From: Cytophagaceae bacterium ABcell3
GTDB taxonomy: Bacteria; Bacteroidota; Bacteroidia; Cytophagales; Cytophagaceae
Assembly: GCA_030913385.1 (NCBI GenBank)
Contig: CP133159.1
Location: 3,742,584 to 3,806,583 of the forward strand
DNA length: 64,000 nucleotides
Reading direction: 5' to 3'
Every line of letters begins with the position of its first letter. The stretch's first letter is position 1. The notes below the pieces were generated by a model that saw only the letters and a list, made by a program, of their open reading frames with translations, was not told where the DNA came from and searched no databases. The position numbers were made by a program, and so were the translations under genes. Below, piece by piece: positions 1-64,000 of this stretch.

Positions 1-91
1 CCCCCAACTTATAGTCTTGGATCATGGTACCCATAGCTCCATCCAATACCAATATTCTTTTCTTAAGAATTTCTTCTATATCAAATTTCAT
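1..91 (-). CDS. metH: Methionine synthase MetH, N-terminal fragment (cut by window edge)
   Basis: Only the first 30 codons are present, reading off the left edge of the window. The ATG is the complement of 89-91. The residues ILVLDGAMGTMIQ near the N-terminus are the hallmark opening of the homocysteine-binding barrel of cobalamin-dependent methionine synthase. MetH methylates homocysteine with 5-methyl-THF. A SAM-I riboswitch lies about 100 nt upstream on the same strand, which fits a methionine-biosynthesis gene. In some Bacteroidota metH is split so that this domain is a separate protein (a BHMT-like homocysteine methyltransferase). The fragment cannot distinguish that from full-length MetH. 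Confidence 0.85.
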   Translation of the reverse strand, partial: MKFDIEEILKKRILVLDGAMGTMIQDYKLG

Positions 92-194
92 TAACTGAAT
101 TTTAGGTTAAATCAAGTACAAGTTATTAATCATCAAAAAATATTGATGTGTTCAGGTAAAGAAAACAGGGGAAGGTCAGAAAGGTTAGACATTC

Positions 195-292
195 GTTATC
201 TTTCTTCGGCATTATCCGAAGTGGGAATTAGCACCTTATATGAGGTTGCTAAGATTTCACAGGGCCCAGTCCCTCCATCTTTCCTGATAAGA
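195..292 (-). promoter_or_regulatory. SAM-I (S-box) riboswitch in the metH leader
   Basis: Read on the minus strand from 292, the order matches the S-box aptamer: P1 5' strand CTTATC, the core GATGGAGGGACTGGGCCC, then TGTGAAATCTTAGCAACC, a P3 stem GCAACCT/AGGTGC running into the conserved TGCTAATTCC, a P4 hairpin CTTCGG/CCGAAG, and the P1 3' strand GATAA at about 196-200. It should bind S-adenosylmethionine and reduce metH expression when SAM is plentiful. No strong intrinsic terminator follows P1 in the roughly 100 nt before the metH ATG, so the expression platform is not obvious. A small CATCAA/TTGATG hairpin lies at 131-148. Confidence 0.93.
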
Positions 293-297
293 TGTTG

Positions 298-328
298 CAA
301 AATAAGGTTAATTTAACTTCTTAACCAA
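298..328 (-). promoter_or_regulatory. Candidate Bacteroidota-type promoter for the metH leader
   Basis: On the minus strand TTGG (complement of 325-328) is followed after 19 nt by TTATTTTG (complement of 298-305). This approximates the Bacteroidota TTTG-N19-TAnnTTTG promoter. A start site 5-8 nt downstream would fall at the 5' edge of the SAM-I aptamer, which supports the reading. Confidence 0.45.
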
Positions 329-466
329 GATCTTTATTAAAAAGAAACGTGTATTAGGACTCCTAAATTTATTTTAGATAAATAATTTATGCTTAAAAAT
401 TCCAGAAAATACTTTATTTTTATGCCTTGGTACATAAGAAATTTTCCCTTTTAAAAATTAGGAACT

Positions 467-1402
467 TTGAAATTAGGCGCAGTAGATATTGGTTCAAATG
501 CGATAAGAATCCAAATAACCAAAGTATTAAGGTATAACGAAGTGCTCTCATTTAAAAAACTTGAGTATGTTCGTTTCCCCCTCCGTTTAGGCCATGACGT
601 GTTCAAGTATGGAGAGATAAGTGCAGAGAAAGAGGCGAAGTTTATAAAGCTGATCCAGACATTTAAAAATTTCCTGGAGCTGTACGAAGTAGATGATTTT
701 GTGATATGTGCTACCTCGGCTATGCGCGAAGCCAAAAATGGATCCGATATAGCTTATAAGGTTAGAGAACTTTTAGGTGTCTCCATTGAAATTATAGAAG
801 GCGACCTGGAAGCGGAGCTGATCAACAAAGTACTTTACAATGAGCTTGATGAAAACAAAAGCTATATACACATAGATGTGGGCGGGGGGAGTACTGAGCT
901 CAACATCTATGAAAACAAAAAGAAAATGGCTTCCCGCTCATTTAAAATAGGTTCTGTTCGGCTTCTAAACGGCACTGTAAATCCTGAAGAATGGGACCAC
1001 ATGAAAAACTGGGTAGAACAAAATATCAAAAACCTGCCGAGACCTGTGGTGGCCATAGGTACCGGCGGAAATATCGGTAAGATCTATGACGTGGCCAAAT
1101 TGAACCAGCCCAAAGACAAAAAGCACTTTATATCTCTCGAAAGAATTGGGAAAGTCAAAGATTTCATCTCTTCCTACGACTACGAAGAGCGTATACATGT
1201 TCTCATGTTAAACCCTGACAGGGCAGATGTCATATTGCCAGCCTCTGATATTTACATGAAAGTGATGAAGTGGGCAAAAGCAACGAAAATGTTTGTTCCT
1301 GAAGTAGGTTTAAAAGATGGACTTATGCTTATGCTTTATGAAAAGCACAAAGATAAAGTAGAGGACACCAATTTCGTTACTGTAAATAAATACCAGAAAT
1401 GA
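467..1402 (+). CDS. ppx: Exopolyphosphatase / pppGpp phosphohydrolase (Ppx/GppA family)
   Basis: The 311-residue protein opens with KLGAVDIGSNAIR, the phosphate-1 motif of the ASKHA-fold Ppx/GppA family, and has the second glycine-rich signature IDVGGGSTEL near residue 128. The family hydrolyses terminal phosphates of polyphosphate or pppGpp in the cytoplasm. It is about 310 residues, the short form without the C-terminal HD-like domain of E. coli Ppx. The start is a TTG: an in-frame stop lies at 452-454 and no ATG precedes the DIGSN motif. It leads a four-gene operon; its stop overlaps the heme oxygenase start by 4 bp. ppk1, the polyphosphate-making enzyme, lies convergently downstream of the operon. 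Substrate preference (polyP or pppGpp) cannot be read from sequence. Confidence 0.9.
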   Translation: MKLGAVDIGSNAIRIQITKVLRYNEVLSFKKLEYVRFPLRLGHDVFKYGEISAEKEAKFIKLIQTFKNFLELYEVDDFVICATSAMREAKNGSDIAYKVRELLGVSIEIIEGDLEAELINKVLYNELDENKSYIHIDVGGGSTELNIYENKKKMASRSFKIGSVRLLNGTVNPEEWDHMKNWVEQNIKNLPRPVVAIGTGGNIGKIYDVAKLNQPKDKKHFISLERIGKVKDFISSYDYEERIHVLMLNPDRADVILPASDIYMKVMKWAKATKMFVPEVGLKDGLMLMLYEKHKDKVEDTNFVTVNKYQK

Positions 1403-1968
1403 TCTTAGAAAGACTAAAAAAAGAAACAGCCGAAAACCACCGATTGGTAGAAGAAAGCGGTTTAATGTCGCCAGTAACAAGTGATGATTTTACACAGGAA
1501 CAATATGTTCATATTCTAAAAAAGTTTTACGGTTACTTTAACCCACTCGAAAAACAGGTTGAAAGCCACCACGCCATTCTGGACAAATACCTACCAGACC
1601 TTTCTCAAAGAAGAAAAACCGACCTCATTTTAAAAGATCTAGAAACCTTATCTACACCTGAAAACCCAATACTTTGCGAAAAACTTCCTCCTGTAGAAAA
1701 TCTAAATCAAGCATTCGGTTGTTTATATGTTATGGAAGGCTCTACGTTGGGGGGAACGGTAATTTCTAAAAACATCAACAAAACCCTAGGGTTGACCAAT
1801 GAACGTGGATGTTCTTTTTTCCACGGTTACGGTTCACAAACAGGAAGCAAGTGGAAAGCCTTTAGAGAAGCATTAACTTCTTATTGCGATAATGGAGGTA
1901 ATGAAGATGAAATAGTTAATAGTGCAAACGAAACATTTAACAAATTCAGAGACTGGATAACTTTATGA
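1399..1968 (+). CDS. Biliverdin-producing heme oxygenase (BphO-like)
   Basis: The 189-residue protein matches the bacterial heme oxygenase family: an N-terminal helix with the putative proximal heme ligand His14 (in ENHRLVEE) and the distal-helix signature YVMEGSTLGG around residues 110-120. It would open heme to biliverdin, CO and iron. It is translationally coupled on both sides, ATGA overlap with ppx upstream and with the phytochrome-type kinase downstream. That is the classic bphO-bphP arrangement, so its biliverdin is probably meant for the next gene. Iron scavenging from heme is the alternative role, but the partner genes argue against it. Confidence 0.87.
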   Translation: MILERLKKETAENHRLVEESGLMSPVTSDDFTQEQYVHILKKFYGYFNPLEKQVESHHAILDKYLPDLSQRRKTDLILKDLETLSTPENPILCEKLPPVENLNQAFGCLYVMEGSTLGGTVISKNINKTLGLTNERGCSFFHGYGSQTGSKWKAFREALTSYCDNGGNEDEIVNSANETFNKFRDWITL

Positions 1969-3920
1969 ATGGAAACAAAGAGTCGGCGTCGGAGAACTGT
2001 GTCAGAATAAACCCCACACCGGCTGATCACTTACAACCTTACGGTATTTTTATTTTAGCAGATGCTGATTCGCTCACCATTGTAAAGTCTTCATCACCTC
2101 TAATACCTCAACATACAGTGATTTTGCCCGAAGCTATTTCACTGCTAGGTATTACAGACACAAATCTTTTTTTTAAGTCTTTAAAAGAAGGTATTCCCAA
2201 AGAGACTGTCATTTTCATTGAGGGTGCAAAAGAGCCTTATTTGGGAAAGTTCCTGTTACAAGGAAAATACATATATCTAGAACTTGAAACAGAAACAGCC
2301 CCTTACGAAAGCAGCTTTTTGCACTCCAACGAAGCATTGTCCGGTCTTACAAAAATTACAGCCGTCGGAGACCTGCTGACATATATAGCGGAAACAGTCA
2401 AAGAATTGTCCGGTTATGGATCTGTGAGAATTTTAAAGTTTTATTCAGAAAAGCATAGTGCCATAGTAGCAGAAGATATCGAAAAAGAAAGTCCCTCCTA
2501 TTTAGGTGCCGAATTTAACACACCAACTCCAGCACCTGCTATTGAATTCCTAAAAAAAAACCTTTGGTACTATATTCCTGATATAAACTATAAGCCTACG
2601 CCCATTCGTCTGCCAAAAGATGCAGACAAATCTCTCATTTCATTTAGAGGCTTTTCAGAGGAAAACATTAGTCAGTTAAAAGCGACACAGACCGCTTCAT
2701 TCTTTTGCATCCCTCTTCTTTCTGAAAATAAACTATGGGGTTTAGTTTCTTGTAGCAGTTCTGATCAAAGAGCTATTCCCAGAAAACACCGAGAAATACT
2801 AAGGCTCTTCACAGGAATGGCTGCTGCATTTTTATTTAATAAAGAAAAGCTGCAAGAATCGATCATTTCTGAAAAAGAAAACTATCAGTTATCCATCATT
2901 GCGCGAAAAACAGCAAGTCCGGTGTTCACTGTCAACAGCAATTGCACAGTTGACTACGCCAATCCAGCGTTTGCACATTTCACCAAATTCCCATTCACCA
3001 AAGTTATTGGCAAAAAACTATATGAGCTATTCCCTTCTATTCCTGAGTTCCAAGAACTTTCCAAGTTAATCGAAACAAAAAAGACTGGTACGAAATCATT
3101 TTCTAAAGAAGTTGTACTCTATAAAACATCTAAGGAAGTGTATTACAACTTCCACTTTACCCCAGTAGTAAATTTAAAAAAGCAACTGGAAAAAGTAATT
3201 GGTATCGGTTTGGACATTACCCCGGTCAAGGAGTACGCAAAAAAACTAGAAGAGAAAAATGATGACTTAGATAGATTTGCATCTATTGTTTCTCACGATC
3301 TAAAAGCGCCATTGAGAACCATGGAAGGTGTATTCTCCCTTATTGAAGATGATCTAAAAAGCAAAGGTGGAAGCAATATTCTGTTGCAGACCGAAATGAT
3401 AAAAAAGTCAATTAGCAGAATGAATGAAATGATCAGCGGCATACTTACCTATGCCCAATCATCAAAAGACTTGCCCATTGAGCGACTAAATATCAACCAA
3501 CTGGTAGAAGAAATTTTAGAAGCGATAAAACCACCTCAACACATAGAAATTGTAAAAGAAATTTATACAGAAACCATATCTATTGAAAAAATACTACTGC
3601 AACAAGTGCTTCAGAACTTAATAAGCAATGCAGTAAAGTATCACGACAAAGAAACAGATGGATTCATAAAAATTAAATCAGAGAAGCCTGATAAAAAACA
3701 CATCTTTCAAATTAGCGACAATGGTCCAGGTATTCCCCAAAAATTCCAGAAAAGAATTTTCGATATATTTCAAACAGTACCCGGAAGACAGGCTGCAGAC
3801 AGTACCGGAATAGGTTTGGCAATTGTAAAAAAAATCATTGAAAGTAAAGGAGGGGCCATTGACCTACAGTCAGAAGATGGCCAAGGAACAACATTTACAA
3901 TTACCCTTCCAGAAAAGTAA
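1965..3920 (+). CDS. PHY-less, degenerate bacteriophytochrome-type sensor histidine kinase
   Basis: The 651-residue protein has no membrane segment. The N-terminus keeps the bacteriophytochrome pattern ENC...I.P...LQPYG with Cys12 where biliverdin is usually attached, then a PAS domain (about 15-115) and a GAF domain (about 135-300). In the GAF domain the conserved D-I-P motif is replaced by NTPTPA near residue 185, and the LWGL.ACHH segment reads LWGLVSCSSS near 257-265, so a key pocket His is Ser. Instead of a PHY domain a second PAS follows (about 310-425), then a HisKA domain with phospho-acceptor His444 (SHDLKAP) and a HATPase with NAVKYHD, DNGPGIP and GIGLAIVKK. It overlaps the heme oxygenase gene by 4 bp. 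It may be a biliverdin or redox sensor rather than a photoswitch. No response regulator lies nearby. Confidence 0.82.
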   Translation: MNGNKESASENCVRINPTPADHLQPYGIFILADADSLTIVKSSSPLIPQHTVILPEAISLLGITDTNLFFKSLKEGIPKETVIFIEGAKEPYLGKFLLQGKYIYLELETETAPYESSFLHSNEALSGLTKITAVGDLLTYIAETVKELSGYGSVRILKFYSEKHSAIVAEDIEKESPSYLGAEFNTPTPAPAIEFLKKNLWYYIPDINYKPTPIRLPKDADKSLISFRGFSEENISQLKATQTASFFCIPLLSENKLWGLVSCSSSDQRAIPRKHREILRLFTGMAAAFLFNKEKLQESIISEKENYQLSIIARKTASPVFTVNSNCTVDYANPAFAHFTKFPFTKVIGKKLYELFPSIPEFQELSKLIETKKTGTKSFSKEVVLYKTSKEVYYNFHFTPVVNLKKQLEKVIGIGLDITPVKEYAKKLEEKNDDLDRFASIVSHDLKAPLRTMEGVFSLIEDDLKSKGGSNILLQTEMIKKSISRMNEMISGILTYAQSSKDLPIERLNINQLVEEILEAIKPPQHIEIVKEIYTETISIEKILLQQVLQNLISNAVKYHDKETDGFIKIKSEKPDKKHIFQISDNGPGIPQKFQKRIFDIFQTVPGRQAADSTGIGLAIVKKIIESKGGAIDLQSEDGQGTTFTITLPEK

Positions 3921-3925
3921 TTACT

Positions 3926-4894
3926 ATGTACCTATCTAACCCAGAACTTCCTTTTGTTTTGAAAGGCTATAAAGGAAACACTTATAAGAAAGGTAGATTT
4001 GTTAACGACTCGGGGACTTTTCCTCCTTCCCTTTTTCAAGTTCTAAAATGGAAGTTGAGCAAAAATCCCCAGCAAGCAGAAAAGGAACGGGATACTTTTA
4101 AACCAGACATCATTACTGGAACTGATTTTGTTAGTGAAACAAGAGACCACATCGCATGGCTTGGCCATGCCTCTTTTTACATCAGGTTTAACGGCAAAGT
4201 TTTTATAACAGACCCTTGTTTCTATGACCTTCCGCTTATTAAGAGAAACCAACACTTGCCATGCCCTGCCAAAGACATTGACAATGTAGACTATTTGCTG
4301 CTATCCCACGCCCACAGAGACCATTTTGACCGAAAATCTTATGAAGAAATAGTTAAGTCAAACCCCAACCTAAAAGCACTTATACCTTTAAAAGCTGCTA
4401 GTTTGTTAAAAGATAGGATTCATTATCAAGAAGCAGGGTGGTATCAAAAATTTAGCATATGCAAAGAAGTAGAAGTGATATTTCTGCCTGCAAACCATTG
4501 GAGCAAAAGAGGCTTATTAGACCTTAACAACATGCTGTGGGGAAGCTTTTTGTTAAAATCTGGCGACAAAACTATCTATTTTGCAGGAGACACCTCTACA
4601 AGCAAGCACTTCAAAACCATTGCGGAAATATTTGGTCCAATAGATTACTGCCTCATGCCTATAGGTGCCTACAAGCCCAGTTCATTAATGCAACCATCCC
4701 ATTTATCCCCGACAGAAGCTATTAGCGCTTTCAATGACTTACGCGGAAACACTTTTATACCTATGCACTATGGAACGTATGACCTTTCAGATGAACCAAT
4801 GGGAGAACCTGTACGGACTATTTATGAAAACAAAAACAAAATAAATGGTGATTTGAAAATACCGAAAATTGGCGAGGTCTTACCTATAAGTTAG
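3926..4894 (+). CDS. Metallo-beta-lactamase-fold hydrolase (NAPE-PLD/UlaG-like)
   Basis: The 322-residue cytoplasmic protein carries the HxHxDH metal motif as SHAHRDHFD near residue 127, a further NHWSKRG segment, FAGDTS with a metal-bridging Asp, and a late MHYGTYDL His. The long insertion around the first motif and the sequence LGHASFYIRFNGKVFITDP match the N-acylphosphatidylethanolamine phospholipase D/YfcE-like branch of the fold. It begins 5 nt after the phytochrome-type kinase stop and closes the operon. The true substrate is unknown; a phosphodiester or lipid is the family expectation. Confidence 0.82.
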   Translation: MYLSNPELPFVLKGYKGNTYKKGRFVNDSGTFPPSLFQVLKWKLSKNPQQAEKERDTFKPDIITGTDFVSETRDHIAWLGHASFYIRFNGKVFITDPCFYDLPLIKRNQHLPCPAKDIDNVDYLLLSHAHRDHFDRKSYEEIVKSNPNLKALIPLKAASLLKDRIHYQEAGWYQKFSICKEVEVIFLPANHWSKRGLLDLNNMLWGSFLLKSGDKTIYFAGDTSTSKHFKTIAEIFGPIDYCLMPIGAYKPSSLMQPSHLSPTEAISAFNDLRGNTFIPMHYGTYDLSDEPMGEPVRTIYENKNKINGDLKIPKIGEVLPIS

Positions 4895-4943
4895 GATCGT
4901 TTGCTGATGTCATATCCAAAGCCACCCCTATATTGCTCCCAAA

Positions 4944-7133
4944 TCAGAAGAGTTTGGCATTTTGCACTATGTCTATAGTAACATTGTAAAACTCTTCGTG
5001 AATGTTAAATGGCGTTTCCCCTTCTTTTAGTTCAGGTTTGGTGTAACTTCCATCCTCCTGAAGGTAATATGAGTTTACATTATCTTTCAAGTTATACACC
5101 AAAATATTAATAGCCTGTTTTTTGAGCAAAGTATCCACTATTAAGAACAAACTTTCAATCCTTCTTTCGAAACTTCTGACCATCATATCTGCGCTACCTC
5201 CGTACACCTTCGGGTCACCATTATTGTGAAAATAAAACAGCCTTGTATGCTCCAAATAGTTCCCTACAATAGACTTAACCAAGATATTCTCACTCACACC
5301 TTCTCTTCCAGGCCTAAGGCAACACATACCTCTTACAATGAGCTTAATAGGAACACCTGCATTAGAAGCACGATATAAAGCATCTATAACTTCTGTATCC
5401 TGTAAAGAATTAATTTTAATTACGATACCAGAAGGGAGCCCTTTAGCAGCATTAGAAGCTTCTTTGTCCATCAGTTCTATCAACTGTTGACGCATATCTC
5501 CTGGTGCAGTAATCAAGTTTTGGTAAACGCTTGGCAATGAGTGGCCGGTAATTACATTAAAGAAATCATTGACATCATGGGCGTACACCTCGTTAGTAGA
5601 GAGCAGCCCCAAGTCTGTGTAAAGTTTAGCAGTTTCCTCATTGTAATTACCACTGGACATATGCACATACCTGCGCACTTTATCGTCTTCTTTACGTACC
5701 ACCAAAAGAAGCTTGGTATGAGTTTTTAAATTACCTATACCGTAAATAACAAAACAACCTGCCTTTTGAAGCCTTTGGGCTTCTTTGATATTATTTTCTT
5801 CGTCAAAACGTGCTTTTACTTCAAATAAAACAGAAACGTGCTTACCGTTTTCAGCAGCTTTGAGCAGTGCATTAGAAACCCGAGAATCTTTAGCAAGCCT
5901 ATAAATGGTAATTTTAATAGCCAACACATGCGGATCCTCTGCTGATTTCTCTAACAGCTCTATCAAAGGCTGCATGTTGTTATAAGGATGGTGCATCAAC
6001 ACATCCTGATGTTTCAAGTATTCAAAAATATCAGAAGAATCCGGGCTTTTATAACTTAAAGGCGGTACAGGAGATGGTGGCGACGGTATTTCTCCCCTAA
6101 ATTCAGGATGTTTCACTATTTGCCATAGTCCCGTATAATCTATAATACCAGAGCTATTGATGATATTGTAGTCGTCTATATCCCAACGCTCCCGAAGGAC
6201 TTTCATCATCCAAGGGGAATATCCCTCTTCAATTTCAATTTTCACAACCCTTCCAGTCCTTCTTGACTTGAGCTTCCGCTTTATTTCATCAATAAAACGG
6301 GCTTCCATATCATCACTTTCATCCAAAGAAAAATCCCCGTTTCTTGTAATACGGAAAAGGTTGACAGAAATGATCTCTACATTCTTATACAGGCTATCGA
6401 TTTTCCAACGAATGACATCTTCAATCGGAACGAAAATTATAACCCCATCCCTTTCAATCTCATAAAATCGTGGCAGGTTTTGAGGTATCTGTACAAACGA
6501 AAGCCTTTTAAAGTCCTTGGTTGCATCAGGGCTTTTGGTTACCACCCCAAAGATCAATAGCTTATTCATCAAAATAGGAAATGAATGATAGCTATCATAA
6601 ACCATAGGTGTTAACATGGGGAAAATAATATTTTTAAAATACCCCAAGACCTTGTCCTTTTCCTCAGGAAAAAGAGAATCTATATTTGAAATAACAAAAC
6701 CATTGTCCTCAAACTGAGGGAGCAGTTTGTTTAGAAAAATTTCCCGTTGACTTTTATAGAAGTTTTGAACTTCAGAAAGTAGTTTTTTTCTAAAAGGTCC
6801 TTCTTTCAGACCAGAATAGTCAAACCTTTCTTTTCCATAATCGATATAATTATACAAACTGCCTACACGAATTTCAAAAAACTCATCTAGGTTAGAAGCC
6901 GTAATGGCAAGAAATTTTAACCGCTCAAAAACAGTTCTATTAGGCAGCCGCACCTGATCAAGTACCCGCTCGTTAAACTTAATCCAACTCAGGTCTCGGC
7001 TTATATAGTTACTGGTATTTATGGTTGTCTTTGGCTGAAATAGCATAGACAGTTTATTTTTTATACGTCTGGTAAAATTAAAAAAGGGCTCAAATATCCT
7101 GAACCCTAAATTATTTATGTAAAAGTTTGCCAA
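4944..7133 (-). CDS. ppk1: Polyphosphate kinase 1
   Basis: This protein makes inorganic polyphosphate from ATP. It has the N-terminal Ppk1 motif YISRDLSWIKFNERVLDQ, the PLD-like catalytic segments with KTHTKLLL (phospho-histidine) and YVHMSSGNYN, and the C-terminal FHNNGDPKVYGGSADMM. Length, about 700-729 residues, is typical. The longest start is a TTG at 7133 preceded by AGGAG at good distance; an ATG at 7046 gives 700 residues and starts closer to the conserved region, so the start is uncertain. It converges with the ppx-bphO operon (49 bp between stops). gyrB lies 72 bp upstream on the same strand. Confidence 0.95.
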   Translation of the reverse strand: MANFYINNLGFRIFEPFFNFTRRIKNKLSMLFQPKTTINTSNYISRDLSWIKFNERVLDQVRLPNRTVFERLKFLAITASNLDEFFEIRVGSLYNYIDYGKERFDYSGLKEGPFRKKLLSEVQNFYKSQREIFLNKLLPQFEDNGFVISNIDSLFPEEKDKVLGYFKNIIFPMLTPMVYDSYHSFPILMNKLLIFGVVTKSPDATKDFKRLSFVQIPQNLPRFYEIERDGVIIFVPIEDVIRWKIDSLYKNVEIISVNLFRITRNGDFSLDESDDMEARFIDEIKRKLKSRRTGRVVKIEIEEGYSPWMMKVLRERWDIDDYNIINSSGIIDYTGLWQIVKHPEFRGEIPSPPSPVPPLSYKSPDSSDIFEYLKHQDVLMHHPYNNMQPLIELLEKSAEDPHVLAIKITIYRLAKDSRVSNALLKAAENGKHVSVLFEVKARFDEENNIKEAQRLQKAGCFVIYGIGNLKTHTKLLLVVRKEDDKVRRYVHMSSGNYNEETAKLYTDLGLLSTNEVYAHDVNDFFNVITGHSLPSVYQNLITAPGDMRQQLIELMDKEASNAAKGLPSGIVIKINSLQDTEVIDALYRASNAGVPIKLIVRGMCCLRPGREGVSENILVKSIVGNYLEHTRLFYFHNNGDPKVYGGSADMMVRSFERRIESLFLIVDTLLKKQAINILVYNLKDNVNSYYLQEDGSYTKPELKEGETPFNIHEEFYNVTIDIVQNAKLF

Positions 7134-7205
7134 AAGAAACTCCTTTTGTAAAATGGTAAAAGTATCATCACCAGATAATAAGATATAAGGGTAAGTTATC
7201 CACCC

Positions 7206-9161
<1,956 letters not shown>

Positions 9162-9273
9162 CTATTAAAAATTTATTTTATTCACAATATGTAAAATTAA
9201 AATTTTCCAGCAAAAAATTCATTTTTTATACCGAAATAATTCATATTGTTTAGAGAAAAAGTTACAAAGTGTG

Positions 9274-9633
9274 CTAGTAATTGCCTACTGCCAACATAAC
9301 AAGGGTACACCCTATTACCGTTTCTATATTTTTTTCCTTTGCAAGTCTAATAAGAGCATCGTTTTCAGTCCCAGGATTAAAAATAATCCTTTTAGGACCT
9401 AAATTGATAATGTAGTCAAAAAGAGGTTCAAGGTTTCTAGTACCTACATAGAGGGTCACAGTGTCGACACCTTCGACCTGAGGATAATCATTTTGAATAA
9501 CTTTTCCGGCCACTTCCCCTTTTTTCATCCCTACAGGAACGATTTCATGTCCATAGTCTGTAAGCATGTTTGCTGCTTTGTAAGCAAAACGAGTAGCGTC
9601 TGGGGTAGCGCCAAGTACTAAAGTTTTTTTCAT
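9274..9633 (-). CDS. CoA-binding domain protein (CoA_binding_2)
   Basis: The 119-residue single-domain protein has a Rossmann-like N-terminus (KKTLVLGATPDATRFAYKA), a central GEVAGKVIQ segment and a C-terminal ETVIGCTLVML. These match the small YccU-like CoA-binding family related to succinyl-CoA synthetase alpha. Ligand and role are not established for stand-alone members. It lies 118 bp upstream of gyrB on the same strand with no obvious terminator between. Confidence 0.8.
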   Translation of the reverse strand: MKKTLVLGATPDATRFAYKAANMLTDYGHEIVPVGMKKGEVAGKVIQNDYPQVEGVDTVTLYVGTRNLEPLFDYIINLGPKRIIFNPGTENDALIRLAKEKNIETVIGCTLVMLAVGNY

Positions 9634-9690
9634 TATTATAATTAGGTTTTTACTCTCTAGTCATAACAAAAAAAAGCAAAAAATAATTTA

Positions 9691-9716
9691 AGGCCTGTTG
9701 AAAAAGTCACAGGCAT
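9691..9716 (+). repeat. Solo left end of the hairpin MITE-like element
   Basis: The bases GGCCTGTTGAAAAAGTCACA match the left terminus of the elements at 20855 and 34545 with a single difference (T for C in CTGCTG). Similarity stops soon after; no right end, internal hairpin or target duplication is present. It is best read as a decayed or truncated end of an insertion, in the spacer between the CoA-binding gene and the FAD dehydrogenase. Confidence 0.6.
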
Positions 9717-9738
9717 ACCACACGCACAGTTCTATTAT

Positions 9739-11313
9739 TTACCTGTGGGCATAAAGGTTAGCCACAGCTTCAGCACATTTCTCCCCATCTATTGCTGCCG
9801 ACATAATACCGCCAGCATACCCAGCCCCCTCTCCACAAGGAAACAATCTTTTAACCTGGATATGTTCAAGCTTTTCCCGGTCTCTAGGAACAAATACTGG
9901 CGAAGACGTACGGCTTTCCACCCCTACCACCTGTGCCTCGTTGGTATAATAGCCTTTCATAGATTTGCCAAAAGCCTTAAAAGCTTGTTTAAGCCTATAA
10001 CTTATACTTTCAGGCAATACCTCGTCCATGTTTACTGATATCAAACCTGGCTGATAAGATGTTTTGGTTAAAGAGGGCGAAATTTTACCATTGACAAAAT
10101 CTACCATTCTTTGCGCTGGCGCGGACTGTGTTTTACCTCCGGATAGCCAGGCATTACGTTCAACAGCTTTTTGCAGTTCTAATCCCATAAAAGGCCCATA
10201 ATGGGAGAACTCCTTAAAATCCTCGTTTTCTATGGCTACAACTATGCCACTATTGGCAAACGCCGAATCCCTTCTGGAAGGCGACATGCCATTGACAACC
10301 ACCTCTTCCTGACTGGTAGCAGCGGGTACTATAAAACCTCCAGGACACATACAGAAAGAAAACACCCCGCGCTGTACTTTGTTATAAGTTACCTGGTTTA
10401 CCAATGCGTAAGACGCTGCGGGTAAATATGCCCCTCTGGAAGTACAATGGTATTGTATAGAGTCTATTAACTCCTGAGGGTGCTCAACCCGCACACCTAA
10501 AGCAAAAGGTTTCGCTTCTATATAAATTTTCTTATTGTTCAACAAATAAAAAATATCCCGTGCTGAATGCCCCGTGGCAAGAATCACAGAAATCCCCTCA
10601 TGTTTATTCCCTTCTTGGTCTTTCACTCCAAGCACTTCGTCTTTTTCTACAATAAAGTCCTTTACGCAAGTATTAAAAAGCACTTCTCCCCCATGCTCAA
10701 TAATAGTTTCCCTTAAAGACTGAACAAGTTTAGGTAATTTGTTCGTGCCAATATGCGGGTGTGTATCTACCAAGATTTCCTCTGTTGCCCCATGGACCAC
10801 CATTATCTCAAGTACACGCTGTACACTCCCTCTTTTCTTAGACCTTGTATAAAGCTTGCCATCGGAGTACGTACCGGCACCACCCTCCCCGAAGCAGTAG
10901 TTCGACTCAGGGTTTACGATGTGCTCCTTATTAATGGCAGCCAGATCTCTCCTACGTGATCGCACATCTTTCCCCCTTTCTAACACAACGGGCTTTAGCC
11001 CCAACTCTAATAACCTCAAAGCCGCAAAAAGTCCGGCTGGCCCTGCACCAACAATGATCACGCGTGGAGCAGTGGAAACGTTTTTATATTCAGGCTTTTT
11101 AAATACTTTTTTTACAGGTGTCTCATTAATAAAAACTTTTACTTTTAGGTTCACCTTCACCTGTCTAGAGCGGGCATCTATGGACCTGCGGACAATTTCG
11201 GTTATAACAACATCGCCAGGGGCTAAGCCAAGCTTATGCCTTACAGCTGAATCAACTAAATCACCACTTGCTGCTTCTTCAGGCGCAAGTTTTAACTCTA
11301 TTTCTTTTACCAT
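9739..11313 (-). CDS. FAD-dependent dehydrogenase (COG2509-type)
   Basis: The protein has an N-terminal ~80-residue domain (MVKEIELKLAPEEA...) followed by the dinucleotide motif VIIVGAGPAGLFAALRLLELG, then VVLERG and the signature FGEGGAGTYSDGKLYTR. These identify the uncharacterised FAD-dependent dehydrogenase family COG2509. The C-terminus has FPCGEGAGYAGGIMSAAIDG, the second FAD contact. The ATG at 11313 gives 524 residues and starts at the conserved N-terminal domain; a TTG 30 nt upstream is less likely. Substrate unknown. It is flanked by spacers on both sides, so probably monocistronic. Confidence 0.85.
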   Translation of the reverse strand: MVKEIELKLAPEEAASGDLVDSAVRHKLGLAPGDVVITEIVRRSIDARSRQVKVNLKVKVFINETPVKKVFKKPEYKNVSTAPRVIIVGAGPAGLFAALRLLELGLKPVVLERGKDVRSRRRDLAAINKEHIVNPESNYCFGEGGAGTYSDGKLYTRSKKRGSVQRVLEIMVVHGATEEILVDTHPHIGTNKLPKLVQSLRETIIEHGGEVLFNTCVKDFIVEKDEVLGVKDQEGNKHEGISVILATGHSARDIFYLLNNKKIYIEAKPFALGVRVEHPQELIDSIQYHCTSRGAYLPAASYALVNQVTYNKVQRGVFSFCMCPGGFIVPAATSQEEVVVNGMSPSRRDSAFANSGIVVAIENEDFKEFSHYGPFMGLELQKAVERNAWLSGGKTQSAPAQRMVDFVNGKISPSLTKTSYQPGLISVNMDEVLPESISYRLKQAFKAFGKSMKGYYTNEAQVVGVESRTSSPVFVPRDREKLEHIQVKRLFPCGEGAGYAGGIMSAAIDGEKCAEAVANLYAHR

Positions 11314-11446
11314 AAATGATTTGAAAGATTCCGAAAAATGCAATTAAGCATAAAAAACCAGCTTTTATAAGCTACCTCCACTATCTGTATTTTTACAACG
11401 AACAGAAAATCTGGTTACATAAATCGGCTTTTCTTAAATATTTTAA

Positions 11447-13291
11447 TCAAAAGGAGTACCCAACGCTTAAACCTAATCGGATGGGAATAGTAATCCTTGA
11501 AGAGCGAACCCTGTTCATAGAGTTTGTATATAAATCTTCTTGAGGATAGTTTCTCGACAAATGCCTATATCCAATACCTATACCTGCAAAAACATCAATA
11601 GTAAATCCATCTTTTCTATAATCCTGCATCAATCTGTTACCCACGATGAAAGAATACTCGTATAAAGTTTCTCGGGCATTAAGGTTATTAATATGCTCAT
11701 ATCCTCCATGCGTGGTATCTACTATAGCCCTGCCATATTCCATATAACTAAACCTTACTTCATGGCCGTAATAAAGCATGCCATACTCTCCGTCTGGCTG
11801 GTAAAGCTTGTGTCGAAAATGTGCAGAAAAACCTGTAGATGTAAACTGATTTAAGGGCGCATTGGAAATACTTCCTAATATGGGCCTTCTGTGATAAGTT
11901 AATCCCAATTCAAACCCAATCCTTTCTTGAATATAATACTCGCCATAAACAGGCAGTTCATTTAATATGATTGCAATTGGATTAAACCCAATGATATACC
12001 CTTTATACTCATTGATAGTCTTAGTGTAATACCTGGACTTCTTTTTAGGGATAACTATTTTAGGCTTTTCATAGGCAATAATAGAATCGGCGCGTAAGGT
12101 ATCTGCCACAGTAGGCACCTCTCTGAACACGAGGTTTTCCTTATCATAATACGTTCTATAATATCCCGAAATCCCCCCTTCCTCTTTGTAAAGCTTCCAA
12201 ATACCAGTCCGTACGCCATTGTCAATAATCCCCTCCATCTTCAGGTTGCCATTTTCATAATATCCTGTATAATGGCCTCTTCCGCCCGTAAAATGGCACC
12301 TACCTTCTAGCTCTCCTGTTTCATAATAATATTTCCACTGCCCTTCGTTCCGCTCATTTTTTATGAACCCTTTAATTTTAAGTTTGCCACTTTCATAGTA
12401 CTCTTTATAAGGCCCTTCTCCGCGATCAAAATTCCCTTCTCCTTTAAAAGCACCATTGTCATAATACAATTTCCAATACCCGTGCCTGCTACCATCCTTT
12501 TGCTCCCCTTCAGCACTTAACGTTCCGTTCTCATGAAAATACTTCCATTCTCCTTGTAAATTCCCTGCATCATAAGTACCCTCACTACTTAATGTACCAT
12601 TAGGATAATAAAATTTCCACATCCCTTCCTTCAGTCCGTCTTTCTCATAACCTTCTCCTTTTACACCTCCAGACTCATAATAGTACTTCCATAAGCCATT
12701 GCTTTTTCCATTTACAATAGGGCCTTTGCTCTTAAGTTTTCCACTTTCAAAATATTCTTTATAAATACCTTTGTCTTTTTCGTACTCCGCTTGCGCTTTC
12801 TGCATCCCATCCTCCCGGTAATATATCCAGATACCTGTTTTCTTATCCTTTTCAAAAGAACCAACATTTTTCAAGGCACCATTCTCATAGAAATACTCCC
12901 ACTCCCCTTCTCGTAGGCCTTTTTCCATATTTCCCTTTGCCTGCACATTCCCATTTTCATAATAATAGACACAAGCCCCATGGTTCTGCCTATCTTTAAT
13001 TTCGGTAGTCATACGAGGGTTTCCATTCTCATAAAAATACTCCCAAAGACCCTCTGGTTTGTTTTTCTTATAATGCCCTCTAGACTTGACTTTTCCGTTC
13101 TGATAAAAAGAAGTGTATAAACTATCTGTAACATTTGGGGATTTGGCAAGGACATAATACTCCTCTTTTAAAAGTTGCTTTTTATGATCATAAAAAGTTT
13201 CAACTTTTTTATGGTTCTGAGTGTATGCACCAATGCTTACCATCAGAAAGAAACAAAAAGGAATATAAAATTTATATCCAGCCACAGGCAT
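11447..13291 (-). CDS. Secreted MORN-2 (YwqK-like) repeat protein with C-terminal barrel-like domain
   Basis: The 614-residue protein has a signal peptide (about residues 1-25, ending SIGAYTQ) and about fourteen repeats of 23-25 residues of the form G.WKYYYENG.L..EG, spanning roughly residues 60-385. These are MORN-2 repeats. A short linker with basic residues (KPKIVIPKKKSRYY) follows. The last ~180 residues (IIGFNPIAIILNELPVYGEYYIQERIGFELGL...LGLSVGYSF) alternate like a small outer-membrane beta-barrel and end in an aromatic residue, as barrel proteins do. An outer-membrane anchor displaying a repeat rod is inferred. No partner gene is visible. Confidence 0.78.
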   Translation of the reverse strand: MPVAGYKFYIPFCFFLMVSIGAYTQNHKKVETFYDHKKQLLKEEYYVLAKSPNVTDSLYTSFYQNGKVKSRGHYKKNKPEGLWEYFYENGNPRMTTEIKDRQNHGACVYYYENGNVQAKGNMEKGLREGEWEYFYENGALKNVGSFEKDKKTGIWIYYREDGMQKAQAEYEKDKGIYKEYFESGKLKSKGPIVNGKSNGLWKYYYESGGVKGEGYEKDGLKEGMWKFYYPNGTLSSEGTYDAGNLQGEWKYFHENGTLSAEGEQKDGSRHGYWKLYYDNGAFKGEGNFDRGEGPYKEYYESGKLKIKGFIKNERNEGQWKYYYETGELEGRCHFTGGRGHYTGYYENGNLKMEGIIDNGVRTGIWKLYKEEGGISGYYRTYYDKENLVFREVPTVADTLRADSIIAYEKPKIVIPKKKSRYYTKTINEYKGYIIGFNPIAIILNELPVYGEYYIQERIGFELGLTYHRRPILGSISNAPLNQFTSTGFSAHFRHKLYQPDGEYGMLYYGHEVRFSYMEYGRAIVDTTHGGYEHINNLNARETLYEYSFIVGNRLMQDYRKDGFTIDVFAGIGIGYRHLSRNYPQEDLYTNSMNRVRSSRITIPIRLGLSVGYSF

Positions 13292-13497
13292 TTTTAGAAA
13301 CAGTTTTTACATGCCATCCTTTTGGCAAAGCTGTTAACCGAAAAAGGTTATTAATAATACAATATTCCACAAACGGCACATCTAAAGCAAGAAGCCTTGT
13401 CATAAAAACCAGGCGCAACTATGCAGCAGATTATCAAACACTAATCGTACCCAAAACTACTTATTGTATAATCAATAACGAAAATACTGATAAAATA

Positions 13498-14475
13498 CTA
13501 TAATTTACTTAAGACTTCTGTCTCCACCCAGGCCTTGCCCCATTCATCAACCTCTTGTTCTGAATAGAGGTCAGGGAAAAAAATTCTTTTTTGAAATCTT
13601 GGCGGGAGATATTGCGCCCAGTTGGTTCCCCCTGTTGCTTTAATATGCCCAGACTTAAAAAGGTAACTCACTGCATACTTATAGTGTGCCAGCGGCCAAT
13701 TGATATTTACATAAGTATCATACCTCTTCATGGCCTGAATTATCTCCTGATCATTTTGGGCCTCATTGGACAAACGTTTAAAAATAGACCATACATTTCG
13801 AAACTGGTATTCATGAGCATGCTTCAAGAGCATATCGGAGTATTTTTCTTCAAACTGTCTCAGGGTAAGCGTTTTTTTACCTGTAGCACTGTCTATAGCA
13901 CCTTTTTTCCAATATATATTATCAAACATATCATCGATAGTTGAATAATCGGAAAAACTGTCCCTATCGTTACTGCTTACCAAGTTTATAAAATCAGTAG
14001 AAGCGATTTCTATCATACGATATTGCACTGACTGAAATCCACTGGCAGGGTGAAGCGCTGAGCGGAACTTCAAGAACTGGTCTTGTTCCATCCCTACAGC
14101 TATAATATCAAAAGAGGAAATCAGGTTGCCCAAAAACCAGTTCATCCTAGTTATCTTTTTCAAGAAAAAATCATCCTCTACCTGAACACTCTCTTTGAGC
14201 TGTCCGATTTCATGTTGGATAAGCTTAAAGTAAAGTTCTGTTATCTGATGGTATGTTATGAAAATAAGTTCATCGGGAAAGTCCGTTCGAGGTTTTTGAA
14301 GGCTCAATAATGTGTCTAGCTGAATATAATCCCAATACTTTAAATACGAAGTATTCAACAACCCTTCAAGATGCGTAGCCAGATCCTGGTCATCTTCTTT
14401 GTATTTTTCTTCAAGTTTTTGAATTAACTCCAGAATCCGGGGTTCTAGGTCTTTGCTTTGCATCTCAAATAACAT
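13498..14475 (-). CDS. kynA: Tryptophan 2,3-dioxygenase-like heme protein
   Basis: The 325-residue all-helical protein matches tryptophan 2,3-dioxygenase: YHQITELYFKLIQHE (substrate pocket helix) near residue 75, HPASGFQSVQYRMIEI near 141, and a C-terminal NWPLAHYKYAVSYLF-ATGGTNW segment containing the expected axial heme His. Canonical enzymes read GTGGS at the last motif; ATGGTNW here is a variant. The reaction is L-tryptophan plus O2 to N-formylkynurenine, step one of the kynurenine route. It is divergently arranged with glutaryl-CoA dehydrogenase (58 bp between starts), which can serve the lower end of tryptophan and lysine degradation. Confidence 0.87.
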   Translation of the reverse strand: MLFEMQSKDLEPRILELIQKLEEKYKEDDQDLATHLEGLLNTSYLKYWDYIQLDTLLSLQKPRTDFPDELIFITYHQITELYFKLIQHEIGQLKESVQVEDDFFLKKITRMNWFLGNLISSFDIIAVGMEQDQFLKFRSALHPASGFQSVQYRMIEIASTDFINLVSSNDRDSFSDYSTIDDMFDNIYWKKGAIDSATGKKTLTLRQFEEKYSDMLLKHAHEYQFRNVWSIFKRLSNEAQNDQEIIQAMKRYDTYVNINWPLAHYKYAVSYLFKSGHIKATGGTNWAQYLPPRFQKRIFFPDLYSEQEVDEWGKAWVETEVLSKL

Positions 14476-14494
14476 AATTTACGTATAACAGTTG

Positions 14495-14502
14495 TAAATT
14501 TG
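14495..14502 (+). promoter_or_regulatory. Candidate -7 element (TAnnTTTG) for gcdH
   Basis: TAAATTTG exactly fits the Bacteroidota -7 consensus and lies 32 nt before the gcdH ATG, in the divergent spacer shared with the dioxygenase gene. No good TTTG -33 element is seen at 19-21 nt upstream. Confidence 0.4.
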
Positions 14503-14533
14503 GATATTTAATTTTTTTTAACCAAACCTTAAT

Positions 14534-15712
14534 ATGAGAACTGACAATTTTGAGTCTCCTGATTACTACTTTTTAGACGAATTTCTCACTGAGGAACAAA
14601 AACTTATCCGGCAGAGCATAAGAGATTTTGTTAAAAAGGAAATTTCTCCCATAATAGAAGAATGCTGCCAACAGTCAAAATTCCCTTCTCATATAGTCAA
14701 AAAGTTTGGAGAAATTGGGGCCTTTGGCCCTACTATCCCAACAGAATATGGAGGTGGCGGGTTGGATTATATTTCCTACGGACTGATGATGCAGGAAATA
14801 GAGCGCGGTGACTCAGGCATGAGATCCACGGCTTCTGTACAAGGGTCTTTGGTAATGTTCCCAATATTTAAATATGGCTCTGAAGAGCAAAAGAAAAAAT
14901 ACTTACCAAAACTAGCATCTGGAGAGATGTTGGGCTGCTTTGGCCTAACAGAGCCTGACCATGGCTCTAACCCTTCAGGTATGATTACCAACATAAAGGA
15001 CAAAGGTGATTATTACCTACTAAACGGAGCTAAAATGTGGATAAGCAATTCTCCTGAAGCCGATATAGCTGTAGTTTGGGCAAAAAATGAAGAAGGAAGA
15101 ATAAAAGGCCTTATCGTAGAACGTGGCATGGAAGGATTTTCAACCCCTGAAACCCATAACAAATGGTCGTTGAGGGCAAGCATAACCGGTGAGCTTGTTT
15201 TTCAAGATGTTAAAGTACCTAAAGAAAACCTACTTCCGGGAGCAGATGGTTTGTCAGGTCCGCTCCGCTGCTTGGACTCTGCCAGGTATGGCATATCATG
15301 GGGCGCTTTAGGAGCCGCCATGGACTGTTACCATACAGCACTGAACTACTCCAAAGAAAGGATCCAGTTTGACAAACCCATAGCATCTTTCCAACTGGTC
15401 CAGAAAAAGCTGTCAGAGATGCTTACTGAAATTACCAAAGGCCAATTGCTGGCATGGAGATTAGGCACCTTAATGAACGAAGGCAAAGCAACGACACAAC
15501 AGATTTCTATGGCTAAAAGAAACAATGTCGATACAGCCATAAAAATAGCTCGGGAGGCAAGGCAAATTTTAGGTGGAAATGGCATTACTGGAGAATTTCC
15601 AGTTATGAGACATATGATGAACCTGGAATCTGTGATTACCTATGAAGGCACCCATGATATCCACTTACTTATTACAGGTGCTGACATTACAGGTATAAGT
15701 GCTTTTAAATAA
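14534..15712 (+). CDS. gcdH: Glutaryl-CoA dehydrogenase (acyl-CoA dehydrogenase family)
   Basis: The 392-residue flavoenzyme oxidises and decarboxylates glutaryl-CoA to crotonyl-CoA in lysine/tryptophan catabolism. GDSGMRSTASVQGSL carries the Arg that binds the glutaryl carboxylate, and YEGTHDIHLLI near the C-terminus carries the catalytic Glu. Both are typical of GcdH rather than generic acyl-CoA dehydrogenases. FAD contacts include GCFGLTEPDHGSNP and MWISNS. Length is normal. It is divergent from tryptophan 2,3-dioxygenase, a pairing that makes metabolic sense, and is followed by a clear terminator. Confidence 0.93.
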   Translation: MRTDNFESPDYYFLDEFLTEEQKLIRQSIRDFVKKEISPIIEECCQQSKFPSHIVKKFGEIGAFGPTIPTEYGGGGLDYISYGLMMQEIERGDSGMRSTASVQGSLVMFPIFKYGSEEQKKKYLPKLASGEMLGCFGLTEPDHGSNPSGMITNIKDKGDYYLLNGAKMWISNSPEADIAVVWAKNEEGRIKGLIVERGMEGFSTPETHNKWSLRASITGELVFQDVKVPKENLLPGADGLSGPLRCLDSARYGISWGALGAAMDCYHTALNYSKERIQFDKPIASFQLVQKKLSEMLTEITKGQLLAWRLGTLMNEGKATTQQISMAKRNNVDTAIKIAREARQILGGNGITGEFPVMRHMMNLESVITYEGTHDIHLLITGADITGISAFK

Positions 15713-15728
15713 AAAACATTAATCAAAA

Positions 15729-15760
15729 AAGCCCCAGCAGATAAAACTACTGGGGCTTTG
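15729..15760 (+). terminator. Bidirectional intrinsic terminator between gcdH and the DUF1573 gene
   Basis: AGCCCCAG (15730-15737) pairs with CTGGGGCT (15750-15757) around a 12-nt loop. Six A precede the stem and TTT follows it, so it can serve the two convergent genes. Confidence 0.8.
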
Positions 15761-15779
15761 TCACGCTTTATTAGAACGC

Positions 15780-16874
15780 TTATTTCTCTACCACGTTGGC
15801 TTTAATCAGTATAGTCTGAACAGGTGACGATGGTGCGTTGCTATAAATATGTACCACAGCATTATTAGCACCAGGCTTATCAGGAGCCTTATATTGAATT
15901 TTCAGTCTAGAACTGTTCTCTTCTTTTACAGTATCTTTATCCAATTTAAGATTTAGGTTATCTGCATTAGACTTTACTTTTCTGATTTGTAAGTCCTGCT
16001 TTCCTGTATTCTTAATCTCAACTTCTGTCTTGGTATTACTTCCGGCCTTAACATCGCCCAAGTCAACCTCAGTTTTTTCCAACGCCAATACAGGAGCCAA
16101 AGCTTTTTCCTCTTCATTTAGAGGAGGGAAATACTCTGCAATGTTGGCTTTAATTAAAAAACCTAGTTTCTTTTCTCCCTCCTGGTCTGTCTTAAACTCA
16201 ATCATATCGTCAACAGCACCAAAGTCTTTCTTTTGAGCTGCGATATAAACAAGGTTGATGTTTGCTGAACTTTTCGGAGCTATAACATTGGTGTCTGCGC
16301 TTACCGAAATATGTTTTGGGTGAGAAACTTTAGATGACAGCTTTATAGGCTCATCAGTTTCGTTGTAAAGCTTGAAAGAACGAGAAACCGTATCTTTCGA
16401 AAAGACCCTACCCAAGTCAATTTTGTCATTGGAGTACCGGATCCCACCAGTCACACGAGGAAACTCTTCCTTAGGTGTCCTGTTTTTCGAAAGCACCCTA
16501 CCCGAAATATAAACAACCATGCTACTCGGATCTCCATCAGTAGTTACGGTAAGAGACTTTTTAAAAGTACCAGGGCGGTTAGCTGGGTTATATTGGGCTT
16601 TAATAAAACCTGTTTCCCCAGGCATTACCGGTTCTTTGGTCCAAGCCGGGGTGGTACAACCACAAGAAGCCTTTACGTGCTTAATGGTAACAGGCTCAGA
16701 ACCGGTATTTTTGAAGATAAAGTCATGGTCAATTTTGCCATCTTCTTCATTTACGGTTCCAAAATTGTGGGTATTATTGTCAAACTCCACCTTTCCTTTG
16801 CCTTGGGCATAGGATTCAACTTTTGAAACAATCAAAAGAAAAAACAAAATCTGAAAAATCCTGCTGTATTTCAT
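15780..16874 (-). CDS. Exported DUF1573 protein, three Ig-like domains
   Basis: The 364-residue protein has a signal peptide (MKYSRIFQILFFLLIVSKVESYAQ) and an N-terminal DUF1573 domain with GTVNEEDGKIDHDFIFKNTG and the diagnostic KASCGCTTP. Two further ASPM/Spd-2-Hydin-like beta domains follow (LGRVFSKDTVSRSFKLYN near 150 and VDLGDVKAGSNTKTEVEIKNTG near 275). The family is very common in Bacteroidota and of unknown function; a periplasmic or surface location is inferred. The ATG at 16874 is preferred to an adjacent in-frame GTG at 16877. It is divergent from trpS. Confidence 0.85.
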   Translation of the reverse strand: MKYSRIFQILFFLLIVSKVESYAQGKGKVEFDNNTHNFGTVNEEDGKIDHDFIFKNTGSEPVTIKHVKASCGCTTPAWTKEPVMPGETGFIKAQYNPANRPGTFKKSLTVTTDGDPSSMVVYISGRVLSKNRTPKEEFPRVTGGIRYSNDKIDLGRVFSKDTVSRSFKLYNETDEPIKLSSKVSHPKHISVSADTNVIAPKSSANINLVYIAAQKKDFGAVDDMIEFKTDQEGEKKLGFLIKANIAEYFPPLNEEEKALAPVLALEKTEVDLGDVKAGSNTKTEVEIKNTGKQDLQIRKVKSNADNLNLKLDKDTVKEENSSRLKIQYKAPDKPGANNAVVHIYSNAPSSPVQTILIKANVVEK

Positions 16875-16978
16875 CACATTATTTGGTTTATAAGACTATA
16901 AATTATCATATACAAAAGTGCAAATTATTTTTGACTCTCTTAGCCTAACGAAAAGTTAATGCTGAAGAATAAAAAAAA

Positions 16979-17006
16979 TTTGATTAATGTTGTAATTCTA
17001 ATCAAA
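16979..17006. repeat. Inverted repeat in the DUF1573/trpS divergent spacer
   Basis: TTTGATTA (16979-16986) and TAATCAAA (16999-17006) form a perfect 8-bp inverted repeat 26 nt before the trpS ATG. It could be a leader hairpin or an operator. No T-box features are present. Confidence 0.4.
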
Positions 17007-17031
17007 AAAATCAACAAAAGCTGAAAAAAAA

Positions 17032-18003
17032 ATGGCAAGAGTACTTACCGGTATACAAAGTTCAGGCAGGCCTCACCTTGGTAATATATTAGGAGCCATC
17101 AAACCAGCCATTGAGCTGTCAAAAGATCCGTCAAACGAATCAATGTTTTTTATTGCCGACCTTCATTCCTTAACCACCATCAAAGATGGGGAAGTTCGCC
17201 GGCAAAACACCTTTTCTGTTGCCGCTGCTTGGCTGGCTTTTGGCTTTGACTTTGAAAAAAACATCTTTTACAGACAGTCTGACATTAAAGAGGTATGCGA
17301 ATTGGCGTGGATTTTAAACTGCTACACTCCTTTTCCAATGCTTTCCAATGCCCATTCATTTAAAGATAAATCAGAAAAACTTTCTGATGTGAACGCAGGT
17401 CTTTTTACCTACCCGGTTTTAATGGCAGCAGACATTCTCATTTTTGACGCCAACATAGTGCCTGTAGGAAAAGATCAAATGCAGCACCTTGAAATGACTA
17501 GGGATATTGCAAGCAGCTTTAATTTTAAGCATGGGGAAGTTTTTATATTGCCAGAAGCCAAGGTAAATAACCAAGTAATGACCATACCCGGAACCGACGG
17601 CCAGAAGATGAGTAAGTCTTACAACAACTACATCGATATATTTTTACCTGAAAAAGAGCTAAAGAAGTCCGTTTTTTCCATTATTACGGACAGTACACCG
17701 CTTGAAGAACCCAAAGACCCTGACACGTGCAATGTATTTAAGATTTTTTCCTTAATAGCATCTCCGTCAGAAACTCAAGCATTAAGAGAGAAGTATGAAG
17801 GGGGGAACTTTGGTTATGGACATGCCAAAAAAGAGCTTTTGGGCCTAATCCTAGAGAAATATAAGACTGAAAGGAAAATCTTTAATTACTACATGGAAAA
17901 CCAGGAAGAATTGGAAAGTCACTTGCTAAAAGGAGCCGAAAAAGCCAAATCTATTGCCAGTGAGGTCATGCTAAGAGTTAGAAAAAGCACAGGTTTCGCC
18001 TGA
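17032..18003 (+). CDS. trpS: Tryptophanyl-tRNA synthetase
   Basis: The 323-residue class I synthetase charges tRNA-Trp. It has the HIGH-equivalent PHLGN in GIQSSGRPHLGNILGAIKP and the KMSKS loop in GTDGQKMSKSYNN. GKDQMQHLEMTRDIA is the tRNA/Trp-contact helix. Length matches bacterial TrpS. It is a single gene preceded by an A-rich leader with a small inverted repeat. Confidence 0.96.
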   Translation: MARVLTGIQSSGRPHLGNILGAIKPAIELSKDPSNESMFFIADLHSLTTIKDGEVRRQNTFSVAAAWLAFGFDFEKNIFYRQSDIKEVCELAWILNCYTPFPMLSNAHSFKDKSEKLSDVNAGLFTYPVLMAADILIFDANIVPVGKDQMQHLEMTRDIASSFNFKHGEVFILPEAKVNNQVMTIPGTDGQKMSKSYNNYIDIFLPEKELKKSVFSIITDSTPLEEPKDPDTCNVFKIFSLIASPSETQALREKYEGGNFGYGHAKKELLGLILEKYKTERKIFNYYMENQEELESHLLKGAEKAKSIASEVMLRVRKSTGFA

Positions 18004-18065
18004 AAGTATTTGGGAAACCTACCTTTTTCTCCTATACCGAAAATATTTTTATAAGTGTATATCTA

Positions 18066-18097
18066 AAAAAAGGGAAGCCTTTAAGCTGAGGCTTCCC
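18066..18097 (-). terminator. Terminator overlapping the end of the 141-residue gene
   Basis: On the minus strand GGGAAGCCT (18097-18089) pairs with AGGCTTCCC (18080-18072) and is followed by a run of T. The 5' arm lies inside the last codons of the gene ending at 18081, so coding and terminator sequence are shared. Confidence 0.7.
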
Positions 18098-18506
18098 AAA
18101 CTACTTGTTTTTCTTTACCGTTAATAATCAGCACAACCCTTAATGGACCAGGAAGAATAACCAATCTGGTATCTTTCCCCTCATGCTCCTCTGTTTCCAC
18201 ACATACACCCTCTCCTATTGCCACATCAAATCTTTTTGTTCCATCTTCATTCTTACCAGTCTCTACATATTTATTGGCAATATAAGCAGTAGGAAGCAAT
18301 ACATCTGACTCAGGACAGTGTTCGTCATGAACTGTTTCCAAAACCGTTTCCAGCTCATCACTATAATTTTCTAGAAACTCGTCCTCTAGGTCATGAAGCT
18401 CATCTTCTATCTTATCGTAGTTCTTATCATTATAGTCTAAAGTGGCTAGTTTGTTTTTTAACTCTACAAGCTTGGTCAAATCTTTTTCCAACTGCTTAGT
18501 GTCCAT
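18081..18506 (-). CDS. Conserved-looking acidic protein of unknown function
   Basis: The 141-residue protein is not recognised. Residues 1-60 are charged and predicted helical/coiled coil (MDTKQLEKDLTKLVELKNK..., then an acidic run ELHDLEDEFLENYSDELE). Residues 75-141 look beta-rich (RLVILPGPLRVVLIINGKEKQVVW). There is no signal peptide, so it is cytoplasmic. A codon pattern like its neighbours and a dedicated terminator support it as a real gene. It is convergent with trpS. Confidence 0.7.
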   Translation of the reverse strand: MDTKQLEKDLTKLVELKNKLATLDYNDKNYDKIEDELHDLEDEFLENYSDELETVLETVHDEHCPESDVLLPTAYIANKYVETGKNEDGTKRFDVAIGEGVCVETEEHEGKDTRLVILPGPLRVVLIINGKEKQVVWEASA

Positions 18507-18748
18507 TATTGGGTTATTTTAAAATGTAAATTATTTGAGTAACAAAGGACAAAAATAGATATGTTCTGCTAAAAGGAAAAAGATAGGAGTGAAAATTCTA
18601 AAGAATGTGAGATATTGTGAATAATCTAACCCAAAATCCTTAAATTACGTTTAAGAAACTAAACATATTCTTAAAATATGTGTTTTTATACATAATTATT
18701 TTTATAATTATCCACACAAAAAAATCTCACAAAATTTTTATAACTAAT

Positions 18749-20509
18749 ATGGAAAGTGTAATGAAAGAATCATCCAGGATCGACAGCAAAACCAGAAAAA
18801 AGATAGAAGAATGGTTAAATGGCAGCTACGACCAAGAGACTAAGGACAAAATCCAAAAAATGCTGGATGAGAACCAGGAAGACGAACTTATTGATTCCTT
18901 TTACAAAGACCTGGAATTCGGCACCGGAGGATTAAGAGGCGTTATGGGCGTTGGCTCTAACAGGATGAACAAATACACTGTGGGCGCTGCTACCCAAGGA
19001 CTTTCCAACTACTTAAAAAGCATATATCCTAAAGAGCAAATTAAGGTAGCCATTGCCTATGACAGCCGGATAAACAGCGACTACTTTGCCAAAGTTACCG
19101 CTGACGTGTTTTCTGCTAATGGCATCAAAGTGTATTTCTTCGAAGCCCTGCGGCCTACACCAGAACTGTCATATACCATCAGGCATTTCCAATGCCACAG
19201 TGGCGTAGTCCTGACAGCTTCCCATAACCCAAAAGAGTATAATGGATATAAAGCATACTGGAACGATGGTGCTCAAATGATAGCCCCACACGATGTGAAT
19301 GTTATCCGCGAAGTACAAAACATCAAAGATGTAAATGAGATCAAGTTCAAGAGAGACGAAAACCTGATCGAAACCATAGGCGAAGAGGTGGACGAAGCGT
19401 ATCTGGACAAAATTGCAGCCCTGTCAGTTTCTAAAGAAGCTATCAGAAGGCAAAAAGACTTAAAAATTGTATTTACCCCTATTCATGGAACTGCCATTAC
19501 ACTAGTACCTAAGGTACTTGAAAAGTTTGGCTTTGAAAATGTTACTGTAGTAGAAGAACAAGCAAAACCTGACGGAACTTTCCCTACGGTAATATACCCT
19601 AATCCAGAAGAGGCAGATGCACTATCTATAGCCGTAAAGAAAGCAAAGGAAATCGATGCAGACTTGGTGCTGGCAACAGACCCTGATGCGGACAGAGTTG
19701 GGATAGCCGTTAAAAATCACAAAAATGAATGGCAATTGCTCAATGGCAACCAAACAGGCAGCTTATTGATTAAATACATGCTTAATGCATGGGAAGAAGC
19801 CGGAAAAATAACAGGCAAAGAATTTATTGTCAAGACCATAGTAACATCTGAAATTATATCCAGAATTGCAGATCACTATAAGGTTAATTGTTATAATACA
19901 TTAACTGGATTTAAATATATAGCCGCCAGAATTAAAGAACTACAAGGAAAAGAAACCTTTATTGTAGGAGGAGAAGAAAGCTACGGTTATCTGGTAGGCG
20001 ATGATGTCCGCGACAAAGATGCTATTGCTGCATGTGCATTTATTGCAGAAATGGTGGCATGGGCTAAAGACAAAGGTGCTAGCCTGTTTGACATGATGCG
20101 TGACATGTATGTAGAATATGGGTTCTTTAAAGAAAAGCTCATTTCTATAACCAAAAAAGGTAAAACTGGCGCTGAGGAGATACAGGAAATGATGAAAAAC
20201 CTCAGAGAAAATCCGCCTAAGACCTTAAATGGATCAAAATTGACCAAATTGATGGACTATAAGGCTCAAACGGAAAAAGACCTTATTTCTGGCGAGGAAA
20301 AAACGTTAACTTTTCCGAAAGAAAATGTCTTGCAATTCCGTACTGAAGATGACACTTTAGTGTCTGCCAGACCTTCCGGGACGGAACCTAAAATTAAATT
20401 TTATTTCAGTGTTAATGAAAAATTACATTCCAGAGAAGCCTTTGATGAGGTTAATCAGAAGCTAGATAAAAAAATAGACACTATTATTAAAGAGCTAAAA
20501 CTATCATAA
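18749..20509 (+). CDS. Phosphoglucomutase/phosphomannomutase (alpha-D-phosphohexomutase)
   Basis: From the ATG at 18749 the enzyme has 586 residues. It carries all four phosphohexomutase loops: the phosphoserine TASHNPKEYNGYK, the metal loop DPDADR, the sugar loop GGEESYGYL and the phosphate loop RPSGTEPKIKF. It interconverts hexose 1- and 6-phosphates, feeding nucleotide sugars for envelope polysaccharide. A longer frame from 18680 adds a hydrophobic run encoded by AT-rich leader DNA and is unlikely. Size fits the PgcA-like bacterial subfamily. A strong terminator follows. Confidence 0.93.
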   Translation: MESVMKESSRIDSKTRKKIEEWLNGSYDQETKDKIQKMLDENQEDELIDSFYKDLEFGTGGLRGVMGVGSNRMNKYTVGAATQGLSNYLKSIYPKEQIKVAIAYDSRINSDYFAKVTADVFSANGIKVYFFEALRPTPELSYTIRHFQCHSGVVLTASHNPKEYNGYKAYWNDGAQMIAPHDVNVIREVQNIKDVNEIKFKRDENLIETIGEEVDEAYLDKIAALSVSKEAIRRQKDLKIVFTPIHGTAITLVPKVLEKFGFENVTVVEEQAKPDGTFPTVIYPNPEEADALSIAVKKAKEIDADLVLATDPDADRVGIAVKNHKNEWQLLNGNQTGSLLIKYMLNAWEEAGKITGKEFIVKTIVTSEIISRIADHYKVNCYNTLTGFKYIAARIKELQGKETFIVGGEESYGYLVGDDVRDKDAIAACAFIAEMVAWAKDKGASLFDMMRDMYVEYGFFKEKLISITKKGKTGAEEIQEMMKNLRENPPKTLNGSKLTKLMDYKAQTEKDLISGEEKTLTFPKENVLQFRTEDDTLVSARPSGTEPKIKFYFSVNEKLHSREAFDEVNQKLDKKIDTIIKELKLS

Positions 20510-20535
20510 AAACTATATTTAATAAGACAAACGAC

Positions 20536-20564
20536 AAAAAGGCACCCAAAAGGTGCCTTTTTGC
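20536..20564 (+). terminator. Intrinsic terminator of the phosphohexomutase gene
   Basis: AAAAAGGCACC pairs with GGTGCCTTTTT around the loop CAAAA, 27 nt after the stop codon. Confidence 0.9.
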
Positions 20565-20710
20565 ATTCACAAAGCCGTTAATTAAAATTTTATAAAAATT
20601 TATTAAATCAATGCTTTCTTTACATCAGATTTTTTTCCTAAATTGGTATCATAAAACATCACGTATGTTTTAATTTTTTAAGCTAAAGTTAACCACTTTT
20701 TCAACTTTTT

Positions 20711-20745
20711 AAATACCGGCTCTTTGGGGTCGGTATTTTTTTTCT
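20711..20745 (+). terminator. Orphan intrinsic terminator; possible small RNA upstream
   Basis: AAATACCG (20711-20718) pairs with CGGTATTT (20731-20738), followed by further T. The phosphohexomutase gene already has its own terminator 150 bp earlier, and 20565-20710 holds no open frame, so this may end a short untranslated RNA. A weak promoter-like TTG-N18-TATGTTTT ends near 20672. The rest of 20565-20854 shows nothing else. Confidence 0.5.
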
Positions 20746-20854
20746 CCTCGTTAAATTATTTCAAGACCCGTTGACAATTTTCGCTCCATATAATTCACCT
20801 TGCCGCTACCACACATCTACCTTTAAGATCATCTTCTATTTCACAGACTATTTA

Positions 20855-21107
20855 GGGCCTGCTGAAAAAGTCACAAGTGTGCAAAATACGCATGGCCTTA
20901 CATGAAGAAGTATTGGAATACTTCGAATGTAAGGCCATAAAGTAGATTGTGCGCTTGTGACTAGCCCAAAAAAGCATTGGGTTAAGAACTTCTCAATTTA
21001 CTGTGCACGGAAAAATAAGAAATAACCGAAAAAACCTTGCACCCATACCTCCTAGTTTTTATACAAATATAAACAGATCAATATTTTGGGCGTTTTTCAG
21101 TGCGCCC
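20855..21107 (+). mobile_element. MITE-like non-autonomous element, copy 1 (253 bp)
   Basis: The element starts GGGCCTGCTGAAAAAG and ends with the complement of GGGCGCACTGAAAAAC, imperfect terminal inverted repeats. It is flanked by perfect 6-bp direct repeats TATTTA at 20849-20854 and 21108-21113, a target-site duplication. The left 140 bp is nearly one long hairpin: GTCACAAG/CTTGTGAC outside, TGGCCTTACAT/ATGTAAGGCCA and GAAGTATT/AATACTTC inside. No open frame is present, so a transposase must act in trans. A copy with about 85-90% identity lies at 34545. Confidence 0.85.
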
Positions 21108-21380
21108 TATTTATCCAAGAACTTCCTTACTATAGCTCTCCTTCTGTGATAATATTTACTTGGATAACTGGGACACCTAGGGACACCCAAATAAAAAACA
21201 CATAAAACACTATAATTAAATTAGTTAACCACAACAAGCTTATATATCTGTCGAAGTCAGGAAAAAAACAGCAAGTTTCTAACAAATCCGCTATAGCTTC
21301 TTCCTTAAGCTAAAAAAACTCCTGAAGGCTTACGCTGACTAGGTCTACAAAAGAAGACGGTAAATTGCTGAGAGCGTAAT

Positions 21381-21429
21381 AAAAAAAGCGATGACTAAGC
21401 TGTTTGTATTCAGCTTGATCATCGCTTTT
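21381..21429 (-). terminator. tRNA-Ser terminator, unit A
   Basis: Minus strand: AAAGCGATGA..AAGCTG pairs with CAGCTT..TCATCGCTTT, followed by T7. It starts right after the tRNA copy at 21432-21531. Confidence 0.85.
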
Positions 21430-21431
21430 AG

Positions 21432-21531
21432 CGGAGAGAGCGGGATTCGAACCCGCGATACCCTTTAGGGGTATACACGCTTTCTCCCGATAGCTATCGG
21501 GATGCTCCTTCAACCACTCGGACACCTCTCC
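21432..21531 (-). pseudogene. Defective tRNA-Ser copy with palindromic insert in the anticodon arm
   Basis: This 100-nt copy equals the intact tRNA-Ser at 21807-21894 in the acceptor, D, variable and T arms. The six bases CGCCTG of the anticodon arm are replaced by the perfect 18-bp palindrome TCCCGATAGCTATCGGGA. The 5' strand of the anticodon stem is lost, so no normal anticodon loop can form. No promoter-like sequence precedes it, but the downstream terminator is kept. Confidence 0.8.
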
Positions 21532-21755
21532 TTTTATATGTTTTTCCTCCTGAGCTGGACACCCAAATAAAAAACACATAAAATACTATTATTAAATTAG
21601 TTAACCACAACAAGCTTATATATCTGTCGAAGTCAGGAAAAAACAGCAAGTTTCTAACAAGTCCGCTATAGCTTATTCCTTAAGCTAAAAAAACTCCTGA
21701 AGGCTTACGCTGACTAGGTCTACAAAAGAAGACGGTAAATTGCTGAGAGCGTAAT

Positions 21756-21804
21756 AAAAAAAGCGATGACTAAGCTGTTTGTATTCAGCTTGATCATCGC
21801 TTTT
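21756..21804 (-). terminator. tRNA-Ser terminator, unit B
   Basis: The same hairpin plus T-run as in unit A, placed directly downstream of the intact tRNA-Ser. Confidence 0.88.
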
Positions 21805-21806
21805 AG

Positions 21807-21894
21807 CGGAGAGAGCGGGATTCGAACCCGCGATACCCTTTAGGGGTATACACGCTTTCCAGGCGTGCTCCTTCAACCACTCGGACACCTCTCC
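21807..21894 (-). tRNA. tRNA-Ser (anticodon GGA)
   Basis: This 88-nt class II tRNA has acceptor GGAGAGG/TCTCTCC with discriminator G, and D arm TCCGAGTGGTTGAAGGA. The anticodon arm is CACGC-CTGGAAA-GCGTG (anticodon GGA), the long variable arm TACCCCTAAAGGGTA, and the T arm CGGGTTCGAATCCCG. CCA is not encoded. A near-consensus TAAAATTG lies just upstream and a terminator just downstream. It reads UCC and UCU serine codons. Confidence 0.96.
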
Positions 21895-21921
21895 TTTTAC
21901 AATTTTAACATTTTATTTTTA

Positions 21922-21997
21922 CGATACCCTTTAGGGGTATACACGCTTTCTCCCGATAGCTATCGGGATGCTCCTTCAACCACTCGGACACCTCTCC
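21922..21997 (-). pseudogene. Truncated tRNA-Ser copy, also with the anticodon palindrome
   Basis: It contains the 5' acceptor strand, D arm, the palindrome-bearing anticodon arm and the variable arm, and stops at GGGTATCG. The T arm and the 3' acceptor strand are missing. It lies upstream of the intact copy in transcription order. Because it shares the palindrome with the 21432-21531 copy, the insert predates at least one duplication. Confidence 0.8.
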
Positions 21998-22082
21998 GTA
22001 GAAAAATCTTTAAAACCCTATAACGACTAGGAGCTGTAAAAAGCGAGTGCAAATTAATTGAATAATTACGCTATATCCAAAT

Positions 22083-22853
22083 TTAATTTTCAACTTCAAC
22101 GAAAATATTCTCTGCGTTTTGGGTGGTTTGTGCCGCGACTTCCTCTATGTTAATGTTTTTCAAGTCAGCAAGCTTTTTGGCTATTAAAGGAATATAGCTA
22201 GGGTCATTTCTTTTTCCTCGATGTGGAGTAGGTGCTAAATAAGGGCTATCGGTCTCCAACACTATCCTATCTAGTGGGATTTCGGGAACCACTTTATCTA
22301 GTCCACCATTTTTAAAAGTCAATACCCCTCCTATGCCCAAATAGAATCCCATTTCTATAATTTCGCGCGCATCTTCAACCGTACCTGTAAAACAGTGAAA
22401 AATACCCTTAGGCATTTCTTCCTGCTTCTTTAACTCTGCAATGGTTTCCTTTAAGGAGTTGCGACAATGAATAACAATAGGCAAATCATATTGAAGCGCC
22501 CACTTTACTTGCACATTAAAAGCTTCCTTCTGTTGCTCAAACCAAGTAGTATCATGAAACAGATCTGTACCAATCTCTCCCACCGCAGCAAAAGATCTTT
22601 TTGAAAGCCAATCTTCTATTATATAAAGCTTTTTTTCAAACCCCTTATCCACACTGCACGGGTGCAGACCCATACAAGGGATGCATGTACTATTGTATCT
22701 CAATTCTGCTTCCAACATGTGATCTATGCTTTGGTCATCAATGTTGGGCATATATATTTTATTGACTTTAGCTTCTCTACAATCTTCTAATACTTTATCT
22801 CTATCTTCTGCAAACTGCGACGAATATATGTGCGCATGACTATCAACAAACAT
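22083..22853 (-). CDS. tatD: TatD-family metal-dependent hydrolase (DNase)
   Basis: The 256-residue TIM-barrel protein has the TatD metal ligands: DSHAHI at the N-terminus, Glu in AVGEIGTDLFHD, His in IVIHCRN, His in GIFHCFTG and Asp in VLETDSPYLAP. The family acts as 3'-5' exonuclease or deaminase-type hydrolase in DNA repair and turnover. It starts 6 bp after the deacetylase stop and ends a three-gene minus-strand operon. Confidence 0.9.
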   Translation of the reverse strand: MFVDSHAHIYSSQFAEDRDKVLEDCREAKVNKIYMPNIDDQSIDHMLEAELRYNSTCIPCMGLHPCSVDKGFEKKLYIIEDWLSKRSFAAVGEIGTDLFHDTTWFEQQKEAFNVQVKWALQYDLPIVIHCRNSLKETIAELKKQEEMPKGIFHCFTGTVEDAREIIEMGFYLGIGGVLTFKNGGLDKVVPEIPLDRIVLETDSPYLAPTPHRGKRNDPSYIPLIAKKLADLKNINIEEVAAQTTQNAENIFVEVEN

Positions 22854-22859
22854 ACTTCT

Positions 22860-23495
22860 TTATATTTTTTTAAAACAATAACCCTGATCCAGCAAGTGTT
22901 TAATATAAGCAGGCAGCACAAATTCGAGGTTTTTCATAGCCTTATGGTTATCGTGAAACAACACCAACGCCCCAGGCTTAGTGCCTTTAAGGGCCTGTTC
23001 CAAACAGTCTTGTTCATCAAAAGTATTGTCATAATCTTTTGTAAGCACATTCCACATCACAATACGGTATTGTTCCTTCACTTTCCTGATTTGAGAAAAC
23101 CTTATTTTACCATAAGGAGGCCTGAAAAGCATTTTAGACCCGCTGCTTTCCCCCATGTTGCTTTGTAAAACCTGCCTGCACTTTTCAATATTAGCAAAAT
23201 ACTCTTTATCAGAAACCTTCCAGCCGTTCAGGTGATTAAATGTATGATTTCCAACCTGATGTCCCTGATCTAATACCCTTTGAAAAGTGGCAGGGTGTTT
23301 AGAGATATTCTCTCCCACACAAAAAAAAGTAGCCAATACTTTAAAATCTGAAAGAATGTCCAACACGGTATCGGTAATACCAGGTACCGGACCATCATCA
23401 AAAGTAAGAAACACCTCTTTCTTTGAAGTCTTTACCCTCCAAGTGAGAGAGGGGTAGATTTTTGAAAACAACCAATCAGCATTTGCTATATTCAT
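22860..23495 (-). CDS. Polysaccharide deacetylase (NodB homology domain)
   Basis: The 211-residue protein has the NodB catalytic motifs: TFDDGP (metal-binding Asp pair), HTFNH (motif 2, HxxxH) and RPPYGK (motif 3), with a later LFHDN. It removes acetyl groups from N-acetylated sugars of glycans. There is no clear signal peptide. It overlaps the flippase gene by 4 bp (ATGA), so it is likely made with the polysaccharide exporter. Confidence 0.9.
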   Translation of the reverse strand: MNIANADWLFSKIYPSLTWRVKTSKKEVFLTFDDGPVPGITDTVLDILSDFKVLATFFCVGENISKHPATFQRVLDQGHQVGNHTFNHLNGWKVSDKEYFANIEKCRQVLQSNMGESSGSKMLFRPPYGKIRFSQIRKVKEQYRIVMWNVLTKDYDNTFDEQDCLEQALKGTKPGALVLFHDNHKAMKNLEFVLPAYIKHLLDQGYCFKKI

Positions 23496-24916
23496 GATTT
23501 AGCATCTGTGTCAGCAAAAACTTTTCTCTTTGCATTTTTCTTTTCAAGCAAACCGGACAGTTTAAGTAATCCTGTCAAATAGCTCATGGTTAACAGTACA
23601 ACTCCACCAAGTAAAACATTGATATACCAAAGGTCAATAACTTTATCAAGCACATACAATACACCCAAAAACACTGCTGCATTCACCATTAACATACCTG
23701 TAATCTTGAATGAAAAGTTTAATGGTGTTTTATTTCTTATATAATAGATATAACCTAGAGACAAGAAGGCAGTACTTGCCACTGTACTTATAGCGGCTGC
23801 CAATGCGCCATAAGTATCAATTAACATCAGGTTAAGTCCAATATTAATAACTATACTCCCTAATACGATCTTATTCACATGATTTACATAACCTGAAGAA
23901 GTAAGATAGGTGCCCCCTATAGCAAAAAAACCTTGGACAAAAACAGCCATAAAAAGAATCCTAACTCCCAACGCCATGGTATCTAATTCACCTGCTGTAC
24001 TTTTATCAAAGAGCCAAAATAGTTGTTCTCCGTAAAAAAACACAAAACCACAAACAAAGACAACCGGAATGTTAGAGACAATAAGCCCCATGTTAAAAAT
24101 CTTTTGCTGCTGGGATGATTTTTGGTCATAAAAAGAAAACCGTGCAAAAAACAAGGGGAGTATTGCCCATAAATACATCATACAAGCATCTACCCATCGG
24201 TAAGATGCGGCATAAAGACCTGCAGACTGCTCATCGGAAAGCCTTTCCAGCATAACCAAATCTACCCGTTCATGAACAGAGAACAATAGTGCAATCATAG
24301 CAAAAGGAAAGCTGTTCTTCAAAAGCACCTTTAACCCTTTAGCATTAAAGCTCACACCAGTCCACCCAAATTTTTTATAGATGATGAATGCTATCACAAC
24401 CAGGGCAATGACGCTTGCTGCCATTCTGGACATGATAAAGCGATCTAGGTCTATACTCACTGTAAGCATAGAAAGGACAATTACAATCAGCAATGTTTTG
24501 TCCAATACAGAAGCAAAAGAGTCTAATGCAAAGGCCTGAAAAGCCTGCAACTGGCTCCGATAAAATAAAATAACCTGTAAAAGAGACTGAATAACACTTA
24601 AAACAAAAAGGTATTTGAGCTCCTTTTCCTGATATCCCAGAATAAATCCGGCCAATACCATAAAAAAGGGATATATAACACAGACTGCCATTTTGAAACT
24701 AAACACAGAAGGTAGAATTGTTTTGAGCACATTAGGCTTAGAGGCCAGCTCTTTTGTAAAATATTGGTTCACCCCTGCATCGGCCACCACCATAAACATA
24801 AGTCCAAACGAAAATAAAGCAGCGTATAAACCAAACTGTTCGTGTCCTATCTCATTCTGAACAACATTCTCCATAATAAGCCACACAGGCTTGATTATAA
24901 TGTTCAGAATGACCAC
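23492..24916 (-). CDS. Oligosaccharide flippase-like membrane protein (MATE/Wzx superfamily)
   Basis: The 474-residue protein has about 12-14 hydrophobic segments and the polysaccharide-biosynthesis flippase pattern: ENVVQNEIGHEQFGLYAALFSFG near the N-terminus and ERLSDEQSAGLYAASYRWVDACMMY centrally. It would move lipid-linked sugars across the inner membrane. The GTG at 24916 is the only usual start. Plausible protein sequence (AINKFFRNIVLV) continues upstream in frame to a stop near 24965, so a non-canonical start or small annotation error is possible. It heads the operon with deacetylase and tatD, divergent from wzz. Confidence 0.85.
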   Translation of the reverse strand: MVILNIIIKPVWLIMENVVQNEIGHEQFGLYAALFSFGLMFMVVADAGVNQYFTKELASKPNVLKTILPSVFSFKMAVCVIYPFFMVLAGFILGYQEKELKYLFVLSVIQSLLQVILFYRSQLQAFQAFALDSFASVLDKTLLIVIVLSMLTVSIDLDRFIMSRMAASVIALVVIAFIIYKKFGWTGVSFNAKGLKVLLKNSFPFAMIALLFSVHERVDLVMLERLSDEQSAGLYAASYRWVDACMMYLWAILPLFFARFSFYDQKSSQQQKIFNMGLIVSNIPVVFVCGFVFFYGEQLFWLFDKSTAGELDTMALGVRILFMAVFVQGFFAIGGTYLTSSGYVNHVNKIVLGSIVINIGLNLMLIDTYGALAAAISTVASTAFLSLGYIYYIRNKTPLNFSFKITGMLMVNAAVFLGVLYVLDKVIDLWYINVLLGGVVLLTMSYLTGLLKLSGLLEKKNAKRKVFADTDAKS

Positions 24917-25044
24917 AAGGACAATATTTCGAAAGAATTTATTGATAGCAAGAACTATTTAAGATTTAAAATTAGAAAAATTTTATCTTTTATGACCATT
25001 TTAAACAACGTTTAAATAAAAAATAAATTTCTATAATTTTTTTA

Positions 25045-25052
25045 TAGTTTTG
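25045..25052 (+). promoter_or_regulatory. Candidate -7 element for the wzz-ligase operon
   Basis: TAGTTTTG fits TAnnTTTG and lies 34 nt before the wzz ATG. No convincing -33 element is seen. Confidence 0.35.
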
Positions 25053-25085
25053 TAAGTTGTAGTATTGGTATACTTTTAAGGATTT

Positions 25086-26081
25086 ATGGATTTCAACAAT
25101 TTTAATCTAGTAACATTCATTTTACTGGTAAGAAAATGGAAAAAATTTTTATTGACGGTAACAATTGCGGCTCTATTAGTGAGCACAGTAGTAGCCTTGC
25201 TCCTACCCAATTATTACAGATCTACTGTCAAGTTTTACCCATATACCATTAAAGCAAGTGACCCACGGCTAGCATTTTCTTCGAGGGATTATGAAATTAT
25301 TGGAGAAGACGAAGATTTTGAGCGTGTCTTGTCTATCGCTACCTCTAGACGAATGAATGAGTTCTTAACAGAAAAATTTGACCTTTTCAACCATTATGAC
25401 ATTGACCGTGAAAAGGAACGGTATCCATATACCAAACTTGCAGAAGAGCTAAAAGACAACTACAAGATCAAAAAAACAGAAAAGGGAATAGAGATAACAG
25501 TAGAAGACAAAGACCCTGAGTTTGCCAGCGAAATGGCCAATACCATTGTTCACCAAATTGAAAAAATCAACAGTGAACTGATTACTGAAAGAAATGTAAA
25601 CATGTCTGAATTATACAAAAGCTTTCTAAATGATAGCCGTAAACAAATCAGCATGATCAATGACTCTATAATTAAACTTAGAGCGGGTTACTCCATAGAC
25701 GACTTCACAAAAGAAAATTCCCTTCTTGCTTATAATAAACGAAATGCTAAAATAAAACCTACCGATGTATCGTCCAGCGACGAATACATGTCATTAAAGA
25801 AGAACTTTGAGTTAATCAAAAATTTTGACACTCAAATGCAGGAGCTTTCAAAAGAGCTTGCGGCCTATGAATTGATGTACAACCAGGCAGTATCTTCCTT
25901 AGAAAAACCGTTTAAAACATTACTAATCATAGAAGAAGCCACACCTTCTGAGAAAAAGGCAAAACCGTTTCGCTCTTTAATCATTCTTTTAAGTACATTG
26001 GGCGCATTGATTCTGGTATTATTAGGGATCATGTGTGTTGAGTATTATCAGAAAGAAATAAAGCAGGCTCTTGCAAAATGA
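25086..26081 (+). CDS. Wzz-type polysaccharide chain-length/co-polymerase protein
   Basis: The 331-residue protein has a cytoplasmic N-terminal stub, TM1 at about 20-40 (FLLTVTIAALLVSTVVALLLP), a large periplasmic, mostly helical region with coiled-coil character, and TM2 at about 297-318 preceded by KAKPFRSLIILLS, the Pro-rich motif before TM2 in Wzz proteins. No BY-kinase domain is attached. It would set polymer length with a Wzy-type polymerase. Its stop overlaps the next start by 4 bp. Confidence 0.83.
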   Translation: MDFNNFNLVTFILLVRKWKKFLLTVTIAALLVSTVVALLLPNYYRSTVKFYPYTIKASDPRLAFSSRDYEIIGEDEDFERVLSIATSRRMNEFLTEKFDLFNHYDIDREKERYPYTKLAEELKDNYKIKKTEKGIEITVEDKDPEFASEMANTIVHQIEKINSELITERNVNMSELYKSFLNDSRKQISMINDSIIKLRAGYSIDDFTKENSLLAYNKRNAKIKPTDVSSSDEYMSLKKNFELIKNFDTQMQELSKELAAYELMYNQAVSSLEKPFKTLLIIEEATPSEKKAKPFRSLIILLSTLGALILVLLGIMCVEYYQKEIKQALAK

Positions 26082-27571
26082 TAACAGGTATTGACCAAAA
26101 ACATATTGGCAAATCGGTAATGGTGGCTTATGCTGCCATTGTCCTACTCACTATCATTGTTTTTGGCATTACGGAGCAATACTTGGTGTTATTGGCTCCT
26201 CCTGCCATTCTAATCCTTTTCCTGGCTTTTTTTGACTTTAAAAAGCTATTTTACCTTATCTTTTTCACTGTCCCTTTTTCTATAGACGTTTCAGTCACAG
26301 GGGATAGTTTTCAAGTAGGCACACCTGCTGAACCTTTAGTGGGTCTGCTAGCAATAGTAGCTATTATCACCATTTTGATGAATCGGGAAGATAGGCAGTT
26401 CCTTAAAACTCCCCTATCTATGCTTATCCTGTTGCACTTAGGCATAATATTATTTACAGCGTTTTTTACTACGATGCCTGTAGTAACGATTAAGTTTCTG
26501 GTCGTCAAAATATCTTATATACTAGTTTTCTACTTCTTAGCAGCAAAAATCTTAAGAGAAAACCCTAGCGGTTTAAAAAATGCTTTTATTCTATACAGTG
26601 TGGCTTTTATTCCGGTCATTCTTTACATACTTAATGAACACGCTGCTTATGGTTTTGATAAAAATGCCAGTAACATTATAACAGGGCCTTTTTACAACGA
26701 CCATACAATTTATGGTGCCTGTCTCTGCATGGTTATACCTGTCATTACGGCAGTGATCTTTAACAGAAAAACTTTTAAAATTAATGTATTAGCCAATATT
26801 CTCCTGTTCGCCATTTTAGTTTTGCTCACCATTGCTTTGTTTTACACTTACAGTAGGGCTGCATGGTTGAGTTTGGGGGTTGCTTTAGCCATGGCTTTCA
26901 CATTGGCGTTTAGAATAAAATTTAAGGTTTTTGTGGTTTGCCTGTTAATAGGCACTTCCTCGGCAATAGCCTTTAAATCAATGTTCATTAGTAGTTTAAA
27001 ACAGAATAAGTATGACTCTAATGCACATGATGCCGGCATTGATGACCAATTGAAGTCTGTGACCAGCATTAAAACAGATGTTTCCAATGCTGAAAGGGTA
27101 AATAGATGGAATTCTGCTATAAGAATGTTCTACGAAAAGCCAATAACAGGTTTTGGTCCGGGTACATACCAGTTTCAATATATACCATTTCAGTACAGTA
27201 AAGACATGACTGAGATAAGTATAACCTCGGGTAAGTTTGCCACAAATCCAGGCATAGGAGGCAGCGCCCACTCCGAATACCTGCTTTTACTATCAGAGTC
27301 AGGACTGCTGGCAATGTTGAGCTTTGCACTAATCTGTTTTTATATAGTTTATGCTGGTATGGATGTGTATTATAATAGCAGCAATAAAATGGACAGAATA
27401 CTGGCCCTCTGCTCCATATCAGCCCTTGCGAGCTATATAACACATGCGTTTTTCAACAACTTTCTGGACCAGGAAGAAGCGGCATCTCTTTTCTGGGCAT
27501 TGACAGCCATTATTGCTGTATTAAAAATGAAAGAATCTCAAAAATCAGTGAAACCAGCAGGTGATCAATGA
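26078..27571 (+). CDS. O-antigen ligase/polymerase-like membrane protein (Wzy_C)
   Basis: The 497-residue protein has about 11-12 membrane segments and the Wzy_C core: FYTYSRAAWLSLG followed by a large periplasmic loop with RWNSAIRMFYEKPITGFGPGTY and AHSEYLLLLSESGLLAML. These are typical of O-antigen ligase or polymerase proteins. It is translationally coupled to the Wzz-like gene, so polymerisation is slightly more likely than ligation, but the two are not separable by sequence. Its 3' end overlaps the convergent phosphatase gene by 27 bp. Confidence 0.83.
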   Translation: MITGIDQKHIGKSVMVAYAAIVLLTIIVFGITEQYLVLLAPPAILILFLAFFDFKKLFYLIFFTVPFSIDVSVTGDSFQVGTPAEPLVGLLAIVAIITILMNREDRQFLKTPLSMLILLHLGIILFTAFFTTMPVVTIKFLVVKISYILVFYFLAAKILRENPSGLKNAFILYSVAFIPVILYILNEHAAYGFDKNASNIITGPFYNDHTIYGACLCMVIPVITAVIFNRKTFKINVLANILLFAILVLLTIALFYTYSRAAWLSLGVALAMAFTLAFRIKFKVFVVCLLIGTSSAIAFKSMFISSLKQNKYDSNAHDAGIDDQLKSVTSIKTDVSNAERVNRWNSAIRMFYEKPITGFGPGTYQFQYIPFQYSKDMTEISITSGKFATNPGIGGSAHSEYLLLLSESGLLAMLSFALICFYIVYAGMDVYYNSSNKMDRILALCSISALASYITHAFFNNFLDQEEAASLFWALTAIIAVLKMKESQKSVKPAGDQ

Positions 27572-28789
27572 AATATCATCTGCATAGTTTGCGCCACCTT
27601 TAAAAACATCCAGTTCGCTCATGATACTCTTATGAAGTTCCTGCGGATTCTTGTCCCTAAACCGAAGTGCCAACTCCTTTAACTTTTCAAAACCAAACTC
27701 TTCTTCTCCCTCTTCATCGCAAGTTTCTGTTATCCCATCAGTAAAGGCAACCAGCAGAGAGCCCTGCGGAACATCTATACAGTCTTGGTCAATAAAAGGC
27801 AATGTAGGAAAGGCTCCTAAAATAGTCGTACCTTTATCTAACACACACTCCCCACCATCTGGCAGCAGCAATACTGGAGGGTTATGACCTGCATTGATAT
27901 AATTGAGCTTGTTTTCTTTTAAGTCACAGATAGCGGCAAAGAAAGTAATAAAACGTTCTCCTTTGCTATTGTTCATGATAGAGTGATTAAGCTCTTCAAA
28001 AATCTTAACAAGATCTGAGGTTTGTCTGACGAGTGTTCTTAACGAAGCCTGAAAGTTAGACATAAGAAGCGCAGCGGGAATGCCTTTGCCTGAAACATCG
28101 GCAATGCACACGAGAAACCTGTTAGGATCAATTTCAATATAATCGTAATAATCTCCTCCAATAGCACGGTGAGGCAAGTAAGTAGCTTTTACAGAAATCC
28201 TTTCAGTAGAAGGAAGTTCTCCAGGAATAAATTGCGCCTGCACCTCTCTGGCAATAGACAGCTCTTTTTTTAAGGCTTCCTGTTGAAGCTCTTTCCGAGC
28301 AAGACGTTTATTCTCTATGGCAACAATTAAAATACTGGAAAGTGTTTGAACAAAAGAAATATCGACATACTCATCATCAGTCTGCTTTTTAATATTTCCT
28401 AAAAAAACATAAGCCAACACTTTGTCTTTGTGCTGAACAGGGATGATCAGATCAAACTCACTCAAAATACCATTAGCCTTACCAATTTCAGCAATAGACT
28501 TAACCTTTAGGATATCATCATCGATAAAATCACTTTTGGTCATTTCACTTTTGCTCACCCCATGTCCTACTTTATATTGCCAACCTTCCTCATTTACAAA
28601 AAGGGCCATTTTCTTGACATGTAAATTGGACAAGATGGTAAAGTAAAAGATTTTATAAAGCTTTTCTTCAGGTTCGTTATTACTGATAGCTTTAGTGAGG
28701 TCCAGCAGGGCATTGAGTTCTAACTGCTTTAGGTGCAACTGCCTTCCTAAATCTTTTGAACTACCATTTAACTGATGTTTTAGGGTCAT
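27545..28789 (-). CDS. PP2C/SpoIIE-type serine phosphatase with N-terminal GAF-like domain
   Basis: From the ATG at 28789 the protein has 414 residues: a GAF-like sensor (about 30-170), a coiled-coil linker, and a SpoIIE phosphatase domain with REVQAQFIPGELP, IGGDYYDY, ADVSGKGIPAALLMS and AFTDGITE metal-binding Asp residues. It is an RsbU-like cytoplasmic phosphatase that typically acts on STAS anti-anti-sigma proteins. The start overlaps the permease gene by 29 bp. A longer frame from 28852 is antisense-like read-through of permease coding DNA and is rejected. Confidence 0.87.
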   Translation of the reverse strand: MTLKHQLNGSSKDLGRQLHLKQLELNALLDLTKAISNNEPEEKLYKIFYFTILSNLHVKKMALFVNEEGWQYKVGHGVSKSEMTKSDFIDDDILKVKSIAEIGKANGILSEFDLIIPVQHKDKVLAYVFLGNIKKQTDDEYVDISFVQTLSSILIVAIENKRLARKELQQEALKKELSIAREVQAQFIPGELPSTERISVKATYLPHRAIGGDYYDYIEIDPNRFLVCIADVSGKGIPAALLMSNFQASLRTLVRQTSDLVKIFEELNHSIMNNSKGERFITFFAAICDLKENKLNYINAGHNPPVLLLPDGGECVLDKGTTILGAFPTLPFIDQDCIDVPQGSLLVAFTDGITETCDEEGEEEFGFEKLKELALRFRDKNPQELHKSIMSELDVFKGGANYADDISLITCWFH

Positions 28790-30011
28790 ATGCGTCTCTA
28801 AGTCCGTTTCCGAAAAGGTTAAAAGCCAAAACCAAGGCACTAATTGCCACACTAGGCAAAATTACCAAATATCCACTATTCTTGGATCCTATGGAAGTAT
28901 AGCCCTCATATACCATCATGCCCCAAGAAGGCATGGGCGGCTGCACTCCAAGTCCAAGAAAGCTTAACCCAGCTTCAATAAGAATAGCTGAGGCAAAATT
29001 TGCTGTAGCTATAACGATTAAAGGGCCAAGTATATTAGGAAGTATGTGCTTGAATATAATATGCATGTTGCTAATGCCCAGTGCACGGGCCGCTTCTACA
29101 AACTGCTTTTCTTTTATTCCCATAATCTGTCCTCTCACAACACGCGCCACTTCTACCCACATAGTAAGTCCAACGGCAACAAAAGCTACCCATACTCCTT
29201 TACTCTGCAATGCCAAGCTAATGGCTATTACCAACATAATACCAGGAATAGACCATACCACTGTCATTAACCACATGATAATATTGTCCAGCTTACCTCC
29301 AAAAAAACCCGCAATAGCCCCTAAAGACATGCCGACGAATATGGATATCAACACAGATATAAAACCAATAGACAATGATATCCTCGTCCCAAACAAAAGC
29401 CTACTCAATATATCGCGACCGGACTTGTCGGTACCAAGCAGATACCTACGCCGCTCATAGTTATTATCTTTAAAGTCAGCAAGTAAGGCACTTTTACTTA
29501 TTTGTCTTACTTCTTCACTGTAATCCAAATAATGTATGACACCTTCTTTTTCATCTACTTTGTAGTTGTATTTACCATCGTGAGGGAACTTTTCTGAGAA
29601 TCCAGAATATAACGGGAGTACCATAGAAGGAAGATCGGCAGAGTCAACTTCTGTTTCCCGTCCATACCTTGAATAATACACTTTGAGGTCTTTGACTTTC
29701 CAATCACTAACAGGAAGCAACACGTACTCACTCTCCTGCCCCACAAACATTTTAGTTAAAAAATTTACTTTTTTAATTTCCCGAGGCTTTCGAGATTTCA
29801 GAATATCTACCTCAAAACCTAGGTTTTTCTTCTTAATTAATGCAGAACCATCATTAGCATTGGGGGTCTGGTCAGGCATTAGCAAATACCCCAATATCGC
29901 AATTACATGAGCCAAAACGATCACAAACAACCCAAACAATGCGGGTTTATTTTTCATCAATCTTCTCCTGACATACCACGACGGACTTTTAATATCCTTA
30001 TTTCTTCCCAT
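28761..30011 (-). CDS. OppC/DppC-type ABC transporter permease with large periplasmic insert
   Basis: The 416-residue inner-membrane protein has an N-terminal RRRLMKNKPALFG typical of OppC and TM1 at about 24-46. A roughly 150-residue region before TM2 (about 47-200) is much longer than in standard OppC. Five C-terminal TMs follow, with the EAA loop EAARALGISNMHIIFKHILPN. It pairs normally with OppB and OppD/F ATPases and a binding protein, none of which is here. It follows the 84-residue gene by 5 bp. Confidence 0.88.
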   Translation of the reverse strand: MGRNKDIKSPSWYVRRRLMKNKPALFGLFVIVLAHVIAILGYLLMPDQTPNANDGSALIKKKNLGFEVDILKSRKPREIKKVNFLTKMFVGQESEYVLLPVSDWKVKDLKVYYSRYGRETEVDSADLPSMVLPLYSGFSEKFPHDGKYNYKVDEKEGVIHYLDYSEEVRQISKSALLADFKDNNYERRRYLLGTDKSGRDILSRLLFGTRISLSIGFISVLISIFVGMSLGAIAGFFGGKLDNIIMWLMTVVWSIPGIMLVIAISLALQSKGVWVAFVAVGLTMWVEVARVVRGQIMGIKEKQFVEAARALGISNMHIIFKHILPNILGPLIVIATANFASAILIEAGLSFLGLGVQPPMPSWGMMVYEGYTSIGSKNSGYLVILPSVAISALVLAFNLFGNGLRDAYDPKTSVKW

Positions 30012-30016
30012 TTACT

Positions 30017-30271
30017 TTATTTGCTGTTGTGCGCAAGAAGACCTTCCTTCGTTGCAAGATAATGGTATTGACGTAAATTATTAAAAGATGTTTCAGTTAT
30101 GGGGATAATCTCGTCAGATTCGGGAATAATACACTGCACCCAACCTTTTTTAACAAGCCCCTGAAGCTCCTTTAATAAAACGTCATCTTCTATACCAAGC
30201 GTATCTTTAAGCGCATCAAAAGAAATAGGAAAATAAAGCTCGTCTAATATATCTAGTTCTATATCTGTCAT
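30017..30271 (-). CDS. Small winged-helix-like protein of unknown function
   Basis: The 84-residue protein is not recognised as a named family. TDIELDILDELYFPISFDALKDTLGI and VLLKELQGLVKKGWVQ read like a helix-turn-helix, and the C-terminus (LRQYHYLATKEGLLAHNSK) ends like a small winged helix. It overlaps the GT2 gene by 1 bp and precedes oppC by 5 bp, so it is part of the operon. Confidence 0.7.
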   Translation of the reverse strand: MTDIELDILDELYFPISFDALKDTLGIEDDVLLKELQGLVKKGWVQCIIPESDEIIPITETSFNNLRQYHYLATKEGLLAHNSK

Positions 30272-31398
30272 TATTTATAAGTTCTTCCTTTCCATTTATA
30301 GTTACCAACTTTACTCAGCACCCCAAATATAAGAATATAGTATGGATGAATCAGCTGTAAAAGCAGAAAAGGGAGAAATCCAGCGTGCCTCCCTTGATCG
30401 TTGGTTACTTTCCTGACGAACATAAAATCAAGTAACAACTTAACGGTAAACAAAGTAAGCAATACTAGCAAAGACAGTTTGTAAACAAAAGTCATCCAAA
30501 AAAGAACAAGGAATGACACATTGGTCAAAAACACAAAAAAAGCAATGTATTTAACACTATTTAAAGTATACTTATCCCACTTAGAAGACCAACGACGGCG
30601 TTGAAAGAAGAAAGATGTTAAATTTGGGCATGGCCGGGTATATATTACATTGTCTGTACTTTTCAGAAAATGCACTTTTCCGGGGTACTTTTGCCATACT
30701 TTATGCATAAGGAACTCATCGTCGCCCGAGGCTACATCTTCATTGCCAGAAAACCCATTTACCTCAAAAAACACCTCTCTACGATAGGCCAGATTGGCCC
30801 CGTTGCACATATTAGGAAAACCAGCCTTCATACAAGCAGCTCCTGTGCCGATCAAACTTGTAAACTCCAAATCTTGAAGCTTGTTAAACAAGGTACCGTC
30901 GTTAATAAAAGCAACTCCACCAGATAGCATGACACAATCATTTTCTGCAAAATAATGTCCAACAGAAGCTACCCAGTGCGGCCCTGCTTGGCAATCGCCA
31001 TCGGTACATAGCACAATTTCCCCTGAAGCATTTTCAACTCCTTCCAAAAGTGCTTTTTTCTTGCCTTCACAACCACTTCCCTCCATTGATATTATTTTGT
31101 ATTTAAACCTATGCTCATCAACGAGCAAAGATTTTGCAAGATCCACACTGCCATCTGTAGAATGATCGTCAACTAAAATAAGCTCGAAGTTGTCATATTG
31201 CTGCGCGTGTAAACTTTTTATCAACAAAGGAAGGTTGTCAGCCTCATTTCTTATAGGGACAATAACTGATATAAAAGGGCAAGGCCGACCCGATTCTTTG
31301 TCATAGGCATAAACCTTAATAGATAGCCAGCTATAATAGAGATAAAGCACAAACAAAAAGTAAATCAGAAGGGGTGCCGCCAGTATTATGTAAATCAT
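30271..31398 (-). CDS. Family 2 glycosyltransferase, membrane-associated
   Basis: The 375-residue protein has an N-terminal TM, a GT-A domain with ISVIVPIRNEADNL, LVDDHSTDGS (nucleotide-sugar Asp), CTDGDCQ (DxD-like), the acceptor motif GDDEF and the QRRRWSSKW motif, and two or three C-terminal TMs. This matches processive or lipid-acceptor GT2 enzymes. It is coupled by a 4-bp overlap to the upstream membrane protein. Confidence 0.88.
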   Translation of the reverse strand: MIYIILAAPLLIYFLFVLYLYYSWLSIKVYAYDKESGRPCPFISVIVPIRNEADNLPLLIKSLHAQQYDNFELILVDDHSTDGSVDLAKSLLVDEHRFKYKIISMEGSGCEGKKKALLEGVENASGEIVLCTDGDCQAGPHWVASVGHYFAENDCVMLSGGVAFINDGTLFNKLQDLEFTSLIGTGAACMKAGFPNMCNGANLAYRREVFFEVNGFSGNEDVASGDDEFLMHKVWQKYPGKVHFLKSTDNVIYTRPCPNLTSFFFQRRRWSSKWDKYTLNSVKYIAFFVFLTNVSFLVLFWMTFVYKLSLLVLLTLFTVKLLLDFMFVRKVTNDQGRHAGFLPFLLLQLIHPYYILIFGVLSKVGNYKWKGRTYK

Positions 31399-32384
31399 TC
31401 TTTACCGCTTATTTTGATTTTCAAGCTCATAAACATTCCTATAATAGCTGGTAAAAGTATATTGATGGCCCAAAGTGAAAGACTGGCCACTAAAACACCT
31501 TCTTCGACAGATTGGAAATAACTAAAAAAGTACAAGGCTGCCGACTCCCTAACTCCTAAATCAAACAAAGTAGGCATAACAGACTTAACGAAAAAAATAA
31601 AACTGACTCCTGTAAAAAGTATCAAATAATTGGAATGAACATCAAAAACAAGCAATAAAATAACAAACTGAATGGTAAAAACCATATACCGGAGGCATGA
31701 AAAGGATAAAACAGAAAACATTTCCTTGACAGAGTATTGCCCTATGATACTAAAATACCGATAGATCCCCTTCAACCAGACTATTTTTTTTAAAGAATAT
31801 AAAGCTTGCCTATGCAATACAAACATCAGCAAAAACATACCATTGGCCATTAACAGAGTAGCAGACAGTGTATTAAAAATTAGCCAATCGGAGTAGAATT
31901 TACTAAAAAAGAATACAAGCGCAGCGCTGCCAAACAAGAAAGTTATAAAGAACTGAGCAATTCGGCTAACAAATACGGCACCTATCAAAGAACTTCTTTC
32001 TGCAGATTCTAACTGTAAAATCCTTCCAGCATAATCGCCTATACCATGTGGTGTAGCAAACCCAAATGCCACACCTGTCAATATTCCTTTATAAGCCTGA
32101 AAAAATGAAACCTTCTCAGTGCCTTTGATCAAGAAACGCCATTTTAGTGTCTCCAAAGCCCAATTTACAGGAAACAACAGAATGACGAATAAAACAGCCA
32201 ATTTGGCCCCAAAACCTATATCGGCTATCCTGCTAACATATGCTACTGAAAATAAGTCTTTAGCTATAACAATCTTTCCAATATGATACCCTAACACCAG
32301 AAAAACCAACACTTTTAACAGGGGATTAAAGTACCTGCTCTTGGGTATTAGCCTTGATATGTTTAAATTGGAAATAAATTGCAT
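31395..32384 (-). CDS. Lysylphosphatidylglycerol synthase TM-like (UPF0104) membrane protein
   Basis: From the ATG at 32384 the protein has 329 residues and about eight TMs. It carries the family motifs LKWRFLIKGTEKVSFFQAYKGILTG and TPHGIGDYAGR, the AglD/UPF0104 signature. Members move or modify lipids or glycolipids in the envelope. A longer frame from 32489 runs antisense to ruvC and is rejected. It heads a five-gene operon running to the SpoIIE-type phosphatase. Confidence 0.82.
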   Translation of the reverse strand: MQFISNLNISRLIPKSRYFNPLLKVLVFLVLGYHIGKIVIAKDLFSVAYVSRIADIGFGAKLAVLFVILLFPVNWALETLKWRFLIKGTEKVSFFQAYKGILTGVAFGFATPHGIGDYAGRILQLESAERSSLIGAVFVSRIAQFFITFLFGSAALVFFFSKFYSDWLIFNTLSATLLMANGMFLLMFVLHRQALYSLKKIVWLKGIYRYFSIIGQYSVKEMFSVLSFSCLRYMVFTIQFVILLLVFDVHSNYLILFTGVSFIFFVKSVMPTLFDLGVRESAALYFFSYFQSVEEGVLVASLSLWAINILLPAIIGMFMSLKIKISGKE

Positions 32385-32385
32385 A

Positions 32386-32952
32386 ATGAAAGGCATATCA
32401 GGAAATATAGAACCAGAAAAAATTATACTCGGCATAGACCCTGGTACCAGCGTAATGGGATATGGAGTCATTTGTGTTAGTAAAAACAAGATTTCCCTGC
32501 TTCAGTATGGCGTCATTCACCTTAGCAAGTATAGCGACCATGCAATAAAGTTAAGTAAAATTTTTGAAAGGGTAACGCAAATCACCGACGAGTTTCTGCC
32601 TGATGAGATGGCTATAGAAGCCCCGTTTTATGCCAATAACGTACAATCTATGCTAAAATTGGGGAGAGCCCAAGGTGTTGCCATAGCCGCAGCCATTTCC
32701 CGTCAAATTCCTGTCACAGAATATGCACCACGTAAAATTAAAGTGTCGGTAACTGGAAATGGCAATGCCTCTAAAGAACAAGTTGCCTCAATGCTGATTA
32801 AAATGCTTAGCATCAAAGGAACCCCAGAGTTGTTAGATGCTACAGATGCTTTGGGAGTAGCCGTATGTCACCATTTCCAAAAAAACACTCCTGTAAAAAA
32901 ATCCGCCGGCTGGGGTGCTTTTATAAAAGACAACCCAGGCAGAGTTGTATAG
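32386..32952 (+). CDS. ruvC: Holliday junction endonuclease RuvC
   Basis: From the ATG at 32386 it has 188 residues. Catalytic acids are seen in ILGIDPGTSVMGYG, MAIEAPFYANN and DATDALGVAVCHH. RuvC resolves Holliday junctions together with RuvAB. Longer frames upstream lie in the divergent UPF0104 gene. The two ATGs are separated by a single base, so the promoter of each gene must lie within the other. It converges on a small unknown gene. Confidence 0.95.
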   Translation: MKGISGNIEPEKIILGIDPGTSVMGYGVICVSKNKISLLQYGVIHLSKYSDHAIKLSKIFERVTQITDEFLPDEMAIEAPFYANNVQSMLKLGRAQGVAIAAAISRQIPVTEYAPRKIKVSVTGNGNASKEQVASMLIKMLSIKGTPELLDATDALGVAVCHHFQKNTPVKKSAGWGAFIKDNPGRVV

Positions 32953-32964
32953 GGAATTCTAACG

Positions 32965-33402
32965 CTAAGCTTCCAGTGCCTCTTTGAGTGATTCGCAATA
33001 TTGAATATCTAGCGCAGGAATTATGGTATCATTTTTTGTCATTATCATATGCTTCCCTGCTTCTACACATTTTCGAAACCAAGTTTCTGGCGGAAGTATT
33101 TTTCTATGCACAGACAAGCCTAACTCATACACCTTAGGTTTCCATTCCGTAAAATACCATTCCATGGAGGGCTGATGAAAGGCCTTTAAAGCACGTTTGT
33201 CAAAAATAAATTTTCTTACCGGGTTTTCTTTTATAAACGCTAAAGCAGCGTTGAATATAACTTGAAATTCACCCATGGGGATATAACTTTCCCTAACCTC
33301 ACATACCATCACCTCTGCGTCCTTATTGTAAGAAAGGTATGCATACTTATTTTCATAAACCTTTTCCAAAGCGATTATATCCCCTTCATTTTCTAATGCC
33401 AT
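32965..33402 (-). CDS. Unknown small cytoplasmic protein, STAS/SpoIIAA-like fold possible
   Basis: The 145-residue protein is not confidently recognised. Alternating beta/alpha pattern (YAYLSYNKDAEVMVCEV, IFNAALAFIKENPVRKFIFDKRALK, then WYFTEWKPKVYELGL) resembles SpoIIAA/STAS-like proteins common in Bacteroidota signalling loci. There is no signal peptide. It lies between ruvC and a histidine kinase gene on the same strand as the kinase (90 bp apart). Confidence 0.65.
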   Translation of the reverse strand: MALENEGDIIALEKVYENKYAYLSYNKDAEVMVCEVRESYIPMGEFQVIFNAALAFIKENPVRKFIFDKRALKAFHQPSMEWYFTEWKPKVYELGLSVHRKILPPETWFRKCVEAGKHMIMTKNDTIIPALDIQYCESLKEALEA

Positions 33403-33492
33403 AACAAAGATTAACTATTTTTTGGCAAAACACCTAACGCTCAAAAAAGATTCTTTTAGAAAAAAAATCCATATAAAAAAAGATACGTCCCC

Positions 33493-34452
33493 TCAAACCT
33501 GCTTAGGAACAGAAATACAAGCTATTGTACCGACTCCTATCGTACTTATTATTTCAATGCCACCACCTAACCGCTTCAAGGCACCTTTAGCTATATAAAG
33601 CCCCATACCACTACCTTTAGAGTTAGTATTGCCTTTATAAAACATATCATAAACATGAGGGAGCAAAGAAGGCTCAATACCCTCACCGTTGTCTTTTACT
33701 TCAAATTTGATGTAGCCTTTTTCCTCAAAAACTTTGAGGGCTAATGAAGCGCCTTCCTTAACTTTATACTTGATGGCATTGCCTATAACTTTTTCCAAAA
33801 CCAAGGAAAGAAGCTCTTGGTTTGAATGAACATGCTCAACGTCCACACAAAAAGATGTCCGAAAATCGGATGTCAGAGGTTTAAATTTACGCCATACTTC
33901 TGAACATAGCCCCCGCACGACTATATCTTCGAAAACCAGTTCTTTTTCCTGTTTAATTGAAACTATTTTAGTAAGCTCTTTCAATATAAGATCAAGCTTT
34001 CCCAAGGTACTTTCAATCATACTAATATATAAAGGAAATTCATCTCTGTTATCGATAACTTTCAACAAATTAAGCAACCCATAACTGGTGCTTACTGGAG
34101 CTTTTAAATCATGTGAAGCTTTATATAATAAGGTATTCAGTTCCTTATTGGTATCCAGTAGCTCCCCTTGTATAATTTTTCTTTCCTCTACCTCTAATTT
34201 AATTTCTTCATATGCCATTCTTAACTCATAAGTCCTTTCCTCCACTGCTTTTTCAAGTACTTCCTTCTGAAGCATAAGTTTTGCTTCTGATTCTTGCAGA
34301 TCTTCTTGAATTTTCTGCATATAACTAGTAGTCTCCCTCAGCATGTCCTGTTGACTTCTGACTTGCTCATTAAGCACCTTGTTTTCTTCTTGCAGTTTTG
34401 CTATCTGGCTTAATAACAACTCACGCTCCGATGGCATATCTTTCTTTATCAT
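33493..34452 (-). CDS. Cytoplasmic sensor histidine kinase without recognised sensor domain
   Basis: The 319-residue protein starts with a long coiled coil (about 8-115). It has a HisKA domain with KASHDLKAPVSTSYG (phospho-acceptor His) and a HATPase with N-box IGNAIKYKV, DNGEGIEP and GSGMGLYIAK. No TM and no PAS, so input presumably comes through a partner. No response regulator is adjacent. The small protein downstream could be a partner. A MITE-like element sits just upstream (92 bp). Confidence 0.88.
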   Translation of the reverse strand: MIKKDMPSERELLLSQIAKLQEENKVLNEQVRSQQDMLRETTSYMQKIQEDLQESEAKLMLQKEVLEKAVEERTYELRMAYEEIKLEVEERKIIQGELLDTNKELNTLLYKASHDLKAPVSTSYGLLNLLKVIDNRDEFPLYISMIESTLGKLDLILKELTKIVSIKQEKELVFEDIVVRGLCSEVWRKFKPLTSDFRTSFCVDVEHVHSNQELLSLVLEKVIGNAIKYKVKEGASLALKVFEEKGYIKFEVKDNGEGIEPSLLPHVYDMFYKGNTNSKGSGMGLYIAKGALKRLGGGIEIISTIGVGTIACISVPKQV

Positions 34453-34544
34453 ATATTATTTTATAAGAGCATTGGCTTACCTCAGTAAAGAGCTTTTTCA
34501 AAACCCTTCTTGTTGATTTCTCAGTACGCCTATATTATTACTTA

Positions 34545-34796
34545 GGGCCTGCTGAAAAAGTTACAAGTTGTGCAAGATACGCATAGCCTTGCATGAAGAA
34601 GTATTGGAATACTTCGAATGTAAGGCCACAAAGTAGATTGTACGCTTGTGGCTAACCCAAAAAGTATTGAGTTAAAAGCTTCTCACTTTAATGTACACGG
34701 AAAAATAAGAAAGAACCAAAAAACCTTGCACCTATACCTTTCAATTTTTATACAAACATCAATAGATCAATACTTTATGCGTTTTTCAATGCACCC
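34545..34796 (+). mobile_element. MITE-like non-autonomous element, copy 2 (252 bp)
   Basis: It has the same ends and internal hairpin as copy 1 at 20855. Perfect 6-bp target duplications TACTTA flank it at 34539-34544 and 34797-34802. The inner hairpin stem has one or two substitutions (GCCTTGCAT against ATGTAAGGC), so this copy is a little more decayed. No open frame is credible. The following 34803-35020 shows nothing recognisable. Confidence 0.85.
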
Positions 34797-35020
34797 TACT
34801 TACTACCATAAACCTAGAGAATGCATCAGAACTTTTTACTTCGTAGTAAAATAACTTATAGTCAGCAACTTCACTCTTATTTAGTTCATAGAACCACAAT
34901 GATTTGTAAACCAAATACGCTGATTTTTTGTTCTTTTGCCCCTCATAAAGAAATCCAATACTCCAGGATAAAGACAAAAAGTAAACAGCTTTTAGGGTTA
35001 TCTGGTTTTACAATCCACAA

Positions 35021-35068
35021 AAAAAAGGCGGAAGCGTTTTAAACCAATAAACGCTTCCGCCTTTTTTT
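35021..35068. terminator. Strong bidirectional terminator downstream of the HIT gene
   Basis: A 13-bp perfect stem GGCGGAAGCGTTT / AAACGCTTCCGCC with a 9-nt loop is flanked by A and T runs on both sides. It probably ends the minus-strand greA-HIT transcript, 130 bp past the HIT stop. No plus-strand gene needs it. Confidence 0.88.
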
Positions 35069-35198
35069 GTTAAATGTGTAGTAAGGTTTGCTATTTCAGA
35101 AGAGAGCAGCTCCACACAAGCCTCTTTTAATAAAAGCAGTCAAATATTAATGCCCCTTGTGTACATTTCTGATGTAAAAAAATTAACAGAAAAAACAT

Positions 35199-35597
35199 TC
35201 AAGCAGCATAAGCCGCTTTAATAGCTGAGGCTATTTCTTCCATTTGTTCCTTTGGAAGGCTTAGCTTTGGTCTGGAAAAATTAATATCATCCATCTTATT
35301 TAGGGGAACCAGATGAATGTGTGTATGAGGAACCTCCAGTCCAATAACTGCCACTCCTACCCTAAGGCATGGAACCGCCTCTTTCAAAGCTTTTGCGACT
35401 TTTTTGCTAAACAACTGTAATCCCACATATAAGTCATCTTCAATATCAAAAATATAATCAATCTCCTTCTTGGGGATAACTAAAGTATGCCCAGGAACCA
35501 AAGGGTTGATATCTAAAAAGGCAAGGAAATTATCATCTTCTGCCACTTTATAAGCAGGAATTTCCCCGTTAACTATTTTCGTGAACAAAGATGCCAT
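35199..35597 (-). CDS. HIT-family nucleotide hydrolase
   Basis: The 132-residue protein has SLFTKIVNGEIPAYKVAEDDNFLAFLDI at the N-terminus and the His triad as EVPHTHIHLVPL near residue 100. This matches HinT-like enzymes that hydrolyse purine nucleoside phosphoramidates or AP(n)A compounds. Its ATG overlaps the greA stop by one base, so the two are co-translated. Confidence 0.93.
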   Translation of the reverse strand: MASLFTKIVNGEIPAYKVAEDDNFLAFLDINPLVPGHTLVIPKKEIDYIFDIEDDLYVGLQLFSKKVAKALKEAVPCLRVGVAVIGLEVPHTHIHLVPLNKMDDINFSRPKLSLPKEQMEEIASAIKAAYAA

Positions 35598-36070
35598 TAG
35601 CGTGAAATTTCAAGGATTTCAAACTCTAATTTTCCAGCAGGTACATTAATAGCGGCTGCTTCTCCCACTTTAAGTCCCAACAGACCTTTTCCAATAGGAG
35701 ATTTTACTGAAATTTTATTTTTCTTAATATCAGATTCTTCCTCAGAAACTAAAGTATAGGTCATTTCCTGACCGTTTTTCTTGTTTTTAATCTTAACTGT
35801 AGAAAGTATGGAAACTTTTGAAGTATCAATATTTGATTCATCAAGTATCCTTGCATTAGACACAATTTCCTCTAGCTTGGAAATTTTCAATTCCAGAAGG
35901 CCCTGAGCATCTTTTGCTGCATCGTATTCAGCATTCTCACTAAGGTCTCCCTTATCACGGGCTTCTGCAATTTGTTTAGCCATGTCTGCTCTTCCCTTAG
36001 TTTTAAGGTGGTTCAACTCTTCCTTGAGCTTTTGTAGTCCTTCTTCTGTGTAATAAGATACTTTACTCAT
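35597..36070 (-). CDS. greA: Transcription elongation factor GreA
   Basis: From the ATG at 36070 it has 157 residues: an N-terminal coiled coil (GLQKLKEELNHLKTKGRADMAKQIAEARDKGD, LSENAEYDAAKD with the acidic tip) and a C-terminal FKBP-like domain (SPIGKGLLGLKVGEAAAINVPAGKLEFEI). It rescues backtracked RNA polymerase. A longer frame from 36181 reads through the upstream terminator and is not real. Confidence 0.95.
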   Translation of the reverse strand: MSKVSYYTEEGLQKLKEELNHLKTKGRADMAKQIAEARDKGDLSENAEYDAAKDAQGLLELKISKLEEIVSNARILDESNIDTSKVSILSTVKIKNKKNGQEMTYTLVSEEESDIKKNKISVKSPIGKGLLGLKVGEAAAINVPAGKLEFEILEISR

Positions 36071-36098
36071 CTTTTCCTCTTTTTTAGGCTGTGATAAA

Positions 36099-36135
36099 AT
36101 AAAACAGAACGGCTGTCGAGCCGTTCTGCATGACA
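36099..36135 (-). terminator. Intrinsic terminator after the 2-hydroxyacid dehydrogenase gene
   Basis: CAGAACGGCT (36105-36114) and AGCCGTTCTG (36119-36128) form a 10-bp perfect stem with a 4-nt loop. On the minus strand TTTTATTTTAT follows. Confidence 0.88.
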
Positions 36136-36167
36136 AAATTAAATAATTTATTCTAAATAGAAAAGCT

Positions 36168-37121
36168 TTACCTTTTAACAAGTTGCGGTAAAACTTCTTT
36201 TATTTTCTTGACTAACACTGCATTTATTTTCTCGTAAGATTCAAAGGTCCAACCGCCTACATGAGGGGTCAAAAGTACCTTTTCACTAGCAGCTAAAAGC
36301 TTAAAAGTCTCTAATTGTCCTGCTGACAAAGTTTTTAACTTTTCATTTTCCAACACATCGAGCGCTGCTCCTAAAATTTTGCCCGATGATAAAAGTTCTG
36401 GTAGAAATTTTGTATCTACCACTTCCCCTCTGGCTGTATTGAGCAGCCAGATGTTTTTCTTAAAACGGCTAAGGTATGCACCATTAACAAGAAAACGAGT
36501 CTCTGAGTTCAACGGCACGTGCAAACTTAAAATATCCGCTTCACTGTATATGGCTTCCATATCAGATTCTATGACAAAATCATCTGAGAAATTGTTTAGA
36601 TATTTGTCATAAGCCAGCACTTTACAATCAAAGCTTTTGACCTTTCGTGCAAATGCCCTGCCCATATGGCCATACCCTATAAGACCGATTGTCTTGCCTC
36701 CAATTTCATAGCCACGATTACCTTCTCTATCCCAAATACCATGCCGAACCTGACGATCGCCGAGGTGCATTTTATTCATCAAGCACAACAGCATACCTAA
36801 TGCATGTTCTCCAAGGGCATCTCTGTTTCCTTCAGAGGCATTGAGCATAAAAATTTTCCTTTTAAAAGCCTCTTTGGTATCTATTTGGTCTAACCCTGCC
36901 CCTGCCCGAGCTATAAATTTTAGATGAGTGGCGCGATCAAAAAAATCTACATCCAGTTTTGTTTTACTCCTTACAATGATACCATCATAATCAGCAATAA
37001 TATTTAAAACTTCCTCTCGCGTTATATCCGGCCGATAATCCACCTGCACGTCAATTCCTTCCAGCAAAGGTACTATAGAATCATGCATTTGGTCTATTAT
37101 AAGACATTTTATCCGATTCAT
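36168..37121 (-). CDS. D-2-hydroxyacid dehydrogenase (SerA-like, NAD-dependent)
   Basis: The 317-residue protein has the NAD motif IGLIGYGHMGRAFARK, the catalytic Arg in LLNTARGEVVD, and Glu-His in DVLENE and LLTPHVGGWT. It begins with a SerA-like LIIDQMHDSIVPLLEGIDV. It reduces or oxidises a 2-hydroxyacid such as phosphoglycerate, but lacks the ACT domain of full SerA. It starts 17 bp after the rsmA stop, so the two form an operon. Confidence 0.9.
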   Translation of the reverse strand: MNRIKCLIIDQMHDSIVPLLEGIDVQVDYRPDITREEVLNIIADYDGIIVRSKTKLDVDFFDRATHLKFIARAGAGLDQIDTKEAFKRKIFMLNASEGNRDALGEHALGMLLCLMNKMHLGDRQVRHGIWDREGNRGYEIGGKTIGLIGYGHMGRAFARKVKSFDCKVLAYDKYLNNFSDDFVIESDMEAIYSEADILSLHVPLNSETRFLVNGAYLSRFKKNIWLLNTARGEVVDTKFLPELLSSGKILGAALDVLENEKLKTLSAGQLETFKLLAASEKVLLTPHVGGWTFESYEKINAVLVKKIKEVLPQLVKR

Positions 37122-37138
37122 AAATCAAATGTGTGTAT

Positions 37139-37915
37139 TTACTTTTGTTTTATCCTTACAGCAAGATCTATAAATGCATCTACAGAAAGCTGCTCTGCTC
37201 TTTTATCAAAAATAGGGTCTTTTGACAATTCTGCAGAAATCCCATAGGGTTTAAGGGCGTTCCGCAGGGTTTTCCGACGGGTAGAAAATGCCTGCTTTAC
37301 CAGTTTTATAAAAAAAACTTCATCACAAGGAAGTGTTTCCCGACTGTTTCTCGTAAGTCTAATTACAGCAGATTTCACTTTAGGTGGCGGTATAAATACG
37401 TTTTCATCTACAGTAAATAGATATTTAATATCATAAAATGCTTGTAGCAGAACACTTAGAATACCATAATCCTTATTTCCATGTGGAGAAGCTATTCTTT
37501 GGGCAACCTCTTTCTGGATCATACAAACGACTTCTGGAACTATCTCTTTATTTTCTAACACTTTAAAGAAAATCTGCGAAGAAATATTATAAGGAAAGTT
37601 GCCAATTAAGCCAAACGGCCCGTTAAAAAGCTGTTGGATATCGAGCTTTAAAAAATCCCCTTCTATAATCTTTTCCGGACTTAATATCTTATTTTCCTTC
37701 AAAAAGGCCACTGACTCTTTATCCAATTCTATTACCGAAAGGTCAATATCAGTTCTTTTTACAAGAATATCTGTCAAAACGCCAGTACCAGGACCTATTT
37801 CCAGGACATACTTAAACCTGTTTTGCGGTTCTAACGCTGCAACTATATCGGCAGCAATACCCTTGTCCCGCAAAAAATGTTGCCCTAAATGTTTTTTAGC
37901 TCTGACTCTTTCCAT
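37139..37915 (-). CDS. rsmA: 16S rRNA (adenine1518/1519-N6)-dimethyltransferase
   Basis: The 258-residue enzyme (KsgA) has the N-terminal RAKKHLGQHFLRD, SAM motif VLEIGPGTGVLTD and catalytic GNFPYNISSQIFFK (NLPYN-type). FSTRRKTLRNALKPYG is the typical C-terminal domain. It dimethylates two adenines in the 3' hairpin of 16S rRNA. It is divergent from pepA. Confidence 0.96.
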   Translation of the reverse strand: MERVRAKKHLGQHFLRDKGIAADIVAALEPQNRFKYVLEIGPGTGVLTDILVKRTDIDLSVIELDKESVAFLKENKILSPEKIIEGDFLKLDIQQLFNGPFGLIGNFPYNISSQIFFKVLENKEIVPEVVCMIQKEVAQRIASPHGNKDYGILSVLLQAFYDIKYLFTVDENVFIPPPKVKSAVIRLTRNSRETLPCDEVFFIKLVKQAFSTRRKTLRNALKPYGISAELSKDPIFDKRAEQLSVDAFIDLAVRIKQK

Positions 37916-37981
37916 TAAATATTAATCGTATCGCAATTCCGAAACAAATCTCATAAAATGTACTTATTTCAGAATTTAATT

Positions 37982-37989
37982 TAATTTTG
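37982..37989 (+). promoter_or_regulatory. Candidate -7 element for pepA
   Basis: TAATTTTG fits TAnnTTTG and lies 29 nt before the pepA ATG. The -33 region is poor. Confidence 0.4.
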
Positions 37990-38018
37990 TCGTTTGTTGT
38001 CCCAAAAAGAAAGCAAAG

Positions 38019-39437
38019 ATGCATATAAAACTTAAGAAAGTAGAGAATTTGCAAGAGAAGGTTCATCTTTCTGTACTTTTGAGCGATGATTCTGAACTGA
38101 CGAAGTTCCTTAAAGTAAATGAACATCAGAAATTAGCTGCACAAGATTTAGCCCATAATCCGATAGCGCATATTTTTGAAAATGGGGTACACTTCTTTTT
38201 TATTAAAAATAATAAAAAAGGTACTAAAGACCAGCAACTAGAAGCCCTGAGAAGCAAAGGCGCTAAACTTTATAAACTAGTTGAAGAAAAAAAGCTATCA
38301 GCACTTCAGCTTTTTTCAGAAAATAAAGAGGCGCTTTTGTCTTTAGCAGAAGGACTAATGTTAAGTTCCTACAGATTTGACAAATATAAAAGTAACCCAA
38401 AAACAAATCCCTTAGATACTTTATCTATTGTATCCGAAAAAGTTTCAGAAAAAGAAGTTTCAGAGCTGAATGTTTTAGTAAAAGGAGTATGTTTGGCCAG
38501 AGACCTAGTCAACGAACCTTTAAATGCCCTAAATGCCGTTCAGTTGGCCGAAGCCATTCAGGAGATGGGCAATGAAGCTGATTTCAAAGTTGACATTTTC
38601 CACAAGCCAAAGATACAAAGCTTGAAAATGGGCGGATTATTGGCAGTAAACGAAGGAAGTCCCAATCCACCTACTTTTACAGTCATGGAATACAAGCCTG
38701 AAAACGCCGTGAATGACCAACCGTATATATTGGTCGGAAAAGGAGTTGTATATGATACCGGCGGATTAAGCCTAAAACCATCCTCAGGCATGGAGTTTAT
38801 GAAAAGTGATATGGGAGGTGCTGCTTCTGTAGCAGGTGCCATTTACGCTATCGCTGCCAATAAATTACCTATTTATATTATAGGTATGATACCTGCCACT
38901 GAAAACAGACCTGATGGCAATGCCATGGTACCTGGAGATGTAATTACTACCTATAATGGAAAAACAGTGGAAGTATTAAATACAGATGCAGAAGGTAGGT
39001 TAATACTTGCGGATGCTTTGGCTTATGCCTCAAAATATAAGCCTGAGCTAGTCATAGACCTTGCAACATTAACAGGTGCTGCTGCAAGAACTATAGGCAA
39101 AGAAGGTGTAGTTTGCATGGGCAATACGCCTGAAAACATCCATCAACTTCAACAAGTTGGCCTGGAGACCCATGAAAGGCTGGTCGAATTCCCGCTATGG
39201 GAAGAATATGGAAAAATGATCGAATCGGATATAGCAGACCTTAAGAATATAGGTGGTGCAGAGGCAGGAGCCATTACCGCGGGCAAATTTCTTGAGCACT
39301 TTGTTGAATATGACTGGATACATATCGATATTGCAGGCATGGCTTTTCTTTCTGCTGCGGACGCATACCGTTCCAAAAACGGCACAGGCATAGGCGTTAG
39401 ATTAATGTATAATTTTTTTAAAAAGAAGGCTTCGTAA
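38019..39437 (+). CDS. pepA: Leucyl aminopeptidase (M17)
   Basis: The 472-residue protein has an M17 catalytic half with ILVGKGVVYDTGGLSLKPS (Lys and Asp metal ligands), MKSDMGGAASV and the family signature NTDAEGRLILADAL. The N-terminal half is divergent. It releases N-terminal residues from peptides in the cytoplasm. It lies 6 bp before pdxA, likely one transcript. Confidence 0.93.
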   Translation: MHIKLKKVENLQEKVHLSVLLSDDSELTKFLKVNEHQKLAAQDLAHNPIAHIFENGVHFFFIKNNKKGTKDQQLEALRSKGAKLYKLVEEKKLSALQLFSENKEALLSLAEGLMLSSYRFDKYKSNPKTNPLDTLSIVSEKVSEKEVSELNVLVKGVCLARDLVNEPLNALNAVQLAEAIQEMGNEADFKVDIFHKPKIQSLKMGGLLAVNEGSPNPPTFTVMEYKPENAVNDQPYILVGKGVVYDTGGLSLKPSSGMEFMKSDMGGAASVAGAIYAIAANKLPIYIIGMIPATENRPDGNAMVPGDVITTYNGKTVEVLNTDAEGRLILADALAYASKYKPELVIDLATLTGAAARTIGKEGVVCMGNTPENIHQLQQVGLETHERLVEFPLWEEYGKMIESDIADLKNIGGAEAGAITAGKFLEHFVEYDWIHIDIAGMAFLSAADAYRSKNGTGIGVRLMYNFFKKKAS

Positions 39438-39443
39438 AAAATC

Positions 39444-40484
39444 ATGTCATATTTACATAACAAATCAGATAGACCCGTAATAGGAATTAGCATTGGCGAC
39501 TTTAATGGCATAGGCCCTGAAATCATATTAAAAACCTTAAGCGATTCCAGGATCTTGAAAATGTGTATACCTGTGGTATACGGATCATTAAAGGTGTTCT
39601 CTAAGTATAAAAAACTCTTGGACAGTCAGGCTGATGTGCAGTTTTTTCAAATAAAAACAGCCGAAAAGCTCAATTATAAGAAAGTAAACCTAATCAATTG
39701 TTGGGAGGAGGATTATGAAATTTCTCCAGGAACTCCCACACAGGAGTCTGGCAATGGCGCTTTTCTAGCGTTAGAGCGAATGACTAATGATATACAGAAC
39801 AATTTGCTAGACGCGATAGTCACAGCACCCATCCATAAAGCCAATATCAGGAGCGAAAAATTTCAATTTGCCGGCCATACCGAATATTTAGGACACAAAG
39901 CAGGTGTTGACAATATATTAATGATCATGGCAAGTGAGCTAATGAAGGTGGCATTAGCAACTACCCATATAGCACTGAACCAAGTACCTGAGGCACTGAA
40001 CAAGCAGTTGCTGGAAAATAAACTAAAAACACTTTTCCAAACATTAAAAAGTGATTTTGGAATAACAAAACCTAAAGTCGCACTACTGGGACTCAACCCT
40101 CACTCCGGCGAAGACGGCTTAATGGGACAAGAAGAACAAAAACTTTTAATACCATTTATAGAAGAAAAAAGAACAAAAGGGCAACTGGTATTTGGCCCCT
40201 ATCCATCTGATGGTTTTTTTGGCAAACAGCTTTATAAAAAATATGATGCTGTGCTGGCTATGTACCATGACCAAGGGTTAGCCCCATTTAAAGCCCTAAA
40301 TTTCAGCACCGGAGTAAACTTTACGGCGGGTCTTCCGTTTGTCAGAACATCTCCGGATCACGGTACCGCATTTGATATAGCAGGCAAAAATTTGGCCGAA
40401 GAAGACTCATTTAGGCAAGCTTTGTTTATGGCTTGCGACATCGTAAAGTTCAAACATACGGGACAACAGAGCGATTTGAACTAA
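39444..40484 (+). CDS. pdxA: 4-hydroxythreonine-4-phosphate dehydrogenase
   Basis: The 346-residue NAD-dependent enzyme of pyridoxal-phosphate synthesis has the opening ISIGDFNGIGPEIILK, the motif TAPIHKANI, and the metal/substrate signatures YHDQGLAPFKAL and RTSPDHGTAFDIAG. PdxA oxidises 4-phosphohydroxythreonine for ring closure by PdxJ. It is the second gene of a pepA-pdxA pair. Confidence 0.95.
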   Translation: MSYLHNKSDRPVIGISIGDFNGIGPEIILKTLSDSRILKMCIPVVYGSLKVFSKYKKLLDSQADVQFFQIKTAEKLNYKKVNLINCWEEDYEISPGTPTQESGNGAFLALERMTNDIQNNLLDAIVTAPIHKANIRSEKFQFAGHTEYLGHKAGVDNILMIMASELMKVALATTHIALNQVPEALNKQLLENKLKTLFQTLKSDFGITKPKVALLGLNPHSGEDGLMGQEEQKLLIPFIEEKRTKGQLVFGPYPSDGFFGKQLYKKYDAVLAMYHDQGLAPFKALNFSTGVNFTAGLPFVRTSPDHGTAFDIAGKNLAEEDSFRQALFMACDIVKFKHTGQQSDLN

Positions 40485-40514
40485 TTAACATTTTTATAAA
40501 TTGAAATATTGTAC

Positions 40515-40522
40515 TAACTTTG
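40515..40522 (+). promoter_or_regulatory. Candidate promoter of the DUF177-rpmF-plsX-fabH cluster
   Basis: TAACTTTG is a perfect TAnnTTTG -7 box, followed by GC as in many Bacteroidota ribosomal promoters, 21 nt before the DUF177 ATG. Twenty bp upstream only TTTT is found as -33. Confidence 0.5.
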
Positions 40523-40543
40523 CGCACTTAAACAAGGGATGGC

Positions 40544-41101
40544 ATGAAGGACAGAAGATTGTATGATATTGACATAATATCATTAAGTAATAAGAAACAT
40601 TATTACAGCTATCAGATAGACAGTTCTTTTTTTGCAATTTTTGAGGATTCATATATACAACAAGGAAGTTTACAAGCAGAACTTACACTCGACAAAACTG
40701 AAACATTGATCAGGATCAATTTTAAGGTCAATGGAACAGTAGAGTTAACTTGCGACAGGAGTCTCGAGCAGTTCGACTTCCAGATATTGTTAGACGAAGG
40801 GTTGATCTTTAAATATGGAGACGACTATACAGAGCTTACTGAAGAGATTATTCTTATACCAAGAAACCTTCAGACGTTAAACGTAGCTCAGTACATATAT
40901 GAATTCATAGGATTATCAGTACCTATGAAAAAACTGCATCCTCGTTTTATAACTGAGGAGAACCATGAAGATGCCGAATCTATATTGATTTACACTTCTG
41001 AAGAAACTGAGGAAAAAGGAGAAAAAGAAGAAAAATCTGATGAAGGGGATGAAGATCCCCGGTGGAAAATTTTAAAAAACATTAGAAACAATTATAATTA
41101 A
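40544..41101 (+). CDS. DUF177 (YceD-like) protein, 23S rRNA accumulation factor
   Basis: The 185-residue acidic protein lies directly before rpmF, the invariant position of YceD/DUF177. It keeps the family core GTVELTCDRSLEQFDFQI and the acidic tail (a run of Glu/Asp after residue 150). The family supports 23S rRNA synthesis or 50S assembly. It is 8 bp upstream of rpmF. Confidence 0.88.
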   Translation: MKDRRLYDIDIISLSNKKHYYSYQIDSSFFAIFEDSYIQQGSLQAELTLDKTETLIRINFKVNGTVELTCDRSLEQFDFQILLDEGLIFKYGDDYTELTEEIILIPRNLQTLNVAQYIYEFIGLSVPMKKLHPRFITEENHEDAESILIYTSEETEEKGEKEEKSDEGDEDPRWKILKNIRNNYN

Positions 41102-41109
41102 TATAAAAA

Positions 41110-41301
41110 ATGGCTCATCCTAAACGTAAAACTTCTAAAACAAGAAGAGACAAAAGAAGAACCCATTATAAAGCCACAGCAGATCAGCTTGCGGTTTGTT
41201 CAGTAACAGGAGAATACCATCTACCACATAGAGCTTACTGGCACGAAGGGAAATTATATTACAAAGGCCAGGTTGTATTGGAAAAAGAAGTATTGGTATA
41301 A
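41110..41301 (+). CDS. rpmF: Ribosomal protein bL32
   Basis: The 63-residue basic protein starts [20 protein letters not shown] and has the [15 protein letters not shown] core. Only one of the four zinc-binding Cys of C+ L32 proteins remains, so it is a C- form. It overlaps no gene and precedes plsX by 3 bp. Confidence 0.97.
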
Positions 41302-41304
41302 GAG

Positions 41305-42243
41305 ATGAATATAGCATTGGACGCAATGGGTGGCGATCTCGCGCCCAAGGCTGTAATTGAAGGTGCGCTCTTAGCCAGGGATTTAATTCCTTCCGAAACG
41401 AACATTGTTCTTATCGGAAGAGAATCTGATATACTTAAAGAAATTGCTGAATGCGGCGGTTCTCCTGAATACTTTACCATAGTCCATTCCGATGATATCA
41501 TCGAAATGGGCGAGCATCCTACCAAAGCTTTTCAGCAAAAGCCTAACGCAAGTATTGCGATAGGTTTTGGAATGCTGAAAAGTAGAAAAGCCGATGTGTT
41601 CTGCAGCGCAGGAAACACAGGGGCTATGATGGTCGGATCGCTCTTTACAGTAAAGGCTATTCCAGGGATAATGCGTCCAGGCATAGCAGGTCTTATTCCC
41701 AAAGAACGTGGAGAATATGGCGTAATCCTGGATGTAGGAGCCAATGCCGAATGCAAGCCTGAAGTATTAGATCAGTTTGCTGTCTTGGGGTCTATCTATG
41801 CACAAAATGTTATGAACATAGAAAACCCTAAAGTAGCTCTAATGAATCTTGGCGAAGAAGAACAAAAGGGTTCTGTGATCACACAGGCTGCGCATCAATT
41901 AATGAAAGCCAATAAGAAAATCAACTTTGTCGGAAACGTCGAAGGTAGAGATCTCTTTAATGAAAAGGCTGATGTAATAGTATGTGACGGCTTTAATGGT
42001 AACGTTATCCTTAAAATGGCCGAATCTTTTTACGACCTAATGAGCAAAAGGAATATAACATCTCCGTTTATTGAACTTTTTAACTACGCTACTGTTGGCG
42101 GAAGCCCTATTTTAGGCGTAGACGGAAATGTAATCATTGCACATGGTTGTTCAGATCCTATGGCTATAAAAAACATGATCCTACAAGCAGTAAAACTTGC
42201 AGAAGCTGATATCACTTCTAAAATAAAACAGGCGTATTGCTAA
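41305..42243 (+). CDS. plsX: Phosphate acyltransferase PlsX
   Basis: The 312-residue protein has the signatures [42 protein letters not shown] and [12 protein letters not shown]. It converts acyl-ACP to acyl-phosphate, the first step to phosphatidic acid with PlsY. It sits in the usual rpmF-plsX-fabH order. Confidence 0.96.
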
Positions 42244-42272
42244 GGGATTTACTCAAGAAAGAATTTCACTAA

Positions 42273-43271
42273 ATGAGCAAAATAAGAGCTGCTATAACCG
42301 GAGTGGGTGGCTATGTACCTGAGTACATACTAACCAATCAGGAACTCGAAAAAATGGTGGAAACCAACGACGAGTGGATTACCTCCAGGACAGGTATCAA
42401 AGAACGTCGCATTTTAAAAGGAGAAGACAAGGGGACTTCCCATATGGCTGAAAAAGCCGTTAATGAACTTCTTCAAAAAACAGACACCAAACCCGAGGAG
42501 GTAGATCTACTGATCTGCTGTACCACAACCCCTGATTTTGTGTTTCCTGCAACAGGAAATATACTCTGCGACATGACCGGGCTAAAAAACGCTTTTAGTT
42601 ATGATTTACAAGCGGCATGTTCAGGTTTTATATTTGGCCTAAGCACGGCTTCCCAGTTTGTAGAAACAGGAAAGTTTAAAAAAGTAATTGTTGTTGGTGC
42701 AGACAAAATGTCTTCCATCATCAACTATGAAGACCGTACCACTTGCATAATTTTTGGGGACGGTGCAGCAGCGGTAATGTTAGAGCCTGATACCAGCGGC
42801 CATGGAGTCATTGACAGTATTTTAAAAACAGATGGCGCTGGGGCAAAATATCTTTGCCAGAAAGCAGGCGGCAGCCGTAGACCTCCAAGCATTGAAACAG
42901 TGCAAAACAAAGAGCATTATGCTTACCAAGAGGGGGCTACTGTATTCAAATTTGCTGTTAGCAATATGGCAAATGTGTCTGCAGAAATTATGGAGAAAAA
43001 CAACCTAACAGCCGATGATATTGCATGGCTAGCTCCACACCAAGCGAACAAAAGAATTATTAATGCCACAGCAGAGCGTATGGGCTTAAGTTCTGATAAA
43101 GTACTTATGAACATTGAGAAGTATGGAAATACTACCAATGCTACCATTCCTCTTCTACTTTGGGACTTTGAAAAGAATTTTAAAAAAGGTCAGAATATTA
43201 TTATGTCAGCTTTTGGTGGAGGATTTACATGGGGCTCTGTGTACCTAAAATGGGCGTACGACCCTAAATAA
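42273..43271 (+). CDS. fabH: 3-oxoacyl-ACP synthase III (KAS III)
   Basis: The 332-residue condensing enzyme has the Cys-His-Asn triad: active Cys in DLQAACSGFIFGL, His in LAPHQANKRI and Asn in EKYGNTTNATIP. It joins acetyl-CoA to malonyl-ACP to start fatty-acid synthesis. It is 29 bp after plsX. Confidence 0.96.
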   Translation: MSKIRAAITGVGGYVPEYILTNQELEKMVETNDEWITSRTGIKERRILKGEDKGTSHMAEKAVNELLQKTDTKPEEVDLLICCTTTPDFVFPATGNILCDMTGLKNAFSYDLQAACSGFIFGLSTASQFVETGKFKKVIVVGADKMSSIINYEDRTTCIIFGDGAAAVMLEPDTSGHGVIDSILKTDGAGAKYLCQKAGGSRRPPSIETVQNKEHYAYQEGATVFKFAVSNMANVSAEIMEKNNLTADDIAWLAPHQANKRIINATAERMGLSSDKVLMNIEKYGNTTNATIPLLLWDFEKNFKKGQNIIMSAFGGGFTWGSVYLKWAYDPK

Positions 43272-43402
43272 TCTTTCCATTTTAGCGTTTGGTATTTTAA
43301 ATTTTAGCGTCTTATTTTGAACATCATAAAAAAAGAGGCTTTTTAAATCAATTTTTGAATGTAGCTGCTTCAGGGCATTTACAGGATTTTAAAAGAAAAA
43401 AC

Positions 43403-43876
43403 ATGAAAGCTAAAGAAATTCAGGACTTAATAGACTTTATTTCTAAATCAGGTCTTGCAGAAGTCAATATTGAAACAGAACAGTTTAAAATAGCTGTTAA
43501 AAAACATAATGAGGCACCTGTACGTGCTGAAGTTCAACAAGTAGCAGCTCCTGCCCCACAGGCACCAGCTGCCCCGGCACCTTCGCCATCACCTTCTTCA
43601 AAAGCAGAGCCTGAAGCTCCTAAATCCTCAGAAGGTAATCTAATAACTATAAAGTCGCCGATGATAGGTACATTCTACCGCTCATCCTCTCCAGACACCC
43701 CTCCTTTTGTCAACATTGGCGATGAAGTAAAACCAGGAAAAACTGTTTGCATTATTGAAGCAATGAAACTTTTCAATGAAATTGAATCTGAAGTTTCAGG
43801 AAAAATTGTCAAAGTGCTCGTAGAAAACGCTTCTCCAGTAGAATACGATCAGCCGTTGTTCTTGGTTGAACCTTAA
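43403..43876 (+). CDS. accB: Biotin carboxyl carrier protein of acetyl-CoA carboxylase
   Basis: From the ATG at 43403 it has 157 residues: an N-terminal helical part ([21 protein letters not shown]), an Ala/Pro-rich linker (about 50-75) and a biotinyl domain with the modified Lys in [13 protein letters not shown]. The frame extends 48 nt upstream, but that part has no BCCP similarity. It works with AccC and the carboxyltransferase to make malonyl-CoA. A terminator-like hairpin stands before accC. Confidence 0.95.
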
Positions 43877-43885
43877 TATCATTGA

Positions 43886-43917
43886 TAAAAATGCTGCACT
43901 ACCATGCAGCATTTTTA
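43886..43917 (+). terminator. Terminator-like hairpin between accB and accC
   Basis: AAAAATGCTGCA (about 43887-43898) pairs with TGCAGCATTTTT (43905-43916) around CTACCA. It would lower accC transcription relative to accB if it works. Confidence 0.75.
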
Positions 43918-43944
43918 CTTTTACAACTTTTTTCACCCTACATC

Positions 43945-45291
43945 ATGTTTAAGAAGATTCTCATAGCAAACCGGGGAGAAATAGCTCTTCGGGTAATTCG
44001 TGCATGCAAAGAATTAAATATAAAAACAGTTGCGGTTTATTCAACGGCTGATAAAGACAGCCTTCACTTGAAATATGCAGATGAAGCGGTTTGTATAGGT
44101 GCAGCCACTAGTAGCAAATCCTACCTGAACATTCCTAACATTATTTCAGCGGCCGAAATAACCAATGCAGATGCCATCCATCCAGGGTATGGCTTCCTTT
44201 CGGAAAATGCAGACTTTTCTAAAATCTGTCAGGATTACAATATAAAATTTATTGGTGCCAGTCCTGAAATGATCTGTTCCATGGGTGACAAGTCTTCGGC
44301 TAAGGCCACCATGAAAAAAGCAGGCGTCCCTACCATACCAGGATCTGATGGGTTGTTAGAATCTGTTCAGGAAGGTTTAAAAATAGCCAACAAGATCAAG
44401 TACCCCGTTATTTTAAAAGCAACTGCAGGCGGAGGTGGACGAGGAATGAGGATTGTTCGCAATGACCAAGAGTTTGAGAAAGCTTGGAAAGATGCTAAAG
44501 CAGAAGCAGGTGCTGCTTTTGGGAACGACGGATTATACCTAGAAAAGTTTGTTGAAGAGCCAAGGCATGTTGAAATCCAAATTCTTGGTGATAAACATGG
44601 AAAAGCCATTCACCTTTCTGAAAGAGACTGTTCTATACAAAGAAGACACCAAAAACTAGTTGAGGAAACCCCTTCTCCTGTTATTACAGATAAACTCAGG
44701 AGCAAGATGGGAGACGCTGCTGTAAAAGGGGCAAAAGCCATTAACTATGAAGGTGCAGGGACAATTGAGTTTCTGGTCGATAAGCACGGCGATTTCTATT
44801 TTATGGAAATGAATACCCGTATACAGGTAGAGCATCCAATTACTGAAGAGGTAACGGGTGTAGACCTTATAAAAGAACAAATAAGAATGGCAGCAGGCGA
44901 AAAGATTAAATCTAAAAACCTGACTCCGCAAAGATACTCCATAGAATGTAGGATTAACGCTGAAGACCCTGCCAATAACTTTAGACCATCACCAGGAAAA
45001 ATCACAAACTTTAATTTACCCGGTGGAAATGGCGTAAGGGTAGATACCCATTGCTACACAGGATATATTATCCCTTCAAACTATGACTCTATGGTGGCTA
45101 AGATCATCTGTAGTGCAGCTACCCGTGATGAGGCATTGAACAGAATGAAAAGAGCGCTGGAAGAATTTGTTATTGAAGGTGTGAAAACAACCATTCCTTT
45201 CCATATCAAACTAATGGACGACCCTGTGTTTAGGTCTGGCAGGTTTACAACAGCATTCCTTGAAGGTTTTGACTTCTCCAAACTGAAGTAA
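43945..45291 (+). CDS. accC: Biotin carboxylase of acetyl-CoA carboxylase
   Basis: From the ATG at 43945 it has 448 residues. [21 protein letters not shown] opens the ATP-grasp enzyme; the glycine-rich ATP loop is [14 protein letters not shown] and the catalytic region is [22 protein letters not shown]. It carboxylates the biotin of AccB. An extension to 43882 would translate the hairpin and is rejected. Confidence 0.96.
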
Positions 45292-45309
45292 ATTTTCAGA
45301 AAAACTTAA

Positions 45310-45343
45310 GAAGGCTGCATATATTTTTGTGCAGCCTTTTTTA
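45310..45343 (+). terminator. Intrinsic terminator of the fatty-acid cluster
   Basis: AAGGCTGCA (45311-45319) pairs with TGCAGCCTT (45330-45338), then a T run. Confidence 0.88.
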
Positions 45344-45472
45344 TGCCATGTTATATTTCCCAGTTTGCATTTATCAACTTTGAATTACGCAATGGACTTC
45401 GTCTTGAGAAGCAAAATAAACACACTTACAGTCCTTCTTGCTTAGCATATTTTTTCTTATTTTCACTGAATA

Positions 45473-46138
45473 ATGAAAAAATATATAACCATACTGATAT
45501 TTCTTTCTTGCGCAACTCAATATGTCTGTGCACAGGATTCACGAAACCCAACCCGTTTTTTGGAAATTGGAGGAGGTCCTGCAGCCTATAGAGGAGATCT
45601 AACCCCAAGATTCGAAAGATGGTCAGGTATGGTACACCTAGGGCTAAAGTTGAACTTTAAAGAACGGTTTAACAGCCATGTTACATTGTTGGCAGGAAAT
45701 GTTGAAGGCCAAAACATCAACTACTTTTCAGCATTCAACCACCAATACCCCGCAGCAGACTATTTTAAAACTCGTATTTTATCACTAAACTACAACCTTC
45801 AGTTTCATTTAATAAAAACAGATCAATTCATGCTATGGGTCAGTCAAGGGGTTGGTCTTTTGCGCTTCTCCCCTCGCGACGCTTTTGGCGAGGATTTATT
45901 ATCCCGGACAGACACGCGAGCACCTAACGAAGATTTCTCCAATGTTAGCCTGAGCTTTCCGACCACTCTTGGTGCAGCATATTTCTTTCCCAATCATTAT
46001 GGCATAGGTTTACAAGCAGGACTGCTAAACCCAATGACTGATTACATAGACAACATCAGTCAACTTAGTAAAAACCCAGTCAGGGATAATGTACTGATGC
46101 TTAAAATGGTATTAATGGTACCAATAACATACGAGTAA
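45473..46138 (+). CDS. Outer-membrane beta-barrel-like protein
   Basis: The 221-residue protein has a signal peptide (MKKYITILIFLSCATQYVCAQ). The mature start RFLEIGGGPAAYRGDLTPRF is typical of Bacteroidota small barrel proteins, followed by alternating hydrophobic strands (LKLNFKERF, LSLNYNLQFHL, GVGLLRFSP). Specific function unknown. It stands alone after the acc operon terminator. Confidence 0.75.
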   Translation: MKKYITILIFLSCATQYVCAQDSRNPTRFLEIGGGPAAYRGDLTPRFERWSGMVHLGLKLNFKERFNSHVTLLAGNVEGQNINYFSAFNHQYPAADYFKTRILSLNYNLQFHLIKTDQFMLWVSQGVGLLRFSPRDAFGEDLLSRTDTRAPNEDFSNVSLSFPTTLGAAYFFPNHYGIGLQAGLLNPMTDYIDNISQLSKNPVRDNVLMLKMVLMVPITYE

Positions 46139-46600
46139 TTACCCGCTTTTAACCTGTATGCACTGGTTTAAAGTTATGTTGCTACGTAATACTATTGCAT
46201 GTTTCAGGTTAAGGTTACCCGTTAAGATATCTTATGTTTTATTTGCTTACATATGCTCGCATAGTTACTTTTTGCCTCGCCGGCAGGGCCTTACTTTTTT
46301 TCTTGGACAAAAAAAGTAAGCAAAAAAGTCAAGGCCTGTGATGAAATTTGCTAAACTTTATAACCATTACGCTAAAAAATTTGAAACTCACCCTCCTTGC
46401 GTCGGGATCAAACAGCAAATTTTTTGGCCGCTTCATGGCTACAAAGTTCTTAACGCAATTTCATCAATGGCCGCCTTATTCTCTAACAATGACACATACC
46501 GCCACTTTAGGAAATCCGTGTAAATAATTTTATCATACAATATAAATTCACTACTTCCTAAAGACTTAAGTGGGTAATCCTATTTCAGGTTTACCCTTTG
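46139..46600. repeat. Gene-free spacer with long hairpin, probable dispersed intergenic repeat
   Basis: No credible gene is seen in these 462 bp. CTTACTTTTTTT (46290-46301) and AAAAAAAGTAAG (46309-46320) form a perfect 12-bp stem with loop CTTGGAC, followed by CAAAAAAGTCAAGGC. The following A/T-rich 150 bp has a frame without protein character. From memory, similar CTTACTTTTTT-hairpin blocks recur in Cytophagales intergenic DNA. A second inverted pair TAACCTG/CAGGTTA lies at about 46151-46217. Confidence 0.5.
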
Positions 46601-47167
46601 CTACTTTTCGTTTTCAATTTTATAAACCAACTGCTTATACCAGTCTTCTCCGTACTTTCTGATTAAAGCGTCCTTGGTAAATTTGTAAATTTCTACCCCG
46701 TTTTCCATTCCATTTCTACAAGCATCATTACAAATATACCACCTGTCATAGTTTAGGGCCTCATAATGATCATACTTACTGATACGAATCGGGTACAAGT
46801 GACAAGAAATCGGCTTTTGGAACTTAATCTTACCATCTTTCCAAGCCTTTTCAATACCACATTGCAGCATACCATTTTCATAAGTAACATAAGCGCACTC
46901 TCTCCCACCAATAGTAGGTGTGACAAACTCATCGTCAAAACCATCCTTTACATACAGCCCCTGCTCTTCTATCGCTTTAATTCCTTCCGGCATAAGGTAA
47001 GGTTTAATTTTGCTATAATTCTTCTCTAAGGTATCTAATTCACTAATTTCCAGCGGGGCGCCAGAATCCCCTTCAATACAACAAGCACCTTTACATTTCT
47101 TTAAATCACAGAGGAACATCTGCTCAGCGATATCCTCACTTATAATGGTATTGTCAATTACTATCAC
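46601..47167 (-). CDS. DUF3109 cysteine-rich protein
   Basis: The 188-residue protein has the DUF3109 pattern: LCDLKKCKGACCIEGDSGAPL near the N-terminus, then RECAYV, LQCGIEKAW, ISCHLYPIRI and WYICNDACRNG. Together they provide about ten Cys, probably binding zinc or an iron-sulfur cluster. The function is unknown; the family is restricted mainly to Bacteroidota. The start is GTG. It is divergent from the helicase gene. Confidence 0.85.
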   Translation of the reverse strand: MIVIDNTIISEDIAEQMFLCDLKKCKGACCIEGDSGAPLEISELDTLEKNYSKIKPYLMPEGIKAIEEQGLYVKDGFDDEFVTPTIGGRECAYVTYENGMLQCGIEKAWKDGKIKFQKPISCHLYPIRISKYDHYEALNYDRWYICNDACRNGMENGVEIYKFTKDALIRKYGEDWYKQLVYKIENEK

Positions 47168-47272
47168 TTTTAGGATTTTTTATATTAAATTTAATGTTCT
47201 TTTAGTAACAAAATTAATATATTTCCAATTCGGAAATTCTTAAATTGCAATTTAAAGAATAAAATTCCCTGA

Positions 47273-49510
47273 ATGGACTATTTAGACTGTCTGAACGAAC
47301 CTCAGAGAAATGCCGTCTTGACTACAGAAGGACCGGTGATGATAATAGCGGGTGCAGGTTCAGGAAAAACAAGAGTACTTACCTACAGGATTGCCAATCT
47401 CATACAAAGTGGTATAGATCCTTTCAACATTTTAGCCCTTACTTTCACCAATAAGGCGGCAAAAGAAATGCGTACCCGTATAGAAGAAGTTGTAGGCACG
47501 GATGCCCGCAATCTATGGATGGGTACCTTTCACTCGGTATTTGCCAGAATTTTACGCTCTGAAGCTGAAAAGATAGGATATCCTTCCAACTTTACGATTT
47601 ATGATACGGAAGATTCCAAGTCATTGATACGGCAAATTCTAAAAGAAAACTATCTTGACGACAAGGTATATAAACCCAATACGGTATTGGCAAGGATTTC
47701 AGGAGCCAAAAACCGCTTGATTTCCGCAAGGGATTATCTTAACAATCCAAGAATACAAGCAGATGACCAAGCAGCCTTGCGACCTGAAATAGGAAGGATT
47801 TATAAGCTCTACCAGGACAGGTGCTTCAAAGCAGGCGCCATGGACTTTGACGATTTGTTGTTCAATACAAATGTCTTGTTCAAAGACCACATAGACGTTC
47901 TTAACAAATATCAGAACAGGTTTAAATATGTCATGGTAGACGAGTTTCAGGATACGAACTTTTCCCAGTACCTGATTACAAGAAAGCTATCTGCTCAGAA
48001 TAGAAATATTTGTGTGGTGGGTGATGATGCGCAAAGTATTTATGCATTCCGAGGCGCCGATATCCAAAATATCTTAAACTTTGAAAAAGACTATCCAGAG
48101 TTAAAGGTCTTTAAACTAGAGCAAAATTACAGGTCTACCAAAACAATCGTAAATGCGGCAAATTGTGTAATAACTAAAAACAAAGCTCAGTTGCCTAAAA
48201 ACGTCTGGACATCTAATGAAGATGGCAACCTGATAGAGGTAATAAAAGCAAACTCCGATAACGAAGAGGGCATGTTGGTAGCAAACTCCATTTTTGAGGA
48301 GAAAATGAACAAAAAGCTAAAGAACAGCGACTTTGCCATCCTCTACCGTACCAACAGCCAATCCAGATCAATAGAAGAGGCCTTACGAAGAAAAAACATA
48401 AAGTATAAAATTTTTGGAGGTCTTTCTTTCTACCAAAGAAAAGAAATAAAAGACTTGGTAGCTTACCTGAGGTTCACTGTTAACAACAATGATGAACAAT
48501 CTCTGCGTAGAATTATTAATTATCCAAAGAGAGGTATCGGTGAGACTTCAGTTTCTAAGCTTATGGTAGCTGCGGAGGAGAATAGCCTTACATTATGGGA
48601 AACCCTCAATAAAGCAAGTTCTTTTTTAACCACCCGAACAGCTTCGGCAATTCAAGAGTTTGCCAGCAGGATAAAAGCATTTGGATTATTTTCGGAAAAG
48701 AAAGATGCTTTTGAAACCGCTATGCAGATAGCCAAAGAGTCCGGGCTAATGAAAGAGCTTTATGAAGACAAAACCATAGAAGGCTTAAACAGGCATGAAA
48801 ACGTACAAGAATTACTAAATGCAGTAAAGGAGTTTGTAGACACACCAGACCGAGAGGATAAAAGCCTTAGTGCTTTCCTACAGGAAATATCTCTGCTTAC
48901 AGACGCTGACAATGACAAAGACGATGACTTGGACAAGGTTACGTTAATGACCATTCACTCATCAAAAGGGCTGGAATTCAAAAATGTCTACTTGGTAGGT
49001 TTAGAAGAAGACCTATTTCCTTCTCAAATGATGCTAAGCAGCAGGGCTGACCTGGAAGAGGAAAGAAGGCTCTTTTACGTAGCCATTACCAGGGCGGAGA
49101 AAAACCTTACCATTAGCTATGCTACGACAAGATACCGTTTTGGCCGTCTGAAACCTTGTGAACCCAGCAGGTTTTTGACAGAGTTTGACCAAAGTTATAT
49201 TAAAATGTCTAGAAAGTATGTAGCAAGAGAAAGGGAGTCAACCGCAGATGCGCCAAGAACAAGGTTTACAGCCGCTACAGCCAGAAGTCGTCCTAAGATT
49301 CATTATATTCCATCACCAGACTTTAAACCTAGTGATACTTCTAAGCTCAAAGCAGGCATGAAAGTTGAGCATCCTAAGTTTGGATATGGCATAGTAAAAA
49401 AGATGGACATAGCCGGGAATGATAAAAAGGCGCTAATAGATTTTGATAATCATGGTGAAAAAACACTAATTTTGAATTTCGCCAAGTTGAAAATTCATAG
49501 TATACAGTAG
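47273..49510 (+). CDS. UvrD/PcrA-type ATP-dependent DNA helicase
   Basis: The 745-residue superfamily 1A helicase has Walker A AGAGSGKTRVLTYRIA, motif II DEFQDTN, motif III GDDAQSIYAFRGA, motif IV LEQNYRST, motif V MTIHSSKGLEF and motif VI ERRLFYVAITRA. A C-terminal basic linker leads to a Tudor-like domain (VEHPKFGYGIVKKMD), as in PcrA. It acts in repair and replication restart as a 3'-5' helicase. It precedes DUF4290 by 38 bp. Confidence 0.95.
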   Translation: MDYLDCLNEPQRNAVLTTEGPVMIIAGAGSGKTRVLTYRIANLIQSGIDPFNILALTFTNKAAKEMRTRIEEVVGTDARNLWMGTFHSVFARILRSEAEKIGYPSNFTIYDTEDSKSLIRQILKENYLDDKVYKPNTVLARISGAKNRLISARDYLNNPRIQADDQAALRPEIGRIYKLYQDRCFKAGAMDFDDLLFNTNVLFKDHIDVLNKYQNRFKYVMVDEFQDTNFSQYLITRKLSAQNRNICVVGDDAQSIYAFRGADIQNILNFEKDYPELKVFKLEQNYRSTKTIVNAANCVITKNKAQLPKNVWTSNEDGNLIEVIKANSDNEEGMLVANSIFEEKMNKKLKNSDFAILYRTNSQSRSIEEALRRKNIKYKIFGGLSFYQRKEIKDLVAYLRFTVNNNDEQSLRRIINYPKRGIGETSVSKLMVAAEENSLTLWETLNKASSFLTTRTASAIQEFASRIKAFGLFSEKKDAFETAMQIAKESGLMKELYEDKTIEGLNRHENVQELLNAVKEFVDTPDREDKSLSAFLQEISLLTDADNDKDDDLDKVTLMTIHSSKGLEFKNVYLVGLEEDLFPSQMMLSSRADLEEERRLFYVAITRAEKNLTISYATTRYRFGRLKPCEPSRFLTEFDQSYIKMSRKYVARERESTADAPRTRFTAATARSRPKIHYIPSPDFKPSDTSKLKAGMKVEHPKFGYGIVKKMDIAGNDKKALIDFDNHGEKTLILNFAKLKIHSIQ

Positions 49511-49548
49511 AAGAAATTAGTAAATAAATATAAAACCCTATCACATTT

Positions 49549-50196
49549 ATGGAATATTCTGAAGAAGAGGGTATAATCCTAAAGGAGTACGGCAGAAATG
49601 TCCAAAAGATTGTTAAATATATACTTAGTATAGAAGATCGCGAAAAACGTAGCAGGTTTGCCAGAACGCTTGTCGAGTTGATGAAGCAGATAAACCCTAC
49701 CATGCGCGATGCACAGGATACTTACCAAAAAATTTGGGACCACTTGTATGTGATCTCAGGGTTTAAGTTGGATGTAGACTCGCCGTACCCTATGCCTGAG
49801 GTATCCATTTTAAGCAGGAAGCCTATGAAGGTAGAATACAACACCCACAACCTTCGCTTCAGGCACTATGGGAGAAATGTTGAACTACTCATCCAAAAAG
49901 CCATAGATACAGACGACCCTGAAGAGAAAGAAGCTGCCATTAGTTTTGTAGGCAAGTTAATGAAAAGATTCTACAGTGCCTGGAACAAAGAAAGCATTGA
50001 TGACGAGATCATTATAGAGCACCTACGTATTCTTTCAAACAACAAGCTGGATATAGATGTTGAAAAAGTAAAATCTGAAAACTTATTTGACTCAAACAGC
50101 CCTAGAGAAAGGGACAGTCGTCAGGTGGGTGGAAGCTATGGACGCGGAAGACAAAGAAAACAATCTGATAATAAAAGAAGAAACAGTAATAATTAA
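49549..50196 (+). CDS. DUF4290 protein
   Basis: The 215-residue protein has LKEYGRNVQKIVKYILSIEDREKRSRFARTLVELM, a duplicated-looking helical region (RHYGRNVELLIQKAIDTDDPEEKEAAISF) and a basic, low-complexity tail (GRGRQRKQSDNKRRNSNN). This matches DUF4290, a Bacteroidota-only family usually preceding murA. It overlaps murA by one base (TAATG). The basic tail suggests nucleic-acid contact. Confidence 0.88.
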   Translation: MEYSEEEGIILKEYGRNVQKIVKYILSIEDREKRSRFARTLVELMKQINPTMRDAQDTYQKIWDHLYVISGFKLDVDSPYPMPEVSILSRKPMKVEYNTHNLRFRHYGRNVELLIQKAIDTDDPEEKEAAISFVGKLMKRFYSAWNKESIDDEIIIEHLRILSNNKLDIDVEKVKSENLFDSNSPRERDSRQVGGSYGRGRQRKQSDNKRRNSNN

Positions 50197-51509
50197 TGGA
50201 TGCTTTTGAAATCACAGGCGGGAAGCGTCTGAAAGGAGAAATTTTTCCTCAGGGAGCAAAAAATGAGGCTTTGCAAATTTTATGCGCCGTTTTGCTTACT
50301 CCTGAACCCGTTGTTGTCAAAAATGTACCTGATATATTAGATGTCAACAAACTAATCGATCTCCTTAAAGACTTTGGGGTAAAAGTAAAAAAGGATAGTG
50401 AAGATACTTATACGTTTCAGGCAGACACAATCAATGTCGATTTTATAGAAACAGATACCTTCAAACAAAAAGCAGCATCCTTACGAGGTTCTATAATGAT
50501 ATTAGGGCCATTGTTGGCAAGGTTTGGCAGGGCAAAAATGCCCAAACCTGGTGGCGACAAAATTGGAAGAAGAAGACTAGACACCCACTTTATTGGTTTA
50601 CAAAAACTGGGGGCCAAGTTCAACTATGAGTCAAAAGATGCTTTTTACCATATAGATGCGTCAGATCTAAATGGCACCTATATGCTACTGGATGAAGCCT
50701 CTGTAACAGGAACTGCGAATGTCGTTATGGCCGCAGTGTTGGCCAAGGGAAAAACCACCATCTATAACGCCGCCTGTGAGCCTTATCTTCAGCAGCTTTG
50801 CGCCATGCTAAACAGGATGGGGGCAAAAATATCTGGAATAGGTTCTAACCTGCTTTACATAGAAGGTGTAAAATCTCTTGAGGGAACCGAGCATACCATT
50901 TTGCCTGACATGATCGAAATAGGCAGCTTTATTGGGCTTGCCGCCATGACCCAATCAGAGTTGACCATAAAAAATTGTAGGATTGATCAACTTGGCATGA
51001 TCCCAAGTGTTTTTCAACGTTTAGGAATAAAAATGGAATTCCGTGGGGATGATATTCATATTCCCTCCCAGGAACTTTATGAGATTGATACCTTTATAGA
51101 CGGGTCGATTCTTACCGTTGCAGATGCTATTTGGCCAGGCTTTACTCCTGACTTAATGAGTATTGTACTTGTGGTAGCCACTCAAGCCAAAGGGTCAGTA
51201 CTAATTCACCAAAAAATGTTTGAAAGCCGTTTATTCTTCGTGGACAAGTTGATAGATATGGGCGCTCAAATAATATTAAACGACCCACACCGCGCTACAG
51301 TAATAGGTTTGGCTCGTAAATTTCCATTAAGAGGCATTCAGATGACATCACCAGATATTCGTGCAGGAGTAGCCCTTTTAATAGCCGCTATGTCAGCAGA
51401 GGGAAAGAGCGTTATCCACAACATCAACCAAATTGACAGAGGGTATCAGCATATTGACAAAAGATTAAATGCGCTTGGTGCAGATATAAAAAGGATAGAT
51501 GCCCACTAA
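50196..51509 (+). CDS. murA: UDP-N-acetylglucosamine 1-carboxyvinyltransferase, Cys-to-Asp variant
   Basis: The 437-residue EPSP-synthase-fold enzyme has GAKNEAL (Lys22, Asn23) and IWPGFTPDLMS. The mobile loop usually PGGCAIG reads PGGDKIGRRRLDTH, with Asp121 in place of the catalytic Cys (E. coli Cys115) that fosfomycin alkylates. Asp enzymes are active but insensitive to fosfomycin. It makes enolpyruvyl-UDP-GlcNAc, the first committed step of peptidoglycan. It is coupled to DUF4290. Confidence 0.96.
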   Translation: MDAFEITGGKRLKGEIFPQGAKNEALQILCAVLLTPEPVVVKNVPDILDVNKLIDLLKDFGVKVKKDSEDTYTFQADTINVDFIETDTFKQKAASLRGSIMILGPLLARFGRAKMPKPGGDKIGRRRLDTHFIGLQKLGAKFNYESKDAFYHIDASDLNGTYMLLDEASVTGTANVVMAAVLAKGKTTIYNAACEPYLQQLCAMLNRMGAKISGIGSNLLYIEGVKSLEGTEHTILPDMIEIGSFIGLAAMTQSELTIKNCRIDQLGMIPSVFQRLGIKMEFRGDDIHIPSQELYEIDTFIDGSILTVADAIWPGFTPDLMSIVLVVATQAKGSVLIHQKMFESRLFFVDKLIDMGAQIILNDPHRATVIGLARKFPLRGIQMTSPDIRAGVALLIAAMSAEGKSVIHNINQIDRGYQHIDKRLNALGADIKRIDAH

Positions 51510-51529
51510 GGGCATCTTCTTCAACAACT

Positions 51530-51907
51530 ATGAAAGCCCTAATACTTTGCCTCTTAAGCTACCTGCTATTGGCAGCACCAGGCCAGAAAATTCCTGACGA
51601 AATGTATCAAAAGTGGTATCACTCCCACGAAGAGTCTGACAGTGACGTAAAAGTTTATAGACCCGAAACATACGACTTTCCGCCCACCAGAGCAAGAGAG
51701 GCTATAGAATTTCGAAAAGATGGTACTTTTTCTGAATTCCGAACAAGCCCTGCAGATGGATGGATAGAGCATAAGGGCAAGTTTGTCAAAAAGAAAGGTT
51801 CGAAATACTTAGTTACGATCGAAGAACCCACCTCCGAAACTTATATTTACGAAGTACTCACCCTCACAGACAGTATACTAAAAGTAAACATCACCAGTAA
51901 AAAATAG
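51530..51907 (+). CDS. Small exported protein of unknown function, lipocalin-like pattern
   Basis: The 125-residue protein has a signal peptide (MKALILCLLSYLLLAAPG) and then a beta-rich region with the pattern YDFPPTRAREAIEFRKDGTFSE...GKFVKKKGSKYLVTI...LTLTDSILKVNI, as in small lipocalin-like proteins. It lies 20 bp after murA and may be in its transcript. Not recognised by name. Confidence 0.72.
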   Translation: MKALILCLLSYLLLAAPGQKIPDEMYQKWYHSHEESDSDVKVYRPETYDFPPTRAREAIEFRKDGTFSEFRTSPADGWIEHKGKFVKKKGSKYLVTIEEPTSETYIYEVLTLTDSILKVNITSKK

Positions 51908-51959
51908 AATAGCCCCCAAACCGTGAATTTAGGAGCTATTGGCAATGGTTAACTATATA

Positions 51960-52913
51960 TTATGACTTGATAATAACTTGCCGGTTATTCCCATTTTTCC
52001 CTGACAGTTCAAGAATATAAGCCCCTTTAGGCGTACCATTCATAAAAAGAACATTCTGCCCATCCTTCAGGCTTCCATGCTTGACCACCTCACCCGTCAT
52101 ATTATATATAAAATAATATTCAAAAGCTTCTTTATTATCAACATTTAACTTTTCCGCAATCGGGTTAGGGTATACTAATGTTTTTAAGGTATGTACATCA
52201 GCCACGCCTAAAGGTTCATCGTCTTCGCCCTCTTCACCATGCTCTATAAAATTAAGAAGTGTATCCGTCTTAATAAACAATGTTTCATCTTCATAGCTAC
52301 CAAACAGTTTTTCGTTACTACACCCTGAAGAGCAATTAACCTGATGAGTTCCCCAAAAACCAGGGTTAAGAATTGTCCCACTAGCAGCGCCAACCATACC
52401 CAATCCTTCTACTATTTTACCTGAGAACCCAAAACCACCATTAGGTAGCGGAGATACCTCTACCCAACGAAGATTCTTCTCTCCAATACGCACGGTTCCT
52501 CTTTTATCAACCTGAACATAAGAAGAGTCATCGCAATGCTGATTATCTCCTACATGTACCAGCCAACGATCTCCCACTTCTGCTCCATAGTCGTACATTA
52601 ACATAAAATCATCCCCTAGCCTGTAAAAAACACTATCTCCACTTGTATAGGAAAAATGTTCAACCCTATCTTGGTACTCTCCTGTCTCTACATCAAAATA
52701 GACATGACTTTCGAAATACTCTACAACCTTTTCACACTGCACACCACTGATTACTGTATCTGATTCATATTTAAACTCATAAAACCGCGTTTCGCTTGGT
52801 GTACAATTCGTCCCACTTTGGTACCGCCAAGTAGCCCCGGGATTCCAGCTTTGAGCGTAAGCCATAAATGAACTTAAAACAGCAAGTAATAAGGAAAGAA
52901 AAATTTTGTTCAT
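51960..52913 (-). CDS. T9SS-sorted secreted protein, single domain
   Basis: From the ATG at 52913 it has 317 residues: a signal peptide (about 1-20, ending MAYAQ), a domain starting SWNPGATWRYQSG and containing FYEFKYESDTVISGVQCEKVVEYF and MYDYGAEVGDRWLVHVG, and a type A T9SS sorting domain at the C-terminus (VYPNPIAEKLNV...GAYILELSGKNGNNRQVIIK). It should cross the outer membrane by T9SS and be attached or released. Function unknown. Its neighbour upstream is a paralogue. Confidence 0.85.
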   Translation of the reverse strand: MNKIFLSLLLAVLSSFMAYAQSWNPGATWRYQSGTNCTPSETRFYEFKYESDTVISGVQCEKVVEYFESHVYFDVETGEYQDRVEHFSYTSGDSVFYRLGDDFMLMYDYGAEVGDRWLVHVGDNQHCDDSSYVQVDKRGTVRIGEKNLRWVEVSPLPNGGFGFSGKIVEGLGMVGAASGTILNPGFWGTHQVNCSSGCSNEKLFGSYEDETLFIKTDTLLNFIEHGEEGEDDEPLGVADVHTLKTLVYPNPIAEKLNVDNKEAFEYYFIYNMTGEVVKHGSLKDGQNVLFMNGTPKGAYILELSGKNGNNRQVIIKS

Positions 52914-52967
52914 AAAACTGATTGTTAAACTCAAATGTTAAAAAAAACCGATTCAATTAATTATCCT

Positions 52968-54725
52968 TTATTGCTTAATAAAAACATGATAATCTTGACC
53001 ATCAGGTCTTGACAATTGAATCATATAGGTACCACTGACCAAACCATCTGTATACAATGAGTTAACCCCTTCTATCAACTTACCGCCCAGCACTTTTTCA
53101 CCTGTTAGCCTATATATAACATATGAGTTGAATGCACCATGATTGTTTACAACAAGTTCTGTTTCAACAGGGTTTGGGTAAATTTTAGTTACCTCTTTCT
53201 CATTGCCAATTCCCGTAACCTCTCCTTTCGATTCATCGTCATCATCATCTTTAGGTGCTTCTTCCCCACTGCCATCCCAGTCAAAGTAATCATAGCCGTG
53301 CTGTGAATAACAATAAGGAGAATCTTTACCCACTTCAGAATCATCAAAAAACCAGTCAAGGCCACAATTATCATCTAAATTTCCGGCCTCCAATCCACCA
53401 TCTTCTTGAAAACACTGAAAGGAGTAGAAGCTTTGACCGTAAGAATTAACAGGTTCATCAGGACATCTATGTCGGATAGGGTAAAGAATAGCGCTAGCAT
53501 ATCCACCACCAAAGGCATCAGAATAATTACCAACAGCTCCAATACCCTCTACAATTCTAGAGTTAATCCCGTTCACCCCACATTCTTTAGGCGCTATGTC
53601 AACCCATCGTAATGTTCTGCCATTAACAACAACCTCTCCTTTCTGGGTAACTTCAACATATGAATCACCGTGGGGACTAATTAGCCAACTATCACCAACC
53701 TCAGCAGCAAAGTCATAAAGAAGGTAAAACCCTCCATCTTCTAAATAAAAAACTTTGTCATCATCCACATAAGTTATTAGACTCCTGAGAGGTATCTCTT
53801 CTTCATAAACTTTATAAAAATTATCCCCAGAATTATCAGGATAAAGACGACGCTTTGCCACATAATGAACTATTTTTTGGCAGTTCTTGCCATCCACCAA
53901 TGTATCACTTTCATACACTAGCCTATGCAATCCATGCCTCCACGACAGACGTCTATCTCCACCACAAGAAACATAATGCCATGTGGCCCCAGGCTTGACC
54001 CAAACATCCTCCTCTCTATCTTCAAAATATTTTAAATCACTCTTAGAGATTGAGGTGCCGAAAATATCATCCTTATACCCGGTTACCACTTTTCTCCTAA
54101 GGCATGACTGTTCTCTTCCTTGACAGTCAACCTGATAAGGAATAAAAAATCCCCATCCCATATTCTGCACAATTAATTCATCAGAAATAGAGACATCCAC
54201 CATGCCTAGTCCTTCGATAATTTTACCATGTAACCCATATGAAGAACCTAGCACCGGAGAAACTTCTATCCACCTAAACTCCTCCTCTCCTATCTTTACA
54301 GTTCCTTTTCGATCTACCTGCACAAAAGAAGAGTCGTTACACCCCAACTGTTCATTTACCCTCACAAGCCATTGGTCACCTACTTCAGCGCCAAAGTTAT
54401 AAAGCGTATAAAATGCTTCATTGTGATAATAAAAAACTGTATCTCCCGAAAAATGCGTTATGTGTATTTCTTCAGATAGTATGCTATCTTGAGGGACATC
54501 TCCTAAGCTATATGGGTGAAAAACCTTATCTTCAACAACTTTCTGACACTGTTTACCTCCAACAATAGTATCAGATTCGTACTTGAAAGTGTATTTGGCG
54601 CTACCGTCTGGCCAACATCCAGGAATACTACTATAATTCCAAGTGGCACCGGGATTCCAGCTTTGAGCGTAAGCCATAAATGAGCTTAAAGCAGCAAGTA
54701 ATAAGGAAAGAAAAACCTTGTTCAT
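52968..54725 (-). CDS. T9SS-sorted secreted protein with two copies of the domain
   Basis: The 585-residue paralogue has an almost identical signal peptide and mature start (SWNPGATWNYSS). A first domain (about 20-220) is followed by a second one from about 240, starting WVKPGATWHYVSCGGDRR and again containing YESDTLVDGKNCQKIV and LYDFAAEVGDSWLI. Then comes an acidic linker (KDDDDDESKGE) and a T9SS sorting domain (YPNPVETELVVNN...GTYMIQLSR). The domain is therefore tandemly duplicated here and single in the neighbour. Function unknown. Confidence 0.85.
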   Translation of the reverse strand: MNKVFLSLLLAALSSFMAYAQSWNPGATWNYSSIPGCWPDGSAKYTFKYESDTIVGGKQCQKVVEDKVFHPYSLGDVPQDSILSEEIHITHFSGDTVFYYHNEAFYTLYNFGAEVGDQWLVRVNEQLGCNDSSFVQVDRKGTVKIGEEEFRWIEVSPVLGSSYGLHGKIIEGLGMVDVSISDELIVQNMGWGFFIPYQVDCQGREQSCLRRKVVTGYKDDIFGTSISKSDLKYFEDREEDVWVKPGATWHYVSCGGDRRLSWRHGLHRLVYESDTLVDGKNCQKIVHYVAKRRLYPDNSGDNFYKVYEEEIPLRSLITYVDDDKVFYLEDGGFYLLYDFAAEVGDSWLISPHGDSYVEVTQKGEVVVNGRTLRWVDIAPKECGVNGINSRIVEGIGAVGNYSDAFGGGYASAILYPIRHRCPDEPVNSYGQSFYSFQCFQEDGGLEAGNLDDNCGLDWFFDDSEVGKDSPYCYSQHGYDYFDWDGSGEEAPKDDDDDESKGEVTGIGNEKEVTKIYPNPVETELVVNNHGAFNSYVIYRLTGEKVLGGKLIEGVNSLYTDGLVSGTYMIQLSRPDGQDYHVFIKQ

Positions 54726-54860
54726 AAAAACTGATTGTTAAACAAAAAATACTTCAAAAAAGACCAACAACTAAATAGTTTCTTTAGGAGTATATACTCC
54801 CAAAGACAAAAAAGTAACCATTAACATCAATCTTATTAGTGTAAGAGCAACAAACAATAA

Positions 54861-54894
54861 AAAAGGCTACCCCTATTTTAGAGGTAGCCTTTTT
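54861..54894 (-). terminator. Intrinsic terminator of dnaN
   Basis: On the minus strand GGCTACC pairs with GGTAGCC, with A runs before and T6 after. It is about 30 bp past the dnaN stop. The rest of 54726-54860, upstream of the T9SS gene, shows only AT-rich DNA. Confidence 0.88.
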
Positions 54895-54922
54895 CAACAC
54901 TACAGACATTTATATCTGAAAA

Positions 54923-56053
54923 CTATACATAGTTGCTAAGCATCACTGGCATTACCAACATCAGCACATCTTCGTTTTTATCTTTTTTATCTCCTCCAGG
55001 TGTCAAAAGCCCTGCTTTGTTAGGTTCTGACATATGAATGTCTACTATTTCAGAACTTAGATTATTGAGCATTTCGATAAGGAATTTTGCGTTAAAGCCT
55101 ATTTCCATATCTTCACCTTCATAATCACAAGACAGCCTTTCATTCGCCTCATTGGAAAAGTCAAGGTCTTCAGCAGAAATCTGAAGTTCACTACCGGCTA
55201 TTTTAAACCTCACTTGGTGGGTTGTTTTATTAGCATAAATAGAAATCCTCCTAAGCGCGTTTAATAACTCTCCCCTGTTAATGGTCAATTTGTTCGGGTT
55301 ATTAACAGGAATAGCATTTTCATAATCAGGGAAACGCTCATCAATAAGGCGGCAAATCATCCTTGTATTATTAAAGCTAAAGAAAGCATTGGAGGCATTA
55401 AACTCCATTTTTACAATAGTATCACCAGAAGGCAAAGAAGCCCTTAAAAGGTTAAGTGCTTTTTTAGGAATGATGATAGAGTTGCTCATGTCCGAGGCCA
55501 CATCAACCCTTCTGTAACGGATCAGGCGGTGCCCATCAGTAGCCACAAAAGTAGTATTTGTTTCATTCAAAGACATGTAAACACCCGACATCGCCGGCTT
55601 GAGCTCATCATTAGAAGCTGCAAATATGGTACTAGAGATCGCCCTTTCAAGAACATCTGATGCTATATCCAGATTGTATCCATTAGTTACTGCCGGAACA
55701 CGAGGAAAGTCCGTTGCATTTTCACCTGACAGTTTATAGCGGCCATTATCAGAGCTTATTTCAACACTGTAGGTTTCTTCGTCTATCGAGAAAGTTACCG
55801 GTTGGTCAGGAAGGTTCTTTAACGTATCTAACAAGATACGTGAAGGAACAGCAACACTCCCCTGCTCTTTGGTATCTATATTAATTTCTGTTATCATTGA
55901 AGTCTGTAAGTCAGACGCATACACAACCAACTTACTATCAACAATTTCAAACAAGAAATTTTCCAGAATAGGAACAACAGGATTAGTGGTAATAACACCA
56001 TTTATAGAAGTTAAATGCTTCAGTAATGATGATGAAGAAACTACGAATTTCAT
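54923..56053 (-). CDS. dnaN: DNA polymerase III beta sliding clamp
   Basis: The 376-residue clamp has MKFVVSSSSLLKHLTSINGVI, a middle FAASNDELKPAMSGVYM, and a C-terminus ending in a VMLVMPVMLSNYV-like clamp edge. Three processivity folds make a dimeric ring on DNA. It lies 123 bp downstream of DUF4340 on the same strand, outside its usual dnaA-dnaN context. Confidence 0.96.
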   Translation of the reverse strand: MKFVVSSSSLLKHLTSINGVITTNPVVPILENFLFEIVDSKLVVYASDLQTSMITEINIDTKEQGSVAVPSRILLDTLKNLPDQPVTFSIDEETYSVEISSDNGRYKLSGENATDFPRVPAVTNGYNLDIASDVLERAISSTIFAASNDELKPAMSGVYMSLNETNTTFVATDGHRLIRYRRVDVASDMSNSIIIPKKALNLLRASLPSGDTIVKMEFNASNAFFSFNNTRMICRLIDERFPDYENAIPVNNPNKLTINRGELLNALRRISIYANKTTHQVRFKIAGSELQISAEDLDFSNEANERLSCDYEGEDMEIGFNAKFLIEMLNNLSSEIVDIHMSEPNKAGLLTPGGDKKDKNEDVLMLVMPVMLSNYV

Positions 56054-56176
56054 AGGTAAATTCCTGGGATTTTGAAATAAAAATACTCGGGTAAAGGTAG
56101 CAAAGAAATTAAAAAATACCTATACACTAGTTAAGGAAATTTCAATTTTACCTTTTATTATTTTATGTCCACTTTG

Positions 56177-57124
56177 CTATTGCTTATACACAAAATCCTC
56201 CTTTACAGGAAGTAGCCTTTCAACAAGCTCATTTCTTAAAATTACAGGTTCATTAATTGCTTTCACCAGGCCGAACCAATACTTTTCATCCTTAGGCTTA
56301 TAGATCAACAGCTCATTGCTTCTCTCTTTAAGCATATCTTCCACTTCTAAAATTGCTTTTGGCTGTAAATTAGCCAGTTCTTCACGCAAAGAGTCTGGAT
56401 TATCTACAAATCCACTGACATTGACCATTACGAAACTCTGAAGGTAATTAACCAATTTCATAGTGTCTATAGGATTTATTCCTGCTATACCGAAACTCCC
56501 CTCCTGATACTTGATCTCAAAATCATCTTCTTCGCTTTCAGGATAATGCACCTTTATCTTTTGAAGAGACCGGTTATCACTGGCAAACACAGTCCTAGAC
56601 CTCCAGTCGTTTTCTGACAAGGTAAGCAGGTTGGTCAGGTTTCCTGTAAAACCAGGCACATAGGTAATATATGGCGTATCACTACCTTCTTTGAGAAAAT
56701 AAGAACTGTTAGGGTCGTTATCATTAGACAGAACATGAAATACATGTTCGCCATCTTTTTCTTTCACGTTAACCCGAATCCCTTCGCTTTTCAGTTTTTC
56801 ATACACTTTTTGCTTATTCTCTTCCGATACAGGGCGTCTTATTTCAAGCTTAGCAATACCAAAAAGCAATAAATCAGAAAGCTGAATACGTGTTGGGTAT
56901 TTTTCATTGATAATCCACACGTTGTTCCTGTCTCTTCTCAGAACGCCGTTTATTTCGTCAGACTGATACCCTATTTCATAAACCGAAGACGTATCTGCAA
57001 TGCTTACAGCCAAATCTTCATTAAAGGTAGACCCGGTACGCTTTTCCTTTACCGTAAACCAAGCTGCGATAGACAATACAACAACTAGGGATAATAAAAT
57101 TTTTATTCTGGTAGTAAGAATCAT
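56177..57124 (-). CDS. DUF4340 protein
   Basis: The 315-residue protein has an N-terminal TM (about 8-24, ILLSLVVVLSIAAWFTV) and an extracytoplasmic DUF4340 domain with NVWIINEKYPTRIQLSDLLLFGIAKLEIRRPV. DUF4340 regularly follows GldG-type genes. It overlaps gldG by 4 bp, so it is part of the transporter operon, probably as a periplasmic accessory subunit. Confidence 0.85.
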   Translation of the reverse strand: MILTTRIKILLSLVVVLSIAAWFTVKEKRTGSTFNEDLAVSIADTSSVYEIGYQSDEINGVLRRDRNNVWIINEKYPTRIQLSDLLLFGIAKLEIRRPVSEENKQKVYEKLKSEGIRVNVKEKDGEHVFHVLSNDNDPNSSYFLKEGSDTPYITYVPGFTGNLTNLLTLSENDWRSRTVFASDNRSLQKIKVHYPESEEDDFEIKYQEGSFGIAGINPIDTMKLVNYLQSFVMVNVSGFVDNPDSLREELANLQPKAILEVEDMLKERSNELLIYKPKDEKYWFGLVKAINEPVILRNELVERLLPVKEDFVYKQ

Positions 57125-58797
57125 GATCTAAACTGCTCAAATTTTCTTTTTCTATAAATGTACCTTACAACTCCAAAACCAATTATCAATATTACAGGAA
57201 CTGCCAGGTTGATGATCTGCCACATCAAGCGCTCTTCTTCAATTCTAACCTTATCCAAAGGCCGTAAGATTACTTCACGCGCTCGAACATTGACAATGCC
57301 TTTATCATCAAGCAAATGCGCTACAGCATTTAAAACCAATTCTTTATTACCAAAGGTCTGTCTGGAATACATGTCATAGCCCAGTGGCAACACTTCATTG
57401 CGCTTTGGATCCATTTCGTTCCTTATAAAGTCTCCATCAGAACATACCAAGATACTAGATGACTGGTTCTGCCCGACAGCTTTCTGACCCGCAACAGGAG
57501 ACGGTCTATTTTTATACAATGAAGTAAACTTACCTTCAAGCAAGAACATCATGGCTTGTGGCCCTTTGTTATACTCCCTTGGGTTAGCATCTGCACGCAT
57601 TTCGTTAAGCGAAAGTTTGGCAGGGGCATTTAACAATTTTGAATACTTTGAAGAAAATACCAAAGGGGTTTTGACAATACCATCAGCCTTAACAGAATCC
57701 ATGCTCCCCACAAACTTACCATACACAGCATCCATGTTTTTGACAATAGGATGGTTCCCAAAAGTATTCAATAGAGGGAAAAACCGCCAATTGACCATTT
57801 GAACATTTGGCTTGTCTCCCATCATGCCCACATTCACTGGTATATATCCTGAATTCAAGTCTTTGATCAGGTTGTAGTTAAGCCTAACACCATACCTAAA
57901 AAGCAGGTCATCCAAATTAGTTTCATAAGGAAAAATCACCCCTCCTTCATCTCCCAGACTATCCATATCAACATTCACATTATTGATAAAAAACATAGCC
58001 TTCCCACCATTCACAATGTATTGGTCAATAAGGAATTTTTCCTGTTCTGTGTAAGGTGTTTTAGGAGCTGCAACCACCAAAGCGTCATAATTGTCCAGTT
58101 CCCTGGTATCTTCCAAGTTAATTCTGTACACATTATAATACTTTTGCAAACTTGATTTTAAATCTGCCACTTCTACCTCATTAAGCTCGCCATGCCCTTC
58201 TATAAACGCAATGGATTTACGCTTTTTCTGGGTCAACTGTCTAATCGCTGAAATCAACTCATACTCTACCCCTTCTACAGATTGGTTCAACGTTTCCTGA
58301 GGGTCAGCGGTTTTATTTCCCTTAAGAAGCATTACTGGCACCTCTTGGTTTTTATAACTAAGCATGGCACCCGGAAAGATCAGCTTTTCTACTTTCTTAT
58401 CACCTTCTTTCGCAAAAAGGTTAGTTGGCTGAATTCCCTTTTGCGCAAGCTGATAATAAATTCTTTTGCGCATTTCCTCATCAGCTTCTGCTCCCGGATT
58501 AATGAAACGATACTGGATTTTAGTGCCTGCGTGAATTCTGAACTCATCCAACGTTTCCCGAATAGTACGCTGAAGCCGCTCAAAACCTGACGGGAACTCA
58601 CCTTCCAGATACACCTCTACCGTAACAACATCGTCTAATTCCTTAAGAATATCTATAGATGTATCAGAAATTGTATACCTTTTATCTTCTGTAAGGTCAA
58701 TACGGAAAAAGTGACCTGACGCTATTATATTTACTAATACAATAATTATTAGTATCAGGACATATTCTATAATCTGATTCCACTTATTTTTTACCAT
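57121..58797 (-). CDS. gldG: Gliding-motility ABC transporter component GldG
   Basis: The 558-residue protein has an N-terminal TM, the GldG motif GHFFRIDLTEDKRYTISDTSIDILKELDDVV, a large periplasmic domain with IAFIEGHGELNE and LVVAAPKTPYTEQEKFLIDQYIVNGGKAMFFI, and a C-terminal TM followed by basic residues. Its ATG is inside the end of gldF (7-bp overlap). In Flavobacterium johnsoniae GldA, GldF and GldG make an ABC transporter required for gliding. Confidence 0.92.
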   Translation of the reverse strand: MVKNKWNQIIEYVLILIIIVLVNIIASGHFFRIDLTEDKRYTISDTSIDILKELDDVVTVEVYLEGEFPSGFERLQRTIRETLDEFRIHAGTKIQYRFINPGAEADEEMRKRIYYQLAQKGIQPTNLFAKEGDKKVEKLIFPGAMLSYKNQEVPVMLLKGNKTADPQETLNQSVEGVEYELISAIRQLTQKKRKSIAFIEGHGELNEVEVADLKSSLQKYYNVYRINLEDTRELDNYDALVVAAPKTPYTEQEKFLIDQYIVNGGKAMFFINNVNVDMDSLGDEGGVIFPYETNLDDLLFRYGVRLNYNLIKDLNSGYIPVNVGMMGDKPNVQMVNWRFFPLLNTFGNHPIVKNMDAVYGKFVGSMDSVKADGIVKTPLVFSSKYSKLLNAPAKLSLNEMRADANPREYNKGPQAMMFLLEGKFTSLYKNRPSPVAGQKAVGQNQSSSILVCSDGDFIRNEMDPKRNEVLPLGYDMYSRQTFGNKELVLNAVAHLLDDKGIVNVRAREVILRPLDKVRIEEERLMWQIINLAVPVILIIGFGVVRYIYRKRKFEQFRS

Positions 58798-59519
58798 TTT
58801 CTACTTCCCAGGATAAGTTTGGTGGACAATAACATGATGGAAATGACACTAAAGAAATATACAAGATTTCTGGAGTCAATCAATCCTTTGCTGAGTGCTC
58901 TGTAGTGATAGGAAATACCTAGCTTGTCTATTAATACCGAATACTGTCCCCATACATTGACAGATGCCAGCGATTCAAAACCGGTATAGAATATAAAACA
59001 GAGAAACACTGCTATAATAAAAGAGACAATCTGGTTGGTAGTAAGGACAGAAGACATAATACCAATAGAGGCAAAAACGCTTCCTAAAAGGATTAGCCCG
59101 ATATATGAGCCAGCTACTGCTGCGGAGTCCACATTTCCGGCGGGGCTACCTAATTCACTTACCGTATAATAATAAAGTAAGGTAGGCACTAAAGCTAGGC
59201 AAACCAGCACTATGGCAGAGAAATATTTTCCAAATATAATTTGCCAGTCAGTAACTGGGCGCGTCAACAGCAATTCTATAGTTCCATCTTTTTTCTCTTC
59301 AGCAAAGGTGCGCATAGTAATAGCGGGAATAAGAAAGATGAACACCCAAGGCGCCAAGGAGAAAAAGGCTTCCATTTCAGCAAAGCCATACTCGAAAATA
59401 CTCGTTTCAGGAAATACCCAAATAAACAGGCCTATAGCCGTCAAAAACAAGATAATGACGATATAGGCTATCAAAGAGTTTAAAAAGGCGTTAATTTCTT
59501 TTTGTAATATACTAAGCAT
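58791..59519 (-). CDS. gldF: Gliding-motility ABC transporter permease GldF
   Basis: The 242-residue permease has six TMs and the ABC-2 type pattern MLSILQKEINAFLNSLIAY, FAEEKKDGTIELLLTRPVTDWQIIFGKYFSAIV and a late GSVFASIGIMSSVLTTNQIVSF. It partners with GldA (ATPase) and GldG. Confidence 0.92.
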   Translation of the reverse strand: MLSILQKEINAFLNSLIAYIVIILFLTAIGLFIWVFPETSIFEYGFAEMEAFFSLAPWVFIFLIPAITMRTFAEEKKDGTIELLLTRPVTDWQIIFGKYFSAIVLVCLALVPTLLYYYTVSELGSPAGNVDSAAVAGSYIGLILLGSVFASIGIMSSVLTTNQIVSFIIAVFLCFIFYTGFESLASVNVWGQYSVLIDKLGISYHYRALSKGLIDSRNLVYFFSVISIMLLSTKLILGSRKW

Positions 59520-59554
59520 ATTAAAAGATTTATTGCATCAGGGACATACCCCCG

Positions 59555-60475
59555 TCAAACCGATTCTTTATTAGTTAATTCACGAAAGACTTTTTCCAGA
59601 GAGTTCACCTCTTGCTTCAATCCTACCAAAGCCCAATGATGTTCAGAAGCAGCTTTGAAAATCTGGGATCTGATATCTTCTGCACCAGTAGTAAGCTCAT
59701 AACGACCAGTAGAGATTTGTTTCACATCCATTACGCCAGGAATAGCTCTCAATGCTTCAACATCAATCTCATGCTCAAATTCCACAGAAAGCACTTTGGT
59801 ACCACTACTTCTGCTATGCAATGCAGCAACCGAATCATCAGCGACAATTTCTCCCCTGTTGATAATGATCACCCTATCGCATAAAGCTTCTACCTCTTGC
59901 ATGATATGGGTAGAAAAAATCACCGTTTTTTCCCTGCTCACATCTTTAATAAGCGTACGAATATCTTGGATCTGATTTGGATCCAGCCCAGTCGTAGGCT
60001 CATCAAGAATAAGTACCTCCGGGTCATGGATCAGTGCCTGTGCCAGACCAACACGTTGACGGAAACCCTTTGACAAAGCGCCTATTTTCTTGTTCTGCTC
60101 AATAGTCAAACCACAAATCTCAACCATCTCAGCCACCCTCTCCTTTAGCTTAGCTCCTCTCATACCATGAAGCGACCCTATAAAACGCAGGTATTCGTGA
60201 ACATACATGTCAAGGTAAAGAGGGTTGTGTTCAGGAAGGTAACCGACCCTGCGCTGAACTTCTAACGGGTCATCTGAAACACTGTACCCACAGACCTCAA
60301 CAGAGCCACCGGACGGCGGAATATATCCCGTAGCAATTTTCATGGTTGTGGATTTACCCGCCCCGTTTGGCCCAAGAAAACCTGTAATTTGGCCTTTTTG
60401 GGCTTCAAATGTGATATTGTTTACGGCATATTGGGTACCATAAACCCTCGTAAGTTCTTTCACTTTTACACTCAT
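59555..60475 (-). CDS. gldA: Gliding-motility ABC transporter ATPase GldA
   Basis: The 306-residue ATPase has Walker A FLGPNGAGKSTTMKIATGY, signature LSKGFRQRVGLAQALIHDP, Walker B EVLILDEPTTGLDPNQIQD and H-loop IFSTHIMQEVEALCD, followed by a C-terminal ~75-residue domain. It lies 35 bp upstream of gldF and heads the operon. Confidence 0.93.
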   Translation of the reverse strand: MSVKVKELTRVYGTQYAVNNITFEAQKGQITGFLGPNGAGKSTTMKIATGYIPPSGGSVEVCGYSVSDDPLEVQRRVGYLPEHNPLYLDMYVHEYLRFIGSLHGMRGAKLKERVAEMVEICGLTIEQNKKIGALSKGFRQRVGLAQALIHDPEVLILDEPTTGLDPNQIQDIRTLIKDVSREKTVIFSTHIMQEVEALCDRVIIINRGEIVADDSVAALHSRSSGTKVLSVEFEHEIDVEALRAIPGVMDVKQISTGRYELTTGAEDIRSQIFKAASEHHWALVGLKQEVNSLEKVFRELTNKESV

Positions 60476-60704
60476 ACCCCTGTTTCTTTAGTTGGATCGG
60501 TCGGAGAAGTTGCTGTTTCTACAAAAAAACGCACAAAATAGTTCCTAAGTATAAAAATTCCCTTCGGATCAATCAACTCCCACAATTAAGAAAAACTACA
60601 CAAAAGTAACTTCATTTATATAAAATGAAATTATTTCAATACTTTTTCTTTAATTCCAGTAATATTTGCCTTCACTTTTACCTTTAGTTCTGTAATTTTA
60701 CCGT

Positions 60705-61160
60705 ATGATTGAAATTTATACAGACGGGGCATCAAGAGGGAACCCTGGGCCTGGTGGTTACGGTGTGGTAATGAAATACCATCAACACAGAAAAGAAATA
60801 AGCGAAGGCTTTAGGAAAACGACCAATAATAGAATGGAACTATTAGCTGTCATAGTGGGACTTGAAGCTTTAAAAAAGCCTGGCATGGAGGTCACTATAT
60901 ACTCCGATTCTAAGTATGTAGTAGATGCTGTGGAGAAAGGTTGGGTCTGGAATTGGATAAAAAAGAATTTTAAAGACAAAAAAAACAAAGATCTTTGGTT
61001 ACGCTTTGCCAATGTATACCGTAGGCATAAGGTAAAATTAAAATGGATTAAAGGCCATGCCGGACATATCGAAAACGAAATCTGCGACAAACTTGCGGTA
61101 GAAAGCGCAGAAAGTGGCAACCTAAAAGTAGACGAAGGGTATGAGTCAGGAGGAATGTAA
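60705..61160 (+). CDS. rnhA: Ribonuclease HI
   Basis: The 151-residue enzyme has the four catalytic acids: IYTDGASRGNPGPGGYG, NRMELLAVI, YSDSKYVVD and ENEICDKLAVE. It degrades RNA in RNA-DNA hybrids. It is divergent from gldA across a 229-bp spacer without other features and convergent with trmN6 (7 bp). Confidence 0.96.
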   Translation: MIEIYTDGASRGNPGPGGYGVVMKYHQHRKEISEGFRKTTNNRMELLAVIVGLEALKKPGMEVTIYSDSKYVVDAVEKGWVWNWIKKNFKDKKNKDLWLRFANVYRRHKVKLKWIKGHAGHIENEICDKLAVESAESGNLKVDEGYESGGM

Positions 61161-61166
61161 CTTACT

Positions 61167-61874
61167 TTACAAGTTATAGTAATATGATTTCAGCAGATCG
61201 TTAAATGCGGAAGTATATGATTGATCACTATTTCTGATCACCAGCTCTGAAACAAGTGCGTTAGGCTTTGTAATTTTAGAAAATACACCAACAACCCTAA
61301 TAGCTGGTTTACCATAGTGATTCCTAATTAATATTTTTTCCTGGCAACTCAGTTGATACCGCTCAGCTTCTTGCTCAAATGAAGCAAATTCTTTTTCGGG
61401 GTAAAGAATATAAAAACGGCCATCGTATTTAAGATACTTGTCTGCAAACTGCAACAAAACAGAAGGCGACAGCCCAGCAGAGTGGCAAGCCAGGTCATAT
61501 TTGGCCTTTCCAGACTTTAAATAATCTTTATAAAAAGGAGGATTGCAACATATCAAATCATATCCATCTCTAGGGCGATAATCTTGAAGCGCTTGATGGT
61601 AAACAGAAACCTGTTCTGGCCAAGGACTATGATTGATGTTAAATAAAGCTTGCTTATATGCACTTTCATCTTTTTCAATGGCATCAATATGGCCTATGGC
61701 ACGTTGGGCGACCATTAAAGCCAACAACCCCGTACCGGTACCTATATCAAGTATTCTTTTTGCACCCTCGGGCTTAATCAAAGCCCCAAAAACACAAGAA
61801 TCAGTGCACACTTTCATGCCACACTGATCCTGGTAAATAGTGAACTGTTTAAACTTGAAGTAATTATTGGCCAT
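61167..61874 (-). CDS. trmN6: tRNA1(Val) adenine37-N6-methyltransferase-like
   Basis: The 235-residue Rossmann-fold methyltransferase has SAM motif ILDIGTGTGLLALMVAQR and catalytic CCNPPFYKDYL (NPPF/Y type). The N-terminal FKQFTIYQDQCGMKVCTDSCVFGAL is the YfiC/TrmN6 signature. It N6-methylates A37 of tRNA1-Val. It overlaps the saccharopine dehydrogenase-like gene by one base. Confidence 0.9.
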   Translation of the reverse strand: MANNYFKFKQFTIYQDQCGMKVCTDSCVFGALIKPEGAKRILDIGTGTGLLALMVAQRAIGHIDAIEKDESAYKQALFNINHSPWPEQVSVYHQALQDYRPRDGYDLICCNPPFYKDYLKSGKAKYDLACHSAGLSPSVLLQFADKYLKYDGRFYILYPEKEFASFEQEAERYQLSCQEKILIRNHYGKPAIRVVGVFSKITKPNALVSELVIRNSDQSYTSAFNDLLKSYYYNL

Positions 61875-63205
61875 TAGAGCTTTTCTTTAATAAACTTTAC
61901 GCCAAAAGCTTCCAGCTCTTTTAAGATAGGGTTATAAAACTCAGAAGTCACTGGCAGCATTACCCCCTTTGCCGAAATTTCCCCTTCAAGGATAAGGCGT
62001 GTAGCAATCCCGGCAGGATATCCGACAGTTGCAGCCATTGCCGTATGGCCGGCATCCTTTCCGGTAAATGTCATCGTGGTGGAAAAGTTTTCCTGCTTAC
62101 CTTGCACGTCAAAGCTAAAAATATGCTTCATTACAACCAAGTCTGCATCAGAGCTATCCAGCTTCCATTTCTTCTCGATAATAGATTGTAATATTTGGGC
62201 AGCAGTAGCATTTGCAATACCTTGCTTTTCCTGATCGTCCAACAATCCAAGCCAAACCAGTTTATCAAACGTTTCTGATTCTTGAGATATACCTAAATAA
62301 CTGGCAAGACGTTCCGAAACAGAGCCGTTACCACCCGGTAAAAAAGATTCTGTAAAAGCAAGGTTGGACAAATGTTCAGACCCTTCAAGTACAACAGTAT
62401 CGTCTGTGAGCCCTAACTGCACCAGCATATCCCAACTAGAAGAAAATCCAGCATAGCGTAAAGTTCCCCGAATAAAAGTAGAAACACCCTGAAGGTTGTA
62501 TAGGTCAAGATATTTCAAAGAGTCCCGGTTAGGGTAACCTTCTAAAGTTCCATATCCTGCAACAGGCACCTCTTCAAGGCGCTGAAAGAGTTTATGGTAA
62601 GGTAGGTATTTATATCCTCCATCCTCCATGTACTTAGCTGCTGGCCCCTGACCGGCAAGAACGACATTTCGAGGGTTCCAAGATATTTTATAATGCCATG
62701 GATTTGTATCTGCTTCAGGAGCAACCAAGCCACCTGTATACGATTTAAAAGAAACCAACTTCCCCCCTTTTGCCTTATGTTCATCAATTTCTTTTAAAGC
62801 AGACATATGGTCAATACCAGGATCTAGACCTGCCTCCATGAGCAATACTACCCCATTCTTCTTTGCCTCATCGTCTAAAGACCTAATCTCCTCGCTCATA
62901 TAAGAAGCAGAGACAAAGTGTACTCCCAGCTCAACACAATCTCTAGCAATTGTATAATGCAAGCGAGGAGGAAGCAGCGAAACAGTTATGTCATGTTTTT
63001 GTATGAGCGACCTTCGCACTTCGTCATCCATAACATCTATCGAAAGCGTCTCAAAATAAACAGACTTAGGAAGGTTTGCTACATAAGGACTTAAAAGCAT
63101 ATCTGCAATGGTGAGTTTCCATTGTTTCTTTGCACATAAACCCAGTAAATATTCAATAAGTACCTGAGAAGATTTCCCAGAACCAAAAAGAAGAATTTGC
63201 TTCAT
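61874..63205 (-). CDS. Saccharopine dehydrogenase-like (LYS9 type) oxidoreductase
   Basis: From the ATG at 63205 it has 443 residues: an NAD(P) motif QILLFGSGKSSQVLIEYLL and the saccharopine-dehydrogenase C-terminal signature VLLMEAGLDPGIDHMSA, SYTGGLVAPEADTNPWHYKISWNPRN. It would interconvert saccharopine and aminoadipate semialdehyde plus glutamate in lysine metabolism. A longer frame to 63340 lies in AT-rich leader and overlaps the divergent gene. Its product feeds the pathway ending at GcdH, elsewhere in the window. Confidence 0.88.
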   Translation of the reverse strand: MKQILLFGSGKSSQVLIEYLLGLCAKKQWKLTIADMLLSPYVANLPKSVYFETLSIDVMDDEVRRSLIQKHDITVSLLPPRLHYTIARDCVELGVHFVSASYMSEEIRSLDDEAKKNGVVLLMEAGLDPGIDHMSALKEIDEHKAKGGKLVSFKSYTGGLVAPEADTNPWHYKISWNPRNVVLAGQGPAAKYMEDGGYKYLPYHKLFQRLEEVPVAGYGTLEGYPNRDSLKYLDLYNLQGVSTFIRGTLRYAGFSSSWDMLVQLGLTDDTVVLEGSEHLSNLAFTESFLPGGNGSVSERLASYLGISQESETFDKLVWLGLLDDQEKQGIANATAAQILQSIIEKKWKLDSSDADLVVMKHIFSFDVQGKQENFSTTMTFTGKDAGHTAMAATVGYPAGIATRLILEGEISAKGVMLPVTSEFYNPILKELEAFGVKFIKEKL

Positions 63206-63260
63206 ATAAACAGTTTGTTTAGTATTAAGGTAAAACAAATATACAAGACAACAAAAGTTT

Positions 63261-63911
63261 ATGAAGGAACATCGGCTGAAAACTACCCGTACGGCAAGAT
63301 TTTTTACATTAGGCACCATAACAGAACGAACAAAAAACATCTGGTTTGTTATTCATGGGTATGGTCAGTTAGCCGAATATTTTATTAGAAACTTCACCCC
63401 TATTCATGATGAAGAGAACGTAATCGTAGCCCCCGAGGCTTTGTCCAGGTTTTATTTATCAGGATATACAGGGCGCGTAGGTGCTAGTTGGATGACCAAA
63501 GAAGACCGTGATAGTGAAATTGAAGATTATATCCAATATATGAACCAAGTTTACCAAACACTGAAACCACATGCCAGCATAAACATAAACATCTTAGGTT
63601 TTTCGCAAGGTGTTTCTACTGCCTACCGATGGGCACTAAGTTCGCAATTATTCAATCCAAATAAACTTATACTATGGGCGGGAATATTCCCACCAGACAT
63701 TAAAACCGACTTTGGATCCCAAATTGACAAGCTTAAAGCCGTTGATACCTATGTAGTATATGGGACTAAAGACCCTATGCTACAGCAAGAGCACTTAGAA
63801 AAATTTGAAGCGTTCAAAAAAGTAAAAAAAGACCTGGAGGTAATTACATTCGAAGGAGAGCATGAGATCAATAAAGCAGCTTTATTGAAAATAGTCGAAA
63901 GAGAAAGCTAA
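63261..63911 (+). CDS. Alpha/beta-hydrolase (esterase/phospholipase-like)
   Basis: The 216-residue protein has a hydrolase fold with HGYGQLAEYF (oxyanion His-Gly), nucleophile elbow LGFSQGVSTAYRWA (Ser in GFSQG), acid in YGTKDPM and His in EGEHEIN. The family is carboxylesterase/phospholipase. Substrate unknown. A terminator follows at 63955. Confidence 0.85.
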   Translation: MKEHRLKTTRTARFFTLGTITERTKNIWFVIHGYGQLAEYFIRNFTPIHDEENVIVAPEALSRFYLSGYTGRVGASWMTKEDRDSEIEDYIQYMNQVYQTLKPHASININILGFSQGVSTAYRWALSSQLFNPNKLILWAGIFPPDIKTDFGSQIDKLKAVDTYVVYGTKDPMLQQEHLEKFEAFKKVKKDLEVITFEGEHEINKAALLKIVERES

Positions 63912-63954
63912 AATATGTAGTTGACAAAGCTAGAACAAATATCCTCTAACGGTC

Positions 63955-63991
63955 AAAAAAAAAGCCCTGTCCAAAGACAAGGCTTTTTTTA
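63955..63991 (+). terminator. Intrinsic terminator after the hydrolase gene
   Basis: AAAGCCCTGTC pairs with GACAAGGCTTT (one mismatch) around CAAA, followed by T run. Confidence 0.85.
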
Positions 63992-64000
63992 AATGTTAGT

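What the first reader, a model, noticed from the sequence alone, without database searches (positions are those of the whole stretch)
21432..21997. tRNA-Ser copies with an 18-bp palindrome in place of the anticodon arm
Two of three tRNA-Ser copies have CGCCTG replaced by TCCCGATAGCTATCGGGA, a perfect palindrome that removes one strand of the anticodon stem, while all other arms are kept nearly perfect. The insertion is shared by two copies, so it was copied along with them. It may be a palindromic mobile unit targeting the anticodon loop, a template-switch product, or a processing-dependent element. Bacteria are not known to splice such inserts.
Basis: partly seen in the sequence, partly recalled or inferred. 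Interest (0 to 1): 0.75.

Follow-up and report, generated by a model that had tools for sequence, protein, structure and literature searches.

The report
18-bp mobile palindrome in tRNA genes
Two damaged copies of a serine tRNA gene carry an 18-letter palindrome that is scattered through many genomes of one bacterial class, where it swaps out 3-7 letters of tRNA, ribosomal RNA, RNase P, terminator and protein genes; it looks like one of the smallest DNA elements known to spread, and what moves it is unknown.

Summary
The palindrome is not a local oddity. TCCCGATAGCTATCGGGA occurs 34 times in this 5.1-Mb genome (reversed control 0), in at least eight unrelated settings. These include tRNA-Ser, the variable loop of tRNA-Asn, group II introns, REP-like hairpins, the 23S-5S spacer and a ~240-bp dispersed repeat. 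A one-base variant forms a 23S rRNA hairpin tip in one rRNA operon. Among Bacteroidota it was found only in the window's own class (18 of 49 genomes, against 0 of 149 in other classes). Over 119 further stretches with the palindrome just upstream of a T-loop-like motif all carry Bacteroidota names. Copies also sit at terminator tips, in RNase P RNA of four genomes, and in frame in proteins. The unit has sharp 18-bp borders. In 42 contexts with an empty counterpart it always replaced host bases, 3-7 nt in 34 of them (6 nt in the window), with no clean insertion. I read it as a very small dispersed mobile palindrome, comparable to the 21-27-nt SDR elements of cyanobacteria. The two palindrome-bearing tRNA-Ser copies are pseudogenes beside an intact gene. 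The moving machinery is unidentified.

The parts
21485..21502 (.). 18-bp perfect palindrome TCCCGATAGCTATCGGGA, copy in tRNA-Ser copy 1
   Evidence: replaces CAGGCG (plus strand) of the intact copy
21951..21968 (.). second palindrome copy, in the truncated tRNA-Ser copy 3
21432..21531 (-). tRNA-Ser copy 1: full length, with the palindrome in place of 6 nt of the anticodon arm; probable pseudogene
   Evidence: Rfam tRNA 37.0 bits; no ARAGORN call; predicted fold loses the anticodon arm
21806..21894 (-). intact tRNA-Ser (anticodon GGA)
   Evidence: ARAGORN, Rfam 55.8 bits, cloverleaf fold
21922..21997 (-). tRNA-Ser copy 3: 5' part with the palindrome; T arm and 3' acceptor strand missing
   Evidence: identical over 76 bp to copy 1; below the Rfam threshold
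21384..21429 (-). terminator-like hairpin followed by a T run, downstream of copy 1
21759..21804 (-). identical terminator-like hairpin downstream of copy 2
21181..21484 (-). copy 1's duplicated unit (3' part of the tRNA, terminator, ~200 nt downstream)
   Evidence: 98-99% identical to 21557-21859 at 375-376 nt spacing
21557..21859 (-). copy 2's duplicated unit
46364..46391 (-). empty counterpart of the ~240-bp repeat (family A): GTGAGTTTCA-AATTTTT-TAGCGTAATGG, where 26 other copies in the genome carry the palindrome or a compensated variant

Best explanation
The palindrome is one copy of a very small dispersed mobile repeat of the window's class within Bacteroidota (the Bacteroidia, going by the named hits). 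It is an 18-bp unit that folds as TCCCGA-TAGCTA-TCGGGA. It spreads within genomes by replacement: 3-7 nt of the target are lost and the 18-mer is put in their place, often at a hairpin tip or in a short repeat. It has no target-site duplication and no gene of its own, so it must depend on host or other mobile machinery in trans. In the window it hit one copy of a duplicated tRNA-Ser(GGA) gene, destroying its anticodon. That copy was then partly duplicated again. The neighbouring intact gene supplies the tRNA, so the damage was tolerated. Shown: dispersal, sharp borders, replacement of 3-7 nt, nested self-insertion, compensated stem variants, restriction to one class, presence in functional-looking RNAs. 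Inferred: that it is still mobile, that a single-stranded DNA (or RNA) hairpin is the moving form, and how it is joined in. My favoured but unproven mechanism is that the 18-nt hairpin, whose two ends lie about a duplex width apart, is ligated across a small gap or a nicked loop of 3-7 nt and then fixed by replication.
For: Copy number: 34 in the own genome, 23 in G007, 10 in G004, 7 in G002, against 0 in most relatives; 62 of 391 genomes of the order; 18 of 49 genomes of the class and 0 of 149 elsewhere in the phylum. Contexts: tRNA, RNase P RNA in four genomes, 23S rRNA helix tip, group II introns, terminators, in-frame protein insertions read as PDSYR or PIAIG. Borders: 154 of 168 non-redundant sites end exactly T...A, and the base just outside is rarely T. 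Replacement: 42 of 181 contexts have an empty counterpart; loss is 3-7 nt in 34, never 0-2. In one genome family A has 8 empty copies (AATTTTT) and 26 filled ones, with compensated stems TTCC..GGAA. Nested self-insertion TCCCGA[TCCCGATAGCTATCGGGA]TCGGGA. Orthologous terminators of the same genus with and without it. At least 119 stretches in named genomes with the palindrome upstream of a T-loop-like motif, all Bacteroidota by title.
Against: No mover was found. Counts of Y1/RAYT transposases do not track copy number, and GIY-YIG genes are common in genomes with and without the palindrome. No strain-level polymorphism was tested, so present-day mobility is unproven. Tip-of-hairpin targeting is statistically clear only in one genome (G007), and several sites are not at hairpin tips. 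Part of the copy number comes from amplification of host repeats (24 of 34 copies in the own genome lie in one ~240-bp family).
Confidence: 0.72

Rival explanations
1. Homing-type spread by small GIY-YIG endonucleases: the enzyme cuts tRNA and other loops, and the palindrome is the scar or filler left by repair.
For: In many tRNA-Met and tRNA-Leu loci the order is intact tRNA - GIY-YIG ORF (PF01541) - partial tRNA whose anticodon loop is the palindrome, sometimes as tandem units of ~407 bp. In the own genome a GIY-YIG gene lies beside the tRNA-Asn copies that carry the palindrome. 55 of 62 palindrome-bearing genomes of the order have such a gene.
Against: No GIY-YIG gene or remnant in the window. 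Most other sites (terminators, RNase P, introns) have none adjacent. Seven palindrome-bearing genomes gave no hit, and many genomes with the gene lack the palindrome. One palindrome sits inside a GIY-YIG ORF (L048:664), so the gene is a target too. The link may only reflect that leftover tRNA pieces tolerate insertions.
Confidence: 0.15
2. Replication template switching: imperfect hairpins are rewritten during replication, using an existing palindrome copy elsewhere as template.
For: Loss of a few bases with gain of a templated piece fits such events. Many sites are hairpins or tandem repeats. Compensated stem variants fit hairpin correction.
Against: Sharp 18-bp borders in unrelated contexts without shared flanking bases, and one fixed sequence across a whole class, are not expected from microhomology-driven switching.
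Confidence: 0.2
3. It is the footprint of a larger transposon whose ends are TCCCGATAG...CTATCGGGA, left after excision or internal deletion.
For: A perfect inverted repeat is what two fused transposon ends would look like (inference).
Against: Only 9 isolated half sites in 1.4 Mb of fetched loci, none paired around a gene. No target duplication; target bases are lost instead.
Confidence: 0.05
4. Sequencing or assembly artefact.
For: A constant 18-mer replacing a few bases could in principle come from library preparation.
Against: Restricted to one class of one phylum over a whole-database scan. Present in finished single-contig genomes. The duplicated units in the window differ by 1-2%, so they are not assembly copies. 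Compensated variants exist.
Confidence: 0.02
5. A spliced or processed insert: the palindrome is removed from the tRNA transcript and the gene is functional.
For: The remaining arms of copy 1 are intact.
Against: Removing the insert does not restore the six lost bases or the anticodon. Copy 3 is truncated. An intact copy is present.
Confidence: 0.02

Closest known systems
Small dispersed repeats (SDR1-8) of Nostoc and relatives, 'very small mobile repeated elements' (Elhai et al. 2008, Genome Res 18:1484; paper not held, details from memory and from PMC4390886)
   Same: Tiny (21-27 nt), dispersed, hairpin-forming with compensated changes, nested in copies of themselves and inside mini-transposons, restricted to one clade, no coding capacity.
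   Different: Here a perfect 18-bp palindrome with one dominant sequence over a whole class; it replaces 3-7 nt, whereas SDR5 is reported to insert precisely between the third and fourth bases of HIP1 (PMC4390886); and it enters tRNA, rRNA, RNase P RNA and proteins. No sequence comparison with SDRs was made.
Rickettsia palindromic elements (RPE)
   Same: Palindromic, dispersed, found in frame inside open reading frames (cited in PMC3733652).
   Different: From memory RPEs are about 100-150 bp; this unit is 18 bp and occurs in another phylum.
REP / REPIN elements with RAYT transposases
   Same: Short dispersed palindromes.
   Different: No GTAG or CGTC tag; RAYT-type transposase counts do not track copy number; enters RNA genes; unit half the size.
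Mitochondrial GC clusters and double-hairpin elements
   Same: Mobile hairpins that sit in loops of rRNA and tRNA genes (from memory).
   Different: Organelle elements, longer and of different sequence; resemblance in behaviour only, not tested.

Membership tests
Very small dispersed mobile repeats (SDR kind) | dispersed multi-copy unit under 30 nt with defined borders | tested here: met
   34 copies in the own genome; 18-bp borders exact in 154 of 168 non-redundant sites
Very small dispersed mobile repeats (SDR kind) | hairpin with compensated stem changes | tested here: met
   TTCC..GGAA and CCCC..GGGG variants
Very small dispersed mobile repeats (SDR kind) | nested insertion and occurrence inside larger repeats | tested here: met
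   nested copies in L045-L047, L049, L053, L057; filled and empty family A copies
Very small dispersed mobile repeats (SDR kind) | clean insertion without loss of target (as for SDR5 in HIP1) | tested here: not met
   0 of 42 empty/filled pairs show 0-2 nt loss; 34 lose 3-7 nt
Very small dispersed mobile repeats (SDR kind) | recent mobility between strains | not tested
   only species-level and within-genome comparisons were made
REP/RAYT elements | GTAG or CGTC tag at the foot of the hairpin | tested here: not met
   no fixed flanking tag at positions -1 to -8
REP/RAYT elements | copy number linked to a Y1/RAYT transposase | tested here: not met
   G316 has 18 copies and one weak hit; G012 has 0 copies and 6 hits
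Rickettsia palindromic elements | in-frame insertion into ORFs | tested here: met
   28 of 181 non-redundant sites lie in ORFs of at least 110 codons, read as PDSYR or PIAIG; no control for chance ORFs was run
Rickettsia palindromic elements | unit of about 100-150 bp | tested here: not met
   unit is 18 bp
DDE-type IS or MITE | target-site duplication | tested here: not met
   target loss instead
Homing endonuclease element in tRNA (GIY-YIG) | endonuclease gene within or beside the element | tested here: not met
   none in the window; present at many other tRNA loci
tRNA intron | removal restores a canonical tRNA | tested here: not met
   six tRNA bases are lost compared with the intact copy

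The most novel reading that the evidence does not exclude
An 18-bp palindrome is an autonomously recognisable mobile unit, smaller than the 21-27-nt elements that I recall as the smallest described, that spreads through one bacterial class by a replacement reaction (3-7 nt out, 18 nt in), possibly by ligation of a self-folded hairpin oligonucleotide into gaps or cut loops, and that remodels working RNAs (RNase P, tRNA D and variable loops, 23S rRNA) and proteins.
Probability: 0.45. Interest if true: 0.88.

Novelty: new variant of a known kind. Interest (0 to 1): 0.74.

Why it matters
It gives a clean, testable case for how elements too small to encode anything, or even to carry transposon ends, can spread. 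The replacement signature and the exact borders make a mechanism searchable, and the natural insertions in RNase P RNA, 23S rRNA and tRNAs show where these RNAs accept an extra hairpin. It also explains odd pseudo-tRNAs that annotation pipelines will meet in these bacteria.

Tried and rejected
Literature: CCCGATAGCTATCGGG appears in no paper of the held library, and CGATAGCTATCG only in an unrelated cancer paper; searches combining GIY-YIG, tRNA, palindromes and Bacteroidetes/Flavobacteria found nothing on point. Hairpin-apex rule for all sites: holds strongly in G007 only, so it was weakened to a preference. Transposon-footprint idea: half sites do not pair. RAYT link: not supported. GIY-YIG link: striking at tRNA-Met loci but neither necessary nor sufficient. 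tmRNA reading of L115 and L147, made by eye: not supported by Rfam (L115 holds a group II intron elsewhere; L147 borders a Flavo-1 RNA). Promoter consensus upstream of the copies: uninformative, since two-mismatch matches occur in 40% of random 90-nt windows.

Full report
WHAT IS THERE. The window holds three tRNA-Ser units on the minus strand. Copy 2 (21806-21894) is a normal tRNA-Ser(GGA): ARAGORN calls it, Rfam gives 55.8 bits and it folds as a cloverleaf. Copy 1 (21432-21531) has TCCCGATAGCTATCGGGA in place of CGCCTG. It still scores 37.0 bits, but its predicted fold has no anticodon arm and the first anticodon base is gone. Copy 3 (21922-21997) is identical to copy 1 over 76 bp including the palindrome, but stops before the T arm. 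Copies 1 and 2 share about 300 bp of downstream sequence with a terminator-like hairpin at 98-99% identity, spaced 375-376 nt. The order of events I infer is: tandem duplication of the gene, a palindrome event in one copy, and partial duplication of that copy.

IT IS A GENOME-WIDE REPEAT. The 18-mer occurs 34 times in the 5.1-Mb genome; the same letters reversed occur 0 times. Twenty-four of the 34 copies lie inside one ~240-bp dispersed repeat (family A). The rest, with one- and two-mismatch relatives, lie in unrelated places. These are group II introns (L004-L008, L035; Rfam), REP-like hairpins (L013, L014, L037, L040), the 23S-5S spacer of three rRNA operons (L033, L039, L044), two of three tRNA-Asn genes (L043, in the variable loop, with ends CCCC..GGGG) and a 23S rRNA hairpin. 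Two rRNA operons differ exactly there: CTAA[TCCGCCAGATGGCGGA]GACATTG against CTAA[TCCCGATATCTATCGGGA]GACATTG. The third operon was masked and could not be read.

OTHER GENOMES. In relatives the count is patchy: 23 in G007, 10 in G004, 7 in G002, 0 in most. In the order, 62 of 391 genomes have it, with up to 24 copies outside the own genome. Across the phylum, 18 of 49 genomes of the window's own class have it and 0 of 149 of other classes. Not all of these are tRNAs, since the motif is short. Many are: the commonest form is CACCTGACTC[palindrome]CAGGTGGTC...GGTTCGAGCC, a tRNA-Met piece whose anticodon loop is the palindrome.

WORKING RNAs CARRY IT. RNase P RNA contains it in four genomes at three different places while still scoring 233-252 bits. 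A tRNA in L143 carries it as its D loop, scores 59.3 bits and folds as a full cloverleaf with a long D arm. In G007 about 20 copies form the tips of terminator hairpins. The flanking stem score there is 12.6 on average, against 3.5 (sd 0.9) when left and right flanks are shuffled among sites. In other sets this tip preference is weak. In 28 of 181 non-redundant contexts the palindrome lies in an open frame of 110 codons or more, read as PDSYR or PIAIG; the third frame has a stop. One example is a GIY-YIG gene of G007 (L048).

SHARP BORDERS AND REPLACEMENT. Of 168 non-redundant sites, 154 have exactly T...A as the terminal pair; positions outside are mixed, except that T is rare (6%) just before the unit. 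The stem TCCCGA/TCGGGA is almost always closed by a 6-nt loop (TAGCTA 260, TAACTA 14, others few), while stems with the same letters in other order occur 0 times at the median. I then looked for empty counterparts of the same flanks, one mismatch allowed per 12-nt flank. Forty-two of 181 contexts have one. The bases lost are 3 (10 cases), 4 (5), 5 (5), 6 (11) or 7 (3), with 8 longer cases, some of which are the palindrome itself; none is 0-2 (looser search). The window event (6 nt) is typical. Within one genome, family A has 8 empty copies with AATTTTT and 26 filled ones; the filled ones include TTCC..GGAA stems, changed on both sides. One empty copy lies in this window at 46364-46391. Two terminators of G007 have orthologues in G012 of the same genus with another tip: AATGG[CGCTGTGTAGCG]CCATT against AATGG[TCCCGATCCCGATAGCTATCGGGATCGGGA]CCATT. 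The last form is a palindrome nested in a palindrome.

MECHANISM. Shown: a fixed small unit with exact ends, placed in many unrelated contexts, replacing a few bases, never with target duplication. This argues against a standard transposon, a REP/RAYT element and an excision footprint. Inferred: the moving form is the folded hairpin itself. The two ends of an 18-nt hairpin lie about one duplex width apart, which would fit joining across a gap of a few nucleotides; this is a geometric argument from general knowledge, not a result. Template switching is the main alternative for how the bases are written in. The GIY-YIG connection is striking at tRNA-Met loci: intact tRNA, GIY-YIG ORF, then a partial tRNA with the palindrome, sometimes in tandem units of ~407 bp. 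However, the window has no such gene, palindromes occur without it and it occurs without palindromes. Leftover tRNA pieces made by these cassettes may simply be tolerant targets.

WHAT IS KNOWN. The closest kind I know is the 'very small mobile repeated elements' of cyanobacteria (Elhai et al. 2008; not held here, recalled from memory, and cited in PMC4390886 for the precise insertion of SDR5 in HIP1). Rickettsia palindromic elements share the in-frame insertion into genes (PMC3733652). None has this size, sequence and replacement signature as far as I could test. The held library contains no bacterial paper with the sequence, but subscription journals are not covered.

VERDICT. The tRNA-Ser copies themselves are ordinary pseudogenes. 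The palindrome in them is a class-wide, very small, replacement-inserting repeat that deserves a study of its own.

Noticed in passing
L087, L092, L114, L116, L121, L142, L165, L178, L183: Cassettes in many Bacteroidota: intact tRNA (mostly Met), terminator, a GIY-YIG ORF of ~95 aa, then a partial tRNA; tandem units of ~407 bp in L121 and L142. They look like tRNA-targeted homing elements in their own right.
   Followed up: partly
L043 519-604 and 665-751 (own genome, 5049917-5050150): Two of three tRNA-Asn genes carry the palindrome (CCCC..GGGG form) in the variable loop with the anticodon arm kept; they may be working tRNAs with an extra arm. A GIY-YIG gene lies beside them.
   Followed up: partly
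L058, L068, L082, L083: RNase P RNA genes of four genomes with the palindrome at three different positions.
   Followed up: partly
L262 and L263 (own genome rRNA operons): 23S rRNA genes of the same genome differ in one hairpin tip: TCCGCCAGATGGCGGA against TCCCGATATCTATCGGGA.
   Followed up: partly
L048 (G007:C6:83600-84800): Several palindromes within 230 bp: two in a tRNA-like stretch and one in frame inside a GIY-YIG ORF.
   Followed up: no
L094 403 and 499: Two palindromes 96 bp apart, both in frame in one long ORF that looks like a histidine kinase.
   Followed up: no
L089 1809-2518: Tandem tRNA-Leu-like units carrying up to three palindromes each (anticodon, variable and acceptor regions).
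   Followed up: no
window 6585-6598: ATGATAGCTATCAT shares the GATAGCTATC core of the palindrome; may be a diverged relative or chance.
   Followed up: no
window 193-293 (-): SAM riboswitch (RF00162, 75.5 bits).
   Followed up: no
own genome, 8 empty and 26 filled copies: A ~240-bp intergenic repeat family (family A) with no known relative among the RNA families searched; possible mini-transposon.
   Followed up: partly
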